Source: Mesotoga infera (lineage in GTDB: Bacteria > Thermotogota > Thermotogae > Petrotogales > Kosmotogaceae). From it: a DNA stretch of 64,000 nucleotides. The stretch spans positions 868,001-932,000 of the forward strand of contig NZ_LS974202.1 of assembly GCF_900157305.1 (NCBI RefSeq), given 5' to 3'. The notes under the pieces were generated by a model. That model did not search any database, had not been told where the DNA came from, and worked only from the letters and a program-made list of their open reading frames with translations. Shown here one piece after another: positions 1 through 64,000 of this stretch (position 1 is its first letter; each line of letters starts with the position of its first letter). Both the position numbers and the translations under genes were made by a program.

Positions 1-1053
1 GGTTTGAAGGGCGCCGTAAATGTTCGTCATACCGTCGGCCTGAATCCTTCTGACTTTCTCTATCCATACACCCTTTTCAGAAGCGCTCAGCAGCCCCCCT
101 GTCAGGTCGTAAATTCCGTCGTCGAAGGTCACGATCGCAAAGCGGTCGTCACTTCGCAGCATCTGCAACACCTGTTCTAGAGCCTTCTTCGCCTGTTCTA
201 TCTTTTCGCCGTACATCGAGCCTGATATGTCAAGTACGAAGACAACATCCTTGGGAATGATGCGCTCTTCCTTCAATCTCGGTATGAGAGTCAGCAGGAA
301 GTAACCCTCCCCAGCTTTCTCATCCCAGAAAGTGGCGACAGAGGAGGGAATCTCTTCAGTTGAAGCCGTGAAGACCATTGCAACATCGGAAGACGGCACA
401 AAGTCTACCGCCTGGAAGATGTACTCTCTTCCAGATACCCCGGATACCTGGACCTCTTTCAGGGTATGTGTTGGTGAAAAGACCTCGGCTATTTCATCGG
501 TTGTCTTGATTCTTATGCTCACCCTACCTATCGGAGCAGTAAGAAAGCTGTCGATTTTCAAGGGATAGATCATGGTGTATGCGTTGGAAGAGATCTCCAG
601 CGGTTGTGTATATTCTATATGGAATTGCCGCTTTTCACCCGGCTCGAAGGGAAAGACGCTCAGACGGATCAACTGGCTGCCGACGTATTCGAGAAGAGCC
701 GGGTCTTTCAACTTGGCTACGATCTCCTGGTATATCTTTCTTGCCTCGTCGGCCGGAAGAACCTCGCCCTTAAAGACCTGGTCTCCCACTTTCATCACGA
801 AGTCGCTTATAACTGCCGAAGAAGGTATGGGAAAGAGATAAACAGCTTCCAGTCTGTGACTGGAAACATTTTCGAACTCTTCCTCGATTTTTACCCTCGC
901 TATCCCATTGTCGAGAGTGATATCGACATTGTGATAATTCATCTTGAAACCACCGATTCCCGGTTCAACCGGATGCGGAGGTATTACCACTCCGTTGGCG
1001 GCCAGCGGGGCCACCATCAACAACAAGAACGCTATGACACTCATTTTTTTCAC
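1..1053 (-). CDS. VIT and VWA domain secreted protein (3' end outside window)
   Basis: The frame is open from position 1053 to the window edge, giving 351 residues. GTG at 1053 is chosen because GGGGGTG lies seven bases upstream; an in-frame GTG at 1062 overlaps that site. The N-terminus (MKKMSVIAFLLLMVAPLAA) is a signal peptide. Residues about 25-160 resemble a VIT (inter-alpha-trypsin) domain. A von Willebrand factor A domain follows, with the metal-binding DISGSM motif near residue 272, as in marine proteobacterial-type sortase-linked or TonB-independent VIT/VWA proteins. The family is thought to mediate metal-dependent protein contacts outside the cell; the partner is unknown. The missing C-terminus may hold a membrane anchor. 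Confidence 0.85.
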   Translation of the reverse strand, partial: MKKMSVIAFLLLMVAPLAANGVVIPPHPVEPGIGGFKMNYHNVDITLDNGIARVKIEEEFENVSSHRLEAVYLFPIPSSAVISDFVMKVGDQVFKGEVLPADEARKIYQEIVAKLKDPALLEYVGSQLIRLSVFPFEPGEKRQFHIEYTQPLEISSNAYTMIYPLKIDSFLTAPIGRVSIRIKTTDEIAEVFSPTHTLKEVQVSGVSGREYIFQAVDFVPSSDVAMVFTASTEEIPSSVATFWDEKAGEGYFLLTLIPRLKEERIIPKDVVFVLDISGSMYGEKIEQAKKALEQVLQMLRSDDRFAIVTFDDGIYDLTGGLLSASEKGVWIEKVRRIQADGMTNIYGALQT

Positions 1054-1182
1054 GTGTTTCACCCCCTTTTCTTTCTACGGACTTATGACGCCTCTAAAAG
1101 CCAGAAAGTTTTCAGAAGAGAGTAACAAAACCCTCCGACCCCTTTCGAAATCAAAGTCCGCAGAGGAGCTACACGGTGAAAA

Positions 1183-1208
1183 CCCGGAGATCGATATCGA
1201 TCTCCGGG
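1183..1208 (-). terminator. Intrinsic terminator after the ribose-type binding protein gene
   Basis: A perfect 26-base palindrome (CCCGGAGATCGAT and its complement) lies 25 bases past the stop of the binding-protein gene. On the minus strand TTTTC follows. It separates the sugar operon from the VIT/VWA gene. The T run is short, so termination may be partial. Confidence 0.7.
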
Positions 1209-1233
1209 AATGTGTTCAGGGTAGGAAGGCAGT

Positions 1234-2196
1234 TTAGAATATCGAATCCGGTTCGTAGTAATTGGCCGCGTTTTCCGGTACGATCAGTTCAGCGGCAAGA
1301 ATGATCTTAGAAGGAATCTGCTGCTGGTAGAAGCCGTTCAATTGTTCCCCTCTCATCGCCATCACGGCCATCGATATGCCCGTTGCGATCATCGAAGGAG
1401 GATAAGTCACATCGGCCTTGACGAGAGGATCGTTGTCCATAACCTTCTTGATCATTTCTTTGGAGCCGGCGCCACCGAGGAAGATCTTAATATCGTTTCT
1501 GCCGGATTCCTTGTAGGCCTGGAGAACGCCTTTCAGCACATCGTCATCCTGCGCCCAGACCGCATCGATCTTCTTGTACTTCTGGAGGTAATTCTCCATT
1601 ATTTCCAGACCCTTTTCCGTCTGCCAGTACGCGGGTTGAGAGTCGAGAATCCTTATATCTGGATACTTAGCGATAACAGCTTTGAAGGCGTCGACTCTTT
1701 CGCTGTTGATAACACAGGGGATTCCCTCCAGCACGACGATGTCGCCTTTGTAATTGAGAGCTTTCGCGAGCCACTCTCCAGAAACACGGCCCAGACCTGG
1801 GTTGTCTCCTGCAACGTAAACGTTCTCGACAGGCTTGGTAAGGCCTCTGTCAACCGATACCACGAAGATTCCACTGTTGTAGGCCTTTTCAACAACCGGG
1901 GTAAGAGGTTCGGAATCGTGTGCCAGTATTACCAGGGCATCGATACCCTTTACCATAAGATCTTCAACGTCTCCGACCTGTTTCGCTGCCGAATCGGCCG
2001 TCACCAGGAAGAACTCTACATCGGGATCCTTTACGTTCCAGTCCTTAATTGCCTTCTGTGCCCACCAGACGATGCCGCCAGTCCAGCCATGATCTGCACT
2101 GGGTATTGCCACTCCGATTTTGATCTTCTCGGCCGCAAAGGCAAAAGCGGAGAGAAGGAAAACCACGAGAATAGTAAGTACCAACGCTTTTTTCAC
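1234..2196 (-). CDS. Sugar ABC transporter substrate-binding protein (RbsB type)
   Basis: Encodes 320 residues. GTG at 2196 is chosen because AAAGGAGGTG sits at the right distance and the protein then opens directly with a signal peptide (KKALVLTILVVFLLSAFAFA). The mature part (KIKIGVAIPS, then VKGIDALVILAHDSEPLTP, then VYVAGDNPGLG) is the periplasmic-binding protein type 1 fold used for ribose, xylose, galactose and inositol. It is the last gene of a minus-strand operon with permease, ATPase, isomerase-like and oxidoreductase genes. The substrate cannot be read from sequence; the neighbours suggest a cyclic polyol or unusual hexose. A terminator hairpin follows. Confidence 0.92.
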   Translation of the reverse strand: MKKALVLTILVVFLLSAFAFAAEKIKIGVAIPSADHGWTGGIVWWAQKAIKDWNVKDPDVEFFLVTADSAAKQVGDVEDLMVKGIDALVILAHDSEPLTPVVEKAYNSGIFVVSVDRGLTKPVENVYVAGDNPGLGRVSGEWLAKALNYKGDIVVLEGIPCVINSERVDAFKAVIAKYPDIRILDSQPAYWQTEKGLEIMENYLQKYKKIDAVWAQDDDVLKGVLQAYKESGRNDIKIFLGGAGSKEMIKKVMDNDPLVKADVTYPPSMIATGISMAVMAMRGEQLNGFYQQQIPSKIILAAELIVPENAANYYEPDSIF

Positions 2197-2270
2197 AAAA
2201 ACACCTCCTTTTGGGTAGTAATTCGTCTTGTGTCCCATAAATACATTAATACCGAATTTTTCCGACGACG

Positions 2271-3245
2271 CTACTGGTTCTTTTTGCGCTGGATCAAAAC
2301 TGCGCCGATGATAACTATACCCTTAACCGTACCCTGCAGATAAGGCGATACGCCCAGCATGTTGAGCATGTTGTTGATTATACCCAGAGTGATCGCACCG
2401 ATCACCGTACCGAAGATCGACCCCGTCCCTCCAGTCATGGGCGTTCCGCCGATTATGACGGCGGCTATCGCGTCAAGCTCGTAGTTGGACCCACCTGTTG
2501 TCGAACTCATGGAGTTCAATCTTGCCGAGAGGAAAACGGCCGAGAAGCCAACGGTGATTCCGACCGTTACATACGAGATAAACCTGGTGAGATTGACCTT
2601 TATGGCCGAATACTTCGCGACCTTTGGATTTGAACCGACGGCACACAGGTACCGGCCGTAACGCGTCTGCTTGAGGATCACAGAAAAGATTATCGCGAGA
2701 ACTATGAAAACCACGACCGGATTGGGTATCTCCAGTATCTTTCCCATCCCCAGGTCGGGGAAGAGGTTGCTCTGGGATCTAAAAACTCCTGCCGAACCCA
2801 CATACAACGCCATTGACCTGAATATGGCCATAGTGCCCAGTGTGGCTATGAAGGGAGCGATCTTGCCCAGTGTGATCATGAGCCCGTTGAGAGCGCCGAG
2901 TCCCGCACCGAAGAGTATTCCAACTACCAGAGCGAAGAATATAGCCCATGCCTCGGCGGCGGCCCCAAAGACTCCTATCGCCCAGTTCAGAGTCAGTATA
3001 ACCACGCCTCCGACGAGGGCAACCATAGAACCGACGGAGAGATCGATCCCTCCGGAAATTATCACGAAAGTCATGCCGAGAGCGATTATCCCCGTGTAGG
3101 AAACCTGCCTCATTATGTTCAGCAGGTTCTGCACCTGTAGAAAGTAAGGACTCGCTATCGCTGAGATTATAAACAGTACGGCGAGAGCTACCAGTGGACC
3201 GAACCTCTCGTATTCAAAACGTCTTCTGGAAGTTTCAACGGCCAT
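2271..3245 (-). CDS. Sugar ABC transporter permease (RbsC type)
   Basis: Encodes 324 residues with about eight to ten membrane segments and the family signature GGIDLSVGSMVALVGG near residues 65-80. It forms the membrane channel for the adjacent ATPase and binding protein. ATG at 3245 is preferred over an upstream in-frame TTG at 3254 because GGGGGT lies eight bases before the ATG and directly abuts the TTG. The ATPase stop codon is just upstream, so translation is probably coupled. Confidence 0.92.
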   Translation of the reverse strand: MAVETSRRRFEYERFGPLVALAVLFIISAIASPYFLQVQNLLNIMRQVSYTGIIALGMTFVIISGGIDLSVGSMVALVGGVVILTLNWAIGVFGAAAEAWAIFFALVVGILFGAGLGALNGLMITLGKIAPFIATLGTMAIFRSMALYVGSAGVFRSQSNLFPDLGMGKILEIPNPVVVFIVLAIIFSVILKQTRYGRYLCAVGSNPKVAKYSAIKVNLTRFISYVTVGITVGFSAVFLSARLNSMSSTTGGSNYELDAIAAVIIGGTPMTGGTGSIFGTVIGAITLGIINNMLNMLGVSPYLQGTVKGIVIIGAVLIQRKKNQ

Positions 3246-3246
3246 A

Positions 3247-4740
3247 TCATGCAACCCCCTTGAGTCCAGTCGCGTGAAGCATTATTTCTTCCTCGTTTAT
3301 ATGTTCTCCCTCCAGGATACCTGTGACCGTGCCCTCTTTCATAACGACAACGCGGTTACTCATACCGATTATCTCCTCGAGCTCGGAGGATATTATGATA
3401 CACGAAACCCCTTCCTTTACGAGCTCGTTGATGAACCGGTAGATCTCTCTTTTGGCGTTGACATCTATTCCTCTTGTGGGTTCATCGAAAATGAAGATCT
3501 CCGGTTGCGGATCTAGCGACTTGGCGAGTGAAACCTTCTGCTGATTCCCGCCGCTGAAAAATTCAAGCCTTGTTTTTAGAGATGCTGCCCTTATGTTGAA
3601 TTTATCCACGTACTGCTGGGTCTTTTCCTTTTCCAGCTTGTGGTTTATGAGTATCCTGGAGTAAGCCGGCAGTGATATCAAAGTCGTGTTGCCTATTATA
3701 TCGAAGGAGACAAGTATTCCGCTACCCTGACGATCTTCCGACAGATAGGCTATTTTGTTTTTTACGGCATCGCTGGGAGATTTTATCTCCACGGCCCTTC
3801 CTTTGATGTTGATGGTGCCGGTCTCTTTCTTTCGTATGCCAATGATCGCTTCGGCCAGCTCCGTTCTCCCTGCCCCCACCAGACCTGCGAATCCCAGGAT
3901 CTCTCCTCTCTTCAAGTCGAAAGAGATATTCTTCAGAAGACCTCGCACGGAGAGATTCCTGACTTCAAGAACAATTTCGTCTGACGGTTTGGTCTTTTCG
4001 GGGAAGACCTGGCTCAACTCTCTTCCCACCATTCTTTTCGCCATCTCATGCTCGTCCAGTTCGGCGGTCCCGGTTACGCTTATCGTGATACCGTCCCTGA
4101 GGACCATCACGCGGTCGCAAATGCTTTTCACTTCTTTCAATTTGTGAGAGATATAGATGATGGTTACGCCCCGTTCTTTGAGTCTCCTCATAAGGTTGAA
4201 GAGTATGTTTATCTCGTTCTGCGTGAGGACGGTCGTCGGTTCATCCATGATCAAAAGCTTCGAATCGTGGGCCAGGGCCTTGGCGATCTCCACCATCTGT
4301 TTCTGCGCCACACTGAGCCTCTCTATCTTTTCGTCTGGGTTTATATTGGTTTCTAGCTCCTTGAGGAGTTCCCGGGTTCTCTTCTTCATAGCCTTTTTGG
4401 CCAGAAAACCCCTGCCGGTGAGCTCGCTTCCGAGAAAGATGTTTTCGTAAACGTTGAGTTCGTTTATGAGGTTGAACTCCTGGGGAATGAGAGATATTCC
4501 GATAGCCTTGGCGTGTATGGGATCCTTGACCTCGACTTCCCGACCTTCGAAGAAGAGTTTTCCTTCGGTAGGGTTATAGATCCCGCTGAAAATTTTAACA
4601 AGAGTCGATTTTCCGGCGCCGTTTTCGCCGATTATCCCGAAGATCTCGCCCTTCTCTATTTCTACGTTTATATCATCTAGAACCCTGACCCCGGAAAACT
4701 CCTTGGCGATCCCCGAAGTCTTTATCAAGACCTCTCCCAT
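3247..4740 (-). CDS. Sugar ABC transporter ATPase, double nucleotide-binding domain (RbsA/MglA type)
   Basis: Encodes 497 residues with two ABC domains in tandem, the hallmark of ribose/galactose-type importers. The first has Walker A GENGAGKSTL near residue 38 and Walker B LLIMDEPT. The second has the degenerate Walker A GLVGAGRTEL typical of the family, the signature SGGNQQKVSLAKS, and FIFDEPTRGID. It powers import through the permease encoded directly downstream. It starts 12 bases after the isomerase-like gene ends. Confidence 0.95.
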   Translation of the reverse strand: MGEVLIKTSGIAKEFSGVRVLDDINVEIEKGEIFGIIGENGAGKSTLVKIFSGIYNPTEGKLFFEGREVEVKDPIHAKAIGISLIPQEFNLINELNVYENIFLGSELTGRGFLAKKAMKKRTRELLKELETNINPDEKIERLSVAQKQMVEIAKALAHDSKLLIMDEPTTVLTQNEINILFNLMRRLKERGVTIIYISHKLKEVKSICDRVMVLRDGITISVTGTAELDEHEMAKRMVGRELSQVFPEKTKPSDEIVLEVRNLSVRGLLKNISFDLKRGEILGFAGLVGAGRTELAEAIIGIRKKETGTINIKGRAVEIKSPSDAVKNKIAYLSEDRQGSGILVSFDIIGNTTLISLPAYSRILINHKLEKEKTQQYVDKFNIRAASLKTRLEFFSGGNQQKVSLAKSLDPQPEIFIFDEPTRGIDVNAKREIYRFINELVKEGVSCIIISSELEEIIGMSNRVVVMKEGTVTGILEGEHINEEEIMLHATGLKGVA

Positions 4741-4751
4741 TCTCCTGCTCC

Positions 4752-5744
4752 TCAGCTTCTAAGTGCATCGTCAAAGGCTATGTTGGAAGGTTCGAAATCC
4801 ACCTTCCTAACGAACTGTGCCGCTTCGCGGGCTCCGTACTCCCTCTCCATACCGCTGTCTTCCCATTCTACAGAGAGAGGACCAGAATACCCAACGTTGT
4901 TAAGCTCTCTTATTATCTCTTCAAAATCGACTTGGCCGTGACCGAGCGACCTGAAGTTCCAGCCCCTCCGGGTATCACCAAAAGTCAGCATGGAGCCGAG
5001 GATTCCGGCCCTGCCATCCAGTGTAACGGCCGCATCTTTCATGTGAACGTGGTAGATCCTGTCGCCAAAATCGCGTATGAAGAGGTGGGGTTTAACTCCC
5101 TGCCATATCAGGTGGCTTGGATCGAAGTTGAAGCCGAGCGTCTTTCTATACTTGAATACCTCGAGCAGTTTCTTCGCGGTATAGTAATCGAAAGCGATCT
5201 CCGTAGGATGGACTTCTAGAGAGAAAGTCACCCCTTCGGAGTCGAACCTGTCGAATATCGGTGTCCAGAGATCGAATATCTCTTTATAACCGTCTTCCAC
5301 CATCTTCTCCGTGGTCTGAGGGAAGGAATACCAGAACTTCCAAACAGGGGAGCCGGTGAAACCGGTGACGGTGTAGCAACCCATATTTCTGGCAGCTGTG
5401 GGTGCGAACATCATCTGTTTTATGCCCCAGGCTCTTATCTTTTCAGGATAACCCTTGCAACTGTCCGGTGCGAAACCGTCGAGCCTTGAATCGTACAGAT
5501 CTCCTACACATTGCCCCTCAAGATGAGCGCCGAGCGCCCAGCATTTCAGATCGTACTTCTCGAGGATATTTTTCCTGTTCTCCACATAAGCGGGATCAGT
5601 CGCGGCCCTTTCGAGATCCATATGATCGCCCCAGCAGGCTATTTCGAGGCCGTCGTAGCCCCAGGAACTGGCTTTTTTGCAGATCTCCTCAAAGGTCAGA
5701 TCGGCCCATTGACCCGTAAAGAGAGTAACCGGTCTCTTTCCCAT
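4752..5744 (-). CDS. Sugar phosphate isomerase/epimerase-like TIM-barrel protein
   Basis: Encodes 330 residues of the AP-endonuclease-2 type TIM-barrel superfamily (xylose isomerase-like, IolE/IolI/TSH families). Metal-ligand patterns are visible: FSLEVHPTEIAFD, FDPSHLIWQG, HVHMKDAAV and SVEWEDSG. ATG at 5744 follows GGAGGG at good spacing; an upstream in-frame start at 5771 lacks one. The adjacent oxidoreductase and importer suggest that the two enzymes convert the imported sugar or cyclitol through a keto intermediate. The exact reaction is unknown. Confidence 0.85.
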   Translation of the reverse strand: MGKRPVTLFTGQWADLTFEEICKKASSWGYDGLEIACWGDHMDLERAATDPAYVENRKNILEKYDLKCWALGAHLEGQCVGDLYDSRLDGFAPDSCKGYPEKIRAWGIKQMMFAPTAARNMGCYTVTGFTGSPVWKFWYSFPQTTEKMVEDGYKEIFDLWTPIFDRFDSEGVTFSLEVHPTEIAFDYYTAKKLLEVFKYRKTLGFNFDPSHLIWQGVKPHLFIRDFGDRIYHVHMKDAAVTLDGRAGILGSMLTFGDTRRGWNFRSLGHGQVDFEEIIRELNNVGYSGPLSVEWEDSGMEREYGAREAAQFVRKVDFEPSNIAFDDALRS

Positions 5745-5755
5745 AAATATCCCTC

Positions 5756-6919
5756 CTACATGTCTATCCATACGCTGCCGGCTTCAGAACTCTCGACAGC
5801 TTTGCTTATGAACTTGACTCCCTCGAGTCCATCTTCCACGCTCGGAAAATCCGCGTCGGAAATATCTTCACCTTTTTTCTTTTTCATCAGCGCAGTTGCG
5901 AAGTTGCGGTAGATGTTGGCGAAGGCTTCGTAATAACCCTCGGGATGACCCGCCGGGATCCGAGACGTCTTTGCGGCGTTCGGCAACATATAGCTTCCGC
6001 CCCTGGAAAGTATCTGAACCGGCTCACCGATATAGGCCACCCTGAGGTAGTTGGGGTTTTCCTGTTCCCACTCTATGGATCCCTTGCTTCCGAAGATCCT
6101 CACTCTCAGTCCGTTGTCGTGACCCACTGCAACTTGCGATGCCCAGTAAACGCCCCTGGCGCCGTTGTCGAATCTCACTAGTATCTCGGCGTTGTCGTCG
6201 AGCTTACGACCGGGAACGAAAGAGTCCAGACTGGAACACAGGGACTTGATCTTCAATCCGGTCATGTATGATACCGTATTCTCTATGTGGCTTCCTATAT
6301 CCCCGACGCAGTTGGATCGGCCAGTCTGGGAGGGATCGGTCCTCCAGGAGGCCTGCATATTCCCAGTGTCCTCCAGACGTGTGGCCAGCCAGTCCTGGGC
6401 GTACTCACCCATTACGACCCTGATCTCTCCAATATCACCCCGCCGTATCATTTCTCTTGCCTGTTTCACCATCACATAACCGGAGTAGGTGTAAGTGACG
6501 GCGAAGAGCAATCCCTTTTTCCTCGCCAGTGCGGCGAGTTCTTCGGCCTGCGCCAGATCTATGGTCAACGGTTTCTCGCAGACAACGTTTATGCCGGCAT
6601 TTAGAAACTCTCTTGCAATTGGATAATGCGTGTTGTTGGGTGTCGCGATATCTACGAAGTCTATGCAGTCTTCTCTGCCCGACTCCTTCCTGGCCATTTC
6701 AACGTAGTCTTTGTAAACCCTGTCGTCAGCGACGCGAAGTTTTTTCGCCGTTCTGAGAGTGTCTTCGTAATCTATCGAGAAACAGCCGGCAACGAGTTGT
6801 GCCAGACCGTCCATGGCGATCGCCTTTCTGTGTACGTCGCCAATGAAAGAGCCTTCTCCACCCCCAAGCATTCCATATCTCAGCTGACCTGCAGAGGCAA
6901 TTTCCTTTCCTTCAATCAT
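5756..6919 (-). CDS. Gfo/Idh/MocA family NAD(P)-dependent oxidoreductase
   Basis: Encodes 387 residues. The N-terminal Rossmann domain opens with YGMLGGGEGSFIGDVHR and continues to NVVCEKPLTIDLAQAEEL, the EKP motif that binds the cofactor in this family. The C-terminal half is the GFO_IDH_MocA beta-sheet domain. Such enzymes oxidise a sugar or inositol hydroxyl. ATG at 6919 follows AGAGGTGAG. It is the first gene of the operon that runs down to the binding protein at 1234. Confidence 0.9.
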   Translation of the reverse strand: MIEGKEIASAGQLRYGMLGGGEGSFIGDVHRKAIAMDGLAQLVAGCFSIDYEDTLRTAKKLRVADDRVYKDYVEMARKESGREDCIDFVDIATPNNTHYPIAREFLNAGINVVCEKPLTIDLAQAEELAALARKKGLLFAVTYTYSGYVMVKQAREMIRRGDIGEIRVVMGEYAQDWLATRLEDTGNMQASWRTDPSQTGRSNCVGDIGSHIENTVSYMTGLKIKSLCSSLDSFVPGRKLDDNAEILVRFDNGARGVYWASQVAVGHDNGLRVRIFGSKGSIEWEQENPNYLRVAYIGEPVQILSRGGSYMLPNAAKTSRIPAGHPEGYYEAFANIYRNFATALMKKKKGEDISDADFPSVEDGLEGVKFISKAVESSEAGSVWIDM

Positions 6920-7260
6920 AATTCTCACCTCTAGTTCGTATTTGTTTGTTCTTTCCTGTCAGATTCACGAAGAAATAAGAGGAATCTCCTATTATTGAAA
7001 TTATAGCCAAAGATTCACTCATTTCTGGTATGCCATCACGGTAATATAGAAAGAGGAAAATGGAATAAAATTATCAGAGAACGATCAAAGAACGATTGAT
7101 CTGACCAGATGGGTAATTATCGACTCAGATCGTTCAGGAAGCCAGAAAACGAATATTGTACAGAGAAGGTTGCGGAGTATTTTATTTTTTGCCCCATAAA
7201 AATATCTACTTCAACCGAAGTGATTTTGTAGATGAAATTGAAGCGGGAATTTCTCCCGCT
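6920..7260. promoter_or_regulatory. Intergenic region with likely promoter of the ribose-type operon
   Basis: No gene is seen here. On the minus strand a perfect -10 TATAAT lies at 7005-7000, about 80 bases before the oxidoreductase start; no good -35 is evident. Farther up, GATCAA/TTGATC inverted halves (7083-7101) and GAACGATC (7079-7086) with its complement at 7128-7135 could be regulator sites. A short hairpin, GAAGCGGG with its complement (7240-7262), overlaps the stop of the next minus-strand gene and may act as a weak terminator. Confidence 0.45.
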
Positions 7261-8271
7261 TCAACTCTGATAAGTCTTGAGTCCGCTCTTTATCTTTCCC
7301 CTCATGAGAAGGAAAAGCAGTCCTGTCGTGAGAGATATCCACAGAAGTTGTAGGAGAAAACCTCCCCATTCCGCGTTACGTGTAAGAATATCTTTCAGCG
7401 CGGCAAACGACCAGTAAGTCGGAGACCAGTAGAATATGAACTGTCTGTTTTCGGGTAAGACAAAAGCAATCATGACGGGCATCAACAGAAGTAGAACGCT
7501 TATTTTCATATTTGCCAAACCGGTCATCTGGCTGGAAGACATGACTCCGATCAAAAAACCCATCACTATGCCTATGACCGAACTCACAACAGTCACCATT
7601 ATGAGCTTGAGTATATCCAGACCGCCAATCGCGAAGATCAAGACGGCCAAAAGCGCGTGGACTATCGGCACAGAGATCCCCATTATGCTCCTTCCCAGAA
7701 GGAATTCGGCCTTCGAAATCGGCGTTACCATCAAGGCCCTCATGGCTCCGCTCTCTTTCTCTTCGATTATACTGAATCCTATAATGAAGCCTCCCAGGGT
7801 AAAAGAGAGTATGACCACAAAGCTGAAACCGAAGAGTGTAATCGGCGGTATCACTCTTCCGTTGTCGCTGAAGTCGATATTTATCAATGACGTGTCTCCC
7901 TCGAGTACAGCCGAAATCGCCAGCTCTGCCAGTTCACGCGCCTGTGGCGATTCGTCGCCCTGCATCACCAGGACGTACTTCCCCTCGCTCTCATAGACTC
8001 CAATCCGGTCGTCTCCACGGGCTACCGCATCTTTCATTTCCTGTATGCTACCCACCTGTTCTACGTTTGCGTACCTGTCCAGCTGAACGGCCAGTTTAGC
8101 CGCGTTCTCTGGCACGACGAAATCGATCGACAGGCTCTGAAAATCCGGCGATATCAGTTTGAATACGATCGTTAGTATTATGGGCGCAAGCAGTGTATAG
8201 ATCATCACTTTGTCCCTGCGGCTGTTCAGTGTGTCAAGCTTGAATATATTGAGAACTCTTCTCACATTCAT
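7261..8271 (-). CDS. ABC-2 type exporter permease
   Basis: Encodes 336 residues. An N-terminal membrane helix (MIYTLLAPIILTIVFKL) is followed by an external domain of about 140 residues and five or six C-terminal helices, the ABC-2 membrane layout of YhgE/DrrB/NatB-like exporters. ATG at 8271 follows GGGAGA. It lies 14 bases after a second permease of the same type, so the two probably form a heterodimer with the ATPase at 9326. The substrate is unknown; a drug, lipid or sodium extrusion role is typical. Confidence 0.88.
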   Translation of the reverse strand: MNVRRVLNIFKLDTLNSRRDKVMIYTLLAPIILTIVFKLISPDFQSLSIDFVVPENAAKLAVQLDRYANVEQVGSIQEMKDAVARGDDRIGVYESEGKYVLVMQGDESPQARELAELAISAVLEGDTSLINIDFSDNGRVIPPITLFGFSFVVILSFTLGGFIIGFSIIEEKESGAMRALMVTPISKAEFLLGRSIMGISVPIVHALLAVLIFAIGGLDILKLIMVTVVSSVIGIVMGFLIGVMSSSQMTGLANMKISVLLLLMPVMIAFVLPENRQFIFYWSPTYWSFAALKDILTRNAEWGGFLLQLLWISLTTGLLFLLMRGKIKSGLKTYQS

Positions 8272-8285
8272 CAAACCATCTCCCT

Positions 8286-9329
8286 TCAATTTTTTCGGAC
8301 TCGCTGCCCGTAAACCATCACCGCGACAGCGAAAGCGATCGCTCCCTCAAGGGCTATCAGCCACAGACTGGAGATGCCAACTTGCGTTGAACCAGGGAAG
8401 ACGGCCCCCTTGAGCGCAAAAAGGATAGTGTAAGTGGGCAGAATCCTGAGATACCAGGGCGAGAATCCCGGAATGAAAAAGGATATCATCGGCAGACCGA
8501 ATACGAGACTCAGCCCAAGCATTGGAACAAGCGACTGGGAGAGGTTGTCATAGAAACTCGCAAAGATAAGCGCTATAGATGTTGAAAGGGCGCTTCCGAT
8601 AATTACTATCAACAATAGCTCGCCATACCTCGGACCGATTCCGACAACCATGGGAGTCAGTATGAGAGTGAAGAGCACTCCAAGAATCGCGAGTACGATG
8701 ACCTTCGCCCCGAGATACTCCCATATCCTCCCCGGGGTGATACTGTAAGCCTTTATAGTTTCCTCAGACTTCTCGCCGAAGATCATGGCAAAGACAAGGA
8801 ACATTCCCAGCATTACCGCTTCGGACATCAAGAGAACCGGGAGAAAGGACTTGTTGAAGGGGATCGCTTCATCGACTGGTTTTCGATCTTCAAGATACTC
8901 GATACCATATCCCTCCTCCGAATTGAGAGCGCCCGTTCTCTGCAATATAGAAAGCCTCAACAGTTCCCTGATATCCTGGCTTTCATGACCCTGAAAGACC
9001 AGTTCGAAAGCCGGTTCTCTTTCAGAGCCTTTCAGAACTATTCCGACACTGTTGAAACGTCGGTTCATTGTTTTCTCGAGATCGTCTCTATCTTTGGCCA
9101 GTAAAAGTTTATCGCTCTCCATATCACCTCCGAAAAGGTTTTCCATGACTTGAGAGCCTTCTTCCATCTCGTTCAGGACCACCACATCCGGGCTCACGGT
9201 AAGATCTTCGGGGATGAGAAAAGTCACCAGAAGAAAGTACGCGATCGCGACCCCGACAACGAGAAGAAAGTAATAGCTCCGCCAGCCAAGTTTGAGTTCC
9301 TTCAAAGTGTTGGCAGCCAGTCTCATCAT
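8286..9329 (-). CDS. ABC-2 type exporter permease
   Basis: Encodes 347 residues with the same layout as its downstream neighbour: one N-terminal helix (YYFLLVVGVAIAYFLLVTFL), a soluble external domain, and a C-terminal membrane block containing FGEKSEETIKAYSITPGRIW. Its ATG overlaps the ATPase stop codon (ATGA), indicating coupled translation. It is likely the second half of a heterodimeric export channel. Confidence 0.88.
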   Translation of the reverse strand: MMRLAANTLKELKLGWRSYYFLLVVGVAIAYFLLVTFLIPEDLTVSPDVVVLNEMEEGSQVMENLFGGDMESDKLLLAKDRDDLEKTMNRRFNSVGIVLKGSEREPAFELVFQGHESQDIRELLRLSILQRTGALNSEEGYGIEYLEDRKPVDEAIPFNKSFLPVLLMSEAVMLGMFLVFAMIFGEKSEETIKAYSITPGRIWEYLGAKVIVLAILGVLFTLILTPMVVGIGPRYGELLLIVIIGSALSTSIALIFASFYDNLSQSLVPMLGLSLVFGLPMISFFIPGFSPWYLRILPTYTILFALKGAVFPGSTQVGISSLWLIALEGAIAFAVAVMVYGQRVRKN

Positions 9330-10180
9330 CTCAGCTCCCTGCCAGTCACCCCGATGAAAATCTCTTCGAGAGTCGCTTCTTTCGAATGTATAGTCTCGAC
9401 CGTTCCTTTTTCTATCAGGGAATTGAGTTTCGCTTTATCGGCTTCCTGAAGCAGCGAGAAACTCTCTTTCTTGACGCTTCCGTCGAGCCTGTATTCGACT
9501 TCGACCAGTTTTTGTCCGTATCGCAGCTTCAGGTTTCTCGGAGAATCGATGAGCGAAATTTCTCCGGCGACTATGAAAGCCACACGATCGCAGAGCTCTT
9601 CAGCTATATGCATGTTGTGGGTCGTGAGAAAGATGGTAACGCCCTCTTTCTTCTTTCGTCTGATTATTTCTTTGATCGTAGCCGAAGTGGTCGGATCCAG
9701 TCCCGAAACAGGCTCGTCGAGGAACCAGATCTTCGGTTTGTTTATCAGGGAGCGAGCAAATACCAGTCTCTGCTGCATACCTTTGGAGTACTCCCCGGCC
9801 CTTTTCGAAGCGGCCTCTTCGAGATCTACCATTCTCAGCAGTTCCATGGGATCTTCCGTTGGAACATCGTACATCTTCGCGAAATAGCCCAGGTTCTCCA
9901 GCCCCGTCAGTTTCCTGTACAGGTTTGGCTGCTCAAAAGAAACGCCTATCATATTATAGAAACTCGAATCGGGTTTGCCCGCATCCTTACTGGCTATCTT
10001 CACAGAGCCCTTCTGCAGAGGGAGCAACCCTGTCAAAACCTTCTGTGTGGTCGATTTACCCGCGCCGTTCGGACCCAGAAAACCGAAGATCTCTCCTTCC
10101 TTTATATTGAACGACACGTTTCTGACTGCATATCGTTCATCGTTCGTGTAAGAATGGTACAGTCCTTCAACTTCTATCAT
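9326..10180 (-). CDS. ABC exporter ATPase
   Basis: Encodes 284 residues, a single ABC domain: Walker A GPNGAGKST near residue 36, signature YSKGMQQRLVFARSL, Walker B IWFLDEPVSGLDP and H-loop TTHNM. Residues beyond about 215 form a small tail typical of CcmA/NatA-type exporters. The gene begins inside the end of the TetR gene (14-base overlap), so regulator and pump are one transcript. Confidence 0.92.
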   Translation of the reverse strand: MIEVEGLYHSYTNDERYAVRNVSFNIKEGEIFGFLGPNGAGKSTTQKVLTGLLPLQKGSVKIASKDAGKPDSSFYNMIGVSFEQPNLYRKLTGLENLGYFAKMYDVPTEDPMELLRMVDLEEAASKRAGEYSKGMQQRLVFARSLINKPKIWFLDEPVSGLDPTTSATIKEIIRRKKKEGVTIFLTTHNMHIAEELCDRVAFIVAGEISLIDSPRNLKLRYGQKLVEVEYRLDGSVKKESFSLLQEADKAKLNSLIEKGTVETIHSKEATLEEIFIGVTGRELR

Positions 10181-10802
10181 CTTGTTCTCTCCTCCTCATT
10201 CCATTTTCAAGAATATCGACCATCGAGTAAAACTTCTTTCTAGCCTCTTCCGTCAGATTGCTAGATGCCGTTTCTCTGACCGCATCGCCGAGTGCGAGCA
10301 AAAAGGCCGTAATCAGCCTGGCCGCCAGCGAAGGATCGACCCATGGGGCTATATCGCCCCTCTCTATGCCCTGTTTAACTAGACTTTCCATCAACCCGTC
10401 GCTTGATGGCCTATAGTCTTCGAAAACTTCTCTCATGAGAGCCGGATCGGCCATGAGTCTGTCCCCTATCCTCGATAGCCTCGGATTCTCCTCGGCCATT
10501 TCGATCGCCGCTTCAGCCATTAACCTGAGCGTCTGAAAGACACTCGCGTTCATGGCCGAGTTCATAACGGCCGATATCACCTTCATCTTTTTCTCATAAA
10601 GCAGATCTATCACGTACCTGAACAGATCCTTCTTGTCTTCAAAGTACTGATAAAAACTACCCTTGGGTATTGAAGACAGCCTGACTATCTCGTTAATTCG
10701 CGCCTCTCGGTAGTCGTTTCTTGAAAACTCGTCTATCGCCGCTTCGATGATCCTTTCTCTCTTCTCGAGCGGTAGATTGAAAAACGTCTCTTTTGGTATC
10801 AC
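10167..10802 (-). CDS. TetR family transcriptional regulator of the ABC-2 exporter
   Basis: Encodes 211 residues. The N-terminal helix-turn-helix is clear (RERIIEAAIDEFSRNDYREA, then SIPKGSFYQYFEDKKDLF). GTG at 10802 is chosen because AAGGAGGTG precedes it. Longer in-frame starts would run through the operator palindromes at 10816-10847, which is unlikely. It is the first gene of the exporter operon and probably represses it until a ligand binds. The C-terminal ligand domain has no recognisable subtype. Confidence 0.9.
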   Translation of the reverse strand: MIPKETFFNLPLEKRERIIEAAIDEFSRNDYREARINEIVRLSSIPKGSFYQYFEDKKDLFRYVIDLLYEKKMKVISAVMNSAMNASVFQTLRLMAEAAIEMAEENPRLSRIGDRLMADPALMREVFEDYRPSSDGLMESLVKQGIERGDIAPWVDPSLAARLITAFLLALGDAVRETASSNLTEEARKKFYSMVDILENGMRRREQDDRS

Positions 10803-10815
10803 AAACACCTCCTTC

Positions 10816-10847
10816 ATGACCATCTGGTCATATGACTTATCGGTCAT
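10816..10847. promoter_or_regulatory. Two abutting 16-bp operator-like palindromes
   Basis: ATGACCATCTGGTCAT (10816-10831) and ATGACTTATCGGTCAT (10832-10847) lie end to end directly upstream of the TetR ribosome site. Both have ATGAC...GTCAT arms. A third copy lies at 10882. Position and symmetry fit autoregulation by the TetR protein. Confidence 0.75.
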
Positions 10848-10881
10848 ATACTACACCGAAAGGAACGTGCAGTCAATGTAT

Positions 10882-10897
10882 ATGACCGATCAGTCAT
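10882..10897. promoter_or_regulatory. Third 16-bp operator-like palindrome
   Basis: ATGACCGATCAGTCAT has the same arms as the pair at 10816-10847 and is 50 bases (about five helical turns) from the second copy. It is probably the upstream member of a looped or cooperative operator for the TetR-controlled exporter promoter. Confidence 0.7.
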
Positions 10898-10961
10898 GTT
10901 AAGAGTGAATGAAGAAAAGAGCATATGGGTCCATTTCCGGACACGCAGCGCCAATGGCGAA

Positions 10962-10987
10962 CCGCCCTTCGTTCTTTCGAAGGACGG
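10962..10987 (-). terminator. Hairpin after the aldolase operon
   Basis: CCGCCCTTCG and CGAAGGACGG arms with a six-base loop (one mismatch) lie about 35 bases past the aldolase stop. The minus-strand tail is only weakly T-rich, so it may be a terminator or an RNA-stabilising hairpin. Confidence 0.5.
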
Positions 10988-11022
10988 CTCTTAATCCTAT
11001 CCCGGCTACCAGGCAAAGTTTA

Positions 11023-11868
11023 TCAGCATCTATTTTCGCTGCCGAGCAGTCTGATCTTCTCCTTAACAGTTTCCTTGATTTTCGGCGTCGAAAGCTGGAG
11101 GAGCTGTAGCTGGTCTTTCAGGTCCGGTCTGGTGATAAGGGTCTCTCTTATACTTTCGGTGAAGACAGTTTTGATCCTAGTGCCGATATTGATTTTGGAG
11201 AAGGCCGTTTTTGCGATATATCCTAGATCTTCATCGGAAACACCGCTAGACCCGTGAAGAACAAGCGGCACGGGAGCCACTCTAGAGAGAGTATCCACTA
11301 GGTCCAGATGGATCTTCGCTTCCTGTTTCTGCATGCCATGAACGGTCCCCACCGCCACGGCCAAAGCATCCACGCCCGTCCTTTCACAGAACATGACGAC
11401 ATCTGACGGGTCGGTGAGGATTTCTCTGGCGGCCTCCCCCTCTTCGCCCTTCGCGACCCTCCCGAGCTCCGCCTCCACCGAGACTCCGAAGGCCTTCGCG
11501 ACCTCTACTACGATTTTGCTGTTTGCTATGTTTTCTTCGACTGGAAGCATCGAACCATCGTACATGACAGAGGTGAAACCGGCATGCATAGACTTGAAGA
11601 TCAAGTCCATGCTGCTGGCGTGATCGAGATGGGCCACGACCGGGATGTCGACTTTATTGGCCACCTCTCGGATCAAAGCCGCTGCAAGAGTTGGTCCCCA
11701 ATGTTTCATGCAAGTGCCTGCCGCCATGAGTATTACAGGAGAGCGAACTTCTCGGGCGGCCTCGACTATCGCGGTCAGATCTTCGTAAAGGTGGAAGTTG
11801 AAACCCGGAACGGCGTAATTGTTTTTCTGTGCATCTTCAAGTACTTCTACAAGTGTGGCAAGTGGCAT
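11023..11868 (-). CDS. Class II ketose-bisphosphate aldolase (FbaA/KbaY/GatY family)
   Basis: Encodes 281 residues, the usual length for tagatose- or fructose-bisphosphate aldolase class II. Expected zinc ligands are present: HLDHASS near residue 80, VEAELG near 130, VGTVHG near 177 and VLHGSSG near 205. It cleaves a ketose-1,6-bisphosphate to dihydroxyacetone phosphate and an aldehyde phosphate. It is the last gene of the SorC-type operon, two bases after the FGGY kinase gene, consistent with a ketose being taken up, phosphorylated and split. Confidence 0.92.
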   Translation of the reverse strand: MPLATLVEVLEDAQKNNYAVPGFNFHLYEDLTAIVEAAREVRSPVILMAAGTCMKHWGPTLAAALIREVANKVDIPVVAHLDHASSMDLIFKSMHAGFTSVMYDGSMLPVEENIANSKIVVEVAKAFGVSVEAELGRVAKGEEGEAAREILTDPSDVVMFCERTGVDALAVAVGTVHGMQKQEAKIHLDLVDTLSRVAPVPLVLHGSSGVSDEDLGYIAKTAFSKINIGTRIKTVFTESIRETLITRPDLKDQLQLLQLSTPKIKETVKEKIRLLGSENRC

Positions 11869-11870
11869 TT

Positions 11871-13328
11871 CTACCCCTCCTGGAATTTTATCTTTCTTTC
11901 TCTTTCTATCGTTGAGTATCTGCTTGAGTTCCTGTTGAATATCTCCATTAGTCTGGCGATGATGTTATTATCGACTTCCGTCTTTAACGGCCTCAGGTTT
12001 TCTATACATCTATCTACGGTCTGAACATCTCCAACACCGCTGGCAGCCGCGAGGGCTCCACCAAGAGCCGTCAATTCGCTCGTGGGCAGAACCAAGATCT
12101 CTCTTTCCAGAAGAGAAGCTTTGTATTTCATCAGCAGGCCGTTCAGACTCCCGCCTCCGCCACAGATAATTGGCAGCTTTTTTCCGGTTATCTTCTCGAG
12201 ATTATCGACTATCAACTTGCTGGAAGAAGCGAGATAGATATACGCAGACTGGATAAGCTGCTCTCGGGTGAACGTAATGGGCATTTCGAGAATGGTGATG
12301 CCGTGCATGCCCTCCCCCACACTAAGGTCACCGTTCACGAGAAAGAGCGGTTCAAAATTCCAGATTTTGCTCTTCTCGATCTCCGAGTTCAGTTTTTCAT
12401 AACTTTCTATGCTGGCCTGAAGACCGGTGAGATTCATTAAAGACTGGAGGAGTTTCCCATAATAGCGTAGGTTGCTTTCTATATAATATTGGGAATCTTC
12501 GAAGGCTACCCCGACGGTCCCGCCCGACATGAAGGGAGTATCGAAGACGAGGTTTCGATCGCCGGTCTTTATAACGGCCGCAACTACCGAAGCCGAACCC
12601 ATAGAATCGAAGAGAAACTCCTCTCCTCTGGCGAATACCCTGGCCGCAAAGAGGCCGGTTATGTGATCGTGTCCGGCGCTCACTATCGGGACACCGTCCT
12701 GAGTGAACCCTATAGGTCGGCCGGTATAGATCAACTCGCCCATTCTCTCAGGAGATTCTCCGATATACTCTAGCAGCGGAGAGTTCCAGCAGCGCCTGTG
12801 TATGTCTATCATGAAGGAACGGCAGGCCAGGCTCATATCCCAGGTCGGCCTTGCACCGAGTGAGTAAGCGAAATAAGAGGCCACCGGAAGCCAGTGTTCG
12901 ACGACGTTGGGCGGCAGTGTTTCTCTCTGGAAGAGGATCTTGTAGATGGAGAAGGTGTATTCGTTCTCCACGCCAGTGATTCTGTAAGGGGAAAAACTAT
13001 CGACGGCCGTTCTGTGTTTTTCCCAAATCGACCTTGTCGCGCTGTCGTACCACATAAGGGGATCTGAAAGCGCTTTCCCTTTATACACAGGAACAACCGT
13101 CTCGCCTATGCTGGAGAAGGCTATACCGCCCAGTGAGTATTTACCGGATGCTCCGGATATGAATTTATCTACAAAAGAGTGTGTCGCCTCGAGGTCGAGA
13201 TAATCCGCTCCCGCAATCCTCTTTTTTGGAGTCTCCTCGTGCATCACTTCGAGAATTTTTCCGTTCGACCCCAGCACCAGACATTTCATGTTGGTGGTGC
13301 CTATATCTATTCCTAGATATGCCTTCAT
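11871..13328 (-). CDS. FGGY family carbohydrate kinase
   Basis: Encodes 485 residues with the FGGY fold: N-terminal phosphate-binding AYLGIDIGTTNMKCLVLG, a middle segment VPIVSAGHDHITGLFAARV, and the C-terminal nucleotide site IICGGGGSLNGLLMKYK. It transfers phosphate from ATP to an open-chain sugar or sugar alcohol. Its start overlaps the end of the PfkB-type gene. Two kinases plus an aldolase suggest that it makes the first phosphorylation and the PfkB protein the second, but the substrate is not evident. Confidence 0.9.
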   Translation of the reverse strand: MKAYLGIDIGTTNMKCLVLGSNGKILEVMHEETPKKRIAGADYLDLEATHSFVDKFISGASGKYSLGGIAFSSIGETVVPVYKGKALSDPLMWYDSATRSIWEKHRTAVDSFSPYRITGVENEYTFSIYKILFQRETLPPNVVEHWLPVASYFAYSLGARPTWDMSLACRSFMIDIHRRCWNSPLLEYIGESPERMGELIYTGRPIGFTQDGVPIVSAGHDHITGLFAARVFARGEEFLFDSMGSASVVAAVIKTGDRNLVFDTPFMSGGTVGVAFEDSQYYIESNLRYYGKLLQSLMNLTGLQASIESYEKLNSEIEKSKIWNFEPLFLVNGDLSVGEGMHGITILEMPITFTREQLIQSAYIYLASSSKLIVDNLEKITGKKLPIICGGGGSLNGLLMKYKASLLEREILVLPTSELTALGGALAAASGVGDVQTVDRCIENLRPLKTEVDNNIIARLMEIFNRNSSRYSTIERERKIKFQEG

Positions 13329-14284
13329 AATTCCACTTCCGAAACCACAACATCTTCGATTACTCTCTCAATATCGGAGCGCTCGAATATGGCCGCGCCG
13401 TAATGCAGCGTGTTGGCCGCACCGCAGGCTGTCGCAATCTTCAGGGCCTCCCTTTTTGAGACCAGTCTTTCTTGACCGTAGATCAGCCCGGCGAAGAAAG
13501 AATCACCCGAGCCGACGGAAAAATCTGAAAAGACCTTCGTCGAAACGGCCTGAAGCTTTTCGGTATCTGAAAGCCAGACGCTTCCATATTTTCCGTTGGT
13601 TATTAATAGATCTTTGATCGAAAAGCTCCTCCTGAATTCCTCCATGCTCTTCAAATCGCCTTTCTCGATTCCGAATGCCACTTTGAGCTCGTCGGCGTTT
13701 ATCTTGAGAAGTTCTGGCGACAGTGCGACGATTTTGGAGAGCCACTCTCCGGCGATATCTATCTTGAGCGTACAACCACTGTTACGGGCCGCTACCACCA
13801 GATCTATCATCTCCCCATTTTCAAATCCCCGTGGCGCACTTCCCGAAATAACCAGGTCCACTCCTGACCCGATCCTCTCTTTGAAATACTCTATGAAGGC
13901 TCTGACCTCTCCGGCCTTCATCACAGGTCCCGGCTCGTTGATCATGAGCATCCTGTTCTCGTATTCATAGACCAGGGCCGTATTGATTCGATTACTGTCT
14001 TCGATCCAGAAATTGTCGGTCTTGATGCCCAGATCTTTGCATTCCTTTTCTATTATTTCGCCGACCTGACCACCAAGAATATTTATACAGAAATAATCCT
14101 CGAAACCAAAAACCCTCGAAAGAACCCGGGCGATGTTGAGACCCTTGCCATCGACGAGCGAAACCACCTCGTCCCCCCTCACAACGTTCGGAATCTTCGG
14201 CGGCTTTTTGAGAATAACCCAGTGATCGTAACAGGGATTCAAATTTAAGATACAGGTATTGATGTTATTCTCCCCCTTCGTCAT
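13325..14284 (-). CDS. PfkB family kinase (1-phosphofructokinase / tagatose-6-phosphate kinase type)
   Basis: Encodes 319 residues if started at ATG 14284. The pattern CILNLNPCYDHWV matches the N-terminus of FruK/LacC kinases, followed by DGKGLNIARVL and the catalytic GSGDSFFAGLIYG near residue 255. It probably makes a ketose-1,6-bisphosphate for the aldolase downstream. The start is uncertain: the best ribosome site, GGGGGAG, lies inside this frame and points at an ATC codon (14263-14261) where family members usually begin. The gene overlaps the SorC regulator end. Confidence 0.88.
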   Translation of the reverse strand: MTKGENNINTCILNLNPCYDHWVILKKPPKIPNVVRGDEVVSLVDGKGLNIARVLSRVFGFEDYFCINILGGQVGEIIEKECKDLGIKTDNFWIEDSNRINTALVYEYENRMLMINEPGPVMKAGEVRAFIEYFKERIGSGVDLVISGSAPRGFENGEMIDLVVAARNSGCTLKIDIAGEWLSKIVALSPELLKINADELKVAFGIEKGDLKSMEEFRRSFSIKDLLITNGKYGSVWLSDTEKLQAVSTKVFSDFSVGSGDSFFAGLIYGQERLVSKREALKIATACGAANTLHYGAAIFERSDIERVIEDVVVSEVEL

Positions 14285-15233
14285 ACAAAACATATTCCTT
14301 GACAAACCTGGCCGTGAATTCGTCGGTGATAAGAGTATCGATCAAACCTCCCCTCAACGCCCCGACTATGCCGTCGACTTTGTGGTGACCGGCCGCGACT
14401 ATTACTCTTTCTCCGGCCTTCAGGTACTGTTCAAAACCGAGATTTATGCAGTTCGCGAGTATGTTTTTCTCGAACATCTTGCCGTTTATATCGAAGTAAT
14501 GGGTAAGTACATCCCCGACGACGCTTCTCTTCTCCAGTTCGTCGGCGTAGCTCACGTCAAGAAGATTCTCTCTGAACAGCGGAGAACGGGCTATGGAATA
14601 GCCAACGCTACAGATTATCACATCTAAGTGTTCCCAGAGTTTTTGAATATTGATGTACTCTAGAGATTGCTTCGTGTTCTCCAGTTGTTGGGCATTCTCC
14701 AGAATGAACGGAAGGTACATCGGCACGGCTCTGGCCGATATCCTGTTGGCGAAGTTCTGTACTATATGGTTTATATTGAACCTTTTATCTGCCAGTCTCG
14801 CCGTTCCACCGGATAGGGGAATTATCTGCCACTTTGGTCGCTCCAATCTTTCCACCGTCTCTGCAACAGTGAAAATGGTGTTGCCCCACCCAAGGCCGAT
14901 ATTCATCTCTCTTTCCGGCAGAGTTCCTAGGTATTTCGTGACTTCCCTTCCGAGCGCTTTCAGCACGGTCTTCTCGTTACGCGCCCCACGGGCTATGAAA
15001 AGCCTCTTGAGTCCGAATCTGGAAGTGAAGAAGGCTTCGTACTCCTTTACAATGGACGACTTTATGGAAGGTGGTTCTATTTCGATACGGACGATACCCC
15101 TCTCTTCGGCCATTTTTAGATATTTGCTTATCTGAACTCTCGACACGCCGTATTTTAGGGCAATGTCCTTTTGGAGCATATGCCTCACGTAGTAATCGCT
15201 CGCAACTTCGAACAGCAACTCGTCACTTATCAT
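14265..15233 (-). CDS. SorC/DeoR-like sugar-binding transcriptional regulator
   Basis: Encodes 322 residues. An N-terminal helix-turn-helix (KDIALKYGVSRVQISKYLKM near residues 20-40) is followed by a sugar-phosphate-binding domain (IGLGWGNTIFTVAETVERL, VPLSGGTARL-like stretch, and VIVAAGHHKVDGIVGALRGG near the end), the SorC/CggR arrangement. It lies between the permease genes and the kinases, and probably controls the surrounding sugar operon by sensing a phosphorylated intermediate. Confidence 0.9.
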   Translation of the reverse strand: MISDELLFEVASDYYVRHMLQKDIALKYGVSRVQISKYLKMAEERGIVRIEIEPPSIKSSIVKEYEAFFTSRFGLKRLFIARGARNEKTVLKALGREVTKYLGTLPEREMNIGLGWGNTIFTVAETVERLERPKWQIIPLSGGTARLADKRFNINHIVQNFANRISARAVPMYLPFILENAQQLENTKQSLEYINIQKLWEHLDVIICSVGYSIARSPLFRENLLDVSYADELEKRSVVGDVLTHYFDINGKMFEKNILANCINLGFEQYLKAGERVIVAAGHHKVDGIVGALRGGLIDTLITDEFTARFVKEYVLYDEGGE

Positions 15234-15236
15234 CTT

Positions 15237-16073
15237 TTACTCCTTCACCGAGCCGCTAACCAGTCCGGCAATGAAGAACTTTTGAAGTATCATAAATATT
15301 ATAAGCGGTGGCAGTGTCGCGAGAATCGAACCGGCGAAGAGCGGTCCCCACCTGGTCTGGTACTGCCCCACAAAAAGCTGGAGGAAGGTGGGAATCGTCT
15401 GTTTCGCTTTACTGGTCAGTATGGACATCGAGTAAAGCAATTCGCTCCAGGAAAAGAGAAAAGCATATACACCCACGGCGGCGATACCGGGTAAGGTTAT
15501 GGGCAGAATCACCTTTCTGAAGGCCTGTCCGAAGCTGCACCCGTCTATCCTGGCCGCCTCTTCGAGCGATTTTGGAATTGAAAGGAAAAAGGTTCGCATG
15601 AACACGATCGAAATCGGTGTAGTAAATGGCAGATACGACAGGATCAGGCCCGTGTAAGTGTTTATAAGCCCAGTGGCGTTTAGCGCTTTAAAGATCGGCA
15701 ACAGGAAGACCACCTGCGGGAACATCTGGAATATAAGTACACCTGTCAGAAGCGTCCTCTTCCATTTGAACTCGTATCTTGCAAAAGCGTAAGCAGGAAA
15801 AAGCCCTATGAGTATGGAGAAAAACATCGTTCCGCTACCTACGATAACGCTGTTCTTAAAGTAAGACCAGAAATTCATGCTGGAGATCTTCTCGAAATGC
15901 TCACTCGTGGGTTCGAAAATGAAGTACTTTATTGGATAGGCGTAGATATCCGGATAGGTTTTTAAGGCAGTTAGAACCAGCCACAAGAAAGGAAAGGCGA
16001 TTACCACCGAGATCAGTATCAACAGTATGTACGTGATAGTCTTTTTGAGTTTTCTCTTCTGACTCCTCGTCAT
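15237..16073 (-). CDS. Carbohydrate ABC transporter permease (MalG type)
   Basis: Encodes 278 residues with six membrane segments. The EAA loop LEEAARIDGCSFGQAFRKVILP near residues 165-190 contacts the ATPase. It pairs with the MalF-type permease just upstream (four-base overlap). No ATPase gene is in this operon, so a shared MsmK/MalK-like ATPase elsewhere is likely. Confidence 0.93.
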   Translation of the reverse strand: MTRSQKRKLKKTITYILLILISVVIAFPFLWLVLTALKTYPDIYAYPIKYFIFEPTSEHFEKISSMNFWSYFKNSVIVGSGTMFFSILIGLFPAYAFARYEFKWKRTLLTGVLIFQMFPQVVFLLPIFKALNATGLINTYTGLILSYLPFTTPISIVFMRTFFLSIPKSLEEAARIDGCSFGQAFRKVILPITLPGIAAVGVYAFLFSWSELLYSMSILTSKAKQTIPTFLQLFVGQYQTRWGPLFAGSILATLPPLIIFMILQKFFIAGLVSGSVKE

Positions 16074-16936
16074 CTGGCTTCCTCCCTCGCAATACTTCTG
16101 AGGAACAGAAAGGCGATGAAGAAGATTATCACGAACAACACGTTGGAAAGAGAGGCCGCTTTGTTGAATTCCATGAACTTGAAACCCAATTTATAGATGT
16201 AAGTTACGATAGTCTCTGTTCCGTACCCCGGTCCACCTCCGGTCATGGTGTAGATAAGGGGGAAGTAATTAATCGTCCAGATTGTAGTCAGCATGAGAGT
16301 TGTCATAATAACCGGTTTCAACTGAGGAATGGTTATCTTCCAGAATCTCTTGAAGGAATTGGCCCCGTCGATTTCGGCTGCTTCGTATAGATCGATAGGT
16401 ATCGTTTGAAGACCTGCCAGGAAGAACATGCCCGAAAGGCAGAAGCCCTTCCATATGTTGGCAATAATAACGGAGAGCATCGCCATATTCTCCGTAGCGA
16501 GCCAGGGTATATAGTCTCTTATTATATGCATCTTAACCAGAACATCGTTCAGTACGCCGTACATATCGTTGTACATCCACTTCCACATGACCCCTGCTAC
16601 TATGTCGAGCACGGCCCATGGGAGTATGAGTATGATGCTTCTGAAAATTATCTGCCCCTTCGTGGATTCGTTGAGCAAAAGCGCTACAAACAGTCCGAGA
16701 AGGAGCTGGCCGCTAACGCTTCCCACAACCCACACGATCGTATTTAAAAGCGTTCTGCCAACCACCGGATCGGTAAAGTTATCTATGTAGTTTTGCAGAG
16801 TCAAGTTTCCATTTTTATCGGTAAAACTGTTGAAAAGGTTCGATCCAAGCAGAAAGACAAAGAGTAAAACGGTCAAAATAACATACGGTAAAACCATCTT
16901 GAGAGCAGACCTTTCTTCTCTGTTCAATGTACTCAT
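16070..16936 (-). CDS. Carbohydrate ABC transporter permease (MalF type)
   Basis: Encodes 288 residues, six membrane segments, with the EAA loop LYEAAEIDGANSFKRFWKIT near residue 185. It forms the channel with the MalG-type partner. It lies 73 bases after the binding-protein stop, and a GC-rich hairpin sits in that gap. Confidence 0.93.
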   Translation of the reverse strand: MSTLNREERSALKMVLPYVILTVLLFVFLLGSNLFNSFTDKNGNLTLQNYIDNFTDPVVGRTLLNTIVWVVGSVSGQLLLGLFVALLLNESTKGQIIFRSIILILPWAVLDIVAGVMWKWMYNDMYGVLNDVLVKMHIIRDYIPWLATENMAMLSVIIANIWKGFCLSGMFFLAGLQTIPIDLYEAAEIDGANSFKRFWKITIPQLKPVIMTTLMLTTIWTINYFPLIYTMTGGGPGYGTETIVTYIYKLGFKFMEFNKAASLSNVLFVIIFFIAFLFLRSIAREEAR

Positions 16937-16972
16937 TTGTCTTCAGCCCTTTCCTCTTCGAGAATTATAAAG

Positions 16973-16996
16973 GGGGCGGGCGACCGCTCCCGCCCC
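16973..16996 (-). other. Intercistronic GC-rich hairpin after the binding-protein gene
   Basis: GGGGCGGG and its complement form an eight-base stem with an eight-base loop, 14 bases past the binding-protein stop. On the minus strand CTTTATAATT follows. Such hairpins usually protect the upstream mRNA or partly terminate, so that more binding protein than permease is made. Confidence 0.65.
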
Positions 16997-17009
16997 GAAA
17001 GATAGTGTA

Positions 17010-18251
17010 TCACTTTGCAAGAATTGCATTTACATTTGCTTCTGCTGTCTTTATAGCTTCTTCTGGTGTTGCTTTACCAAGCAGGACATTCTGGATCATG
17101 ATCTGGATCTGTTCAGATATCTGCGGATACTGTGGAATAGGAGGTCTGGAAACAGCGAAGGGGAAAGTTTCGAAAATTACCTGCCATTTGGGATCTTGCA
17201 GCACGGGTGAAGCGTAGCAAACGTCTTTTCTGGTTGGCATCGGACCGCCCTTGGCCTCGATCCAGGTCATCCAGGTCTCGAAGCTGGTCAGATACTTGGC
17301 CAGTTCCCATGCGCTTTCTTTGTTCTTGCTCGCCGATGGAATAACTAGCGCCCAGCCACCGAGAACGCTGGCCGGAGTGGAACCGTAAGGATGGAGTGAA
17401 ACGGTGTAGTTATTCACTATCGCCGGATTGGCAGTCTCGATAAGAGGGAAGGACCACGGTCCACCGATAGCCATGGCTACCCTGTTCTGCGCCATCATGT
17501 TCCTATAGTCGTCTTCGTTGTAGGTAATTGCGTTCGGGCTAACACCATAGGTAAGAGCGAGATCGGTGTAGAATTTAAGCGCTCTTAGGCCTTCGGGAGT
17601 ATTGAAAGCCGCCGCCGAATAATCGTCCGTCAGCAGCTGACCGCCGGCGCCGTACAGAAAGATGATAAATGCGAGAGAGGTGTGTTCCGTCTTGGTTCCA
17701 CTCACGCCGTAACCGTAAACTCTCTTGCTCGCGTCTGTGAGTTTCGTGGCCTGGTAAACCAGTTCCTCCCAGGTCTTCGGGGGATCGTTTCTATCTAGTC
17801 CGGCCGCGTCGAACATAGTCTGGTTGTAAAGGAGGAGTCTGCAATCGGTGTACCACGGAAGACCGTACCTTTCACCTTTGTAGGTAACTGTCGGCCAGAG
17901 GTTCGGCCATATCTGTTCGACTCCGTCCCAGGAATCCAGGAGAGCTCCCATCGGTTCGAGCCAGCCTTTTTCTGCGAAGGTCGGTACCCAGCCGCCAAGG
18001 TCTGCAAAGGCCAGATCGGGTCCCTGCCCCGCCTGAAGGGCTGTGAGAAGTTTGTCGTAGTAAATATCGAAACCGAAAAGCTGCACCTCCACCTTCTTAC
18101 CTGTTTCTTTCTCGAATTTACTGATAATCATATCCCAGGTTTCATCGAGTTCCGCGACCTGCCCACCTATCCAGATATTGATCGTCTGAGATACACCGGT
18201 GATCGCAAGAACGACGAGCATAAAAAGAACCAATAGCGAAGATCTGCGCAT
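17010..18251 (-). CDS. Carbohydrate ABC transporter substrate-binding protein (MalE/UgpB type)
   Basis: Encodes 413 residues. A signal peptide (LLVLFMLVVLAITGVSQ) leads into a type-1 extracellular solute-binding protein: TINIWIGGQVAELDETWDMI, DLAFADLGGWVPTFAEKGWL and MAIGGPWSFPLI. GGGAGG precedes the ATG. It is the first gene of an operon with two permeases, SorC regulator, two kinases and an aldolase. Ligand unknown; probably a ketose, polyol or oligosaccharide. Confidence 0.93.
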   Translation of the reverse strand: MRRSSLLVLFMLVVLAITGVSQTINIWIGGQVAELDETWDMIISKFEKETGKKVEVQLFGFDIYYDKLLTALQAGQGPDLAFADLGGWVPTFAEKGWLEPMGALLDSWDGVEQIWPNLWPTVTYKGERYGLPWYTDCRLLLYNQTMFDAAGLDRNDPPKTWEELVYQATKLTDASKRVYGYGVSGTKTEHTSLAFIIFLYGAGGQLLTDDYSAAAFNTPEGLRALKFYTDLALTYGVSPNAITYNEDDYRNMMAQNRVAMAIGGPWSFPLIETANPAIVNNYTVSLHPYGSTPASVLGGWALVIPSASKNKESAWELAKYLTSFETWMTWIEAKGGPMPTRKDVCYASPVLQDPKWQVIFETFPFAVSRPPIPQYPQISEQIQIMIQNVLLGKATPEEAIKTAEANVNAILAK

Positions 18252-18275
18252 ACTAAAACCTCCCTTTTTCGGTAA

Positions 18276-18314
18276 GCTACATAAGTTACATATGTAACTT
18301 ACTTAAGTAACTAT
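18276..18314. promoter_or_regulatory. Clustered GTTAC/GTAAC operator-like repeats upstream of the binding-protein gene
   Basis: A perfect 18-base palindrome AAGTTACATATGTAACTT (18283-18300) is flanked by TAAGCTAC and by ACTTAAGTAAC, giving three or four GTTAC/GTAAC arms in about 38 bases. It lies 25 to 60 bases before the binding-protein start. It is a good candidate operator for the SorC regulator in this operon. AT-rich -10-like TATAGT at 18315-18310 abuts it. Confidence 0.6.
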
Positions 18315-18755
18315 ATTCATTCTATACCCTTTTCTTCTTGACAACAAATCCCGCTGCACCCGCTCTGGACGAATTATCGATAATGACGGTCGAAGAAACG
18401 CAAATAACTGCCCGGTTCTTCATAGATTTATTATTCGTTAGCGAGGATGAATCCTGTTATCTTTCAGAAAAGCCTCTTAGCGTAAGACTTCTTTAGCCGC
18501 GCCGAATGACCAGATTATGCAACGGAAAGAGATAATGTGAATAATTACTTAGTAGGGGCCTCTGTGATAATATTCATTTGTCGGCTTGATTGGCACGACC
18601 GCATCCTCGATCGCCTTTCATAAAACCCGCGGCCTGTTTATCTCCCCGTCGCCATCGAATTAAAAAGTGATTCATTGTGGCCAATACAAGTATCCACGAT
18701 AATTTGTAATTGCAGGACCGCCTTAAAAAAGGCGTCATAAGAGGGGATGATAGTT
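18315..18755. promoter_or_regulatory. Divergent intergenic region with sulfatase promoter and 5' leader hairpin
   Basis: No gene is seen. On the plus strand TTGTGG (18675-18680), a 17-base spacer and GATAAT (18698-18703) form a plausible promoter for the sulfatase. The leader then holds a stem CGCCTT/AAGGCG (18719-18734) just before the ribosome site AAGAGGGG. The region 18360-18660 shows nothing recognisable. Confidence 0.4.
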
Positions 18756-20372
18756 GTGAATCCTGGGAAAACGAAACTACTGAAAAACCTTCTCGTCGGT
18801 GCAACCGGTGGCATCATTACTTTTAGTACAGGTTTGGCAGCAAACTATGAAGACGTTATGACCAAAGAAACGGTTAAACCCGCGCCGAACCTGGAGGAAG
18901 TCATTCCACACCCTGAACAGATGCAGGAAGCCCTCGCCAAACTCGCCGAACTTGAAAGCAGAACGGGAAAAAAGCCTAACATTCTGATCTACCTAATGGA
19001 CGACGTCGGGTGGGGCGATCTGGGGGTTTACGGTGGAGGTGTGATGGTCGGAGCGCCCACGCCTAACATGGATGCCCTTGCCAGAGAAGGTCTTATGCTG
19101 ACTTCGGCCTATTCACAGCCTTCTTCTTCGCCGACCAGAGCCACAATGCTAACCGGACAGCTCCCCGTGAGACATGGAATTCTAAGACCTACTCTGTACA
19201 ACGAACCGGGAGGATTGGGTAATTCAATAACCCTCGCTGAACTTTTGAGCGAAGCCGGATATGTTACACAGGCCGTTGGTAAGTGGCATATGGGAGAAAA
19301 CCCGTCCTCTCAGCCTCAGAATGTCGGTTTCGATCATTTCACAGGTTTCCTGAGCGTTTCGGACATGTACACCGAGTGGCGCGATCCCGATTTCTATCCC
19401 GAAATCGCTTTGAGTGAAGAGCGCACTCAGATGATGCGAGATTTCGCTTTCGAGAAATACTGGGTACAGGCATCGAAGAACGGGGAACTCGAACGAATAG
19501 CCGAGATAGATATAGACGTGCTCACTCACCTGGATCAGAACTGGGCGGATTTCTCCGTCAACTTCATAAAAGAGATGGCAGACAGCGACCAGCCTTTCTT
19601 CCTGTACCACTGTACAAGGGGCGCGCATTTCGACAATTATCCTCCAGAAGAGTTCCTCGGAAAATCGCCGGCCAAACAGCGCTACAAGGATACCATTATG
19701 GAGCTGGACGATATACTCGGTCGTCTAGTCAAGGCTCTAGAAGAAACCGGTCAACTGGAAAACACTTTAATATTCATCGCTTCCGACAACGGACCGGAAA
19801 TGGAAGCCTGGCCAGACAGCGCTTACTCACCCTTCAGAGGTGCCAAGGGAACTACCTGGGAAGGTGGCGTAAGAGTTCCTGGAATACTTTACTGGGAAGG
19901 AATGATAGAGCCAGGACGTGTCTCCGACGGACTGTTCGACCTTGCGGACATATTCAACACCTCCCTGACGCTGGCCGGAGCGCAAGATTTGATGCCCACC
20001 GACAGATACATAGACGGAATCGACCAGACCTCCTTCCTGCTCGCAAATGATGGACTCTCGAACAGAAAGTACATCTACTACTGGCTGATGAACTACTTCT
20101 CAGGTGTGAGGATGGCAGAATACAAATACATGGTACTTGCGGAAGCCGACGATGAACCCGGTTCTGTAAACCCCGGCGGGTTCACCGGTAGTCTTAATAT
20201 ATTCGCCTACTACCATATGTACAATCTCTATCTCGATCCCAAAGAAGAGCATAACATCTCCATAAGAAAGCTAGTGTATAACGATCTCTTCCTGGAAGCG
20301 ATGCAAAAGCACTTCGCCACACTGAAACAGTACCCGCCTGTAGTGGAGGTATTCCCTGGGCTGGTTCACTGA
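18756..20372 (+). CDS. Sulfatase family protein (arylsulfatase type, Ser-type maturation motif)
   Basis: Encodes 538 residues from GTG 18756; the ATG at 18747 touches the ribosome site AAGAGGGG, so the GTG fits better. The N-terminus has a hydrophobic stretch (LLVGATGGIITFSTGLAA) that may be a signal. The alkaline-phosphatase-like fold is clear: NILIYLMDDVGWGDLGVYGG with paired Asp metal ligands, then SSPTR near residue 124, the C/S-x-P-x-R site converted to formylglycine, then ATMLTGQ, VGKWHMGE and FIASDNGPE. It hydrolyses sulfate esters. The motif has Ser, implying an anaerobic radical-SAM maturase elsewhere. It stands alone on the plus strand. Confidence 0.92.
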   Translation: MNPGKTKLLKNLLVGATGGIITFSTGLAANYEDVMTKETVKPAPNLEEVIPHPEQMQEALAKLAELESRTGKKPNILIYLMDDVGWGDLGVYGGGVMVGAPTPNMDALAREGLMLTSAYSQPSSSPTRATMLTGQLPVRHGILRPTLYNEPGGLGNSITLAELLSEAGYVTQAVGKWHMGENPSSQPQNVGFDHFTGFLSVSDMYTEWRDPDFYPEIALSEERTQMMRDFAFEKYWVQASKNGELERIAEIDIDVLTHLDQNWADFSVNFIKEMADSDQPFFLYHCTRGAHFDNYPPEEFLGKSPAKQRYKDTIMELDDILGRLVKALEETGQLENTLIFIASDNGPEMEAWPDSAYSPFRGAKGTTWEGGVRVPGILYWEGMIEPGRVSDGLFDLADIFNTSLTLAGAQDLMPTDRYIDGIDQTSFLLANDGLSNRKYIYYWLMNYFSGVRMAEYKYMVLAEADDEPGSVNPGGFTGSLNIFAYYHMYNLYLDPKEEHNISIRKLVYNDLFLEAMQKHFATLKQYPPVVEVFPGLVH

Positions 20373-20438
20373 AAAACCGGAAAGACATTTAGCAAAGAGC
20401 GGTAATTCACGAAATTCCGATAGTTAGAGTAAAGAATC

Positions 20439-20488
20439 AAAAGGTACACTGCGTGTGGGTTGTAGATTCAGCCTAGGGTGTACCTTTT
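20439..20488. terminator. Bidirectional terminator-like inverted repeat
   Basis: AAAAGGTACAC (20439-20449) and its exact complement (20478-20488) flank a 28-base loop, between the convergent sulfatase gene and the TM1266-like gene. A/T runs on both outer sides let it serve both strands; the long loop makes it less than ideal. Confidence 0.55.
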
Positions 20489-20504
20489 AATTATTCCTCT
20501 CCTC

Positions 20505-20774
20505 TTATTCCTTCAATTCCAGGTTCAAATATTTGGCCTGCACGCCCGGAAGAACGTTGAGCTTGTTCATCAGCTCTTCATGTTTCTCCTTTTCACCAAC
20601 CAGCTCGAGAATGATGAGACCATAATTGGAGCAACTATCGAGAACGCCGTCGTGTATACCAAGGCGCGTCTTGATAAGGCAGCCCCATCCGGTCAGTATT
20701 TTCTGAACCTGCAAAGCCTCTTCTTTCCTGTTGTCAACCATGATTGCCATTATGGTTTTCTCGTTGAATTTCAT
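20505..20774 (-). CDS. TM1266-like small ACT/NikR-fold regulator
   Basis: Encodes 89 residues: TIMAIMVDNRKEEALQVQKI, then LIKTRLGIHDGVLDSCSNYG and LIILELVGEKEKHEELMNKL. This matches the family named for Thermotoga TM1266, a putative regulator linked to iron-only hydrogenase maturation, with a ferredoxin-like fold similar to the NikR C-terminal domain. It has no DNA-binding domain of its own. Here it follows NagA by 12 bases with a GGGGGTG ribosome site, and no hydrogenase gene is in the window. Confidence 0.8.
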   Translation of the reverse strand: MKFNEKTIMAIMVDNRKEEALQVQKILTGWGCLIKTRLGIHDGVLDSCSNYGLIILELVGEKEKHEELMNKLNVLPGVQAKYLNLELKE

Positions 20775-20786
20775 CGCGCACCCCCT

Positions 20787-21890
20787 TCATAATTTATATA
20801 CCGTCTTGCCTGCCAGGATCGTTTCAACTACGTTCAGCTCACTATTCATTACAACGAGATCTGCGATATAACCTTCCTTTATTCTTCCTCTGTTTCTGAT
20901 TCCGAGGTTGGTCAGAGCGTTGTAAGAAGAAACCCTGGCCAATTCAACCAGTGAACACCCGGTCCACTTTCGGAAATTACGCACAGCCTGATCGAAAACG
21001 AGCGTACTGCCCGCTATCGTTCCGTCATCGAGGGTGGCTTTCCCTTCATTCACGGTCACTTTCAGTCCGCCAAGATCGTAGATGCCGTCTTCCAGTCCCG
21101 TCGCGTCTATAGAATCGGTAACGAGGATTATATTGTCGGCCCCCCTGATAACATAGACCAGCTTTACGAACTCCGGCGATGTGTGAAATCCATCGACAAT
21201 CATCTCGAGCTTGAACGGAAGTATTAGGCCGGCGCCGACACAGCCCACCTCCCTGTGGTGGAGTGTGTTCATGCCATTGGGGAAATGCGTCATTCTGTCG
21301 CAGCCGGCTTCGAAAGCTTTATTTACCTGGGCAAAGGTCGCGTCGGTGTGACCTATCGAAACGACTACGTCCTGCATCTTCATCTCCACCAGCGCCTCGA
21401 AGAAACCATCTATCTCCGGAGCCATTGTCACCAGAATCACGTCGTCTGTGAGGACCTCTCTCAGCTCTTTCAGTGTTGCCGGTCTTATAGTTTCAGGATT
21501 CTGAGCGCCCTTCTTCTTGACGTTTATATACGGTCCCTCGTAGTGTACACCCCTGATAGACGTTCTGGCCTTCTCTTCCATATAAGAAGAAACTTGATTA
21601 GCCACTCTCAACATATCTTTCTTTAAAGCCGAAACCGTACTCGGAAGAAGAAACGTGACGCCATGAGGATAGAGAAACTCTTCCCATTTCTCGAGTCCGG
21701 CATGATCCATCTTCATACTATTTACTCCGGCCGCGCCGTGCGAATGGGTATCGACAAACCCCGGCATCATTATCGCCCTGGGATTACCGTGAGCTCTGTC
21801 AACTGACTCTATCTTGGTGCCAGAAATTTTTACATTGGCAGTGTATTCTCCGTCAACCGGATCGACGACAAGAACGCTTTTCAACTCCAT
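20787..21890 (-). CDS. nagA: N-acetylglucosamine-6-phosphate deacetylase
   Basis: Encodes 367 residues of the amidohydrolase superfamily. MPGFVDTHSHGAAG gives the first metal histidines; HYEGPYIN the bridging Glu; VSIGHTDATFAQ and THFPNGMNTLHHRE further ligands; ILVTDSIDATGLEDG the catalytic Asp. It removes acetate from GlcNAc-6-phosphate to give GlcN-6-phosphate. It completes the route started by the NagZ, MurQ and kinase genes at 44-48 kb. TTGAA/ATG context and GGAGGGAATTTCC precede the start. Confidence 0.95.
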   Translation of the reverse strand: MELKSVLVVDPVDGEYTANVKISGTKIESVDRAHGNPRAIMMPGFVDTHSHGAAGVNSMKMDHAGLEKWEEFLYPHGVTFLLPSTVSALKKDMLRVANQVSSYMEEKARTSIRGVHYEGPYINVKKKGAQNPETIRPATLKELREVLTDDVILVTMAPEIDGFFEALVEMKMQDVVVSIGHTDATFAQVNKAFEAGCDRMTHFPNGMNTLHHREVGCVGAGLILPFKLEMIVDGFHTSPEFVKLVYVIRGADNIILVTDSIDATGLEDGIYDLGGLKVTVNEGKATLDDGTIAGSTLVFDQAVRNFRKWTGCSLVELARVSSYNALTNLGIRNRGRIKEGYIADLVVMNSELNVVETILAGKTVYKL

Positions 21891-21930
21891 CTGGAAATTC
21901 CCTCCTTTCCTGTTTAATCAATTATCACAT

Positions 21931-22449
21931 TCAAGCAGGGAATTTAAAACCGCATTTGTCGCAGAATCTGGCCTCAGAATCGTTCTGTTCGCCACAATCG
22001 GGGCATTTCTTGTCTTTTCTCAGAGTTGTGCCGCAGTTTTTGCAGAATCTCGAATCCGAAGCGTTCATAGTCCCGCATTTCTGACACACGACCTTTGCCC
22101 CTTCGGACTCGGAAATCCCTTCCTTTATGGATCTTGCGATAGTCCTTACACTATCCTTCGTTCCTTCGGCCATATAGTTAATGGTGTCTTTAGCTACCGG
22201 CGCAAGTTCGTTGGCCTTGTACCTTGCTACCGCTCCCATGAACCCATAGCTGGTCGCTATAACTCCCAGAAAGATAAAAGGGATCGCCAGGAAGAAAAGA
22301 TAGAACTTATCCGGCTGCCCGAACGAACCGAAAGCGCTGAAGAAATCTACCATGGCAATTATAAGAATGACCACACCTATAAAAATGAAGAGCGGTCCTG
22401 CAATCCTCAAAATACTCCTCATGCTACTGTTTTTTCCGCTAACAGACAT
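21931..22449 (-). CDS. Membrane protein with C-terminal zinc ribbons
   Basis: Encodes 172 residues from ATG 22449, which has AAAGGAG upstream. Two membrane helices lie near residues 20-75 (GPLFIFIGVVILIIAMVDFF and FYLFFLAIPFIFLGVIATSY). The C-terminal third carries four CxxC-type half sites (VCQKCGTMNASDSRFCKNCG and KCPDCGEQNDSEARFCDKCG), two zinc ribbons of the DZANK/zinc-ribbon-15 type. Function unknown; not obviously linked to NagA upstream. Confidence 0.8.
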   Translation of the reverse strand: MSVSGKNSSMRSILRIAGPLFIFIGVVILIIAMVDFFSAFGSFGQPDKFYLFFLAIPFIFLGVIATSYGFMGAVARYKANELAPVAKDTINYMAEGTKDSVRTIARSIKEGISESEGAKVVCQKCGTMNASDSRFCKNCGTTLRKDKKCPDCGEQNDSEARFCDKCGFKFPA

Positions 22450-22550
22450 ATCTCGAACTCCTTTCAAAAAATATCGAAAACGGTACAAAATATCGGCCTC
22501 TAGGGGCCGTTCTCTTCACCAGTATATCCATATCTTTCCACAATGTCTCC

Positions 22551-22593
22551 AAAAAAAGAAGACCCTCTAGAAAGTTATGGAAAAAGGGTCTTC
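22551..22593 (-). terminator. Intrinsic terminator of the five-micro-gene operon
   Basis: GAAGACCCT and its exact complement form a nine-base stem (22558-22566 with 22585-22593). On the minus strand seven T follow at once (22557-22551). This is the best kind of rho-independent terminator and defines the 3' end of the micro-gene transcript. Confidence 0.9.
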
Positions 22594-22636
22594 GTTTATC
22601 TAATAACGCTCCTGTTTGATTTTTTCAATTCACACG

Positions 22637-22666
22637 CCTCGCCTTCTAATCAGCTGTGAGGCGAGG
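22637..22666 (-). other. Hairpin over the stop codon of the last micro-gene
   Basis: CCTCGCCT (22659-22666 read on the minus strand) and its exact complement (22637-22644) form an eight-base stem around a 14-base loop that contains the stop codon of the last micro-gene. No T run follows. It may stabilise the message or influence termination of translation. Confidence 0.55.
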
Positions 22667-22748
22667 ACATGTATCTCTTAATCGCATCGATCTTCACTTT
22701 CTCGATCATCATGTCCACGTCTGCCAAATTTCTTATTCTTCTTATCAT
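22650..22748 (-). CDS. Micro-gene 5: 32-residue basic peptide of a tandem family
   Basis: ATG at 22748 follows GGGAGGTG at eight bases; stop TGA at 22652. The peptide begins MIRRIRNLADVDMMIEKVKI and ends KRYMSSPHS, net charge about +3, no Cys. From its residue 10 it aligns without gaps to micro-gene 4 (DVDMMIEKVK against DIDRMVLKVR; SP shared near the end), nine identities in 23. No signal peptide or known domain. Last coding unit before the terminator; the family is not recognised. Confidence 0.8.
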   Translation of the reverse strand: MIRRIRNLADVDMMIEKVKIDAIKRYMSSPHS

Positions 22749-22773
22749 CGAGTACACCTCCCTTTCAGTAATA

Positions 22774-22866
22774 TCAGAACCTGGGGCTTACCATCAGACT
22801 GCTGTATGCACTTTCTCTTACCTTAAGAACCATTCTGTCGATATCCTTCAAACTTCTCCTTCTCAT
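22774..22866 (-). CDS. Micro-gene 4: 30-residue basic peptide of a tandem family
   Basis: ATG at 22866 follows GAGGAGGAG; stop TGA at 22776. It begins MRRRSLKDIDRMVLKVRES and ends SSLMVSPRF, net charge about +5. It is the closest relative of micro-gene 3: 11 identities in the last 23 residues, including the shared SSLM and PRF, plus conservative I/V, K/R and D/E changes. An amphipathic helix from residue 8 to 26 is likely. It lies 25 bases before micro-gene 5. Confidence 0.82.
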   Translation of the reverse strand: MRRRSLKDIDRMVLKVRESAYSSLMVSPRF

Positions 22867-22907
22867 ATTCTCTCCTCCTCTTTTATTCCCTTATTTGTAC
22901 TCTCTTT

Positions 22908-23009
22908 TCAGAATCTCGGGTTGATCATCAGGCTGCTCAACACGCTGTCTCTTTCACTCTCGATCAACTTGTCAATCGCCCTGAAACTCTTCTTCTCTCT
23001 TTTAGACAT
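22908..23009 (-). CDS. Micro-gene 3: 33-residue basic peptide of a tandem family
   Basis: ATG at 23009 follows AAGGAGGAG; stop TGA at 22910. It begins MSKREKKSFRAIDKLIESE and ends SSLMINPRF, net charge about +3. The N-terminus resembles micro-gene 2 (MNKREKK), the C-terminus micro-gene 4, so it links the family. No transmembrane stretch, leader or Cys. It is 41 bases before micro-gene 4. Confidence 0.82.
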   Translation of the reverse strand: MSKREKKSFRAIDKLIESERDSVLSSLMINPRF

Positions 23010-23037
23010 GATCCTTCTCCTCCTTTTCAGCCCTTTC

Positions 23038-23139
23038 TCATCTGATGTTCATCATTTTTGCCCTTAACGAATCTTCTTTCACGATTTCTACATAACGATC
23101 CATTTCATGGTAGTGCACTTTCTTCTCTCTCTTGTTCAT
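23038..23139 (-). CDS. Micro-gene 2: 33-residue basic peptide of a tandem family
   Basis: ATG at 23139 follows AAAAGGAGGTGA, a near-perfect complement to the 16S rRNA end; stop TGA at 23040. It begins MNKREKKVHYHEMDRYVEI and ends MMNIR, net charge about +3. It shares MxKREKK with micro-gene 3, and the core MDRYVEIVKED matches the IDRMVLKVRES core of micro-gene 4. Three His/Tyr residues near position 10 are peculiar to it. Confidence 0.82.
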   Translation of the reverse strand: MNKREKKVHYHEMDRYVEIVKEDSLRAKMMNIR

Positions 23140-23154
23140 CTTCCTCACCTCCTT

Positions 23155-23247
23155 TTACAGATAATGTGGGAAGGCTTCTTTCTGTACTTTGATCTTGAAC
23201 TTCTGGATCTCTCTCTCGATCGACGCTGGATCTTTAATTTTTCTCAT
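23155..23247 (-). CDS. Micro-gene 1: 30-residue basic peptide of a tandem family
   Basis: ATG at 23247 follows GGGGGTGAGG; stop TAA at 23157, 15 bases before micro-gene 2. It begins MRKIKDPASIEREIQKFKI and ends AFPHYL, net charge about +4. It is the most divergent member: SIEREIQKFK lines up with the DIDRMVLKVR core but the tail differs. First gene after the promoter at 23317. Confidence 0.75.
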   Translation of the reverse strand: MRKIKDPASIEREIQKFKIKVQKEAFPHYL

Positions 23248-23287
23248 TTCCTCACCCCCTTTTTGTTATTTTTCCTTCGACATTCAT

Positions 23288-23317
23288 AATATATCACAAA
23301 GAATAATCAAATGTCAA
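23288..23317 (-). promoter_or_regulatory. Sigma-70 promoter of the micro-gene operon
   Basis: On the minus strand a perfect -35 TTGACA (23317-23312), an 18-base spacer and -10 TATATT (23293-23288) lie about 40 bases before micro-gene 1, in an AT-rich setting. An overlapping TATTAT (23291-23286) is an alternative -10. It is one of the best promoters in the window. Confidence 0.85.
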
Positions 23318-23873
23318 GTGTAAAAATCAAAAATTCCAAACTTTTTTTCAATTATTATTGGAAATACTCATCTTTTTATCCACATCAGTTGGTAAAGGTT
23401 TTCTTTTTTTGCATATATTAGGCTCAGATAGGCGATAAGCACAAGTAATTTCTATATTCGCTGGGATTTATATCATAATTTTTTATATTTTTCGAACCAA
23501 AATTGCATAAAAATCAATAGAAGAATATATGTATGGAGGGCGAATCATTTACATATACCATATATAGGGGCCCGTCCCGTGCGGTATTGACTAGCGGGAG
23601 AGTTCTCATAAAATTGCTTGAAAAGCGCATATTACTGACGGTAAAGAAAAAGTCTCGGTCACCTTTGCATCTTCCAGAATCCGAGAGGGATGTTTGTACA
23701 CGATAAAAAGAAATTATTCTGTTGCCTTGAGCATTTTAAGGGTCGATATATCGACTTTTTTCCCGATTATCTTCTCGGGTTCCCTTCGAATCTTCATAGA
23801 GGAATTTTACAGTGATCATATAGTCAGATTCAGGGCTTGTTTGAAACCTGCTTCCAATAGGCTCTGTGCTTTT
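23318..23873. other. AT-rich non-coding region with a candidate plus-strand small RNA
   Basis: No convincing gene is seen in 556 bases. On the plus strand TTGACT (23587-23592), a 16-base spacer and TAAAAT (23609-23614) could start a transcript near 23620. It would contain a TCTCGG/CCGAGA stem (23653-23686) and end at the palindrome GTCGATATATCGAC (23742-23755) followed by six T (to 23761). That gives a possible RNA of about 140 bases. Confidence 0.4.
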
Positions 23874-24752
23874 CTAGCTTTTTTTCTCTTCAATGATTTC
23901 AAGTTTGGTTATATCGACTTCTCTTGTGTAATCTCTGTGGTACCACTTTTTGTGCTCTGCGCTATAGAAGATCCACCAGTTATTGTCGCGGCTAGTACCG
24001 CCGTCCGTATAGGTTACTCTGAAGTCATAGCCAGTTGCAGGAGTGACTATAATGATATTATCAGTCGAGCTGTTGGAGAAGACTCTGGGGCTGTAATTAA
24101 TCTTGTTTACCGGAAGGGACCATTCATCGGGGTTTAGACCTAGGTCCGTGTATCTTGTATCTTTCCATGTGCTCAGCACTCTTCCAGTAAGTTGAAAAGT
24201 ATCTATCAAATCTATCATTTTCGGGATTATCTCCTGGAAAGTGGAGCCAAGGGAAGTAAGCTTACCAGATTCGACCGCTCCTGAAGACCCAAGCGAAAAA
24301 GGATAGTAAACGGTAAGTTCATCAGAATCGGAAGGAAGCCCACCCGAAAGATATTCTAGATTGGCCAGATCGGGAAAAGGCGAAGATGTGGCCGAAGTTA
24401 TAATCGCCCTCAAAGATTGAACATCGACCTTGGCATTCGAAAAGATAACATACTCTCTCTCTTCGCCAGCAGTCCAGGCTATACCATACTTAGGATTTTT
24501 CGATACATTTCTCCCGAGCTCATTTATCGTCTGGGGCAGTTCTCCGTCAAGGTAGATTTTACCCGCAAAGGCCTTAGAGAGTGTCATGAGGTCTTTTGCG
24601 ACGGAAACGGCTTGGGATTTTCGCATAGCGTTTATTCCAATAGGAGTCACAACGGCTATAAGGGCAGCGATGACGGCAAGGACTATAAGTAATTCTACAA
24701 GAGAAAATCCATTTCTTCTATCGATTCCGAATATCTCTCTTCTCATATCCAT
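23874..24752 (-). CDS. Type IV pilin-like (pseudopilin) protein
   Basis: Encodes 292 residues from ATG 24752 (GGGAGG upstream). The class III signal is clear: positively charged MDMRREIFGIDRRNG, cleavage after Gly, then FSLVELLIVLAVIAALIAVV with Glu at +5. The rest is a soluble domain of unknown fold. Prepilin peptidase would process it; it joins a type IV pilus or secretion pseudopilus. It is the last gene of a four-gene minus-strand pseudopilin cluster; the core assembly machinery is not in the window. Confidence 0.88.
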   Translation of the reverse strand: MDMRREIFGIDRRNGFSLVELLIVLAVIAALIAVVTPIGINAMRKSQAVSVAKDLMTLSKAFAGKIYLDGELPQTINELGRNVSKNPKYGIAWTAGEEREYVIFSNAKVDVQSLRAIITSATSSPFPDLANLEYLSGGLPSDSDELTVYYPFSLGSSGAVESGKLTSLGSTFQEIIPKMIDLIDTFQLTGRVLSTWKDTRYTDLGLNPDEWSLPVNKINYSPRVFSNSSTDNIIIVTPATGYDFRVTYTDGGTSRDNNWWIFYSAEHKKWYHRDYTREVDITKLEIIEEKKS

Positions 24753-24824
24753 CCATTCCTCCCAGTCTGTTCTGCAAATTTGCTGCAACCTCATGCCAAA
24801 GCGCGACCGGAGTCTTGAATTGGA

Positions 24825-25337
24825 TTATCTCTTATAGCTAACCGATGAGCCTGAACCCGAACGGTCCCTGAGATTGTAAACGGCGACAGATGTACTTACG
24901 CTCTCGCTTATACTACCGTTGTTAGCACTGGAAGCTGTAATGGAAACATCCATCATTACCCTCATGTCCTGCACCGTTCTCAGTGCGAACGTCAGGCTCG
25001 AGACGCTTACCTGTGAAGGATCGTTCATGTTCTGTTCGTTTGTTCTGCTTGAAGCAGTCCCCTGAAATCTCTTTATAGTATTGTTTTCAAGCAAGATCAC
25101 TATCCAGTCCGACCCCTGCGGGGAGCTGGTAAACTCCAGCTCCGTTGCCCATCTGAATTCCTCGGAGATCCTTTCCACAAGCGACCTGAGATTTCTGCTG
25201 AGCAATGCCGTCTCCTGAGACGTCTTGAATATTCTCCAACCAGCGGCAAAGACAGAAAAGGCTATCGCGACGATAATAGACGACACGAGAAGAACGATCG
25301 TTATTTCCGCAAGAGTCAATCCGGTCTTTCTCTTCAT
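24825..25337 (-). CDS. Pseudopilin (PilW/GspJ-like)
   Basis: Encodes 170 residues. MKRKTG precedes the processing site, then LTLAEITIVLLVSSIIVAIA with Glu at +5. Length and the alternation of short polar strands after residue 40 suggest a minor pseudopilin. It starts seven bases after the preceding pseudopilin gene ends. Confidence 0.85.
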   Translation of the reverse strand: MKRKTGLTLAEITIVLLVSSIIVAIAFSVFAAGWRIFKTSQETALLSRNLRSLVERISEEFRWATELEFTSSPQGSDWIVILLENNTIKRFQGTASSRTNEQNMNDPSQVSVSSLTFALRTVQDMRVMMDVSITASSANNGSISESVSTSVAVYNLRDRSGSGSSVSYKR

Positions 25338-25344
25338 ACAATTC

Positions 25345-25674
25345 TCACCGGCTTCTCAAGAAGATTCCGATCTGCTTTCCCTCTGCGAAATTCTTTGTGA
25401 CCAGCTCGCCGGATACGGTTACGTTACTGCCGTCTATATCTACATTCACGCTGTACGACTGACCTCTTGTTGAAACGAAGATCTCCTCCTCGAGATCGTT
25501 CTGGACAACTGCCAGTTCGGCAGTGACAAACCTGTTCTTATGGGCCTGCCTCATACTGTTTGCCAGTAACGGCAGTATTGTTGCGACAATGACCACTATT
25601 ATCAGAAGGCTCATGAGAACCTCTACAAGAGAGAAGCCGGAAACTCTACTCTTCAAACGCCTAGATTCTTCCAT
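25345..25674 (-). CDS. Pseudopilin (PilV/GspI-like)
   Basis: Encodes 109 residues from ATG 25674, preceded by GAGGTGG. The leader EESRRLKSRVSG is followed by FSLVEVLMSLLIIVVIVATI, a standard prepilin signature. Its short length fits a GspI/PilV minor pilin. It lies ten bases after the large PilX-like gene. Confidence 0.85.
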   Translation of the reverse strand: MEESRRLKSRVSGFSLVEVLMSLLIIVVIVATILPLLANSMRQAHKNRFVTAELAVVQNDLEEEIFVSTRGQSYSVNVDIDGSNVTVSGELVTKNFAEGKQIGIFLRSR

Positions 25675-25684
25675 TCTTACCACC

Positions 25685-27643
25685 TCACCTGCTCCATATC
25701 TCAATTTCTTCATTACCCTCGCCGTCCCCGATCAGTCCTATCGACTGAGGTGGAAAAAGATCCTCGGTATCGGGTTCAAAGACAACTGTCGAACTACCGG
25801 TAGCCACGAATCGATCGGCGACAATCGCACCTTTAACGGTCGCGCTTCCCACCATATTTACAGTAGAGTTTGGCGCATAGACTGCCGTAACGTCTGCCAT
25901 GGGATTCCCGTGAAGGTTGACCGTCGGTCCGCCGCTTATGATTAGCCCGTAGACCTCGCCCGATCCGCCAAGACTGGCCGAAGCCCTCTGAATATGGAGA
26001 GTACCCGTGTAGCGAATGTTTCCCGTAAGATCCAGATCGCTTGAGCCCGCGTAATTGACACGAACGGCATTTCTGTCACCCCCGTAGTTGAAAGTGCTCC
26101 CCCCTCCCATGTTGAAGCCGGTGCTGGCGTAAACGAGCATGTTCCCACCGCTGGCCAGATTTATGTTTCCCTGCTGAATGTTCAGAGTACTGCAGTTCAT
26201 TACTCCCTTGCTTATACCGTTCATATTGGCATTTCCGCTAAGTTGAACCGTTCCCGCGATCTCGAACTGCTGCTTCGAGCCGTTCATGAAGTCCATGGTT
26301 CCACTCGAAAGACTCATCGACGAGGCCTTAATCAGGGCCTGTGAAGCCACTCGTATCGTTCCGTTCCCCGAAGTTGAGAAGGCCTGACTTGAGTCCACGA
26401 AGAGATTCTCGAGCTGCAGCAGTCCGCTATTTCCAAGCTGAGTCTGACCCTTCGAATAAAGCGTAGAGATCTCGACGTTCAGGTTTCCCGAAGCCGAGAA
26501 ATTACCGTCCGTGTAGATGTTCAGCTTTGCCGAATTGAGAGTGGTAATCCCGCTACCGCTTATTGAAGCGTTGCCATCGATATAGAGATTCAGCGTCCCC
26601 GGTCCATTGACCTCGATTCTTGCGCTTCCGCTTACCGAAAGAGAGTTAGCGTTGATCGAGATATTGTTGCCCTGCAGATTGAATATAAGCCTGCTGCTGC
26701 CGGACACGTTTATATTTCCGTACTCTCCGCTCTGAGTAACGGTGAAAGTAGAATTGCCGCCAACATTCAGATTCCCATGACCTGGTAAACCTTCAGGGAA
26801 GGTCGGAAATGTCGGAAAGCTTATCGACGATGGAGGGTCAGGAAAATTAGGCAGCTCGTACTCCCTTTCCTGATCGAGATTCTGTATAGGATGGTTATTG
26901 AGCCATGTACTGTTCCAGATATTCGTTCTAGTTACGACCGCATTGGGATAGGAAATCGATTGCCATGGAATATCGGGATTGACACTTGGATTTACGTGAG
27001 TGTCTCCGCCAACGCCAACGTATATCGTTCCTGTAATCATGTTGTTCCCTGATGCGATATTAACCGAACCCGGAATTATCGAATTCGTCCCGGCCCTGCC
27101 TTCGATTCTAGAACTCCCGCCAATACCTATATAGCTTCTAGTAAAAACGGCCATATCGAAGACCGGAAACTCATAAGCGCCTCCGGCAAAGGCAAGGTTA
27201 AGCACCACACTCTCTACCGCGGCGCTCCTTATTCCGTAAGAGACTATCTTGAACTCGGTACCGGAAGAATCTGAGAAGATCGCGAAAGCCACATCGTTCG
27301 AACTCGACTGAAGAGCGCTCTGCACGGCATCTCTGACCAACTGGATACCAGTATCCCAATTATCACCGTCCTGCCAGGCCTCGACGAGTTCGAAATTCCC
27401 ACTTCCGCCTTCGGTTATTGTTCCCCTGAAAACACCCCTGGCGTCTTTAGTTTCATCTTTCTCCAGGAGGGCCCTGGCGATCTCAACTCCTGAAAGTGCT
27501 CTATAGTGTGCAATGAGTCTGGCTTCGGCTCTATTGAGCTGCATAGAATCGTTCAGTACCAGCGTTACCACAGTTATAGATATTATCGAAAGTACAGCCA
27601 CCGCTATAAGTGCAGTGAATAGTACGAATCCTTTCTTTCTCAT
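25685..27643 (-). CDS. Large PilX/GspK-like protein with a beta-helix-like repeat region
   Basis: Encodes 652 residues from ATG 27643. The N-terminus MRKKGFVLFTALIAVAVLSI with downstream RAEARLIAHYRALSGVEIAR matches PilX/GspK proteins, which lack the usual +5 Glu region and interact at the pilus tip. From about residue 165 to 620 it is rich in Gly, Ser and Asn with repeating short strands (such as NISVSGSSRLIFNLQGNNIS-like units), suggesting a parallel beta-helix adhesin-like body. It is the first gene of the minus-strand pseudopilin operon. Confidence 0.8.
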   Translation of the reverse strand: MRKKGFVLFTALIAVAVLSIISITVVTLVLNDSMQLNRAEARLIAHYRALSGVEIARALLEKDETKDARGVFRGTITEGGSGNFELVEAWQDGDNWDTGIQLVRDAVQSALQSSSNDVAFAIFSDSSGTEFKIVSYGIRSAAVESVVLNLAFAGGAYEFPVFDMAVFTRSYIGIGGSSRIEGRAGTNSIIPGSVNIASGNNMITGTIYVGVGGDTHVNPSVNPDIPWQSISYPNAVVTRTNIWNSTWLNNHPIQNLDQEREYELPNFPDPPSSISFPTFPTFPEGLPGHGNLNVGGNSTFTVTQSGEYGNINVSGSSRLIFNLQGNNISINANSLSVSGSARIEVNGPGTLNLYIDGNASISGSGITTLNSAKLNIYTDGNFSASGNLNVEISTLYSKGQTQLGNSGLLQLENLFVDSSQAFSTSGNGTIRVASQALIKASSMSLSSGTMDFMNGSKQQFEIAGTVQLSGNANMNGISKGVMNCSTLNIQQGNINLASGGNMLVYASTGFNMGGGSTFNYGGDRNAVRVNYAGSSDLDLTGNIRYTGTLHIQRASASLGGSGEVYGLIISGGPTVNLHGNPMADVTAVYAPNSTVNMVGSATVKGAIVADRFVATGSSTVVFEPDTEDLFPPQSIGLIGDGEGNEEIEIWSR

Positions 27644-28324
27644 TCTACAATTCCCCATAACAACAGCCTCCTGTGGAAGCCAGAATAAATGAAAAAGCTA
27701 AAACTTATTTAGCAAAAATATGCCAGCACTAAAGCGCACTATGATGGCCAGATACATCGAAAACATACAGGCAATAGTATATGCAGAAGCGAACGGCTGT
27801 TGGTAAGACGCGCAGTTTTCAATCCTAAGTCCTTATGCGCTTTTGGCTTTAAACACATAGTTTTATACGGGTTAATTGCTAATAATTTCGGACTAGTGAA
27901 AGCGATGCTTTTAAAAGAAACGAACCATAAAATGAAAGAAATTTCATACTATAAAGCCAAAAACGGAAGTTTATTTCATCAAAAAAGCCAATCGATCGTA
28001 CTATATATTATCTTTATGTCTGAACACAATTATTGCTTAGATATTCAAATTGCACTATCGGTAACCACACAAGAGCATCTTTTATGGCTGATTTTGCATT
28101 CAAGTAAATTTATGAAATGCATCTTTTTGACCAAGCAGTTCGTCATTCAAACAAATGCTAATTAAATCAATTAAAAATAAACGTATGAAATAATTCATAC
28201 AAAATCTGGCACATTTTTGCACTGAAATTAACTAGTCTATTGTTATTCATAGCATAAATACCATTCGGATAAAGCAGGTCTCTTTTGTTTAAAAACACTT
28301 CTGCATAAAGCGTGGGGTGTTGAT
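27644..28324. other. AT-rich divergent intergenic region between two pseudopilin clusters
   Basis: About 680 bases with no gene that can be supported. It holds an 11-base inverted repeat (TTTTGGCTTTA at 27841-27851 and its complement at 27952-27962) spanning 122 bases, and an 18-base operator-like palindrome GTATGAA-ATAA-TTCATAC (28183-28200). Promoters for both clusters must lie here. Base composition is more AT-rich than the flanks. Confidence 0.5.
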
Positions 28325-28891
28325 ATGAAAAGAAAAACGGGAACTTCTTTACTGGAACTGACTATAGTTATGATTGTTTTCACCGTCGTGCTGTCCGCGG
28401 TACTCTTGCTATATGTAGATTTATCTAAAAGATCCCAGGTAGCTCTCAATAATGTCGAAAAGTATTCCGAGCTCTTCAAAATTGACAGTATAATACAGAC
28501 TGAGTTATCAAAAGCCGGTCCTAATATAGGAAAGATCACTCTTATAAAGGAGAGCGAAAGCTCGCCGGCTAGGGGTTTGAGATATACGGTTTCGATACCT
28601 TTCGTGACTGGAAAGGTCACGAAACAGTTCTACTTTAATGATGAAAAACTCAAAATATGGGAAAAGGTCACTCAGCAGGTGGATTTCACTGATGGGGATG
28701 ACTCTCTTGAGATAATTGACTCTACTCTGGAGAGTGGTGAAAGAGTAATATTCTCTACAACACCCTTCAATAATGTAGATGTCGAGTTCGAATCTGTTGG
28801 GGGCGGATCGGTTTTCTACAAAATAACGCTGACCACTCCAGGTGGAGTTGAGATTCATAGATCTTCTGTAAAGCTAATTAACGTGAAGTGA
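28325..28891 (+). CDS. Pseudopilin (PilW/GspJ-like)
   Basis: Encodes 188 residues with GGGGTG nine bases before the ATG. MKRKTG precedes the processing site, then TSLLELTIVMIVFTVVLSAV with Glu at +5. The leader is almost the same as that of the minus-strand pseudopilin at 24825, pointing to duplicated clusters. First gene of a three-gene plus-strand cluster. Confidence 0.85.
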   Translation: MKRKTGTSLLELTIVMIVFTVVLSAVLLLYVDLSKRSQVALNNVEKYSELFKIDSIIQTELSKAGPNIGKITLIKESESSPARGLRYTVSIPFVTGKVTKQFYFNDEKLKIWEKVTQQVDFTDGDDSLEIIDSTLESGERVIFSTTPFNNVDVEFESVGGGSVFYKITLTTPGGVEIHRSSVKLINVK

Positions 28892-28901
28892 GGCATAAAT
28901 C

Positions 28902-29252
28902 ATGAAAAAGGGTCTGTCACTGATGGAAATGCTGATCACGCTTGCAGTGGTAGCAATGATTATAGTGACTTTATTCCAGGTGTTTATCACAATACACTCC
29001 ACTCTGAACAAGTCGAAAAGCAAAATGAGGGATTTTACTCTGGTCAGGTACCAGATAGTCAATCAATGGGTTTCAGGAAGTATAGAAAACCAGGATATTC
29101 AGATTACAGTGAACGATTCTTTTTTTGATAAGCTGACAGATATGGGGGTCTCATCAGAATTACTGGATAAACTCGAAAGTGCAATAGTCATAATGAACGT
29201 ATATCATACGAGCTCTGGAGCGACATATACAGCTGTGGTACAGCAACAATAG
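28902..29252 (+). CDS. Small pseudopilin
   Basis: Encodes 116 residues. The very short leader MKKG is followed by LSLMEMLITLAVVAMIIVTL, with Glu at +5. It starts ten bases after the previous gene. The C-terminal 80 residues have no recognised fold. Likely a minor pilin of the cluster. Confidence 0.83.
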   Translation: MKKGLSLMEMLITLAVVAMIIVTLFQVFITIHSTLNKSKSKMRDFTLVRYQIVNQWVSGSIENQDIQITVNDSFFDKLTDMGVSSELLDKLESAIVIMNVYHTSSGATYTAVVQQQ

Positions 29253-29265
29253 GAGAGTGGACTAT

Positions 29266-31998
29266 ATGAGAAAAGGTTTAGTGCTGCCTCTGTCGTTGAT
29301 AATAATGGCTTCCATTACGATAATAGCTGTTGCACTTCTCAACAGGACCTCTTCTACTACTTCGGAACTGTTTCAGAATATCAGTAAATCCCAGCTGCAA
29401 GTAGATGCGGGAAATGTGTTTTATGCCAATTATGGCTATCTGAGAAAAAAGTTCGCGGAAGAAAGTTTTTTGAATTTATCTACGAACAGCTTTTACATTT
29501 CATTGATTTCGACCCCCTCATCCCTTGAGACTTTCTTAAGTCTCTTCGATAACAATACGCTAGAGAACCAGTCATGGAATACACTATTCAGCAGGTTTTC
29601 TCAAGACAGATTCTTCAAACCCGGAAGTGATCTCAGAAGCATCTTTGAAGAGCTGACAGACGGAACCTTCGAAGACCTGGTAATGATTCCTGACAAATCT
29701 TCGCCAAACACTTATCTAGCAGTGGTTATTACTTCAAACGGAGCCATGAAATCATACTTTTGGGGTGTCATAAGCCCGAGGTATTTCAGTAACTGGTCGA
29801 GGTTTGTCTTAGAAAGCAACTCAACAGCTCAGTGGTTTCCCGGTTCAGTAATATATGGCCCTACTTTCCTGGGTTCGACGGGTCAAGGAGGGGCCGGAAA
29901 TGGTGGATTGCGAATGATAGCGACTATTCCTCCTGGTTCCGGCGATCTTTCCATTTACGGACCGATTTTCAATGGTGAGATCTGGTATGAAAATTCGAAT
30001 CTAGATTTGACAGGTTCATGGACCGGAAGAAAAACAATACGGGTCGATACAAATGGAGATGGAGTTTATGATGAAACGTATAACAACAAGGACTATGCAA
30101 TACATGTTGAGAACGGTGAAACATGGATCTATCTTGGAGGATTCAATGAGATTATCGTTGCCGAAAGTTATTCGGAAGTCAGTGGAGAATTGAGAGTAAA
30201 AGGTAAGATAGAGAATTTCGTGAACAACTCAAAAGGGGAATTTAACGACCGTTTCATCCCGTGGTTCATTAAAGCCGGAAGTATGAAGGTTGATCAGGAG
30301 ACAATCACGGAACTTGAAAAGCGATTCGATGAAATGGAGGATTACTATCAAAGTCACTACTCAAATACGACATCGCTGGAAGACATGTTGAATGCACTTG
30401 AGAGAGGCAGCGTCTTACCTCAGAATTCTCTTGGCCTCTACTTGAGGGACACCGAGAGAAGCTCCGGTTCCCAAGTGACCGAAAGCGAAACAACCGAATT
30501 GATCAAGGATGAAAATACTCAATGGCTAATGAACCTTCTTGTCAATGACGAGGATTTCCTAGATCTTTTCAGAGACTGGATAATCGATAATAATGAACGG
30601 AAGTTGTCTGCTAACTTCATTCTCAATAACGATTTAACTAGTGAAGATTTCACGTACGATGAGTTGAGGCAGGTAGTCAATAGTGATTACGTAACGCTCT
30701 CGGTGAATGAATCCCCGATCATTGAGGAGAGAAGAACGATTATTCAAACTGAAATTACTAGTGGTGTCAGAATACTGGACAATGCGGATAGTGTGGATAT
30801 GTCGTCAGATGTTCTTTTTGGAGCACCTCTGAACAATCTTGTAGGCACAGGCGGGTTCGAGAGTTCAACTCCCTATTCAGTGATCAGGTTCAAGTGGAAT
30901 AGGGAAGTCAGAACGTCCGTCAATCATCAAGTCAGGGAAAGATCTAGAACTATTAGTAGGTATCCTCTCGAATACGAAAATGGTCCGATTAGTTTCACGC
31001 TTAATTTCACAGGTTGGAAATGGAAAAAAGAATGGCAATGGGAATGGCCGGGTGGATGGATTCAGCAATGGCAAAGAGTTAGGCAAGGGTGGCAATATCA
31101 AATAAAGCAATGGGACAATAATTACAGTGTGAATGGTCCAACGACTGTCTCTTCCTGGTCTGACTGGAATTATTCTGAATGGTCCGAATGGAATGTTATA
31201 AGTGGAAGTGGTGGTCAAGGGAGAAAAGTTGCAGATGCAGATGTTGAGATGTATTTTATAACTCCATCCAGCGGTTTTTCTGCGATGAACTTCGATACTA
31301 CCGTCATAATGAAAGTCAACTCGGACGATGAGGACTACCCTTCCTTTACAACCGAAGCCACCAGTTTCTTGAACAAAGGGTATTACGTGGTTGAGGAAGA
31401 CATATCTACCGGTGGTTCAGGAATAACCGGAGGCATTGGAAAGACGCTCGGGAGAGAAGCTTCGGTAATCGACGGGAAATACACTATAAGATCTAAGCAG
31501 GGAGATATCAAGCTTTATGGCGACATTCTTTACTACGATATGTTGAGCGATAACACTTTTAGAGGCTATGTAAATCAGCCAGGACTGGAATTTGCGGCTG
31601 ATTACGATCCCAACACTTCCGCGACCAACTTGAACGATATGATCAACCTGGTAGCTACCGATGGAAATATAATCATTCCTTTCCAGGATACTAAGGAAGG
31701 AAAAGACGCTATAAGAAATATAAAACTCTTCTCAAATCTCTTCGCTTTTGGTAAGAATAGCGGTCACAGTAATACGGGTCAGATTCTCATTGAAAATTAC
31801 GATCGTTATAGTGTTAATCTCGGATACAGGCATGTATTCGGAACCATGGTATCTGTGGAAGCAGGTCCTGCAGGTTCGGGGAACAACGGGTTTAGAAGTC
31901 GCAACTACTACGATGAAAGGCTATATGGAAATATAGATATGCCTTTCGGTTCGCCCGAATCTAATCTTCTTGAAGTGCTGAGCGTTTCAATGAAGTAA
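29266..31998 (+). CDS. Very large PilX/GspK-like protein with a tryptophan-rich segment
   Basis: Encodes 910 residues from ATG 29266 (AGGAGAG upstream; the in-frame GTG at 29257 lies inside that site). The N-terminus MRKGLVLPLSLIIMASITII is a pilin-type membrane anchor without the +5 Glu, as in PilX/GspK. The body is long and largely polar. At about residues 583-645 (31012-31200) 13 Trp occur in about 63 residues, in groups such as WKWKKEWQWEW and WSDWNYSEWSEW. This is odd and may be a carbohydrate- or surface-binding patch. A strong terminator follows. Confidence 0.8.
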   Translation: MRKGLVLPLSLIIMASITIIAVALLNRTSSTTSELFQNISKSQLQVDAGNVFYANYGYLRKKFAEESFLNLSTNSFYISLISTPSSLETFLSLFDNNTLENQSWNTLFSRFSQDRFFKPGSDLRSIFEELTDGTFEDLVMIPDKSSPNTYLAVVITSNGAMKSYFWGVISPRYFSNWSRFVLESNSTAQWFPGSVIYGPTFLGSTGQGGAGNGGLRMIATIPPGSGDLSIYGPIFNGEIWYENSNLDLTGSWTGRKTIRVDTNGDGVYDETYNNKDYAIHVENGETWIYLGGFNEIIVAESYSEVSGELRVKGKIENFVNNSKGEFNDRFIPWFIKAGSMKVDQETITELEKRFDEMEDYYQSHYSNTTSLEDMLNALERGSVLPQNSLGLYLRDTERSSGSQVTESETTELIKDENTQWLMNLLVNDEDFLDLFRDWIIDNNERKLSANFILNNDLTSEDFTYDELRQVVNSDYVTLSVNESPIIEERRTIIQTEITSGVRILDNADSVDMSSDVLFGAPLNNLVGTGGFESSTPYSVIRFKWNREVRTSVNHQVRERSRTISRYPLEYENGPISFTLNFTGWKWKKEWQWEWPGGWIQQWQRVRQGWQYQIKQWDNNYSVNGPTTVSSWSDWNYSEWSEWNVISGSGGQGRKVADADVEMYFITPSSGFSAMNFDTTVIMKVNSDDEDYPSFTTEATSFLNKGYYVVEEDISTGGSGITGGIGKTLGREASVIDGKYTIRSKQGDIKLYGDILYYDMLSDNTFRGYVNQPGLEFAADYDPNTSATNLNDMINLVATDGNIIIPFQDTKEGKDAIRNIKLFSNLFAFGKNSGHSNTGQILIENYDRYSVNLGYRHVFGTMVSVEAGPAGSGNNGFRSRNYYDERLYGNIDMPFGSPESNLLEVLSVSMK

Positions 31999-32037
31999 TG
32001 TCCGTCTGCGAGGAATTCGTCGATCTCAGCGCAAATT

Positions 32038-32062
32038 AAAGCCCCGCTGAACGGGGCTTTTT
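32038..32062. terminator. Intrinsic terminator, probably bidirectional
   Basis: AAAGCCCCG and CGGGGCTTT arms with a short loop, then five T on the plus strand. It ends the plus-strand pseudopilin cluster. The opposite A-run lets it also end the minus-strand gene whose stop lies at 32065. Confidence 0.92.
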
Positions 32063-32064
32063 GG

Positions 32065-33024
32065 TTATACGTAGTAAGACGGGTTATCGAAGAGTTTGAA
32101 GAGGCCGCCGGTGTGGATAAATAATACACGCTTTCCGGCAAAACGCTCTTTGGAGATCTCTATCATTCCCCTGAAGGCCTTGGCAGTGTAAACCGGGTCG
32201 ATGAAGAAGGCGGTCTCTTTGGCCAATTTCTTGATCAGTTCCATATCTTCTTCGGAAGGTACGGCGTACGCCGGTCCCGAGAAGTCGTCCACTATTTCGA
32301 TGTCTCTGTCCCCTACCGACACGTGGATTTTATATTCCTCCATGCCGCGAATTATTCTCTTTGTCTTTTCGGCAAAGAAGGAGGACGGGTCTTTCGTGAC
32401 GTTTATCCCTATTATCCTTGTGGCAAATCCGCGCGATTTTATGCCCGCCAGCAGTCCGGCGTAGGTTCCGGCGCTGCCTACCGCTATGAATATGGCCGGT
32501 ATTTCGTTCAAATCAACCTGGAGGGCCATTTCATTCACCGCGTCGAAGTAACCCCTGGCTCCGAGAGAGTTAGACCCTCCCTCGGGTATTAGATAGACTC
32601 TGTGGCCGCGGCTTTCGTACTCTTTTTTCTTTTCGGCGAATATTTCGTCTATCCTCGAGTATTCTTCTTTGGTCACGTAGTAAATATCGCTGCCCACAAG
32701 CATATCAAGAAGAAGATTACCCTGCGGAAGTTGGTTGGGTTGTCCTCTGAGAAAGACCACCGGCGTCATTCCAAGTGACCTGGCTGCGACCGCGGTCGCC
32801 CTGCAATGGTTGGATTGTATGCCACCGCAGGTGAAAACCGTATCGGCATTTTCCTCTTGAGCGGCTTTGAGAAGATACTCCAGCTTTCTGATTTTGTTGC
32901 CGCTGGTCATGAATCCCGTAAGCTCGTCGTGTTTGCAAAGAACCTCGAAAGGAAGGCCCAGCGATCTCTCGACGCTTTCGAGTCTGTCGATAGGCGTTAC
33001 CCTGTTAATCAGATTCAGTTTCAA
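32065..33024 (-). CDS. D-cysteine desulfhydrase / ACC deaminase family PLP enzyme
   Basis: Encodes 319 residues. The family pattern is clear: LGLPFEVLCKHDELTG, then SGNKIRKLEYLL with the PLP lysine, TCGGIQSNHCRATAVAARSL and GSAGTYAGLLAG for phosphate binding. It most likely removes sulfide and ammonia from D-cysteine; ACC deaminase is an alternative that sequence alone does not settle. TTG start at 33024 with GGGGGTGAAAAG; its TTGA overlaps the protease stop. Confidence 0.88.
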   Translation of the reverse strand: MKLNLINRVTPIDRLESVERSLGLPFEVLCKHDELTGFMTSGNKIRKLEYLLKAAQEENADTVFTCGGIQSNHCRATAVAARSLGMTPVVFLRGQPNQLPQGNLLLDMLVGSDIYYVTKEEYSRIDEIFAEKKKEYESRGHRVYLIPEGGSNSLGARGYFDAVNEMALQVDLNEIPAIFIAVGSAGTYAGLLAGIKSRGFATRIIGINVTKDPSSFFAEKTKRIIRGMEEYKIHVSVGDRDIEIVDDFSGPAYAVPSEEDMELIKKLAKETAFFIDPVYTAKAFRGMIEISKERFAGKRVLFIHTGGLFKLFDNPSYYV

Positions 33025-34289
33025 CTTTTCACCCCCTTAATCTCTTCATCTATATTAGAATCTATTTTGCACAGCTTTTCAATTCTCTCCAGCGTTGTCG
33101 GATGCGAGTAGTTAAGCGCGGTGTACAGTGGGTGTGGCCTGAGATTGCTCAGGTTCGATGCCGAAAGTCTTTTGAGCGCGTCGATCATCGGCCCGGCTGT
33201 GCACATAATTTCGGCCGCATAGCTATCTGCGGCGAATTCCCACCTGCGGCTTATGTAAGAGCCGAGCCATCCAAAGACCGAGAAGAGCGACATGACGAAA
33301 ACTCCCGAATACAACAGTGCGGTGAATTCTCTTTCGACCGCAAAGATCGTCTCTATAATCCCCGATCTTACCATGAACCAGAGAAGGAATATCGACAGTC
33401 CGGTAGTGGCAGATGATATCACCGTTCCTTTGAGTGTGTGTCTGTACTTGTAGTGACCGGCTTCGTGCGCGAAGATCGCCTCTATTTCGCTCAGGGAGTG
33501 TTTCTCTATAAGGGTGTCGTAGAGAACTATTCTCCTGGCTTTGCCGAACCCTGTAAAAAAAGCGTTGGTGTGTCCGGTCCTTTTTGAAGCGTCCATGACG
33601 AAGATGGACTTGACCTCGAAACCGGACCTCTTCGATAGATCGAAGATAGCCTGCTTGAGTTGTCCATCTTCAAGGGGTTTCAGCTTCGAGAAGAGAGGGA
33701 GAATCAGTACCGGATAGAGCAATCCCGACAGGAGCTGGAAAAGGATTATACCCAATAGGAGGTAGATCCACCAGTAAGCGAGTTTCTCAATGGCCATAAG
33801 CGAAAGGGCCAGTAAAGGGACGCCAATCGCGGCGATGAGGAGGATCTCCTTCAAACTGTCGGCTATGAACGTAGCCGGTGCGGTTTTGTTGAATCCGAAG
33901 CGTCTTTCCAGCACAAATGTCGAGTAAACGTGGAAGGGAAGCATCGACAGGTATCCGATCAGGGCGAGAATCGCGAAGAAGAGCACACCCTGCCATACGA
34001 AACTTCCTGTAAGCGATACCGCGATCCTTTCTATCAGCGGAAAGAGCCAGAAGATACCGGCCGTGACAAATGCGAACTCTACCAGGGTTGAAAAGATCTG
34101 TAATTCTCCCCTCGCTTTAGTGTAAAGGATCGATTTCTCAACCAGTTCCGGGGTGTAAACATCTCTCAAAACACCGGGCACCGCAATCGGCGGCTTCGTC
34201 GAAAAGCGGTAGTTCATGATCAGCAGTACAATCTCGAAGGTCATGATTGCATATATCCCTATAAAGTAGAGAAAAGTAAAGCCTGACAT
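33021..34289 (-). CDS. M48 family metalloprotease (Ste24/HtpX-like)
   Basis: Encodes 422 residues with about seven membrane helices and a zinc site AIFAHEAGHYKYRH (HExxH) near residue 280, with a second Glu in WEFAADSYAAEI, as in CAAX protease 1/Ste24. The N-terminal half matches the peptidase M48 N-domain (ERRFGFNKTAPATFIADSLK). It probably cleaves damaged membrane proteins. Four-base overlap with the downstream PLP enzyme gene. Confidence 0.93.
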   Translation of the reverse strand: MSGFTFLYFIGIYAIMTFEIVLLIMNYRFSTKPPIAVPGVLRDVYTPELVEKSILYTKARGELQIFSTLVEFAFVTAGIFWLFPLIERIAVSLTGSFVWQGVLFFAILALIGYLSMLPFHVYSTFVLERRFGFNKTAPATFIADSLKEILLIAAIGVPLLALSLMAIEKLAYWWIYLLLGIILFQLLSGLLYPVLILPLFSKLKPLEDGQLKQAIFDLSKRSGFEVKSIFVMDASKRTGHTNAFFTGFGKARRIVLYDTLIEKHSLSEIEAIFAHEAGHYKYRHTLKGTVISSATTGLSIFLLWFMVRSGIIETIFAVEREFTALLYSGVFVMSLFSVFGWLGSYISRRWEFAADSYAAEIMCTAGPMIDALKRLSASNLSNLRPHPLYTALNYSHPTTLERIEKLCKIDSNIDEEIKGVKS

Positions 34290-34400
34290 CCACTCACCTC
34301 GTAATGAATTCTACGATAAATCCTTCACGGGTGTCCGATAATCCTGAAGTCGATATGATAACATTCGAAAAGAAGGAAGGATAGAAAGGAGTTGCCGGGA

Positions 34401-35561
34401 ATGAAGATTTCAAAAGAAACAGCGAAAAGGTTTTTGCTCTCCTACCAGAATCTTCTGCCTCCAAGGAGGCTTTCGGGGCGTGAGGGGATACTGGCCTTTG
34501 TCAGAAAGGTCGGCTGTTTGCAGTTCGATCCTCTGAACATCGCCGGAATAAATACCGACCTCGTCCTCCAGTCGAGAGTGAAGAATTACAGGCCCGATAT
34601 GCTTTACGGGTTGCTGTACGAGGATAGAAAGTTGCTCGACGGCTGGGACAAGAATATGTCCATCTACCCGATAGAAGATTGGCCTTATTTCAAGAGATTC
34701 AGGGAAGACGCGAAAGACCATATAAGAAGGAGCGAACACATCGACGAGATACTCGGACAGATAAGGAAGGATATAGAGGTCAGGGGACCGCTCTCCTCGC
34801 AGGATTTCGATTTCGATAAAAAGGTGGGCTGGTACTGGGCGCCTGCCAAAGCCTCCCGTGCCGCACTCGAGAGTATGTACTGGTGGGGAGAACTCGTGAT
34901 TCATCACAGAATCGGAACCAGAAAGTACTACGATCTGGCCGAAAGGAACATACCGCAAGAGATTTTCGACAGGCGAGATCCCAACACGAACGAGGAAGCT
35001 TATCACCGCTGGCATATAAGCAGAAGGATAGGCAGCATCGGTCTTTTCTGGTCGAGATCGGGCGACGCCTGGCTGGGAATAAAGGGTCTGAACAGCGGCA
35101 AGCGGATTGCGGCGATAGAGAAAATGACGCGCTCGGGTGAATTGATCGAGCTGGAGATCGAAGGGTTCGATTACCCGGTTTATACTTCGAGCTTTAACGG
35201 AGAGCTTCTCGATAGGTGCCACGAAAGCGATGGAGCTCAGGAAGCCTCTTTTATAGCGCCGCTGGACAACCTACTTTGGGACAGGAAGTTCATAAAGAGC
35301 CTCTTCCAGTTCGAATACACCTGGGAAGTGTACAAGCAGCCACAGGATAGGAAGTACGGTTACTACGTTCTCCCCGTTCTCTTTGGAACGGAGTTTGTGG
35401 CGCGTTTCGAACCTGTTTTCGATAAAAAGAAGAAGGTCTTGAATATCAAGAACTGGTGGTGGGAAGAGCGGATTGCCGTCACCGGGAATATGAAAGAGGC
35501 GATACGGAAATGCACAGACGATTTCGCCAGCTTCCTGGGAGCGGAGAAAATAGTGACATAG
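34401..35561 (+). CDS. YcaQ-like winged helix DNA-binding domain protein
   Basis: Encodes 386 residues from ATG 34401; AAAGGAG abuts the upstream in-frame TTG at 34392, so the ATG is preferred. The pattern GCLQFDPLNIAGINTDLVLQ and later APLDNLLWDRKFIKSLFQFEYTWEVY matches the HTH_42/YcaQ family. E. coli YcaQ is a glycosylase for DNA interstrand crosslinks; a repair role is inferred here. Divergent from the M48 gene. Confidence 0.88.
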   Translation: MKISKETAKRFLLSYQNLLPPRRLSGREGILAFVRKVGCLQFDPLNIAGINTDLVLQSRVKNYRPDMLYGLLYEDRKLLDGWDKNMSIYPIEDWPYFKRFREDAKDHIRRSEHIDEILGQIRKDIEVRGPLSSQDFDFDKKVGWYWAPAKASRAALESMYWWGELVIHHRIGTRKYYDLAERNIPQEIFDRRDPNTNEEAYHRWHISRRIGSIGLFWSRSGDAWLGIKGLNSGKRIAAIEKMTRSGELIELEIEGFDYPVYTSSFNGELLDRCHESDGAQEASFIAPLDNLLWDRKFIKSLFQFEYTWEVYKQPQDRKYGYYVLPVLFGTEFVARFEPVFDKKKKVLNIKNWWWEERIAVTGNMKEAIRKCTDDFASFLGAEKIVT

Positions 35562-35786
35562 AGAGTGTTCCCCGTCGCGCTGCGCATCCATTGTTCGTTA
35601 TTGATTAAGGAATTAGAGAAGAGGAAAGAGAAAGAGAGAGGGAGAGAGAAGAGAGGGCGGACGCGAAAAATGGTATAGACGCTAGGAGCCCGTCATCCCC
35701 ATTTTCGCTCTCGCCTTCTCGTAAGCGAAGCGAACTTTCGATGCTCCTTCTCTCGTGTTTTAATCCACCACGGCTCTTAGAGGACG
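35562..35786. repeat. Intergenic purine tract between convergent genes
   Basis: A stretch of almost pure A/G (GAGAAGAGGAAAGAGAAAG onwards) covers 35612-35656. It lies between the convergent YcaQ-like and OppF genes. No gene or clear terminator is seen. Simple-sequence purine runs can form triplex or unusual DNA, but no function is evident. Confidence 0.5.
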
Positions 35787-36773
35787 TTATTTTGTGTGCA
35801 GCCAGCAGGCAGCTTCGTGTCCCGGAGCTATCTCCACCACCGGCGGCTTTTCTTTATCGCATCTATCCATTCTATAAGGACACCTGGGGTGAAAGGCGCA
35901 ACCGGGCGGAGGGTTGATCGGACTGGGCGGCTCACCCTCTAGCCTTATGTTCTGTAATTTTCTGTCTAGCGGGTCCCAGCCTGGTATTGAGGCCATCAAG
36001 GCTCTGGTGTAAGGGTGGGCCGGGTTATCGAAGAGATCTGTGGCGCCGGCCGATTCTACAACATTTCCGAGGTACATGACGAGTATCCTGTCGCTCATAT
36101 GATGGACGATATCCAAATTGTGTGAGATGAAGATGTAGGAAATATCGTTTTCGGCCTTCAAATCCTGCAACAGGTTGATTATCTGGCTCTGGACGGACAC
36201 ATCGAGTGCAGAGGTCGGTTCGTCGCAGATGACCAGCCTCGGTTTTACGGAGATGGATCTGGCCACGGCGATCCTCTGTCTCTGGCCGCCGGAGAATTCA
36301 TGCGGGTATCTCTGGGCATATTCGGGGTAAAGTCCGACTTTCATCAAAAGTTCGGCGACGTATCCGTCTATCTCGTTCTTCGGGACGAGGTTGTGGGCCT
36401 CTATCGGTTCCCTTATCACATCCCTGATGGTCATTCTCGGATCGAGAGAGTCGAAGGGGTTCTGGAATATCATCTGTATATCCCGCCGGAACTTCAATCT
36501 GATCTTTTTGTCCAGTCCCTTAGTTATGTCGTGCTCTCCTCCGTCGTTGTCGTGGTAGATTATCCTGCCATCAGTCGGTTCGTAGATCTTGACTATCGTT
36601 CTGCCGAGCGTACTTTTGCCGCAACCTGATTCGCCGACGATTCCCACGGTTTCACCGCGATTTATGTGGAAGTCAACGCTTTCCATGGCTTTGACGTGCC
36701 CCACGACCTGCAGAAAGACTCCGGCCTTGATCGGGAAATATTTTTTGAGCTCTTTAGTCTCGATTATTTTCAT
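35787..36773 (-). CDS. oppF: Oligopeptide ABC transporter ATPase (OppF type)
   Basis: Encodes 328 residues: Walker A GESGCGKSTLGRT near residue 48, signature SGGQRQRIAVARSI, Walker B VICDEPTSALDV, and a C-terminal oligopeptide-transporter extension with Cys motifs (GCAFHPRCPYRMDRC) that binds an iron-sulfur cluster in some relatives. It overlaps OppD by four bases. Last gene of the Opp operon. Confidence 0.93.
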   Translation of the reverse strand: MKIIETKELKKYFPIKAGVFLQVVGHVKAMESVDFHINRGETVGIVGESGCGKSTLGRTIVKIYEPTDGRIIYHDNDGGEHDITKGLDKKIRLKFRRDIQMIFQNPFDSLDPRMTIRDVIREPIEAHNLVPKNEIDGYVAELLMKVGLYPEYAQRYPHEFSGGQRQRIAVARSISVKPRLVICDEPTSALDVSVQSQIINLLQDLKAENDISYIFISHNLDIVHHMSDRILVMYLGNVVESAGATDLFDNPAHPYTRALMASIPGWDPLDRKLQNIRLEGEPPSPINPPPGCAFHPRCPYRMDRCDKEKPPVVEIAPGHEAACWLHTK

Positions 36774-37741
36774 AAACCACCCTCCCCGTATAGCCAGCAG
36801 GCGGCCGTGTGGTTTTCACTCACTAACATCTCGGGCGGATCTTTCTTGCATATTTCCATGGCGTGGGGACACCTCGGGTTGAAGCGGCATCCTTCGGGGA
36901 ACTCGTAGGCTCTGGGAACATAGCCATCTATATAAGGCAGTTTCTGGCCTTTGAATTCTCTTTTCACCCTGGAATTGAGCAATCCCTTTGTGTAAGGGTG
37001 GGCCGCTTCTTTGTACAGTTCGTTGACTCCGGCCTTTTCGACAATCTTTCCTGCGTACATCACATGAACCCTGTCGGCTATCTCGGAAACGACTCCAAGA
37101 TCGTGCGTTATGAAGATTATCGAGCCGTTGAACTCGCTCTGGAGGTCCCTCATGATGTTGAGCACCTGCGCCTGAATCGTCACGTCCAGGGCGGTCGTGG
37201 GTTCATCGGCGATTATGATCTCGGGGCCAGTTATTAGGGCCATGGCGATCATAATCCTCTGCAACATCCCTCCGCTCATTTCGTGTGGATATTCTCTGTA
37301 CCTCTTTTCCGGTTCGGGAATGTTCACCTTCCGCAGTACGGAGATTATCTCTTCGCGCGTTCTGGCGTCGTCCCACGGCATGTGTGCCTTTGCAACTTCT
37401 GAAAGCTGGTAGCCGATGGTGTAGAGCGGATCAAAGGCTGACATGGGCTCCTGGAAGATCATGGAGATCTCTCTGCCCCTAATGTTTTTATACTCTTTGT
37501 TCGAGAGGCCGACGAGGTCTTTCTCCCTGTACAGTATCTGGCCTTCCACCCTTGCCGGAGGGACTTTTATTAGCCCCATGATGGTTTGGACAGTCACGCT
37601 CTTGCCACAGCCCGATTCGCCTACCAGCGCCAGTATTTCGCCCTTTTGAAGCTCGAAGCTTACATCGTCCACGGCCTTCACGAGACCGTCCGGGGTTCTG
37701 AAATAGGTCTTCAGGTTTTTGACTTCGAGTATTCCACTCAT
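36770..37741 (-). CDS. oppD: Oligopeptide ABC transporter ATPase (OppD type)
   Basis: Encodes 323 residues: Walker A GESGCGKSVTVQ, signature MSGGMLQRIMIAMAL, Walker B IIADEPTTALDV, and the C-terminal CRFNPRCPHAMEIC motif. It pairs with OppF to drive peptide import. It overlaps OppC by four bases. Confidence 0.93.
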   Translation of the reverse strand: MSGILEVKNLKTYFRTPDGLVKAVDDVSFELQKGEILALVGESGCGKSVTVQTIMGLIKVPPARVEGQILYREKDLVGLSNKEYKNIRGREISMIFQEPMSAFDPLYTIGYQLSEVAKAHMPWDDARTREEIISVLRKVNIPEPEKRYREYPHEMSGGMLQRIMIAMALITGPEIIIADEPTTALDVTIQAQVLNIMRDLQSEFNGSIIFITHDLGVVSEIADRVHVMYAGKIVEKAGVNELYKEAAHPYTKGLLNSRVKREFKGQKLPYIDGYVPRAYEFPEGCRFNPRCPHAMEICKKDPPEMLVSENHTAACWLYGEGGL

Positions 37742-38829
37742 ACCTTTTCCACCGCCCTGTACGGATCAACGGCATCTCTGAGCGCGTCGCCGACGAAATT
37801 GAAGGACAGCACCGCGATTATTATGAAGATACCGGGTATCATGAGCCACGGATGGGCTTCCAGTTCGGAAAGGGACTGTGCCTGTTTAAGCAGCAATCCC
37901 CAGCTGGTCATAGGCTCCTTTATACCCAGGCCAAGAAAGCTTATAGCGCTCTCTCCCAGGATCATGCCGGGAATCGATAACGTTGATACGACAATCAGAT
38001 AGCTAATGGTGTTGGGTATGAGATGACGCGTGATTATTTTCATATTAGATACGCCCGACACTCTGGCGGCCAGAACGAATTCCTTTTCTCTCAGGCTGAG
38101 CACCATTCCCCTTTCAACTCTGGCCACTCCCATCCAGCCTATAAGAGAAAGGACGATAACTATTCCAAAATAGACCCACGTGCTCGGCCAACTGGGAGGG
38201 AGGATCGTAGCGAGGGCAAGCCAGAGGGGAATTCGCGGGAAGGATCTCAGCAATTCGATAAACCTCTGGATCAGAACGTCCACCAAACCTCCGTAATAGC
38301 CGGATAGAGCCCCGACGATGGCGCCTATGAAGACGCTTATGAGCGTCCCGACCAGTCCGACGGTCATAGAGACTTTCCCGCCGATCAAAACACGTGAAAA
38401 CAGATCGCGTCCGAACCTGTCTGCACCGAAGAGAAGCACCATCGCCTTATCTGAGGACTCCTCGACCCCGAAGAGATGGATGTCGGTCTTGAAGATGCCC
38501 CAGAGTTTGTACTCCTCTCCCCTGACGAAGAGCTTTATGGGTACGATCTTGCTCTTGTCCTCGGAGAATTCGAGCCGGTAGGTTACCGGGTTTCTAACCT
38601 TCACCATAGGATGGACAAAGGGGCCGTGCCATTTGCCATCTTCGTCGAAGAACCTGATCTTCGATGGGGGAGCGTAAACGAAGTTCTTGTGGGATGTGAT
38701 GTAGTTGTAAGGGGAGATGAAATCAGATAGTATCACAAGCAGATACATGATACTCAGGGCGACCAGTCCTATCACGCCAAGTTTATGCTTGAAGAAGTTG
38801 CGTGCGATTCTCTTCTTTGTACTCTGCAT
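37738..38829 (-). CDS. oppC: Oligopeptide ABC transporter permease (OppC type)
   Basis: Encodes 363 residues. One N-terminal helix (LGVIGLVALSIMYLLVILSD) is followed by a soluble insert of about 90 residues, then five helices with the EAA loop VLAARVSGVSNMKIITRHLI. The insert between the first two helices is longer than in E. coli OppC and typical of Thermotogota Opp systems. Confidence 0.9.
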   Translation of the reverse strand: MQSTKKRIARNFFKHKLGVIGLVALSIMYLLVILSDFISPYNYITSHKNFVYAPPSKIRFFDEDGKWHGPFVHPMVKVRNPVTYRLEFSEDKSKIVPIKLFVRGEEYKLWGIFKTDIHLFGVEESSDKAMVLLFGADRFGRDLFSRVLIGGKVSMTVGLVGTLISVFIGAIVGALSGYYGGLVDVLIQRFIELLRSFPRIPLWLALATILPPSWPSTWVYFGIVIVLSLIGWMGVARVERGMVLSLREKEFVLAARVSGVSNMKIITRHLIPNTISYLIVVSTLSIPGMILGESAISFLGLGIKEPMTSWGLLLKQAQSLSELEAHPWLMIPGIFIIIAVLSFNFVGDALRDAVDPYRAVEKV

Positions 38830-38830
38830 C

Positions 38831-39799
38831 TCAGCTCATCCTTATCCTGGGGTCGAGAACCGCCAGCGCGATATCTGCCAGCAGGTTTCCGATCTGGGTT
38901 ATGATGGCGATGAACATCAAAAAGCTCATGACCAGATACTGGTCGTGGTTTAAAAGTGCATTATAGAAAAAGGGTCCCATTGTAGGCAGATTAAGAACTA
39001 TCGCGGTTATTATGGTTCCACTGAACACGTTTGGGAGCTCCGTTCCGGCTATGCTGACCATGGGGTTCAGAGCATTTTTTATGGCGTGCCTTTTAACGGT
39101 CTTCTCGTCCAGTCCGTGCGCCCTCAGGGATGTGATGAAAGGCGAGGAGACAATGTCGAGCATATTTCCCCTCATGACTCTCATGAGGCCGGCCAATCCG
39201 CTCATTCCTACCACCACGAGGGGCACCCACAGGTGCTTGAAGAGATCGATAAGTTTTGCAAAGCTGAAAGGCGCGCCAACGAACTGTGGCGAGAAGAGTC
39301 CGCCGATGGAAGTGGCTCCCATTTTCAGCATCAGGTACATCAGTATAAGAGCCATGAAAAAGTCCGGTATAGAGAGTCCGATGAAACCGATGACGGTCAG
39401 GGTATAATCGCCCGGGGAGTAAGGGTGCAAGGCCGAGTAGATTCCCATGGGGACGGCAAGAAGCCACTGGAAGACGATCGCTCCCAGAGCGACGAAGATG
39501 GTCCAGCCCATTCTCTCCCATATAAGTTCGCCCACCGGTCTTTGAAAGGCGAAGGAATATCCGAAATCCCCTCTGGTGACGATCCCCTTGATCCAGTTCC
39601 AGTATCTCACGTAGGCCGGTTCGTCAAGTCCCAGGTTCTTTCTGAGCAGCTCGATCTGTGCCGGCGAGATTCTGGGGTTGTCGAGATACTGGCTGACGAA
39701 ATCCCCCGGCTGAAGCTCCGTTATCACGAAACATATGACCGATATAAAAAACATCATCGGTATCATTATGAGTAAGCGCCTCACTATGAAAGACCACAT
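38831..39799 (-). CDS. oppB: Oligopeptide ABC transporter permease (OppB type)
   Basis: Encodes 322 residues with six membrane helices, the N-terminal OppB pattern VRRLLIMIPMMFFISVICF and the EAA-like loop SLRAHGLDEKTVKRHAIKNA. GGAGGAAGG precedes the ATG. It starts 59 bases after the binding-protein stop, with a hairpin in between. Confidence 0.92.
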   Translation of the reverse strand: MWSFIVRRLLIMIPMMFFISVICFVITELQPGDFVSQYLDNPRISPAQIELLRKNLGLDEPAYVRYWNWIKGIVTRGDFGYSFAFQRPVGELIWERMGWTIFVALGAIVFQWLLAVPMGIYSALHPYSPGDYTLTVIGFIGLSIPDFFMALILMYLMLKMGATSIGGLFSPQFVGAPFSFAKLIDLFKHLWVPLVVVGMSGLAGLMRVMRGNMLDIVSSPFITSLRAHGLDEKTVKRHAIKNALNPMVSIAGTELPNVFSGTIITAIVLNLPTMGPFFYNALLNHDQYLVMSFLMFIAIITQIGNLLADIALAVLDPRIRMS

Positions 39800-39822
39800 A
39801 GCCTTCCTCCGTTAAAGAAAAC

Positions 39823-39846
39823 GCGGGAGGAGGCTCCTCCTCCCGC
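39823..39846 (-). other. Intercistronic hairpin after the Opp binding-protein gene
   Basis: GCGGGAGGAGG and its exact complement form an 11-base stem with a two-base centre, 13 bases past the binding-protein stop. No T run follows. It likely protects the binding-protein mRNA or partly stops transcription before the permease genes. Confidence 0.7.
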
Positions 39847-39858
39847 AGTGTTTAAAAA

Positions 39859-41604
39859 TTACTTCTTAAATACCGTCCAGGACGCGTAAGAGAGTAGTCC
39901 TTCCGCGTTCTGCTCGACATTTCCAAGAGCTTTGTTCGCGGCGTAAAGATTCATGCCTTTACAGACGAAGATAACGGGCAGATACTCGGCGTAAATCTCT
40001 TGCCACTCGTCGTAGAAGGTCTTTCTGATTGCCGGATCCATGGCGACCTGTCCCTTTTCGAAGAGGTCGTAAACTCTCTTTTCCCAGTCCAGCATGTTAT
40101 CGAAGATGGCCGTGTTCGTTTCTGGGTCCCTGGTGGTTCTGTGCCAGTAATAAAGCTGGGTGCCGGGCTGCCAGATAGCCTTTCTAAGTTGTGGGTCCGG
40201 CTGGTTTCCAAAGGCTCTTATACCTGCCTCGAAGGAGCCGGCGCCGAACATCTGGCCAGTGAGCGAGCTATCGAGTATCTGAAGGTTAACCTTTACGCCT
40301 ATGCTTAGAAGGTCTTGGGAGAAGATGTAGGCGATGTCTTGATAATCCTGCGGGGAGTTCTGAACCGTGAGGACGAATTCGAACTTGCTCCCGTCGGGGA
40401 ATTCCCTCAATCCGTCGCCGTTGACGTCCTTCAAGCCGAGGCTATCGAGTATCTCGGCAGCCTTCGCAAGATCGAAAGGCCTGCGGATCTCTTCGATCTT
40501 CGGATTGTAGAAGGCTTTGTTTGAAGGCAGTACAGGAACGCCACCGAGAACTGCCAGTCCGTTGTAAACTTCGTCGATTATTCTCTCTCTGTCGAGAGCG
40601 TACTCCATCGCCTGGCGGAATTCGGTCTTCATGAAGAGTTCTTTCAGCTTCGGGTTTGCCGCATCGAAATTGAAGGCGATGTGCACCGGACTCGGTGTCG
40701 GCTGGGTCGGTTCGGCAAGGAATACCTTGAACGGGCCGCCGGCAAGCTCCCTTTCTTTGAGAATCGGGAAATCCGCGCCGGATACGGCCATATAATCGAG
40801 TTCTCCTGCCATGAACTTGGCCAGCCTTACCTGAGCGTCGCTGACAATCAGATATTCTACTCTGTCAACGTAAGGCAGTTTGTTTCCAAAAACATCGACT
40901 TTCCAATAGTTCGGGTTCCTTGTCATTACTACTTTCTGATCGACTATGTACTCGGATAGTATGAACGGACCGTTGGCCGGGATTTCACTCGGCGGTGTGT
41001 TTGTCAGCCAGACATCGTTGACGGAGTCCGGTCTGCTTTTGTCGATTTTGCTATCGAGCGCGTGAGAGGGATAAATATAGGCGTGCGACAGAACCGTGAA
41101 GAAAGCGGCGTAAGGCGCCGGGAGTATGGCCTTTACGGTCTTGTCGTCTATCTTCACCCATTCGATCGGCTGCGATTCTATGGTGAAGCGGTCAACGGAG
41201 TTTCCCCTTGCGACTGGGTTCATTATGAAGTACTTGAAAGTGAAGATGACGTCGTCGGCCACCAGCGGTGCGCCGTCTGACCAATTGACGTCTCTGAGGT
41301 GGAAAATGACTTCTTTGTTGTTCTCCGAGACTTCCCAGGACTCGGCGAGTGCCGGCCTTATGGCCGATGTCACAGGGTGAGCTTCAACAAGTCCTGTGAG
41401 CATCTGACCGGCAACGGTGTAGGCGTTGTTGTCCAGAGTGCCGTAGAAGTTGAACGACTGCGGAGCCCCCGTTAGCGCCAGGTAAAGCGTTCCGCCCATT
41501 TTCGGGTTCTTGTCCGGCGTGAGAAGCGTGTCCTCAACGAAGGGAGCCGCAAAAACCATTACAGCGCAGAGCGATACGAGAATCACCAAAAAAATACGTT
41601 TCAC
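39859..41604 (-). CDS. oppA: Peptide ABC transporter substrate-binding protein (SBP family 5)
   Basis: Encodes 581 residues from GTG 41604, with AAAGGAGG upstream. A signal peptide (IFLVILVSLCAVMVFAAPF) leads into a family-5 solute-binding protein: PKMGGTLYLALTGAPQSFNF, ESWEVSENNKEVIFHLRDVN and WSDGAPLVADDVIFTFKY. The ligand is probably a peptide or muropeptide: the gene lies 39 bases after anmK and downstream of a YbbE-like hydrolase, suggesting one cell-wall salvage transcript. Confidence 0.92.
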   Translation of the reverse strand: MKRIFLVILVSLCAVMVFAAPFVEDTLLTPDKNPKMGGTLYLALTGAPQSFNFYGTLDNNAYTVAGQMLTGLVEAHPVTSAIRPALAESWEVSENNKEVIFHLRDVNWSDGAPLVADDVIFTFKYFIMNPVARGNSVDRFTIESQPIEWVKIDDKTVKAILPAPYAAFFTVLSHAYIYPSHALDSKIDKSRPDSVNDVWLTNTPPSEIPANGPFILSEYIVDQKVVMTRNPNYWKVDVFGNKLPYVDRVEYLIVSDAQVRLAKFMAGELDYMAVSGADFPILKERELAGGPFKVFLAEPTQPTPSPVHIAFNFDAANPKLKELFMKTEFRQAMEYALDRERIIDEVYNGLAVLGGVPVLPSNKAFYNPKIEEIRRPFDLAKAAEILDSLGLKDVNGDGLREFPDGSKFEFVLTVQNSPQDYQDIAYIFSQDLLSIGVKVNLQILDSSLTGQMFGAGSFEAGIRAFGNQPDPQLRKAIWQPGTQLYYWHRTTRDPETNTAIFDNMLDWEKRVYDLFEKGQVAMDPAIRKTFYDEWQEIYAEYLPVIFVCKGMNLYAANKALGNVEQNAEGLLSYASWTVFKK

Positions 41605-41628
41605 ACTAAAACCTCCTTTGTATAAACT

Positions 41629-41642
41629 CTCCCGTCTGGGAG
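41629..41642 (-). other. Short hairpin between anmK and the Opp operon
   Basis: CTCCC/GGGAG with a four-base loop lies directly after the anmK stop codon and before the ribosome site of the Opp binding protein. No T run follows on the minus strand, so read-through from anmK into the Opp genes is likely. Confidence 0.45.
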
Positions 41643-41643
41643 A

Positions 41644-42759
41644 TCATGGTAAAGCTAACTTGCCCAGAATAACTCTTTGTTTCGCACCGGTTACCGATGG
41701 AACGTTCGCTCCAACCCCGTTCAAAAACTCCTGGGCGAGGACGGCCATTCCCATGGCTTCCTTTGCCTGGAGAAAGACGCGATCGGGAACGATCACTTTC
41801 AAACCGCTAAGGGTCTTTAAATCTTCCATCATAACGGGATTTAGGGCACCGCCTCCGGTAACGACTATCTCATTCCCCAAAGGCAAATAAGATCTGATAC
41901 TCTCCACCAGCTGATGAACAGTGAATCTTACTAGAGTCCTTACAAGATCCTCCGGCTTTCCATGAGTTATACCTTCAAGAAAGTTTTCGTTGTATATCTC
42001 TCTTCCCGTAGATTTTGGTGGTTTTCTCAAAAAGTAATCTCTATCCCTTTCTATGAGTGTTTCAAGAATACTACCATCTATTTTTCCTCTCGAAGCTATG
42101 AGACCGTCCCTATCGTAATCGACGTTGAAGTGCTTTTTTACGGTCAGGTCGATCAAACAGTTGGCCGGTCCGCTGTCGAAGGCGATCACGCCGTCGAACC
42201 TCTCCGAGACATACGTGACGTTGGCTATGCCGCCGAGGTTGACAGCGTAGGTGCCGTCCTCGAAGAGAATCCAGTCCAGATAGGGAATGAGTGGGGCACC
42301 TTCGCCGCCCACCACCATATCCTTTTTCCTGAAGTCGAAGATCACGGGCAGTCCGGTCTCGTGCGAGACGAAATCGGCCTCGCCTATCTGCAATGTAGAA
42401 CCGTCGGCTGGATCGTGGTACACCGTCTGGCCATGATAGGCGATAACATCGACAGGAGCGGCAAGTGAATTCAGAAAGCTCTTTATGTGCCGGGCATGCG
42501 TTTTGCCGATGAGAAAATTCATCCTGTTGACTCTATCAACACCCGAAATGAAAGGGTTGTAAGTGGCCACGACCTCGTCCTGAAAAGCCCTGTCGAAGGC
42601 GATCGACGAGTGTTTTAACAGTTCCACTTTCATTCTTTTGCCTGAACCGGTACATCTGGTTAGTGCCAGTTCCAAGCCATCGGCCGAGGTACCGCTCATG
42701 ACGCCGACGATATCTCTACTTTCCTTCGAAAGTATCTCGCCGAAATTGCTCCAGATCAT
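41644..42759 (-). CDS. anmK: Anhydro-N-acetylmuramic acid kinase
   Basis: Encodes 371 residues, the family length. The signature IVGVMSGTSADGLELALTR lies near residue 17; VDVIAYHGQTVYHDPADGST, AVNLGGIANVTYV, AFDSGPANCLIDL and IVVTGGGALNPVMMEDL follow. It phosphorylates and opens 1,6-anhydro-MurNAc to MurNAc-6-phosphate, the substrate of MurQ encoded at 45597. ATGA overlap with the serine hydrolase gene upstream. No signal peptide, so it acts in the cytoplasm. Confidence 0.96.
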   Translation of the reverse strand: MIWSNFGEILSKESRDIVGVMSGTSADGLELALTRCTGSGKRMKVELLKHSSIAFDRAFQDEVVATYNPFISGVDRVNRMNFLIGKTHARHIKSFLNSLAAPVDVIAYHGQTVYHDPADGSTLQIGEADFVSHETGLPVIFDFRKKDMVVGGEGAPLIPYLDWILFEDGTYAVNLGGIANVTYVSERFDGVIAFDSGPANCLIDLTVKKHFNVDYDRDGLIASRGKIDGSILETLIERDRDYFLRKPPKSTGREIYNENFLEGITHGKPEDLVRTLVRFTVHQLVESIRSYLPLGNEIVVTGGGALNPVMMEDLKTLSGLKVIVPDRVFLQAKEAMGMAVLAQEFLNGVGANVPSVTGAKQRVILGKLALP

Positions 42760-43775
42760 CCAAGCCCTCCGAAAACAAGGTTGTGCAACCTACGCCTTAT
42801 CTGTTGCATCTGTGGAATGGTCTCTCTTCTGCTGATGTTGGTTCGGTTCGTCAGCAGTATCACGTACAGGCCGCTCTGGGGATCAACCCACAGAGAGGTT
42901 CCCGTGAAACCCGTGTGACCGAACGCATCCTCTCCCAGAATGTCACCGCCGCTGGAACCTTTCGAGGGTGACATCCAGCCCAGATGGCGCTTATCCTCGC
43001 CGATAACGACGGTATCTCCGACGAAACTCTCGAAGACTCTCGAGGGTATTAGTCTGGCATACATAAGGCCAGATACGAATTTGAAGAGATCGCTGGCAGT
43101 AGAAAAAAGCCCCGCGTTTCCACTGACGCCTCCAAGGTAATAGGCCAGTTCGTCGTCCGGGAGCCCCTTCAGGGTTACCCCGTCACGCTCGCATGTCGGA
43201 GCTATGGAATGAGTGAGCGGAGGGAGGAAGGTTGTGTTGTCCATGCCCATTGGTTTGAAGATCTCGTTCAGGCAGAACTCGTCGTACTTTCTACAGGTGA
43301 CCCTCTCGACAACGGCCATAAGGGTTATGAAATTCAGGCAGGAATAGTCGATTTTCTCCATAAGACCAGACAGAGGCTCGAGCGCGATTATACTTTCCAG
43401 CAATTCCCTTCCTCTCAGCTCCTTCCAGGCCTCCGAATAGGGCTGCATGCCGGACGTGTGGGTTAGCAGGTGGTACAACGCAATGTTTTTCTTGGATTCA
43501 GGGACTTCGAAGAAATCTCCGAGTGTATCCCAAAGTGAAACTTCTCCTCTGGATACCAGCAACATCATGGCCGTCGTAGTCGCGACTACCTTGGTCATGC
43601 TCGCCAGATCGTACATAGTCTCCAGGCTAACCGGTGTGTTGTCATCGACCGCGACCGTTCCATAGCACTTCGAATAGAGCATCTCGTTGTCTTTGCCGAT
43701 CACCAGGGCCGCTCCCGGATAAACCGCTTTCCTGATTCCCGACAATACTGTATCGTCAACACGATTCCAGATCAA
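42756..43775 (-). CDS. Class C beta-lactamase-like serine hydrolase (YbbE/AmlC-like)
   Basis: Encodes 339 residues from TTG 43775, which follows GGGAGGT; the longer in-frame start at 43826 lacks a site. The Ser-x-x-Lys nucleophile is in LASMTKVVATTTAM, the Tyr motif in DYSCLNF, and HTGFTGTSLWV matches the third box. The family includes esterases and the YbbE protein of the B. subtilis MurNAc locus (next to NamZ and NagZ). Its substrate here may be a muropeptide or wall amide/ester. No signal peptide, so likely cytoplasmic. First gene of the anmK-Opp transcript. Confidence 0.85.
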   Translation of the reverse strand: MIWNRVDDTVLSGIRKAVYPGAALVIGKDNEMLYSKCYGTVAVDDNTPVSLETMYDLASMTKVVATTTAMMLLVSRGEVSLWDTLGDFFEVPESKKNIALYHLLTHTSGMQPYSEAWKELRGRELLESIIALEPLSGLMEKIDYSCLNFITLMAVVERVTCRKYDEFCLNEIFKPMGMDNTTFLPPLTHSIAPTCERDGVTLKGLPDDELAYYLGGVSGNAGLFSTASDLFKFVSGLMYARLIPSRVFESFVGDTVVIGEDKRHLGWMSPSKGSSGGDILGEDAFGHTGFTGTSLWVDPQSGLYVILLTNRTNISRRETIPQMQQIRRRLHNLVFGGLG

Positions 43776-43798
43776 AATGATACCTCCCTGTGAATAGA

Positions 43799-43826
43799 TT
43801 TGTACCTGAATAACGGTATATTTCAA
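43799..43826 (-). promoter_or_regulatory. Likely promoter of the serine hydrolase-anmK-opp transcript
   Basis: On the minus strand TTGAAA (43826-43821), a 16-base spacer and TACAAA (43804-43799) precede the TTG start by about 24 bases. The match is moderate. Confidence 0.45.
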
Positions 43827-43970
43827 TATCCGCTGAAAATAAAACTTCCCTTCACTGCCTATGCTAACTCAAAACGGTAATTAGCAACAACCCTTTTTTT
43901 CTGTCGTCGCCGGTATCTACGGGCAATTAAAGTCGATGAGAGCACCGGATGGTTGTTATGTATATTCATA

Positions 43971-44016
43971 CTATACAAATAGTTATTTGACAAGACAAGC
44001 GATTAAGCCATAGAAT
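43971..44016 (+). promoter_or_regulatory. Promoter and candidate operator of the nagZ-murQ operon
   Basis: A perfect -35 TTGACA (43987-43992), 18-base spacer and -10 TAGAAT (44011-44016) lie 40 bases before the NagZ start. Directly upstream is CTATACAA (43971-43978), also present in the promoter of the sugar importer at 52344-52351. It may be the site of the GntR/UTRA regulator encoded in this operon. Confidence 0.65.
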
Positions 44017-44055
44017 ATGTGTGTATATGAGCATAGAAGGAGTGTAAAGCCGCTT

Positions 44056-45594
44056 ATGAATCTCGATCAGGCAGTCGGAAGACTTTTCCTTATAGGGCTC
44101 CCCGGGAAAGAAATGGACAGCGAGACCGAGGAGATACTTAGAGAGATAAAACCTGGCGCGGTGATTCTCTTCGCGAAAAACATAGAGAGTCCGATTCAGG
44201 TGAGAACTCTTCTTGAAAACGTCAACAGAGTTCTGGGATACCCGGTCGCAGTCGCAATAGACCAGGAAGGGGGCATCGTGACGCGGCTTAGGGATGGCTT
44301 CTCGGTATCGCCCGGCGCTATGGCGCTGGCCGCAACCGGGAGCCTAGAGAACGTGTCTTTGGCCTCCGGTATAATGGCCAAAGAGATGAGAGCCTTGGGA
44401 ATTAACTGGAATCTCGCACCGGTTGTCGATATAAACTGTAACCCGAAAAACCCGGGAATTGGCGTTAGAAGTTTCGGAGACGATCCCGAAAAAGTGGTGA
44501 AATACGCTACCGCATTCGTACAGGCTATGAAAAGGGAAGGAGTCATGAGCTGTCTGAAGCACTTTCCCGGAAAGGGCCGTGTTGAAGTCGATGCTCACAT
44601 CGATCTTCCCACTCTGGACGTTCCGCTCTCGACGATGCTTTCCAGTGAGCTGAAACCTTTCCGGGAGATACCCGGCGATTCGATTATGCCTTCCCATATT
44701 TATATGCCACAGTTGCAGGCAAAAAGGGTTCCCGCATCGCTGTCAAGGGAGATTTTGATCGAACTGGCCAGAAATACGATAGGTTACAGGGGTGTTCTGG
44801 TGGCCGACGATCTCGGCATGGGTGGGGTCAGCAACTACTTCTCTCCCGAAGAAGCCGCTGTCGAGGGGTTGAGAAACGGAATGGACTTTCTCACTTTCTG
44901 CCATAATCCGGAAGTCCAGAAACGCGCGAAAAAGGCTGTCATTAAAGCCGTCGAACAATCCGGAGAACTGGCCGGAAGGCTCGAAGAATCGATCGAGCGT
45001 GTTGAAACCTTCAGAAGAAAGGCGACGGCAATGAAGCCCGAATCTCTGGATGTTATTGGAACCGACGAGAGTCTCTCGACGATGCAGAGAATTTCAGACG
45101 CTTCTATTACGGCCATTCTAGAGGATAAATCCCTGGTTCCACTTTCTCTCGAAGCGGTTACGGCGATCTACTCCGTGAGGCTATCCAGACTCGTTCAGGT
45201 AGAGGACGGACCGCTAAAAGGTGTTCCGGTCGTTGCTAGGGAATTGGCGCAGATGGCCGACTGCCCTTTGATAGATTTCGACGGGAAGATCTCCGAAGAG
45301 GAAGCGATAATACTCGCCGACAAAGCCCCAAAAAAAGGAGTCAGGATAGTATTTACGGAAAACGCACACCTCTCCGCCGGCCAGCGTGAGTTCCTCATGC
45401 AGCTGTCGCGTCGTCCGGGCAGAATGCTCCTCATAGCACTGAGAAACCCCTACGACGCTTTTATAAAAGGTGTGAGCAACAGCATTCTCAGTTACGGCTA
45501 CGAAACGCTCTCACAGAAGAGTCTTCTTAAAGTTCTTACGGGGGAGATGAAACCGCAAGGGGTTCTTCCAGTAGAGATTCCTCAGGAGGTCTAG
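44056..45594 (+). CDS. nagZ: Glycoside hydrolase family 3 beta-N-acetylglucosaminidase (NagZ)
   Basis: Encodes 512 residues from ATG 44056 (AGAAGGAGTG upstream). The GH3 barrel shows GAVILFAKNIESP, VAIDQEGGIVTRL and KHFPGKGRVEVDAHIDLP, the loop with the Asp-x-His dyad used by NagZ. The nucleophile Asp is in GVLVADDLGMGG. A C-terminal domain (residues about 340-512) follows, as in Bacillus NagZ. KHFPGKG differs from the common KHFPGHG. It cleaves GlcNAc from muropeptides. No signal peptide, so it is cytoplasmic. Confidence 0.93.
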   Translation: MNLDQAVGRLFLIGLPGKEMDSETEEILREIKPGAVILFAKNIESPIQVRTLLENVNRVLGYPVAVAIDQEGGIVTRLRDGFSVSPGAMALAATGSLENVSLASGIMAKEMRALGINWNLAPVVDINCNPKNPGIGVRSFGDDPEKVVKYATAFVQAMKREGVMSCLKHFPGKGRVEVDAHIDLPTLDVPLSTMLSSELKPFREIPGDSIMPSHIYMPQLQAKRVPASLSREILIELARNTIGYRGVLVADDLGMGGVSNYFSPEEAAVEGLRNGMDFLTFCHNPEVQKRAKKAVIKAVEQSGELAGRLEESIERVETFRRKATAMKPESLDVIGTDESLSTMQRISDASITAILEDKSLVPLSLEAVTAIYSVRLSRLVQVEDGPLKGVPVVARELAQMADCPLIDFDGKISEEEAIILADKAPKKGVRIVFTENAHLSAGQREFLMQLSRRPGRMLLIALRNPYDAFIKGVSNSILSYGYETLSQKSLLKVLTGEMKPQGVLPVEIPQEV

Positions 45595-45596
45595 GC

Positions 45597-46508
45597 ATGA
45601 TGAAGTTCGATAAACTCGAAACGGAAAGGTCAAATCCCAGAACAAGAAATATTGACGAACTGCCTACGATAGAAATGCTCAGATTGATGAACGAAGAGGA
45701 TGCCACAGTTCCCCTGTCGGTTAGAGATGTGCTTGCCGAAATCGCTTCGGCCGTTGAACTGTGCACAAACGCCATCGAAAATGGGGGTAGAATTATTTAC
45801 GCCGGTGCGGGAACGAGCGGCCGGCTTGGTGTTCTCGATGCTGCAGAGGTCGTCCCAACTTTCGGAGTTTCGAAAGATCTCTTCGTGACCCTTATGGCCG
45901 GAGGCAACGACGCACTGACAACCCCGGTGGAGCAGGCCGAAGACAGCGAAGATCTAGGCGCCAGCGAGGTGGAAAAGACCTCGATAACCGCGAATGATGT
46001 TGTCGTCGGTATAACGGCCTCGGGAAGAACCCCGTTCGTTGGGGGAATATTGAAATACGCCAGAAAAAAGGGAGCCAGGACGATCCTCGTTTGTAACGTC
46101 GGAGATCCCGGATTGAAGGATTATGCAGACGTCACGATCGCAGTTCGTACTGGTCCGGAAGTGATAACAGGCAGCACCAGATTGAAGGCCGGCACGGCCC
46201 AAAAGATGGTTCTCAATATGATTAGCACTATAACCATGGTTAAGGTCGGGAGAGTTTTCGGAAACTATATGATAGGAGTGAAGATTCTCAACGAAAAGTT
46301 GGTTGACCGCGCCACAAGGATTGTTTCAGAAATAAGCGACCTGCCGTACGAAGAATCTGCTAAAATACTGGAAGAGTCTGGAAGAGACGTGCCACTGGCG
46401 ATACTGATGGCTCTCACGGGCGCCAAAAAAGAAGAGTGCGAAAGGATCTTGAAGAAAAACAGGGGAAATATAAGGCTTTCCTTGAAAGAGCTTGGAGGGG
46501 TTAGTTGA
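45597..46508 (+). CDS. murQ: N-acetylmuramic acid 6-phosphate etherase
   Basis: Encodes 303 residues, the usual MurQ length. SIS-domain signature: GGRIIYAGAGTSGRLGVLDA and AEVVPTFGVSKDLFVTLMAGG, then VVVGITASGRTPFVGGILKYA and TRLKAGTAQKMVLNMISTI. It splits MurNAc-6-phosphate into GlcNAc-6-phosphate and D-lactate. GGAGG precedes the start, two bases after the nagZ stop. Confidence 0.97.
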   Translation: MMKFDKLETERSNPRTRNIDELPTIEMLRLMNEEDATVPLSVRDVLAEIASAVELCTNAIENGGRIIYAGAGTSGRLGVLDAAEVVPTFGVSKDLFVTLMAGGNDALTTPVEQAEDSEDLGASEVEKTSITANDVVVGITASGRTPFVGGILKYARKKGARTILVCNVGDPGLKDYADVTIAVRTGPEVITGSTRLKAGTAQKMVLNMISTITMVKVGRVFGNYMIGVKILNEKLVDRATRIVSEISDLPYEESAKILEESGRDVPLAILMALTGAKKEECERILKKNRGNIRLSLKELGGVS

Positions 46509-47230
46509 AGGAAGTATCTGTTCCAGTCTATTACCGCATCTACAAAGAGCTAAAGCAGCGAATCGCGAGGGGAACTTACCCGGTGAAGTTACCCACGGAG
46601 AAGAAACTCTGCGACGAGTTCAACGTAAGCAGATTAACCCTCAGGAGGGCTCTGGAAGAGCTCAAGAGAGAGTCGATCATCGAGGCTTCGAAGGGACGCG
46701 GAACGTTCGTGCTGGAGGAAAAGCGCGAAGAGAAAATAGGAACACTCACAGGATTCACCGAGGAGGCTAAACGCGACGGACGAAAGGCAACTTCTCTGGT
46801 ATTGAAAAACACTATAGTGGCTCCAGAAGAGGATGTTGCTGGGCTATTCGAGATTCCTTCGGGAGGCATGGTCGTGGTTCTAGAAAGGGTGAGATACCTC
46901 GACGAAGAACCTTATGGCATTGAGAGAGCCTTTCTCAATCCGATGGTGGATATAAGGATTTTGAACGTCGTTCAGAGAGATATGTCAAAAGAGTCTCTGT
47001 ACTACATACTGAAAAGCGAACTGGGTATCGTGCTCGACCACGCGCAGGAAACCATAGAAGTCTGCCGGATGTCCAGAGATGAAGCCAGGCATCTTCAGGT
47101 AAAGGAAGGGAGCTACGCGATAACCCGGGAGCGTCATACCTACACCGATCACGGGTTTTGCGTGGAAATAGTCAAATCGGTTTACCGGGGAGACCGTTAC
47201 AGGTTAAAAGTGGTAAGGAGAGTCGAATGA
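46505..47230 (+). CDS. GntR/UTRA family transcriptional regulator
   Basis: Encodes 241 residues from TTG 46505, which overlaps the murQ stop (TTGA) and follows GGAGGGG. The N-terminal winged helix (LPTEKKLCDEFNVSRLTLRR, then GRGTFV) is followed by a UTRA effector domain (TGFTEEAKRDG, MVVVLERVRYLDEEPYGIE). Relatives such as NagR/YvoA sense amino-sugar phosphates. Probably controls this salvage operon; B. subtilis uses an RpiR-type MurR in the same place. Confidence 0.93.
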   Translation: MKEVSVPVYYRIYKELKQRIARGTYPVKLPTEKKLCDEFNVSRLTLRRALEELKRESIIEASKGRGTFVLEEKREEKIGTLTGFTEEAKRDGRKATSLVLKNTIVAPEEDVAGLFEIPSGGMVVVLERVRYLDEEPYGIERAFLNPMVDIRILNVVQRDMSKESLYYILKSELGIVLDHAQETIEVCRMSRDEARHLQVKEGSYAITRERHTYTDHGFCVEIVKSVYRGDRYRLKVVRRVE

Positions 47231-48096
47231 GCGTTAAAAGTGTTATATCGATGGACGGAGGTGGCACGCACCTCAGGGTTACCGCGATTTCCGGGAATAG
47301 ACAGCTCAGAAAAATTTATCAAACCGGAGTAAATCTGACTGCCGTCAGCATGGAGTATCTGATCTCTATCTTTTCAATGGTGAAAAGCGATCTCTGGATA
47401 CCCGACGTGATCGTGGCAGCCTTTTCCGGAGCTGGAGACCCTGAAAGGAAAGACAAGCTTAGCGGCGCCCTGAAGACGGCCTTCTGCGGGGCTTCGATCG
47501 AAGTGATAATGGATATCGAAGGGCTTTATAGGGCGGCAGTGGGCAGCGGAAGGGGAGTCGTGGTTATATCCGGGACCGGCTCTACCGTTTATGGCCATGA
47601 TGACGAGGGGAGTCCTGTTAGATCTGGCGGTTGGGGGCACATCTTCGACGATGAAGGAAGCAGTTTCTGGATGTCCAGAGAGATTATAACCTGCGCTTTG
47701 AGATACAGGGATGGGCTGCTACCTCACGATCCGATCTTCGATCAGCTGCTGGAGTTTTATTCTGTGGAAAGTATAGAGAAACTCGTTAACCTTACAATAA
47801 TTCAGGATTTCAAAACGAAGATCGCGTCGTTCAGCAAAGTGGCCCTTGAGCAGCCGACCCCCCTGGTCAAAGAGATCGTCGATGAAGGAATCGGCTTGCT
47901 AGCCAGAAGAACTCTCAAGGTTCTCGAAAGAACCGGACCCGTCGACTCAATAAACGTCCATGGGGGCTCTTTTCAGTCGACATATTATCGCGAGAGATTC
48001 ACCCGGGCGCTCGGAGGGCACAAGATCTCCCTCTTCGAGGGGAATGTCGACGAAATACTGGCAAAACAGGTTTTCGATACGCTCAATAGATCCTGA
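47227..48096 (+). CDS. BadF/BadG-type amino-sugar kinase (MurK/GlcNAc kinase-like)
   Basis: Encodes 289 residues from ATG 47227, overlapping the regulator stop. The ASKHA fold shows SMDGGGTHLRVTAI, VVVISGTGSTVYGHDDEG and RSGGWGHIFDDEGSSFWMSR, like eukaryotic-type GlcNAc kinase and Clostridium MurK, which phosphorylates MurNAc and GlcNAc at position 6. In this operon it would convert both sugars released by NamZ and NagZ, replacing PTS uptake. Its last 14 bases overlap the 3' end of the NamZ gene on the other strand. Confidence 0.9.
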   Translation: MSVKSVISMDGGGTHLRVTAISGNRQLRKIYQTGVNLTAVSMEYLISIFSMVKSDLWIPDVIVAAFSGAGDPERKDKLSGALKTAFCGASIEVIMDIEGLYRAAVGSGRGVVVISGTGSTVYGHDDEGSPVRSGGWGHIFDDEGSSFWMSREIITCALRYRDGLLPHDPIFDQLLEFYSVESIEKLVNLTIIQDFKTKIASFSKVALEQPTPLVKEIVDEGIGLLARRTLKVLERTGPVDSINVHGGSFQSTYYRERFTRALGGHKISLFEGNVDEILAKQVFDTLNRS

Positions 48097-49243
48097 AGGG
48101 CTTTATATATTCCTCGAAATTCCTCTCTTCGTCGGTCCACATAGCCACGAGATCCTTCGAAGTGGCGCCTTCTTCGATTTTTTGGCGGTAGATGCACTCT
48201 CCCATCAGCAAGTCGAAATGATATCTGCCGTCGGCTCCGTGGTACTGGAGATCCCATTCGAATTCTTCCGGATACGCTTTTCGCACGGTCGATATGATAT
48301 CGATCGCCAGTTCGAGTGGCTCTATGCACCTCTTGTCGGTCACGAAAAACTCCAGCCCGTGGCATACCGTGTTCGAGAGTCTGAAGGCTGCTGGTATGAA
48401 GGATCTTTCGCGGAAGGCTACACCCGGCGGGTTCAATCGCGACACTTCTCTGTAGAGCAGCTCCGGGTCTATCCAGGGGGCACCGATGTATTTGAAGGGA
48501 TGGACCGTTCCCCTGCCCAGAGAGAGGTTCGTGCCTTCGAAAAGGCAGAAGCCAGTGTAGAGCAGCGCATGCTCGAGGGAAGGTATGTTCGGCGACGGGG
48601 TGTTCCAGGGGTGTCCCGTTTCATCGAAGTACATATTCCTGTCGTAATTTTCCATCGGAACAACTTCCAGATCCGCTCCCATGTTGAAGGCGGCGTTGTA
48701 GTACCTCGCCAGTTCGCCAACAGTAAGACCGTATCTGAGAGCCAGCCCGTAACCTCCCACGAATGTCTCGAAGCCCCTCTTTATAGTCGGTCCCTCGACT
48801 TTGCAGGAAAGCGGGTTCGGCCTGTCGAGCACAATAACTTTGATACCCTTTCTGGCACACTCCTCCATCGAGTAGGCAAGCGAGTAGATGTACGTGTAAA
48901 AGCGCAGTCCCACATCCTGAATGTCGTACACGAAGAAGTCGAGATCGGAGAGCATCTCTTCGGTTGGCCTGTAAATCTCCCCGAAGAGTGAATAAACCGG
49001 GATACCGTACTTTGGATCGACCGCGTTTCCCACCCCGACCCCGTCAGGGGCGGCACCGGATATACCATGCTCGGGGCCAAATAATTTGACCAGATTGAAT
49101 CCAGACGATACGATCAGGTCGATGTTCTGTTTCAACCGGCCGTTGATTCCCGTTGAGTTCGTCAGAAGGCCCAGCCTCTTTCCTTTGAATTCTTCTCTCT
49201 CTAGAAAGTCGTCTATTCCCAGTTTAACTTTCAGTTCAGACAC
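48083..49243 (-). CDS. namZ: DUF1343 exo-beta-N-acetylmuramidase (NamZ-like)
   Basis: Encodes 386 residues. The family pattern is strong: GKRLGLLTNSTGING, LFGPEHGISGAAPDG, FFVYDIQDVGLRFYTYIYSL, DRPNPLSCKVEGP and FEGTNLSLGRGTVHPFKYIG. NamZ removes MurNAc from the non-reducing end of wall fragments such as MurNAc-GlcNAc. The Bacillus enzyme is secreted; this one has no signal peptide, so cleavage after import is likely. It is the last gene of the sugar ABC importer operon, one base after the MalG-type gene. Confidence 0.92.
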   Translation of the reverse strand: MSELKVKLGIDDFLEREEFKGKRLGLLTNSTGINGRLKQNIDLIVSSGFNLVKLFGPEHGISGAAPDGVGVGNAVDPKYGIPVYSLFGEIYRPTEEMLSDLDFFVYDIQDVGLRFYTYIYSLAYSMEECARKGIKVIVLDRPNPLSCKVEGPTIKRGFETFVGGYGLALRYGLTVGELARYYNAAFNMGADLEVVPMENYDRNMYFDETGHPWNTPSPNIPSLEHALLYTGFCLFEGTNLSLGRGTVHPFKYIGAPWIDPELLYREVSRLNPPGVAFRERSFIPAAFRLSNTVCHGLEFFVTDKRCIEPLELAIDIISTVRKAYPEEFEWDLQYHGADGRYHFDLLMGECIYRQKIEEGATSKDLVAMWTDEERNFEEYIKPFRIY

Positions 49244-49244
49244 C

Positions 49245-50072
49245 TCACTTTATCGCCCCCTGGGTCATTCCAGTGATGAACTGTCGAGAGAAAAGCAGGA
49301 AGAGTATTATGGTCGGCGCGATCGCGAGCGTGAGTCCCGAGAACAAAAGCGGCCACTGGTTAGAATATTCGCCGAAGAAGATCGAAATGGCGAGCGTTAT
49401 GGTGGCCTTCGACTTGTCGTTGATAAATATAAGGGGGAAGAAAAAGTCGTTCCAGACATTGACGAAACTCACTATCGCCACGATCGAAAGAGCCGGTTTC
49501 ACCAAGGGCAACACGACTTTCCAGTAAATCTGCATGGGTGTGGCCCCGTCTATTCTCGCGGCCTCCGACAGTTCGTTCGGGACACCGTCGATAAAGTTCT
49601 TGAGCAGGAAGACCGAAAAGGGTATGTTCACTGATGTATATATCAGAATCAGACCGAAAAGCGAATTAGTGAGCGTAAGGTTTCTCAGAAGTATGAAGAT
49701 CGGTATTATCGCCAATCTCGCGGGGAAGGCAAGCCCGAGCATCGAGTAAATGAAAAGGAACCTGCGGCCCCTGAATTCGTACTTAGAGATTGCATATGCG
49801 AACATAGAAGAAACTATCAGTATTCCTACTACGGACACTCCCGCCACCAAGGCGCTGTTTTTGTAACCCGTGCCTATTCCGGCCTGGTTCCAGGCTTTGG
49901 TATAGTTATCGTACAGTACTTTCGTGGGGAAGGAGAAGGGCTTCATGAATATATCCCTCATGGATTTAAGGGAGTTCAGGATCATCATGAAAAAGGGGAC
50001 GAGAATAACCAGACAGTAAACGGCCAGAAGTATGTAAACTATTATTTTTCCGAAAAGACTCAATTTAAGCAT
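49245..50072 (-). CDS. Carbohydrate ABC transporter permease (MalG type)
   Basis: Encodes 275 residues with six membrane segments and the EAA loop LSEAARIDGATPMQIYWKVV near residue 180. AAAGGAGTG precedes the start, three bases after the MalF-type gene. With NamZ as the next gene, the imported sugar is probably a MurNAc-containing disaccharide. Confidence 0.93.
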   Translation of the reverse strand: MLKLSLFGKIIVYILLAVYCLVILVPFFMMILNSLKSMRDIFMKPFSFPTKVLYDNYTKAWNQAGIGTGYKNSALVAGVSVVGILIVSSMFAYAISKYEFRGRRFLFIYSMLGLAFPARLAIIPIFILLRNLTLTNSLFGLILIYTSVNIPFSVFLLKNFIDGVPNELSEAARIDGATPMQIYWKVVLPLVKPALSIVAIVSFVNVWNDFFFPLIFINDKSKATITLAISIFFGEYSNQWPLLFSGLTLAIAPTIILFLLFSRQFITGMTQGAIK

Positions 50073-50075
50073 TTC

Positions 50076-50981
50076 TCAAGCACTCCTTTGTCTCTTCTCC
50101 ACGAGGTAAACGTAAAGGATTGAAACGGGCATGACTATCATAAATATAAAGACCGTGACCGACGCTCCCAGCCCCATATCTACCGCGCCGCTTCCCAACC
50201 CGCCGAAAGCCGTTCTGTAGAAGAGTGTTCCGAGAACGTCCGTGGATCTGTAGGGACCGGCCTGAACACCTGTCAGGGCGTAAACCGTGTCGAATATATT
50301 GAAACTCCATATGAAAAGGAGAATCGCCAGCGTTCTGAAGGTTGAAAAAGTAAGGGGGAATATTATCCGCCAGGTTATTTTCCAGTTGTTGGCCCCATCT
50401 ATGTAGGCAGCCTCTATCAAATCCGGCGAGATATCCAGTATGGCGGCCAGGATTACCAGAACGTAAAAGCCGAGATTACGCCAGACGTTCACGAGGATTA
50501 TAGTCGTAAGAGCTGTGCTCTCCAGACCGAGCCACGGTTGTGCCAGCCTGCCAAGCCCCACCAGCTTGAGGAGCTGGTTCACCAGGCCAACCTGCGGATT
50601 AAGGAAGAGCCCCCACATGAAACCGACCAGAACCAAGGGTATCATGTTAGGAATGTAAGTGACGACTCTGAATACGCCCGCTCCCTTTATCTTGCTGGCT
50701 AGCATCAGGGCTATCAGAAAGCCCAGTCCAAGTTCAAGCACGATCAGGAGCAGAAAGAAATAAACGTTGTGCAGAAAAGCGTTGAAAAGTTCTTTAGCGT
50801 AGGAACCAGTGAAAAGCGTCTGAAAGTTTTTCACACCCACAAAAGTTCTCGCTCCAACCCCCGGCCAGCTGAAGAAACTGAGAATGAGACTGTCAAAGAG
50901 CGGATAGATGATGAAGACCGTATAGAGAAGCATCGCTGGAATTATGAAAACGAGAAGATATCTAAGTTTTATACTCATCAT
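50076..50981 (-). CDS. Carbohydrate ABC transporter permease (MalF type)
   Basis: Encodes 301 residues with six membrane segments and the EAA loop LIEAAYIDGANNWKITWRII. It follows the binding-protein gene after a hairpin-bearing gap of 57 bases. No ATPase is present in the operon, so a shared MsmK-like ATPase would be needed. Confidence 0.93.
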   Translation of the reverse strand: MMSIKLRYLLVFIIPAMLLYTVFIIYPLFDSLILSFFSWPGVGARTFVGVKNFQTLFTGSYAKELFNAFLHNVYFFLLLIVLELGLGFLIALMLASKIKGAGVFRVVTYIPNMIPLVLVGFMWGLFLNPQVGLVNQLLKLVGLGRLAQPWLGLESTALTTIILVNVWRNLGFYVLVILAAILDISPDLIEAAYIDGANNWKITWRIIFPLTFSTFRTLAILLFIWSFNIFDTVYALTGVQAGPYRSTDVLGTLFYRTAFGGLGSGAVDMGLGASVTVFIFMIVMPVSILYVYLVEKRQRSA

Positions 50982-50995
50982 AGACTCCTCAAAGA

Positions 50996-51025
50996 ACTCT
51001 CCCCCGCGCGGAGGCGGGGAAGAGT
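50996..51025 (-). other. Intercistronic hairpin after the binding-protein gene
   Basis: Two stacked stems, ACTCT/AGAGT and CCCCGC/GCGGGG with one mismatch between them, lie 13 bases past the binding-protein stop. It parallels the hairpins at 16973 and 39823 and likely sets the ratio of binding protein to permease. Confidence 0.65.
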
Positions 51026-51038
51026 GAAAATCAAAGGT

Positions 51039-52280
51039 TTACTTATTCATTAGCGGTGGGTACCACTGAGAAATCGCATCCTGAGCCATCTTGGATAGTC
51101 CTTCCGGAGTGAGCTTCCCGGCGTACATTTCCTGCATACCCGGGCTCAGAACATCGTCGTACAGAGAGGGCTTCTGAGTGGTGAAGACCGAGCCGACCCA
51201 GTAAACGTATGGAGAGGCGTGGTTCGAGTAAATTTCCAGAGCCTCTTGAAGAACTGGATCGGGCGGAAGAGTCGAACCGGTCACCGCGGGGATGTTGTAC
51301 GTTACCCCGGCGAAGATGGTACCGAACTCAGGGGTTGCACAGAATTTCAGGATTTCGATCGAATCTTCCATGTTCTTTACGTTGGATGTCATCGCTATGG
51401 CTCCGTCGAGATAAGTGTAAGCGTATGGTTTCTGATCTGCAGTTATCGGAGGAACCATGAAGTAACCCACGTGGATGTCCGGGTTGAGCTGCTTCCATGT
51501 CTGGTAGCCCCATATGCCGTAGAAAACCATTGCGGTCTGTCCGAAGGCGAAAGAAGCGTCCTGATCGACAGAAGAGTTACCCATGAATCCGTTCTGGTAG
51601 TAGATCTTGAGATCGTTGAGTCTCCTGTTGAGATCGGTGAACTTCGGATCGAGGAAGTTGGTCTTGCCTTCTGTGAGATCCTTTATCCATTCCGGTCCGA
51701 GGACACTGACTCCGGCCATCGCATGCTGCATGGTGAGTGTCCAGGCTTCCTTACCTGAAACAAAGAAGGGGTCGATGCCGTTCTTCTTCAGAACTTCGGC
51801 GTTGGCCACCAGTTCGTCCCAGGTTGTCGGCTCTTTCAGTCCGAACTGATCGTAGTAATCTTTGTTGTAGAAGATTCCGACTACCTGTACCGCGAAGGGA
51901 ACTCCGTACACTTTGTTTTGCCAGGTCACCGAGTTCAACGAGGCCTGTGGGAAATAAGTCAGATCTACATACTCATCGATCGGCAGATAGAGACCATTTT
52001 CGATCAGTACCTGTGTTCTTCCACCGGGGAGTCTTCTGGAGTAAACTATATCCGGTCCTGTTCCTGTTTGAAGAGCGAGGTTGACTTTCGAGTCGTACTC
52101 GGTTGGAGCGTAAGCGGTGAATTCGATCGTTATATCGTGGCCCCTGCTTTTCAGAAGCGCTTCGATCTTCTGCCAGACCTCGGCATCCTGTGTTCGCCAG
52201 CTCCAGATTGTAACTTTGCCGGCAAAAGCACTCACAACAAGTAGAGCCATTACAACAACTAGCAAAATTTTCTTTTTCAT
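51039..52280 (-). CDS. Carbohydrate ABC transporter substrate-binding protein (SBP family 1)
   Basis: Encodes 413 residues. A signal peptide (ILLVVVMALLVVSAFA) is followed by GKVTIWSWRTQDAEVWQKI and GPDIVYSRRLPGG, a MalE/MsmE-type fold. GGAGGGG precedes the ATG. First gene of the operon binding protein, two permeases, NamZ. The ligand is probably a cell-wall amino sugar such as MurNAc-GlcNAc, inferred from NamZ. Confidence 0.92.
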   Translation of the reverse strand: MKKKILLVVVMALLVVSAFAGKVTIWSWRTQDAEVWQKIEALLKSRGHDITIEFTAYAPTEYDSKVNLALQTGTGPDIVYSRRLPGGRTQVLIENGLYLPIDEYVDLTYFPQASLNSVTWQNKVYGVPFAVQVVGIFYNKDYYDQFGLKEPTTWDELVANAEVLKKNGIDPFFVSGKEAWTLTMQHAMAGVSVLGPEWIKDLTEGKTNFLDPKFTDLNRRLNDLKIYYQNGFMGNSSVDQDASFAFGQTAMVFYGIWGYQTWKQLNPDIHVGYFMVPPITADQKPYAYTYLDGAIAMTSNVKNMEDSIEILKFCATPEFGTIFAGVTYNIPAVTGSTLPPDPVLQEALEIYSNHASPYVYWVGSVFTTQKPSLYDDVLSPGMQEMYAGKLTPEGLSKMAQDAISQWYPPLMNK

Positions 52281-52547
52281 TTTTCCCCTCCTAACACTTA
52301 AAGTTGAGAACGGATGGTTCGCTTATTCTATGTTCAATAACATCTATACAACATCTGTCAAAAAGGTATGGTACTGAATTCCCTTGCTAAAGCTGACTAC
52401 CGAAATACTACCTCTTAAAAATCCATCATTGTCAGAATGATTATACAATACGGGCCATGCAAAAATGAAGACTTAAAACATCACGAACAGAATCGATTCT
52501 CGCCTTTTACAGCTACCTATGGTCTATCAGTAGCGAATTGGGCAAAA
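52281..52547. promoter_or_regulatory. Intergenic region with promoter of the NamZ-linked importer
   Basis: On the minus strand a perfect -35 TTGACA (52361-52356) precedes a weak -10 around 52338-52333 (ATTGAA, 17-base spacer). In the spacer lies TTGTATAG (52351-52344), the same octamer as upstream of nagZ, next to two ATGTT units 11 bases apart. This placement would suit a repressor. Bases 52380-52547 show nothing else clear. Confidence 0.5.
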
Positions 52548-53603
52548 TCAAGCATATACAGCGGCGAGTTTCACCGCTTCGATCAAGCTGGCGGGGTCTG
52601 CTAAACCCTTACCGGCTATGTCGAAAGCAGTGCCGTGATCGACCGAGGTTCTCAATATGGGCATTCCAAGTGTCACCGAGACGGTTCTGGCAAAATTCAG
52701 CGTCTTGGCCGCAATGTGGCCCTGATCATGATACATGGACAATACGGCCGAGAACTCTCCCTTGCGGGCCATGGCGAAGACCGAATCGGCTCCGAAGGGA
52801 CCCGCAACCTTGATCCCCGCTTTTCTGGCTTCTTCGATGGCGGGTATTATTTCATCGATCTCCTCTCTGCCGAAGAGACCGTTTTCCCCGCAGTGTGGAT
52901 TGAGACCGGCTACCGCAAAAGGTCTATCGTCTTTCAATCTCAACTGTTTTAAGGCTTCCGTGCAGCGTATTATATAATCCAGCACCCTCTCTTTTTTCAC
53001 CATATCACAGGCCTGCCGAAGCGATACATGTCTGGAAAGAAAGAAAACTCTCATCTCTCCGTAGATCTCGAACATGGTCAAGGGATCACGCGTGCCGGTG
53101 AGTTCGGCCAGAATCTCTGTGTGGCCGGTGAGTGTGATGCCGGATTCTTTCAAGGATTGCTTGTTGATAGGACCTGTGACTATTGCGGCAACCCTCTTTG
53201 CAAGGGCCAGTTGAACGGCCTGGCGTATGTATTCGAAGGCGGCCCTACCACAATCGGCCGATACTTTTCCAATGGGAAAGTCGTTTTCCTGAAGGGATCG
53301 TGGTGATAGGAGCACGAGTCTTCCGGGACGGTAATCACCTTCTCCTGAGTCTCCTGCTTCACTTATTGTTAAATTCAATTCGTTGTGAACGATCTCTCTC
53401 TCGATGCTTTTGCGATCACCTATTACCAAAGGCCTACAAAACTCGTATATTCCTCCACCGGCAACGGCTTTTGCAGTTATTTCCGGGCCTATCCCCGCAG
53501 GGTCGCCCGTAGTTACGGCGATAACGGGATTGCCCGGCGGAATTTTCAATTCAAGAGGTTTTGCTTTACTCATGTCGTCCACGGAGATAGTTCCGCACTT
53601 CAT
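52548..53603 (-). CDS. PdxA family 4-phospho-threonine-type dehydrogenase
   Basis: Encodes 351 residues. PdxA hallmarks: VIAVTTGDPAGIGPEITAKA, TGPINKQSLKESGITLTGHT, MYHDQGHIAAKTLNFA and RTSVDHGTAFDIAGKG, which carry the metal histidines and substrate residues. PdxA oxidises 4-phosphohydroxy-L-threonine for vitamin B6; the PdxA2 branch acts on D-threonate or D-erythronate 4-phosphate. No other B6 gene is nearby, so the catabolic role is plausible. It is coupled to the HPt-like gene upstream (one-base gap). Confidence 0.9.
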   Translation of the reverse strand: MKCGTISVDDMSKAKPLELKIPPGNPVIAVTTGDPAGIGPEITAKAVAGGGIYEFCRPLVIGDRKSIEREIVHNELNLTISEAGDSGEGDYRPGRLVLLSPRSLQENDFPIGKVSADCGRAAFEYIRQAVQLALAKRVAAIVTGPINKQSLKESGITLTGHTEILAELTGTRDPLTMFEIYGEMRVFFLSRHVSLRQACDMVKKERVLDYIIRCTEALKQLRLKDDRPFAVAGLNPHCGENGLFGREEIDEIIPAIEEARKAGIKVAGPFGADSVFAMARKGEFSAVLSMYHDQGHIAAKTLNFARTVSVTLGMPILRTSVDHGTAFDIAGKGLADPASLIEAVKLAAVYA

Positions 53604-53604
53604 A

Positions 53605-53913
53605 TTATCCCTCTCCGAAGACTTCGGTCCTTATTCTTCCGAGATACCAGTTGAGAGCGTCCAGGGCTATTTCGGCACCCAGTTTATTTTTCTGAGTACC
53701 GGCCATTTCGATCTTCGTACCAATTATTGAAATAAAATCGAACCCACAACCGGAACCGGCTTCCCTGAGAGAGTTTCCAATATTCTTTATCTCTTGGAAA
53801 TCATGCTCTACAATAGCCTTCTGGAGTTTCTCGGAATCGAGTTGTCTGCTAACTAGAAATCCATCTATGAGACCTTCCAGGTCGGGCTCCACAGTAACGA
53901 TGATCCTTTCCAT
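53605..53913 (-). CDS. HPt-like protein lacking the phosphorylatable histidine
   Basis: Encodes 102 residues. Residues 42-70 (IKNIGNSLREAGSGCGFDFI) match the HPt four-helix core pattern IGHxLKGxGxxxGF, but the key His is Asn47. GGAGGATAGCCA precedes the ATG. It may be a structural or regulatory relic of a phosphorelay domain. The link to PdxA-like dehydrogenase is unexplained. Confidence 0.65.
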   Translation of the reverse strand: MERIIVTVEPDLEGLIDGFLVSRQLDSEKLQKAIVEHDFQEIKNIGNSLREAGSGCGFDFISIIGTKIEMAGTQKNKLGAEIALDALNWYLGRIRTEVFGEG

Positions 53914-54154
53914 TGGCTATCCTCCATGTTCTCACAACTTTCCTGCCAGATTTTCGCCCTGTGAATGTTCTATGATATTGCTATGGCCGTGTGTGAGTCG
54001 GTCTATCGCCAGTTTTTCCCAGACCTGCCGACCATATTACAGTTTTTCTGGTCTGGATTCTGTCAGGATATACCAATGATACAATATAAGATTCGTCAAA
54101 GGGATATTTCAAAGTGGTAACGAAGATCCTTCGAAATCACTGTAGAACGGGGAA

Positions 54155-54189
54155 TAAAAAAAGTCCGGGGAAAGGTCTTTCCCCGGACT
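54155..54189 (-). terminator. Intrinsic terminator of the M14/TRAP-like operon
   Basis: AGTCCGGGGAAA and its exact complement form a 12-base stem (54162-54173 with 54178-54189), followed on the minus strand by seven T. It lies 12 bases past the deacylase stop and is the strongest terminator in the window. Confidence 0.95.
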
Positions 54190-54200
54190 CGAGAGATCAC

Positions 54201-55349
54201 TTACTGGTAATAGACATCGTCCTTGTTGGCTTTGGAAGGATCTTTGAAGAAATAACCGAGACCATTTTCAACGATCTCCTTGTATTTGGGCGCAGAAATG
54301 GTAAGACCTCTTTCGGGGTTCTTCTTCGACCACTGTACAACTATTTCCTGAATGACCGAAGAGTGTTGGCCAACCCTTCTATCCATCGAGAAACCGTTTT
54401 CATCGTAAGGAATAAATAGAAGTCCCTTTTCGGCGGCTTTGAGAACGAAGGGATCGATACCGTCCATTATCAGCTCGGGAGTTTTGGCCGCGGTTATCTG
54501 GTCCAGATGAACGCCGGGAGACTCCAGCAGGAAGGGATAGGCGTCCGACCAGTCGCCGATTTCTCTGTGAGACAGTCCTCTGAAAGCCGTTGGGGAGCGT
54601 TCGACATGGTTTTCGAACTTTTCTCTACCCTTGACGTAGAACGAGGCTCCGGTGGCGTAGCTCATCGATTTCTCCGGTACGACTATACAGTTGGTGACCG
54701 GATACATGGCCTCGGCTTCGTGGAGATCGATAACGATGTCGATCTTTTCCTTCTTTATCATCTCCATGGTGGCGTAGGTTACCTGTTCGGCATAGTATCC
54801 GTCCGGTCTTCCCGGCCAGGCTCTGTTAGTGTTTCTCGCGTCTATGTAAGACATGGCCTGACCTTCGGGATAATGTATATAGACATCGGGATCGGGCCAC
54901 TGATCGAGAGCCTGAAATCCTCTGTCGCCCATTCTGAAAGTCTTCTCTCCCCAGGGAGTTTCCATACTGAAATACAACGGGAAACCGCCTCCGGGCTGAG
55001 TGCCGAGCGAACCGCTTCTGTTGAAATGAGGGATTATGTAAACAGTTCCACGATCGACTTTCAGATTTTCAATAAGATAGAATGCCGTGAGCGCCGCAGA
55101 GGGTTCGTTCTCGTGCGTACCGGCTATTATGAGCATCTTCCCTCCCTCTTCGGAACCTTTCAATTCGAAGACGTCGGTATCGGCTATAGTTCCTTCGATG
55201 CCGCTGAAGTATCTGCTCAATTTGAAGACATCGGTTACACCCGGACCGGCAACGACCTCTTCTTTGAAGTTTCGTTGCAGGTACAGAGGAATTCCACCGG
55301 CCAGAACCACCAGCAGCAGTACCGCCAGAATAATCCATTTTCTCATCAT
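54201..55349 (-). CDS. M14-like succinylglutamate desuccinylase/aspartoacylase family protein
   Basis: Encodes 382 residues. An N-terminal membrane helix (WIILAVLLLVVLAGGIPLYL) is followed by MLIIAGTHENEPSAALTAFY with the HxxE zinc pair, VYIIPHFNRSG, NTNRAWPGRPDGYYAEQ and IVIDLHEAEAMYP. It probably hydrolyses an N-acyl amino acid or small peptide, anchored outside the membrane. It follows the 50-residue membrane protein by ten bases in the TRAP-like operon. Confidence 0.88.
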   Translation of the reverse strand: MMRKWIILAVLLLVVLAGGIPLYLQRNFKEEVVAGPGVTDVFKLSRYFSGIEGTIADTDVFELKGSEEGGKMLIIAGTHENEPSAALTAFYLIENLKVDRGTVYIIPHFNRSGSLGTQPGGGFPLYFSMETPWGEKTFRMGDRGFQALDQWPDPDVYIHYPEGQAMSYIDARNTNRAWPGRPDGYYAEQVTYATMEMIKKEKIDIVIDLHEAEAMYPVTNCIVVPEKSMSYATGASFYVKGREKFENHVERSPTAFRGLSHREIGDWSDAYPFLLESPGVHLDQITAAKTPELIMDGIDPFVLKAAEKGLLFIPYDENGFSMDRRVGQHSSVIQEIVVQWSKKNPERGLTISAPKYKEIVENGLGYFFKDPSKANKDDVYYQ

Positions 55350-55359
55350 ACAATCCCTC

Positions 55360-55512
55360 CTATTTCATTCTCAGTAATCTGAGAATGAGTGGTAGAAGGG
55401 CCAATGCGTAGAGTATTTCACTTTTTATGTCCTTGGTTTTGATGAAATTCCATATAAGCATGCCCACTACATAGGCTGTCATCACGTAATAAAGGATCAT
55501 GATAAAAGTCAT
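55360..55512 (-). CDS. 50-residue membrane protein, likely small subunit of the TRAP-like transporter
   Basis: ATG at 55512 follows GGAGGAATTGTC; stop TAG at 55362. Two hydrophobic stretches are seen: MTFIMILYYVMTAYVVGMLI at the N-terminus and EILYALALLPLILRLL near the C-terminus, split by a short basic loop (KTKDIK). It sits 12 bases after the large permease and ten bases before the deacylase, so it is co-transcribed. It could be a reduced DctQ-like subunit. It is not a known family to me. Confidence 0.8.
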   Translation of the reverse strand: MTFIMILYYVMTAYVVGMLIWNFIKTKDIKSEILYALALLPLILRLLRMK

Positions 55513-55524
55513 GACAATTCCTCC

Positions 55525-56829
55525 TTAACCCACCATCATCAGGAAGCTGAGGTTGTTGGCAAAGATAACCATTATCATTCCCACGACGGTAATAGCTATC
55601 CAGGGAACTATACACTCCTTCAGGAAGGAGCCGTAAGAGCCTTTGTAGCCGACGGTACTTACTGTCAGGCGTCCGATGAGCGCGGTCGGTGGCAATCCGT
55701 CACCGAGAGGCCACAGCAGACTCAGACCGGCCAGAACGATAACGGGATTTATGCCGTTAGAGTTCAGCATCCAGATGAGAGGAATACCGATAACCATCGC
55801 GCCTCCGTAGGTTAGCAAACCTTCGGAGATCGGTATTATGAATGGCAGGATTATCCAGACGACGATCAGAGGAGCCGTGACGATCCACATGGAGATCAAG
55901 CCTTTGACTCCGTTGAAGCTCATTATCTGAACAAGCATTCCAACGACCGCGGTGGTGGCCAGTAGAGGTGTCAATTGAGAAACCGTATCTTTGCTCACCT
56001 TGAGTATATCGACTCGCTTGTAGTTCATTATCCAGGCCACGATCGCACATATCGCAAACGACAGAGGCAGACCGAGAACGGGGAAGTCGAAGGGCCAGAT
56101 CCTCGGGGCGGCGAGCAAAAATATAAGAACCAGGAAGGGAATTCCGACGCTCCAACCGCTCAGACCTTTGGGCTCGGGAATATCCTTGAGGGCCTTTTCT
56201 TTGTCAACGACTTTGGCCTTTCTTCCTAGGAACAACACGGTGAAAAGACCGAGAATTATGATTGGTATTAAAAGCGGCATTGTAAACCCAACATAAGGTA
56301 TGGCTGTACCCGCACAGGTCATCATAGCCCATATGTTGATTGGTGGAGCGGCAGCGCTGAGACCGGCTACTATGAATATTATCGCCGATATCGTGACTTG
56401 CGAAAGTCCCATCGCACCTAAGGCGGCTGCGACGGTTCCGCCCACGACGAGAACTGAGATACTCCCTGCTCCGGTAAGGGCTCCTGGAACGAGGATTACA
56501 CACATAAGGAGAATCAACATGAGGGTCTTTTTATTATAGAAAGCTCCTACGATTTTCCTCACTATGTAGTTTGTCCCACCGGATTCTTTGATGATATTCA
56601 TGAAGATCGTTGCAAAAACAAATATCAAACCGATATCGAGATAGGTGACAGATCCTTCCGCAAGATGCCTGAAAAGGTCAAATCCGGCGCCCCCTGCTAT
56701 ACCTCCGCCAACCACTGCCAGGAACATACACATTTCCGTCGAGAACTTGAGTAACTTCCCGACCACGTACGCCCCGACCATTACTATACCTGCGATGATC
56801 GTTTGCATGTAAATTGCATCAGCAGACAA
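55525..56829 (-). CDS. TRAP large-subunit-like (DctM-type) permease
   Basis: Encodes 434 residues from TTG 56829, which follows GGGGGTAG; ATG at 56808 is the alternative. About eleven membrane helices. GAGSISVLVVGGTVAAALGA, GLSAAAPPINIWAMMTCAGT and PISEGLLTYGGAMVIG are like the DctM/ion-transporter superfamily. Substrate unknown; the neighbours (deacylase, dipeptidase) suggest an acylated amino acid or dipeptide. DUF6305 protein encoded just upstream may be the external binding component. Confidence 0.82.
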   Translation of the reverse strand: MSADAIYMQTIIAGIVMVGAYVVGKLLKFSTEMCMFLAVVGGGIAGGAGFDLFRHLAEGSVTYLDIGLIFVFATIFMNIIKESGGTNYIVRKIVGAFYNKKTLMLILLMCVILVPGALTGAGSISVLVVGGTVAAALGAMGLSQVTISAIIFIVAGLSAAAPPINIWAMMTCAGTAIPYVGFTMPLLIPIIILGLFTVLFLGRKAKVVDKEKALKDIPEPKGLSGWSVGIPFLVLIFLLAAPRIWPFDFPVLGLPLSFAICAIVAWIMNYKRVDILKVSKDTVSQLTPLLATTAVVGMLVQIMSFNGVKGLISMWIVTAPLIVVWIILPFIIPISEGLLTYGGAMVIGIPLIWMLNSNGINPVIVLAGLSLLWPLGDGLPPTALIGRLTVSTVGYKGSYGSFLKECIVPWIAITVVGMIMVIFANNLSFLMMVG

Positions 56830-56897
56830 TTTTACTACCCCCTTCAATTAAACCGGCTCTCTCACAACCCCTGTGACAACGCCGGTCAATGGGAAAA

Positions 56898-57530
56898 TCA
56901 AAGGCCGAAGATCGTGGTGAACGTATCCAGAAGGTCGAAGGCCGACTCTATTTCTATAGCCGGAACGTTTCTTGCTTTGGCTTCGTTCGAGAAGCGTCCA
57001 TCTTTGTTTGAATCGCTCGTGAACACCAATACATCTGCAGAGGGAAGAACCGTGTCGATCATGACTTCGTTCGGGCTTCCTGGAAGTCCACGTCTGATCT
57101 CCCCACCGATTGCTATTGCAACGATCTTAATACCGTTGGCCTTGGCATACTCGATAAGGCTCTTCAGTCTTGCGACTTCGGTATCCACCGAAAGACCGGA
57201 TGCACCCATGCCCTTCAGATCTGCGCCCACGACAAGAATAAGCGTCTGGAACTTCGTGCCCTTTGGATCGGGTGAGAGAGTTGTAACATGTTTGCCAATT
57301 CCGGATTTGGCATCTGCCAGTCCTACACCGGCCGCGAATTCATCTTTGGAGAGAATGTCACAATAATCGTACTTAAGACCGACTTCGTCGGCAACGTAAT
57401 TGACAGTCTCGACTTCGGCGCTCTGACCGGCAGATGTTATTGCCAGAGGAAGCATAAGCTTGACATCCGTAGTTGCCAACGCCAGTGTTACAACGGAGAT
57501 GGCAACAAGGATCAGTATAGCCTTTTTCAT
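56898..57530 (-). CDS. DUF6305 family secreted protein
   Basis: Encodes 210 residues. A signal peptide (ILILVAISVVTLALA) is followed by VKLMLPLAITSAGQSAEVET, TLILVVGADLKGMGASGLSV, GIKIVAIAIGGEIRRGLPGS and SADVLVFTSDSNKDGRF, the DUF6305 pattern. The fold looks Rossmann-like. Function unknown. It lies 68 bases before the TRAP-like permease, and a paralogue is at 60652. A role as the transporter's extracytoplasmic receptor is inference. Confidence 0.82.
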   Translation of the reverse strand: MKKAILILVAISVVTLALATTDVKLMLPLAITSAGQSAEVETVNYVADEVGLKYDYCDILSKDEFAAGVGLADAKSGIGKHVTTLSPDPKGTKFQTLILVVGADLKGMGASGLSVDTEVARLKSLIEYAKANGIKIVAIAIGGEIRRGLPGSPNEVMIDTVLPSADVLVFTSDSNKDGRFSNEAKARNVPAIEIESAFDLLDTFTTIFGL

Positions 57531-57562
57531 ATAAAACCCTCCTTTTGAGTTTTTTATGGAAT

Positions 57563-57591
57563 GCTTTATCTCAAAACAAGATCTTTTTCAA
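57563..57591 (-). promoter_or_regulatory. Likely promoter of the DUF6305-permease operon
   Basis: On the minus strand TTGAAA (57591-57586), a 17-base spacer and TAAAGC (57568-57563) lie about 33 bases before the DUF6305 start. It directly follows a terminator-like hairpin, so the dipeptidase and permease parts can be transcribed separately. Confidence 0.5.
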
Positions 57592-57598
57592 GTCACTG

Positions 57599-57639
57599 GA
57601 CAAAAAAATATAGAAGCCTGCCCCCTTATGGGGACAGGC
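57599..57639 (-). terminator. Terminator-like hairpin after the C69 dipeptidase gene
   Basis: GCCTG-x-CCCC and GGGG-x-CAGGC arms (57616-57639) lie nine bases past the dipeptidase stop. On the minus strand a T-rich tail with seven T in a row follows after about eight bases. Termination is probably partial. Confidence 0.65.
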
Positions 57640-57647
57640 AACAGTGA

Positions 57648-59312
57648 TTACTTCGCTTTGTAACCGTCCGGTCCGAAGATATGGCCGTCGGCGTATCCGA
57701 CTTCCTTGAGCCACCAGTCGGGATAACCAACAGACTTTCCAACATCGGGGATGTTGATGTAACCGTCGCGGTACTTGGTTATCAGATATTCGTTGAATTC
57801 CCATGTTTCTGCCATTACTCTGTCAGTGACATCGGCGACGTAATCTGTCAGGAATTCCTTACAGAGTTCGGGGTCCACCTCGTAAAGCTGTGCCGCAGCG
57901 GTTTCTACCGCCGACTGCATTGCGAAGAGTTTGCCTTCAGTCTTCTTCTGGAATGCCTGGATTTCCGGGTACATGTAGCTCCACTTCAGCTCGGCCCAGT
58001 TGCCCATGAAATTGAAGGCCCAGGATGCGACATCGCGATCGAATTTCTGGAGACTGCCGCTGTCATATGCGTAAGGAACATCGGTGATGCCACAGTACAT
58101 CGGAACGAGTATCGTTTCATGAGGTGCCGCTGCGCCCCACCATACCACTCCACCGACAGGATCGGGAAGCCAGTCTCTAACCTGAGACACAAACACGTAT
58201 TCACATCTGAAGATCGAGAGTGCTCTTTCCCAGCTGCCCTTGATCAGTTTGCTCGAGCCAGAATAGCGGTTAGGATTGCCGAACGGTCCGGCGGCTAGAC
58301 CCTGTGTCAGGTCGAACTCGGTCCCTTCGTAGTGGTCTCTGAAGAGGTCGATCACGTCGGCCACGGAGAGCTTCTTGTCGGGAACAACCGAGAACGGGTA
58401 AGCCTTTGTGAAGCTGTCTTCTACCCACGGAGAAAGTTCCAGGGAAGGAGCAACCCTGTCGAGAACTCTCCAGGTCCTTCTGAGACTGTAGTAGGGCATG
58501 GAGTATTCGCCGGTGCTGACGGTTGCCATCCAGTCGATAGGACCGGAGCTGGGGTCATACCAGCCGGCCGCCGTCGCGACTTCGATCAGGTTCGGGGAGA
58601 ACATTATGTCGGGATCGTTGGGATCGAGTTCCCTGATCCTGAACATGTTGGATTCGACGAAGACTTCTCCGTCGGGAACTTTCTTGGCCGCCCAGAGAGC
58701 GCTCTTCTGGTCCGGTGTCGCACAGATCTCGAAGACCCAGGCTTCCTGAGGGTCGGTTATTGTGAGAGTTTCGCCCCAGCCGTAGTAGCCGTACTCTACG
58801 GCCAGCGCGCCCATGAGCTCGATTGCCTCTCTGGCCGTCGTGCATCTCTCCATGGCTACTCTGGAAAGAGCGGCAACGTCGAAAATACACTGGCCGGCTT
58901 TGGGCTGCGCATAGACTTTGGCCGAACATGTACACTCGCCGATCGCGAGCTGGTGTTCGTTGATTACTCCATAGACTGCATCGAAGTATCCGTAGGTGTG
59001 CTCGACCTGGTCGATGTAACCAAGAGGTTCTGTCGGTGGATAGTTAGGATCATCGTAGGTCGGGCCCATGTCCTTACCCACATAACGCGGATACGGTTCG
59101 ATGAATGGATATACGGCTCTCTGTGCGCCTGGTTCATAATCCGCCGGTGGAACGTAGACATACCTGAAATCGCAGAGACCACAATCTGCGGAATGGCTGG
59201 TCATGACCGACCCATCAACCGATGCGCCCTTGGTGACGATGATGGTCGTGCAGGCCCAACCGATCGTTACGATTGCGGCAACCGCAAGCAAGACTAACAG
59301 GATCTTACGCAA
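57648..59312 (-). CDS. Secreted C69 family dipeptidase
   Basis: Encodes 554 residues. After a signal peptide (ILLVLLAVAAIVTIGWA) the mature protein would begin at Cys21 (CTTIIVTKGASVDGSVMTSH), the N-terminal nucleophile of peptidase C69/U34. GYIDQVEHTYGYFDAVYGVI and NEHQLAIGECTCSAK follow as in the family. It cleaves dipeptides outside the cell. The C-terminal 100 residues are longer than in PepD. It supplies substrates for the transporter downstream in the cluster. Confidence 0.92.
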   Translation of the reverse strand: MRKILLVLLAVAAIVTIGWACTTIIVTKGASVDGSVMTSHSADCGLCDFRYVYVPPADYEPGAQRAVYPFIEPYPRYVGKDMGPTYDDPNYPPTEPLGYIDQVEHTYGYFDAVYGVINEHQLAIGECTCSAKVYAQPKAGQCIFDVAALSRVAMERCTTAREAIELMGALAVEYGYYGWGETLTITDPQEAWVFEICATPDQKSALWAAKKVPDGEVFVESNMFRIRELDPNDPDIMFSPNLIEVATAAGWYDPSSGPIDWMATVSTGEYSMPYYSLRRTWRVLDRVAPSLELSPWVEDSFTKAYPFSVVPDKKLSVADVIDLFRDHYEGTEFDLTQGLAAGPFGNPNRYSGSSKLIKGSWERALSIFRCEYVFVSQVRDWLPDPVGGVVWWGAAAPHETILVPMYCGITDVPYAYDSGSLQKFDRDVASWAFNFMGNWAELKWSYMYPEIQAFQKKTEGKLFAMQSAVETAAAQLYEVDPELCKEFLTDYVADVTDRVMAETWEFNEYLITKYRDGYINIPDVGKSVGYPDWWLKEVGYADGHIFGPDGYKAK

Positions 59313-59372
59313 TTGAAACCCCTCCCAACAAAATGTATTGGGGATATACCCCGGATTTAAGGTCGTTAGACC

Positions 59373-60638
59373 TTATTCAATCACAGTAAAGACAAGTAGA
59401 TCTTTTCCCACGGAATTACCCGTCTCTAAAGAAGTGGAGTATCCCGTAAAATACAGCTTTTTGTCTCCATAACAGAACGATAGTATCGCATCGTCCTTTG
59501 AGCCTCCGACTGCGAGCCTATCCAGAATTTTACCGGCGGTGTTCACCCGGATGATCCAACCGTCGGCCATTCCATGGTTTCCAACCACATCTTTATCGCT
59601 GGATGTTGAATAACCGGCTACAATGAATTCATCTTTTCCAACCTGTACAACTCCACGTGCGATGTCTGAGAAGCTTCCGCCGAAATTGTTGCTGGAGATC
59701 TCTGTTCCATCGGGTGAAATATACGCAATCCAGAAATCCTTTCCGCCGAGTCCGCTGGAGAACATCGAAATCCCCGCGTCCTGTTCTCCGACCACGACTA
59801 TGTTTCCATCGCTCGCAACTATTAAATCCGATCCCGCTTCGTACCAGAAACCTCCGTATTGATTGAACCATTGTATGATTCCGTCGCTCCCTATCTTCAA
59901 AACGGACGTTTGTTCTTCAACGTAGTTGCAACTGACGTTGCAGTCTTTGAACGCGTAGTACCCGACAACGTAAATCGAACCGTCGTCGCCTATGGCGATC
60001 CTTTTAGCGCAATCTTCGCTCCGGTAGGCCCCGGCGAGCCACTGCCCGAGCAACTCTCCGTCGCAGTTGAGCTCTATTACCCAGAAATCCTCGCCCCAGT
60101 CGTACCCTATGACATCTCCGTTATCCGATCTGGTATATCCCGCAACGAGTATATTTCCTTCGGGAGTCTCCACCACATCGTAGGCGTAGTCCTGTCCGCT
60201 TCCACCGAAGGTTTTCTGCCACTCAAGCTCGCCCGTCGAAGAAACTCTTATCACCCAGAAATCTCCCAAACCTTTGTTACCGGTTACATCTCCGTCGGAG
60301 GATTCCGTCAATCCCGCAAGCACGAAACCTCCATCCCGTGTAGTCGTAAGCGCCTGAGCAACATCGCGCTTGCTTCCACCGTAAGCCTTCCACCATATTA
60401 GTTCGAGATCTTTGTCGAACCTGGCTATGAGAAAGTCTTCCTGTCCATGACTGGAAAAGAAAGTGCCTTTCGAGGAAGTGGTGTAACCGGCTATTACGAC
60501 ACTACCGTCTGCGAGTAGAACGATATCGTTGCCCACATCGTTCCCGTCTCCGCCCACGACGACCTGATCAGAAAGTGTCAAACCGGCGCAGACCGTAACT
60601 GCAAAAAAAGCGAATAAAACTACCATGTATCTCTTCAT
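59373..60638 (-). CDS. Secreted seven-repeat beta-propeller-like protein
   Basis: Encodes 421 residues from ATG 60638 (GGGAGA upstream). Signal peptide MVVLFAFFAVTVCAGL. About seven repeats of 50 residues follow, each with a GG-x-D/G start, then DGGFVLAGLTESSDGDV- or EGNILVAGYTRSDNGDV-like strands and a DFWVIR/V strand, resembling one propeller with seven blades. No enzyme motif is seen. It sits between the C69 dipeptidase and a DUF6305 gene on the same strand, so it may bind a wall or peptide ligand. Confidence 0.75.
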   Translation of the reverse strand: MKRYMVVLFAFFAVTVCAGLTLSDQVVVGGDGNDVGNDIVLLADGSVVIAGYTTSSKGTFFSSHGQEDFLIARFDKDLELIWWKAYGGSKRDVAQALTTTRDGGFVLAGLTESSDGDVTGNKGLGDFWVIRVSSTGELEWQKTFGGSGQDYAYDVVETPEGNILVAGYTRSDNGDVIGYDWGEDFWVIELNCDGELLGQWLAGAYRSEDCAKRIAIGDDGSIYVVGYYAFKDCNVSCNYVEEQTSVLKIGSDGIIQWFNQYGGFWYEAGSDLIVASDGNIVVVGEQDAGISMFSSGLGGKDFWIAYISPDGTEISSNNFGGSFSDIARGVVQVGKDEFIVAGYSTSSDKDVVGNHGMADGWIIRVNTAGKILDRLAVGGSKDDAILSFCYGDKKLYFTGYSTSLETGNSVGKDLLVFTVIE

Positions 60639-60651
60639 CCATTTTCTCCCA

Positions 60652-61266
60652 TCAATCACAACATCTTCCCCCACCGAAGTCCCTCTCGAAAACGATCAAA
60701 AGATCCACCACGACCGAAAGTTTCAAAACGATTGGCGAACCTTCATACAAAGCGGACGCATAATTTTCTCTAGAACTACCGGCAAATATAACGGCATCTG
60801 TAAACGGAATCAATCTTCGGGCGAACTCCGCCTTGATTGAGTCATCACCGGAATCATCCACATCTATATCGATGATCATTACCAGTCCGTTTTCTTTCTT
60901 AATTTCGGCTGCCATTTCCACGACTCTGGAGATATCCCCCAGATGCCTTTCGGATCCACCACCGGCAATCACAATCAGGGTCCTGTATTGGGTGCCAGGC
61001 GTATAGAAATGGTAGAAAATATCGCCCTCGCTTTCTTTTGCCTTACCGAAACTTGCGCCCATTTTCATCTGCTCCAAAGTCGCTCCGGGAACGTAATCAC
61101 GGGCTATAAAAAGATTACTGCAGAAGTAGTTCACCGTATCTATCTCCTGGCTCTCTCCCCAGACGGTCATTAACATGGGGTCTTCCATTGGAGGTAGAAC
61201 GTCCGGCACATAGGCGAAAGAAATTGTAGTAATAAGAAAAAACAAGAAAGACAAAAAGATTTTCAA
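60652..61266 (-). CDS. DUF6305-like secreted protein, diverged paralogue
   Basis: Encodes 204 residues from TTG 61266, which follows GGAGATGG; the open frame extends upstream but lacks a site. Signal peptide IFLSFLFFLITTISFA. RTLIVIAGGGSERHLGDISR, GLVMIIDIDVDDSGDDSIKA and TDAVIFAGSSRENYASAL align with the DUF6305 protein at 56898, at low identity. It starts the propeller-dipeptidase transcript. Confidence 0.7.
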   Translation of the reverse strand: MKIFLSFLFFLITTISFAYVPDVLPPMEDPMLMTVWGESQEIDTVNYFCSNLFIARDYVPGATLEQMKMGASFGKAKESEGDIFYHFYTPGTQYRTLIVIAGGGSERHLGDISRVVEMAAEIKKENGLVMIIDIDVDDSGDDSIKAEFARRLIPFTDAVIFAGSSRENYASALYEGSPIVLKLSVVVDLLIVFERDFGGGRCCD

Positions 61267-61348
61267 AAGACCATCTCCGTTTAAAAACCAGTGTGAGTTT
61301 TGGACAGAAAGAACATACATAATTGCCGTCAGAATTACTATACTCCAA

Positions 61349-61357
61349 ATTGTACCA
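61349..61357 (-). promoter_or_regulatory. Extended -10 promoter of the DUF6305-propeller-dipeptidase transcript
   Basis: On the minus strand TGGTACAAT (61357-61349) is an extended -10 element about 83 bases before the TTG start at 61266. No good -35 is seen, as expected for this class. Confidence 0.4.
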
Positions 61358-61482
61358 GATAAATACTTCGATTAGCGAACTTTTCCAATTTTGATACAGA
61401 AGTTTTAAAAAGGAGCTTTTTTATCCGGTTGTCTCTTAACTACTACATGATCATATTTAGAAATCGACTCTAATTCACTTAT

Positions 61483-62253
61483 TCACACTAGACTCAATCC
61501 ACCATCGGAAAGTATCACCTGACCGGTAATCCAGTCGGACTCCTTGCAAGCTAGGAAGACAAGCAGGCCGGTATGGTCTTCGGGTTGACCGATCCTTCCG
61601 GCCGGAGTTCTGGATTCTATCCTCTGGAGGACCTCCGGGTGTTGCAAGTAGAACGGCGAGGAGAAGGGAACGGTTTCGGTCGGCCCTGGAGCCACGACGT
61701 TGACCTGGATGTTGAACTGTGCCAGCTCGAGAGCCATGACTCTCGAAATCGCTATTATACCCGCCTTGGCCGCACAGTGGCCGGTGTGCTCCCTTTCTGG
61801 ATACTTGCCCCCGATCGAAGCCATATTGATAATCTTTCCACCTCCTCCGTCTTTCATTACCCTCGCGATCGCCTGAGAAAAGATGAAAACAAGTCTCACG
61901 TTCACATGCCACTGCCTGTCTAGCTCTTCCACCGGGTGATCTAGAAAAGGCGCGCGGAATATGTAAGCAGGACAGTTGAGGAGTATGTCTATCCTTCCAA
62001 AGATCTCAATGAGTTTTTGCGATACTGTCCGTGCATCCGACTCGCTCTCTATGTTGCTCTCGATGGCGATGCAACGTTGGTCTTCTCCCCTGCCTTTTAA
62101 TAGACGTTGTTTTATAGTTGCCAGTTTTTCCGAGTTTTTATCTATCAGGGCGAGCGAAGCGCCTTCACTCCAGAAGGCTTCGGCGGCCGAGCTTCCTATC
62201 CTTCCGGCGCCTCCGAAAATCACCGCAACTTTATTTTCAAGTCTCTTTCCCAT
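61483..62253 (-). CDS. Short-chain dehydrogenase/reductase family protein with His in place of the catalytic Tyr
   Basis: Encodes 256 residues. VAVIFGGAGRIGSSAAEAFW binds the cofactor, and LIDKN suggests NAD preference. The catalytic tetrad is N118, S146, (Y) and K163, but the Tyr position is His159 (HTGHCAAKAG, codon CAC at 61779-61777). The end of the gene reads WITGQVILSDGGLSLV, as in 3-oxoacyl-ACP reductase-like SDRs. It follows the nucleoside phosphorylase by two bases. The Tyr to His change is a single-base difference; it may be inactive or altered. Confidence 0.85.
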   Translation of the reverse strand: MGKRLENKVAVIFGGAGRIGSSAAEAFWSEGASLALIDKNSEKLATIKQRLLKGRGEDQRCIAIESNIESESDARTVSQKLIEIFGRIDILLNCPAYIFRAPFLDHPVEELDRQWHVNVRLVFIFSQAIARVMKDGGGGKIINMASIGGKYPEREHTGHCAAKAGIIAISRVMALELAQFNIQVNVVAPGPTETVPFSSPFYLQHPEVLQRIESRTPAGRIGQPEDHTGLLVFLACKESDWITGQVILSDGGLSLV

Positions 62254-62255
62254 TA

Positions 62256-63080
62256 TTATATTCTCCCCCTATCTTCGATCGGTGGAATCAGGAAATTCTT
62301 TCCGGCTTGTTCAGAAAGTCTTTCCCATCTCTTGAATAGAAGCGCTGCTTCGCACGCGCATCTGATAGCCGGGTCGTTAGATGGCGGATATTCAGGCCTC
62401 AAACCTTTGGTTATGTTTGAGCCGGCGGTGCAGATCGCTCCGGCTGAGATTCCCAGGAGCGACGACAGTACAAACAGTGTAGCGGCCTCCATATCCAATT
62501 GAAGCGCTCCGGCTGATTTCCAGAGGTCCATCTGGCCGTTTATAGTAGAAGGAAAGTCCTTCCCAATCAATCCAGGCTTCGTCGCGTAAAAGGAATCGAC
62601 CGAAAGGCCCAGACCGACGTGAAATGTGGTCCCTTCTCTGTCGCAAGCGCATATCAGTGCCTGAAGCACTCTATAATCGGCGATCGATGGAAAATTCTCC
62701 GGCACGAACAGATTTGCAGTTCCCGAGTACTTTATGCAACCTGAAAGAACAATTAAATCGCCGGGCGAGATTTTTTCTGAAAGACCGCCGGACGTTCCGA
62801 TTCTTATAATAGTATTCACGCCGTGTTTGTGAAGCTCAACCACTGCTATCTCCGTCGATGGACCTCCCATGCCACTCGAACAGGCCGCTATTGGGAGTCC
62901 CCTGTACTCACCAACTATGGTCAAGTAATCCCTGTTGTTCCCAACCTCTTTAACGTTATCCAGAAAACGTCCTATCTCATATACCCTTGCGGGATCGCCC
63001 GGTAGGAGCAGGACGTCCGGCAATTTGTCTACGGAGAGCTTGAGATGGTCCTTGGATATATTTATATTTATGCTTTCCAC
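62256..63080 (-). CDS. Nucleoside phosphorylase (uridine phosphorylase-like)
   Basis: Encodes 274 residues from GTG 63080 (GGGGTGAG upstream). DVLLLPGDPARVYEIGRFL, VCSSGMGGPSTEIAVVEL-like and TIIRIGTSGGLSEKI match the PNP/UDP type-1 family, and LQLDMEAATLFVLSSLLG carries the family's MExA motif. It releases a nucleobase and ribose-1-phosphate. Its position after sugar-type ABC permeases suggests uptake of nucleosides or a related glycoside. Confidence 0.88.
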   Translation of the reverse strand: MESININISKDHLKLSVDKLPDVLLLPGDPARVYEIGRFLDNVKEVGNNRDYLTIVGEYRGLPIAACSSGMGGPSTEIAVVELHKHGVNTIIRIGTSGGLSEKISPGDLIVLSGCIKYSGTANLFVPENFPSIADYRVLQALICACDREGTTFHVGLGLSVDSFYATKPGLIGKDFPSTINGQMDLWKSAGALQLDMEAATLFVLSSLLGISAGAICTAGSNITKGLRPEYPPSNDPAIRCACEAALLFKRWERLSEQAGKNFLIPPIEDRGRI

Positions 63081-63084
63081 ACGC

Positions 63085-63927
63085 TCACCCCTTCAATCCA
63101 GTTCCGCTTATTCCGCGAACGAAGTATTTTTGGAGAAACAAAAATAGAATCACAGGCGGCAGACTACCGGCGATCGCAGAGCTGAAAAGATTGGCCCAGC
63201 TCGTACTTTCGGTAGATCTGTGAGAAGCAATGGCCACCTGCACAACTTCAAACCTGCTGGAATGAGTCGCAACAAGCGGCCAGAAAAGGGAGTTCCACTG
63301 GAACATGAAGACCATGACGACAACCGTAACTATCGCGGGCATACTCAGGGGCAGCAAAATCCTCCAGTAGATCCTGAACCAGGAAGCGCCATCGATTCGG
63401 GCCGCTTCCATGATTTCCGAAGGCACTTCCGAGAAGAACTGCCTGAAGAGGAATATCGCCAGCCCGTTCGCCACGCCCGGAAGTATGAGAGCCCAATAAG
63501 TATTGTCTATTTTTAGCTGTTTCACAAGAATATAAAGCGGAATCACGATCGATTCGAACGGAACCATGAAGGTTATCAACACTATGGCAAAGACCAGGTT
63601 CTTTCCTCTGAAACTGAATTTCGCCAGTGAAAATCCAGCCATCGATGAAACGAAGACCGTGAGAAGTATCGTAACTAGCGAAACGAAAAGGCTGTTGGCG
63701 ATTGCCCTGCCAAAGTTGAGCTTCGAAAAGATGTGTACGAAATTCTCCAGCGTCGGTTTCGAGGGTATGAAAGTCCTCCAGGTAAGGGGATTGGCGTACT
63801 GGTAAAGCGATCCGGCCGGCCTTAAGGCCGAGGCTACTATCCATACCAGCGGCACTATGAAGAAAAGACTGATGATCGCCAGCACTATGAAAAGCGATGT
63901 TGTTTTCCAGACTCTGCCACTTTTCAT
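63085..63927 (-). CDS. Carbohydrate ABC transporter permease (MalG type)
   Basis: Encodes 280 residues from ATG 63927 (TGAGGCGAG upstream, overlapping the previous stop region). Six helices, EAA loop IMEAARIDGASWFRIYWRIL. It pairs with the partial MalF-type gene just upstream. The nucleoside phosphorylase starts four bases after its stop. Confidence 0.9.
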   Translation of the reverse strand: MKSGRVWKTTSLFIVLAIISLFFIVPLVWIVASALRPAGSLYQYANPLTWRTFIPSKPTLENFVHIFSKLNFGRAIANSLFVSLVTILLTVFVSSMAGFSLAKFSFRGKNLVFAIVLITFMVPFESIVIPLYILVKQLKIDNTYWALILPGVANGLAIFLFRQFFSEVPSEIMEAARIDGASWFRIYWRILLPLSMPAIVTVVVMVFMFQWNSLFWPLVATHSSRFEVVQVAIASHRSTESTSWANLFSSAIAGSLPPVILFLFLQKYFVRGISGTGLKG

Positions 63928-63937
63928 AAATCTCGCC

Positions 63938-64000
63938 TCAATACTCAAAATTCGCCTTCGTCAGCTTCAATTCGAAGAAGCTGAAGACGAGAATGATCGC
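63938..64000 (-). CDS. C-terminus of a probable ABC transporter permease (runs off window)
   Basis: The minus-strand frame from the edge gives AIILVFSFFELKLTKANFEY and a TGA at 63940-63938. A hydrophobic last helix then a short basic tail suits a MalF-type permease, and the next gene is MalG-type. Only 20 residues are visible. Confidence 0.6.
   Translation of the reverse strand, partial: AIILVFSFFELKLTKANFEY

Follow-up and report, generated by a model that had tools for sequence, protein, structure and literature searches.

The window, which is the whole stretch of 64,000 nucleotides of the Mesotoga infera genome that was analysed, carries on its minus strand an array of five tandem micro-ORFs. 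Judging by the substitutions among related genomes, all five encode proteins that purifying selection maintains. An operon that contains nothing but microprotein genes is seldom recognised. This array is a clean case: its signals are strong, it is under purifying selection, the number of units varies between genera, a duplicate is alike within its genome, and relatives occur at loci of two other kinds. It thus offers a defined and testable family for asking what proteins of 30 residues do, in a locus small enough to be deleted or expressed as a whole.

Layout of the array and evidence of coding

All the features of the array lie on the minus strand. Its frames are unit 1 at 23155..23247 (30 aa, MRKIKDPASIEREIQKFKIKVQKEAFPHYL), unit 2 at 23038..23139 (33 aa, MNKREKKVHYHEMDRYVEIVKEDSLRAKMMNIR), which is of the HY type, unit 3 at 22908..23009 (33 aa, MSKREKKSFRAIDKLIESERDSVLSSLMINPRF) and unit 4 at 22774..22866 (30 aa, MRRRSLKDIDRMVLKVRESAYSSLMVSPRF), which are both of the A type, and unit 5 at 22650..22748 (32 aa, MIRRIRNLADVDMMIEKVKIDAIKRYMSSPHS). 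The spacing between them is 15-41 bases and each is preceded by a strong, GGAGG/GGGGG-like ribosome site. The predicted promoter is found at 23288..23317 (TTGACA at 23317-23312, 18 bases, TATATT at 23293-23288), and an alignment of the regions upstream of ten copies in the genus shows no variation in its -10 element or in the ATGAATGT that comes after it. The predicted intrinsic terminator, at 22551..22593, has a stem of 9 bp, seven T and the loop TTCCATAACTTTC at 22582-22570. We therefore regard the five units as a single transcription unit, strongly promoted and strongly terminated, as far as such signals can be read from DNA. The preliminary description had already reported the five frames, their start codons, ribosome sites and spacing, both ends of the operon, and 11 identical positions between units 3 and 4, and all of these were found again.

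A scan of both strands for ORFs of 25-45 codons with a Shine-Dalgarno-like site returned 21 candidates in the window, with no chain of five apart from these units. The next longest among the chains listed were suffixes of this same array and none of the others had more than three members, while on the plus strand the same scan found no chain of SD-preceded micro-ORFs longer than one. Downstream of the array, at 21931-22488 on the minus strand, there is a gene for a membrane protein with a double zinc ribbon, which is not beside the array in more distant relatives.

A DNA search recovered the operon, whole or partly, from eight more genomes of the genus, at full length in four of them, and several of the partial matches stop at contig ends. 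The frames, their order and the ribosome sites are preserved among these copies. Furthermore, the dN/dS analysis that had been proposed as a check was carried out, and the substitution patterns across the genus support coding. The ratio was mostly 0.1-0.2 over all five units; summed over the units, the divergent pairs gave around 0.08-0.20, the third positions being the most changed, and the close pairs gave higher and noisier values (0.34-0.55).

Nevertheless, single units have decayed in some genomes. Unit 2 has a frameshift in G005 and is truncated in G008, the second copy of G001 carries a TAG within unit 3, and in G004 the ATG of unit 5 is lost. Stop codons and frameshifts in homologues, which the preliminary description had named as counter-evidence, are therefore present in individual units and absent from the array as a whole. 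The array is conserved as a whole and its individual units are partly dispensable, and this decay suggests redundancy.

The family and its other loci

Searching with a profile of all the units, we found relatives in 13 of the 103 genomes of the phylum, all of them within the window's own taxonomic family, and no family match at E<=0.01 in the 86 other Thermotogota genomes. The profile matches from outside the taxonomic family were mostly within long reading frames or had an E near chance; two of them (G084 and G090) were checked, proved to be inside a larger gene and were rejected.

Regarding the relationship between the units, we used profiles built solely from sister-genus units and 500 composition-matched shuffles as controls. 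Units 1, 3, 4 and 5 outscored all 500 shuffles on the A profile, and unit 2 scored above 498 of the 500 on this profile and above 500 of 500 on the HY profile, which means that the units belong to one family and are not mere look-alikes rich in lysine and glutamate. Thus, from their sequences, the five units share one ancestry and are related to the micro-operons of sister genera. The earlier proposal of a duplicated peptide family is supported, and the family is kept in related genomes. Unit 1 additionally has orthologues in the genus, and HY-type orthologues of unit 2 are present in those sister genera that have the family. The array of genus g3 has three units (two of the A type and one of the HY type), g4 has two separate loci with A + HY each, g2 has one A + HY pair, and a solo HY gene is also present in G015 and G016. 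The units had no significant match in Pfam, NCBIfam, PHROGs, PADLOC or PDB, and an Rfam search of the window and of twelve related loci gave no family fitting the operon.

Both g3 and the window's genus have one copy of the array close to nagA. In G001 the array is present a second time, complete, at another site, and the copies of G009, which are partial and at contig ends, are at the same two sites as those of G001, judged by their neighbours. Within one genome the similarity of the copies over the stretch compared is 95% and 97% (G001 and G009), whereas the units of these two species diverge far more. Such a pattern is compatible with gene conversion or with repeated duplication, and with selection for dose. 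Fragments of group II introns were seen near both copies of G001 (L055 7343-7462 and L056 8945-9064), and their orientation with respect to the operon differs between the two.

The second kind of locus is a solo member of 32 aa with its own putative promoter and terminator, located in the window's genome at G000:C1:806400; five other genomes have an orthologue of it or a likely one. Its neighbour is an ArsR-like gene in G000 (the window's genome), G003 and G012, in all three by tblastn, and apparently also in G016. In G000 and G003 it additionally adjoins a marR-ABC exporter operon. At four solo gene loci (L164, L182, L185 and L186) the -35 region is surrounded by CATCGAA-like boxes or by an inverted repeat, and C-rich stretches occur in or near the 3' region of the solo gene. 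We considered this C-rich element as a family-wide small RNA and rejected it, because the strict pattern is present in two genomes only.

Thirdly, in two sister species relatives directly precede ABC-2 exporter genes. In G011 a weak profile match led us to two micro-ORFs directly upstream of such an exporter (ATPase and permease), one of which outscores all the shuffles on the A profile. Most of the ABC-linked micro-ORFs are weakly similar to the window units, and in Mesotoga the last of them has the ending PHYL in common with unit 1. Upstream of the exporter there is a leader ORF of around 34 codons with a strong terminator after it (loci L144-L163; in the window's genome L150, at G000:C1:1406400-1410400). 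The leader ORF is partly complementary to the 5' arm of the terminator, with 7-12 contiguous pairs in six genomes of five lineages, and this pairing is kept despite different sequences. The arrangement looks like a translation-dependent attenuator, for which Rfam gave no match. Among the loci read, micro-ORFs between the attenuator and the exporter gene occur only in the window's family. More tandem micro-ORFs, of other sequence types, were observed between the attenuator and the ABC ATPase gene at L149-L155, three of which, in G013 (L155), have an SDF-x-x-Y ending in common.

Putative roles of the microproteins and of their transcript

The preliminary description had called the products basic, Cys-free and devoid of signal peptides, and this holds, with the refinement that they are clearly hydrophilic. 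Their net charge is +3 to +5, their pI 9.6-11.4 and their GRAVY -0.31 to -1.23; 34-45% of the residues are charged, Cys and Trp are absent from all five, and neither a signal peptide nor a transmembrane segment is visible in their sequences. They have in common a core, namely an acidic residue, I/V, D/E and R/K followed by I/V/L every 3-4 residues, and many members end in a basic-aromatic C-terminal tail (PRF, PxGF, PHYL, HYRF), although in Mesotoga the tails of units 2 and 5 deviate from this aromatic ending. AlphaFold2, from an alignment of five rows, predicts unit 3 as a single helix over residues 3-29 (mean pLDDT 84.7). The amphipathic moment was marginally higher than in shuffles for units 3 and 4 and otherwise not above them.

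We tentatively favour an operon dedicated to five paralogous helical microproteins that would bind and modulate a shared partner, a reading that we find plausible without calling it probable. The microproteins would be abundant and remain in the cytoplasm, each being a single basic helix or becoming helical on binding. Helix and tail would bind one common protein or RNA partner and modulate its activity, and the paralogues would supply dose and partial redundancy instead of building an obligate complex of five parts. A redundant dose fits both the decay of units and their varying number, from five in the window to three in g3 and two in g2 and g4. Furthermore, the relatives in a putatively attenuator-controlled operon of a drug-type ABC exporter, and those beside a transcription regulator, point to a partner from a circuit of stress response or gene regulation. 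Points against this reading are that most units are no more amphipathic than their shuffles, that some of the ABC-linked micro-ORFs have a weak relationship to the window units, and that units 2 and 5 of the genus lack the aromatic ending. Signal, antimicrobial, nucleic acid-binding and regulatory roles had been listed together before. Intracellular binding or regulation now appears the better candidate, while antimicrobial or exported products are disfavoured because of the lack of a conserved adjacent exporter or immunity gene, the strong hydrophilicity and the decay of frames. It had also been stated that no exporter adjoins the array, which is true here, although relatives in sister genera do occur in an ABC-exporter operon.

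The nearest analogy for such partner modulation is provided by the small DUF1127 proteins (YjiS type), which are basic. We know of no tandem arrays of them. Like the units, they are short, often with fewer than 50 residues, and have several paralogues per genome. However, the core motif of the units is another one, and no unit had a DUF1127 profile match in the Pfam scans. Small DUF1127 proteins act intracellularly by binding the sensor kinase PhoR (PMC12501420), and the size, charge and predicted helix of the units would be compatible with small binders of protein or RNA. The solo member recalls a different system, since in two genomes it sits between the marR-exporter operon and the ArsR-like gene. 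ArmR-type antirepressors are small helical peptides acting on a MarR regulator of an efflux pump; the window array differs in having no MarR-type gene beside it. A broader version, which we consider unlikely, would join the array, the regulator-adjacent solo genes and the attenuator-exporter members into one lineage-restricted microprotein system of helical proteins with 30-45 residues, a shared regulatory pool for stress or efflux control whose transcripts are possibly RNA regulators too.

The transcript might also have a dual function, its terminator loop or a pseudoknot of loop and tail controlling either the stability of the transcript itself or other RNAs, whether or not the peptides take part as well. 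The loop is invariant in all the copies of the genus and occurs a single time in the window's genome. At 22528..22539 on the minus strand, around 20 nt past the T run, there is a conserved tail, GGAAAGATATGG, that is complementary to it. All the sequences can pair at 10-11 of the 12 positions, which greatly exceeds the slid controls, and this pairing is a possible pseudoknot. The solo members likewise have C-rich 3' regions. However, the pairs show no covariation, nearly all of them being invariant, the tail is beyond the T run and hence reachable only by read-through, and no conserved terminator loop is found in the sister genera. As the codon substitution pattern moreover indicates selection on protein, we consider a role of the RNA quite unlikely.

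The favoured reading of partner-binding microproteins should also be weighed against a ribosomal one, in which the units replace part of bS21, a protein that the phylum lacks. Nearly all of the 101 relatives searched are without bS21, a single match being above the cut-off. Unit 1 of G005 matches PF01165 with an E of 0.0028, in register with the N-terminal part, and three variants of unit 1 outscore nearly all the shuffles on the S21 profile. Nevertheless, the likeness to bS21, that is, to its short basic N-terminal part, is weak and concerns unit 1 only. It is confined to the first half of the PF01165 profile and below the curated cut-off, the best score being 17.8 bits against a cut-off of 27, with one of 23 sequences matched. 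Unit 1 of the window is unremarkable on the S21 profile (33 of 500 shuffles are equally high), units 3, 4, 5 and HY have no match on it, and most Thermotogota are without both bS21 and the microprotein family, so such a replacement seems improbable. An origin of the whole family from bS21 was rejected by the shuffle test.

Regarding export, the array could be read as a leaderless bacteriocin of several peptides, exported to kill competitors. Aureocin A70 and garvicin KS consist of several cistrons for leaderless cationic peptides of around 30 residues (PMC6131525). The array likewise has tandem leaderless cationic genes within the usual range of about 27-34 residues, its units having 30-33 residues and +3 to +5 against 30-34 residues and +4 to +5 in those bacteriocins (PMC6131525), and relatives in sister species adjoin ABC-2 exporter genes. 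However, this exporter is kept across much of the phylum, including several families without micro-ORFs. The known bacteriocins, furthermore, have a positive GRAVY (+0.53 to +0.71 for aureocin A70; PMC6131525) and linked secretion and immunity genes, whereas the units are hydrophilic, at least one third of their residues being charged and many of these acidic, and no conserved exporter or immunity gene adjoins the array. The units had no match among viral contigs or in phage and plasmid collections either. Hydrophilic, basic products without Cys and Trp that are predicted as one helix argue against leaderless bacteriocins, and we find this possibility very improbable. Finally, secreted peptide signals of the quorum-sensing type would agree with units that are short, tandem and variable in number, but they have hardly any probability, given that there is no signal peptide and no conserved protease, receptor or exporter adjoining the array, and that conservation spans the whole length of the units instead of a short core.

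Follow-up and report, generated by a model that had tools for sequence, protein, structure and literature searches.

Gene content and organization of the locus

The window, a stretch of 64,000 nucleotides of the Mesotoga infera genome (contig NZ_LS974202.1), contains a four-gene cassette on the minus strand and a neighbouring run of genes on the same strand. The following features could be assigned:

54161..54190, minus strand: terminator-like hairpin after the hydrolase gene (13-bp stem, U-run)
54201..55349, minus strand: membrane-anchored zinc hydrolase of the AstE/AspA (M14-like) group (PF24827), a proposed extracytoplasmic amidohydrolase feeding the transporter
55360..55512, minus strand: 50-aa two-helix membrane protein of a conserved family, a proposed second membrane subunit
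55525..56847, minus strand: DctM-related permease, 440 aa as listed, kinship by way of relatives and profile
56898..57530, minus strand: DUF6305 protein (PF19823), 210 aa, with a signal-peptide-like helix (5-23) followed by a putatively secreted alpha/beta domain, a proposed solute receptor
57616..57639, minus strand: terminator-like hairpin between the dipeptidase gene and the DUF6305 gene, just before the operon (10-bp stem, U-rich tail)
57648..59312, minus strand: secreted C69-family dipeptidase of the neighbouring unit (PF03577, E 1e-55)
59373..60674, minus strand: secreted delta-60-repeat protein (TIGR02608, E 1.2e-15, 57 bits, below the cut-off of 76.5)
60652..61320, minus strand: diverged second DUF6305 copy, DUF6305b (PF19823, 22.0 bits, below the cut-off of 25)

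All four open reading frames of the cassette were found where they had been predicted, and the four-gene module is thus real. The genes are separated by 50, 12 and 10 bases and form one tight operon with terminator-like hairpins on both sides; these two carry the most G-C pairs among the 9 hairpins found, while shuffled sequence gives 7.8. The listed permease start (TTG at 56847) probably lies six codons too far upstream. The true start is probably the TTG at 56829, because it is preceded by a GGGGGT box and gives a protein of 434 aa as in close relatives.

In the neighbouring run DUF6305b comes first, followed by the delta-60-repeat protein and the C69 dipeptidase. A second DUF6305 copy had been proposed to head the dipeptidase transcript; the copy and its leading position could be confirmed, its profile score is weak, and a single transcript is suggested by the spacing of the genes. 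Five counterparts of DUF6305b in relatives exceed the PF19823 cut-off, and alignments showed that the lysine and the arginine pair conserved in the family are missing from DUF6305b.

Proteins of the cassette

The DUF6305 protein of the window matched PF19823 (E 1.4e-38, 132 bits, cut-off 25) as its sole Pfam family, and no assignment to the DctP or TAXI receptors was obtained. Eleven residues are invariant in 23 aligned copies (G35, Q36, G102, K106, G107, G109, E118, R121, R146, R147 and D177). Structure prediction gave a single Rossmann-like domain (best of five models with pLDDT 81.7 and pTM 0.85, the other four at 52-56), which is smaller than the two-lobed transport receptors. Neither Foldseek (nothing at E <=0.001; best 1jxi, E 2.1e-3, TM 0.43) nor VIA-align (best Z 8.7, a glycosyltransferase, near the tool's stated background range) returned a clear structural match of the model to any receptor, and the DUF6305 profile reached chance level against PDB sequences (best E 0.038). 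That no receptor fold stands out does not establish a new fold. Kinship between DUF6305 and PgsW was considered and rejected (hhalign probability 8%). No paper on DUF6305 was found in a literature search of mostly papers outside subscription.

The permease of the window itself matched no Pfam or NCBIfam family. Its kinship with DctM emerges from four relatives (30-32% identity) that pass the PF06808 DctM cut-off across nearly the whole model, and from the family profile (A3), for which the isethionate TRAP transporter DctMQ (9pym) was the sole PDB match (E 2.8e-4, positions 13-420 of 428). A closer relative (L010, 45%) matched DcuC only, below the cut-off. The 11-13 hydrophobic stretches of the protein agree with the 12 helices of a DctM-family large subunit, an assignment made through the relatives and the profile. 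Structure prediction from four close sequences reached a mean pLDDT of 35, too low for interpretation.

For the 50-aa protein, two hydrophobic helices (2-20 and 29-47) were predicted. The family is conserved in 20 aligned module copies, every one of which ends in LR-x4-K. There was no match to DctQ (PF04290), nor are the four helices of DctQ present, which upholds the proposal of a very small membrane subunit in place of DctQ.

The hydrolase matched PF24827 with 30.4 bits (cut-off 25) and carries one N-terminal helix (residues 6-24). In 15 aligned sequences, H79, E82, R176, H210 and E276 of its HxxE, NR, H, E site are invariant, and N175 is present in at least 90%. We take the H, E and H to be zinc ligands, the E to be catalytic and the NR to bind substrate; with all of these conserved, the protein can be placed by its sequence among the AstE/AspA zinc hydrolases. 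Its PDB relatives include DoeB, 4q6m and 4wck, the last presumably Csd4. The zinc-site residues and the NR motif are common to the AstE/AspA, DoeB and Csd4 amidohydrolases, but unlike these and PghP the hydrolase of the window is membrane anchored, probably outside the cytoplasm, and has a permease as neighbour. It adjoins the permease in 28/29 contexts. The predicted coupling of an anchored zinc hydrolase to the module is also supported. No Pfam link to the PghP family (PF05908) was seen.

Recurrence of the cassette and the two permease branches

The original prediction was to be given up if these genes did not recur together across genomes. The association turned out to be clear. In 103 Thermotogota genomes, 44 of the 59 above-cut-off DUF6305 matches have a permease gene at most 5 kb away in the same orientation, and 40 of the 49 permease matches have a DUF6305 gene so placed. 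In other phyla, 10/11 genomes with DUF6305 encode the permease, against 0/20 genomes with PgsW (TIGR04332) and no DUF6305. Over 20 cassettes, DUF6305, permease and hydrolase show correlated pairwise distances (r 0.69-0.83). This recurrent company suggests that DUF6305 occupies the place of the solute receptor in a transporter-like module, as had been proposed.

A scan of genome contigs yielded three Thermotogota loci. Among plasmids, the permease and DUF6305 each retrieved a single record, the same Cetobacterium plasmid. Three complete modules are present in the window's own genome (G000). DUF6305 also occurs alone, once per genome in most of the genus Mesotoga. Solitary copies are likewise present in G109, G152 and G294, whose permease is encoded elsewhere; G267 has DUF6305 with neither PgsW nor a cassette-type permease. 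In G109, the ORF sizes beside DUF6305 had hinted at a canonical TRAP operon, but Pfam identified purine genes and LpxK there.

The permeases fall into two branches, one beside C69 dipeptidases (11/14, including that of the window) and one beside gamma-glutamyltransferases (GGT, 13/15). The partners are exclusive, neither branch ever being found beside the peptidase type of the other. In the branch of the window, pgs genes lie within 6 kb for 3/14 permeases, and the cassettes adjoining them are those of G018, G256 and G108.

Comparison with TRAP transporters

With TRAP systems (DctP/TAXI-DctQ-DctM) the cassette shares a large subunit akin to DctM over its whole length, a secreted soluble partner, a small membrane partner and the arrangement in one operon. 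It differs in the second subunit, which has four helices in TRAP and two helices in about 50 residues here, in the soluble partner, DctP in TRAP and DUF6305 here, and in the additional hydrolase. Judged by its genes, the cassette is not a canonical TRAP transporter, since it has no DctQ and no DctP; the label TRAP-like thus holds for the large subunit and not for the rest. In G000 a single DctQ is encoded, next to DctP at 1004.6 kb; in G018 and G257 neither DctP (PF03480) nor DctQ was matched anywhere in the genome.

Link with poly-gamma-glutamate genes

Among 390 genomes, PgsW is present in 26 of the 29 with DUF6305 (Fisher p 1.6e-24, a value inflated by uncorrected kinship) and, outside Thermotogota, in 10/11 (p 3.5e-10, likewise inflated by relatedness). 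Of 38 Thermotogota genera, 7 have DUF6305, and it is these 7 that have the permease and PgsW as well. GGT was found in 27/30 DUF6305/permease genomes versus 7/20 with PgsW only. Cassette genes adjoin pgs genes in Cetobacterium and in G018, G063, G064, G101, G108, G256, G257, G294 and G152. The Cetobacterium plasmid carries, one after another, GGT, DUF6305, permease, a 47-aa protein, hydrolase, pgsB, pgsC and pgsW. One genome with the cassette (G023) had no PgsW or PgsC match.

The genome of the window encodes PgsB (238.4 bits, cut-off 222.7), PgsW (348 bits, cut-off 100) and PgsC (95.9 bits, just under the cut-off of 96.45) at 1102.8-1105.4 kb, 177 kb from its cassette and thus not adjacent to it. 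PgsA/CapA (PGA_cap, PF09587) gave no match there at E 1e-10. The PgsW profile had no PDB match.

PgsB, PgsC and gamma-glutamyltransferase, the genomic company of the cassette, also belong to the known PgsBCA/CapBCA systems with CapD/GGT and PgsE/CapE; the own genome differs from these in having PgsW and no detected PGA_cap. PgsE/CapE are tiny proteins too, like the 50-aa protein in size. We know of no pgs or cap operon with a DctM-type permease. Excerpts of PMC4497714 and PMC3815933 make no mention of one; the former describes a GGT-family enzyme as part of the cap operon, and PghP as a zinc, carboxypeptidase-A-like enzyme that cuts the gamma-glutamyl links of poly-gamma-glutamate. Among the literature matches listed, mostly of papers outside subscription, none tied TRAP or DctM to poly-gamma-glutamate, none concerned polyglutamate in Mesotoga, Thermotogae or Kosmotoga, and those for PgsW were unrelated by title. 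Searches for a large TRAP permease together with either succinylglutamate desuccinylase or DUF6305 found no paper, and those combining poly-gamma-glutamate, GGT, desuccinylase and Fusobacterium found none that includes desuccinylase.

Proposed function

The company of the cassette with poly-gamma-glutamate genes across bacteria hints at recovery of glutamate-type breakdown products. We propose, with about an even chance of being right, that the cassette encodes a TRAP-like secondary importer of three components and a processing enzyme dedicated to it, serving poly-gamma-glutamate turnover. A solute rich in carboxylates would be bound by the conserved lysine and arginines of the secreted DUF6305 protein and passed on to the DctM-type permease. 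The permease may form a three-protein complex with DUF6305 and the 50-aa subunit, which would partner it in the position of the four-helix DctQ of TRAP systems. Together with the C69 dipeptidase in the branch of the window or GGT in the sister branch, the anchored zinc hydrolase would free the solute outside the cytoplasmic membrane. This solute would most likely be glutamate or a short gamma-glutamyl peptide, derived from polymer that the organism may make through PgsB/PgsC/PgsW. Dipeptides or N-acyl amino acids had been suggested as substrates; the link with PgsB, PgsC, PgsW and GGT shifts the likely substrate to glutamate or gamma-glutamyl products. Against the gamma-glutamyl reading, the best PDB relatives of the hydrolase include N-acetyl-diaminobutyrate deacetylases. 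The proposal is also weakened by the 177 kb between cassette and pgs genes in the own genome, the few pgs neighbours in its branch, the solitary DUF6305 copies, the exceptions G267 and G023, the PgsW genomes devoid of the cassette, and the absence of a clear receptor match for the DUF6305 model.

It is rather unlikely that the cassette is, as originally predicted, a general importer that takes up amino acids or dipeptides set free by secreted peptidases. The pgs link would then mean that imported glutamate is used for the polymer. This would suit the branch of the window, with its frequent dipeptidases and only occasional pgs genes, and the three complete modules in one genome suggest several substrates; the strong pgs co-occurrence and the restriction of GGT to the sister branch, however, favour gamma-glutamyl chemistry. 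It is improbable that the system acts in export or surface processing, with permease and small protein helping PgsB/PgsC/PgsW to export the chain, DUF6305 holding it, and hydrolase and GGT trimming it or attaching it to the surface like CapD in Bacillus. The permease does lie directly beside the PgsW gene in G257, G294 and G152, and PGA_cap is unmatched in the own genome and in 14/19 module-bearing Thermotogota, which leaves room for another export factor, but PGA_cap is present in 9/11 DUF6305 genomes outside the phylum. There, 20/30 PgsW genomes lack the cassette and its permease, so that the polymer genes do not need the cassette nor export the permease. DctM-type carriers are moreover known to act as ion-driven importers (PMC5812351).

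It would be more surprising still if DUF6305 were an enzyme or regulator and the permease worked without a binding protein. Its predicted single Rossmann-like domain, smaller than two-lobed receptors, has kinases and nucleotide enzymes as best structural neighbours, and it is solitary in some genomes; these structural matches are weak and near the background range of the tool, and the secretion signal and strict permease company speak against this reading.

Beyond the proposed importer, a broader view is tentative, and we would lean against it: the cassette may represent a receptor-dependent secondary transporter of a class of its own, made up of a DctM-type carrier, a two-helix subunit marked by the invariant LR-x4-K tail and a one-domain receptor, DUF6305, of a fold unused by known transport receptors. 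Its two branches would be hard-wired to different outside peptidases, and with PgsB/PgsC/PgsW it would close a loop in which polymer is laid down outside and mined back as glutamate.

The proposed importer offers a testable role to three pieces that had none assigned, namely DUF6305, the family of small membrane proteins (about 50 residues) and PgsW. A TRAP-type carrier would thus seem able to work with a far smaller second subunit and another kind of receptor, a point of relevance to the purpose of DctQ. The importer also points to a possible route of poly-gamma-glutamate recycling in several phyla, well beyond the bacilli.

Organization of the module and its proteins

The genome of Mesotoga infera (G000, Thermotogota) is a single contig (C1) of 2.97 Mb, of which the window spans 868001-932000; the nearest named relative is a Kosmotogaceae MAG whose permease has 97% identity. 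In the window, the four genes of the module follow each other with gaps of 50, 12 and 10 bases, in order, and are flanked by terminator-like hairpins, one just upstream and one just downstream.

Genes of the module and its upstream neighbours (window coordinates)
57530-56898, minus strand: DUF6305 protein
56847-55525, minus strand: permease
55512-55360, minus strand: 50-aa membrane protein
55349-54201, minus strand: AstE/AspA-type zinc hydrolase
Upstream of the module, minus strand (same strand): diverged DUF6305 protein, delta-60-repeat protein and C69 dipeptidase

A secretion-type first helix was found in both DUF6305 proteins, the hydrolase, the delta-60-repeat protein and the dipeptidase, and not in the permease or the 50-aa protein. 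A 102-aa protein without a Pfam or NCBIfam match (53605-53913), also kept in locus L007, lies between the hydrolase gene and pdxA.

No Pfam or NCBIfam model matched the window permease. It is, at the level of sequence, a DctM relative, because four permeases with 30-32% identity matched DctM (PF06808) end to end and above cut-off, and a profile of 16 sequences matched one PDB chain, TRAP DctMQ. One of the four relatives also matched TRAP_fused at 1.4e-7, under that model's cut-off, and for a closer relative (45%, L010) DcuC was the only match, again under cut-off. A Cetobacterium record already carries the annotation 'TRAP transporter large permease subunit' for its own copy of the permease, so the DctM kinship as such was known to annotators.

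Twenty aligned copies of the 50-aa protein from module loci share two hydrophobic helices and an LR-x4-K ending. Additional copies outside the ORF set were seen by reading frame in L011, L084 (where the sequence ends before its stop), L094 and L129 (with M in the place before the arginine of the tail). Judged from these alignments, the protein is a genuine conserved family, with half the helix count of DctQ. Neither DctQ nor DctP is present among the cassette genes. The single DctP and DctQ of G000 are found together at 1004-1006 kb, at a distance from every module; genomes G018 and G257 contain modules, yet no match to DctP or DctQ anywhere.

The predicted model of DUF6305 is a single Rossmann-like domain. 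Residues G35, Q36, G102, K106, G107, G109, E118, R121, R146, R147 and D177 are invariant in 23 copies, and a putative site that combines the lysine with two arginines would fit a multi-carboxylate ligand. In the alignments, the window's second copy has neither the conserved lysine nor the double arginine or the GN-DG motif, and binding of the same ligand is therefore improbable. Diverged copies (window 60652-61320; L009 83-775; L152 9377-10168) have a common FERDFGGGRCCD tail at the end, and all are without the conserved lysine and double arginine. A lone DUF6305 gene (L012 7705-8349; G000 1551 kb) has no transporter of this family nearby, and most of the genomes in the genus carry an equivalent gene. 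In G267 (L137 434-3723), DUF6305 adjoins a histidine kinase, a response regulator and an AstE/AspA hydrolase; neither the permease nor pgs genes were found with it.

Recurrence of the module and its peptidase partners

Among 103 Thermotogota genomes, 18 contained DUF6305 and 19 contained the permease. The association of DUF6305 with a DctM-like gene, put forward in the original prediction, proved recurrent: 44 of the 59 DUF6305 matches (two rows under the cut-off left out) had a permease on their own strand no more than 5 kb away, and likewise 40 of the 49 permease matches had DUF6305, leaving out the two weakest rows (for G000 a remnant of 66 residues, for G054 a match at E 8.7e-4). Several of the 15 unpaired DUF6305 genes represent a separate single-copy type of the window's genus and others are on short contigs; seven of the nine unpaired permeases are at or near contig ends, and those of G024 and G027 look like broken modules. 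Pairwise distances among the three long proteins, compared for 20 hand-picked cassettes, correlate (r 0.76, 0.83, 0.69), as expected if modules travel whole. G000 holds three complete modules. A fourth, decayed one lies at 627-634 kb (L157 5992-12674), where a fragment from the start of DUF6305 and another from the end of the permease are followed by full-length matches to the 50-aa protein and hydrolase, plus two C69 dipeptidases.

Two permease branches were compared in 29 contexts chosen for enough surrounding DNA, 14 from the window branch and 15 from the other. Within 6 kb, a C69 dipeptidase gene was found in 11/14 versus 0/15 and a GGT gene in 0/14 versus 13/15, while the hydrolase (13/14 and 15/15), DUF6305 (13/14 and 11/15) and pgs genes (3/14 and 7/15) occurred in both.

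Link with poly-gamma-glutamate genes

On a Cetobacterium plasmid, the order is GGT, DUF6305, permease, a 47-aa protein, 'succinylglutamate desuccinylase', pgsB, pgsC and pgsW, with GGT and the pgs genes confirmed by HMM. The module adjoins pgs genes in G018, G063, G064, G101, G108, G256, G257 and G294, and by coordinates in G152; in three of these genomes (G152, G257 and G294), a pgsW gene directly borders that of the permease. PgsW (TIGR04332) was detected in 17/103 Thermotogota genomes; of the 38 genera, the 7 that have it are also those with DUF6305 and the permease. Among all 390 genomes, DUF6305 was present in 29, PgsW in 47 and both in 26; in the 287 outside Thermotogota these counts were 11, 30 and 10. 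Fisher values for this co-occurrence ignore kinship and serve only as a ranking, the genus and other-phylum counts being the better guide. PgsC was found in 50/390 genomes at E 1e-4, 36 of them above its cut-off. Exceptions are G023 and G267, without PgsW and PgsC, G025, with PgsC only, and G053, with PgsW and the permease and no DUF6305 match. Outside the phylum, the permease profile matched 10/11 genomes with DUF6305 versus 0/20 with PgsW and no DUF6305. GGT was present in 27/30 module genomes versus 7/20 PgsW genomes without the module. PGA_cap had no match in G000 and in 14/19 module Thermotogota; it was present in 9/11 other module genomes and 16/20 PgsW-only genomes. Among the papers found in the library searched, none names DUF6305 or connects the module with poly-gamma-glutamate.

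Two pgsW genes occur in G109, G152, G257 and G294 (L129, L143, L144, L147), one adjacent to pgsC, the other to GGT or the permease; given these positions, PgsW may serve a purpose other than polymer synthesis. In G000, an OPT-family oligopeptide transporter directly adjoins pgsW (L082 9465-11084), and in G053 and G054 this position is held by a C69 dipeptidase. A 461-aa ORF without a Pfam or NCBIfam match lies upstream of DUF6305, GGT and pgsB in G127 (L130 3407-4792).

Proposed function

AstE releases glutamate from N-succinyl-glutamate, and the bond that it cuts resembles in shape that of gamma-Glu-Glu. Kin of the DctM-type carrier import carboxylates. In PMC4497714, PghP is described as a zinc enzyme related to carboxypeptidase A that cleaves the gamma-glutamyl links of poly-gamma-glutamate, and the cap operon product CapD as a member of the GGT family. 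The cassette hydrolase is probably located on the outer face of the membrane, beside the carrier.

For the window's copy, import of glutamate or gamma-glutamyl products is proposed with moderate confidence, since its dipeptidase-linked branch also fits general peptide use. In the simplest version of the glutamate reading, a polymer or peptide outside the cell would be cut by the hydrolase together with GGT or a dipeptidase, and the resulting glutamate or gamma-glutamyl peptide would be bound by DUF6305 and passed through the permease with its small subunit into the cytoplasm.
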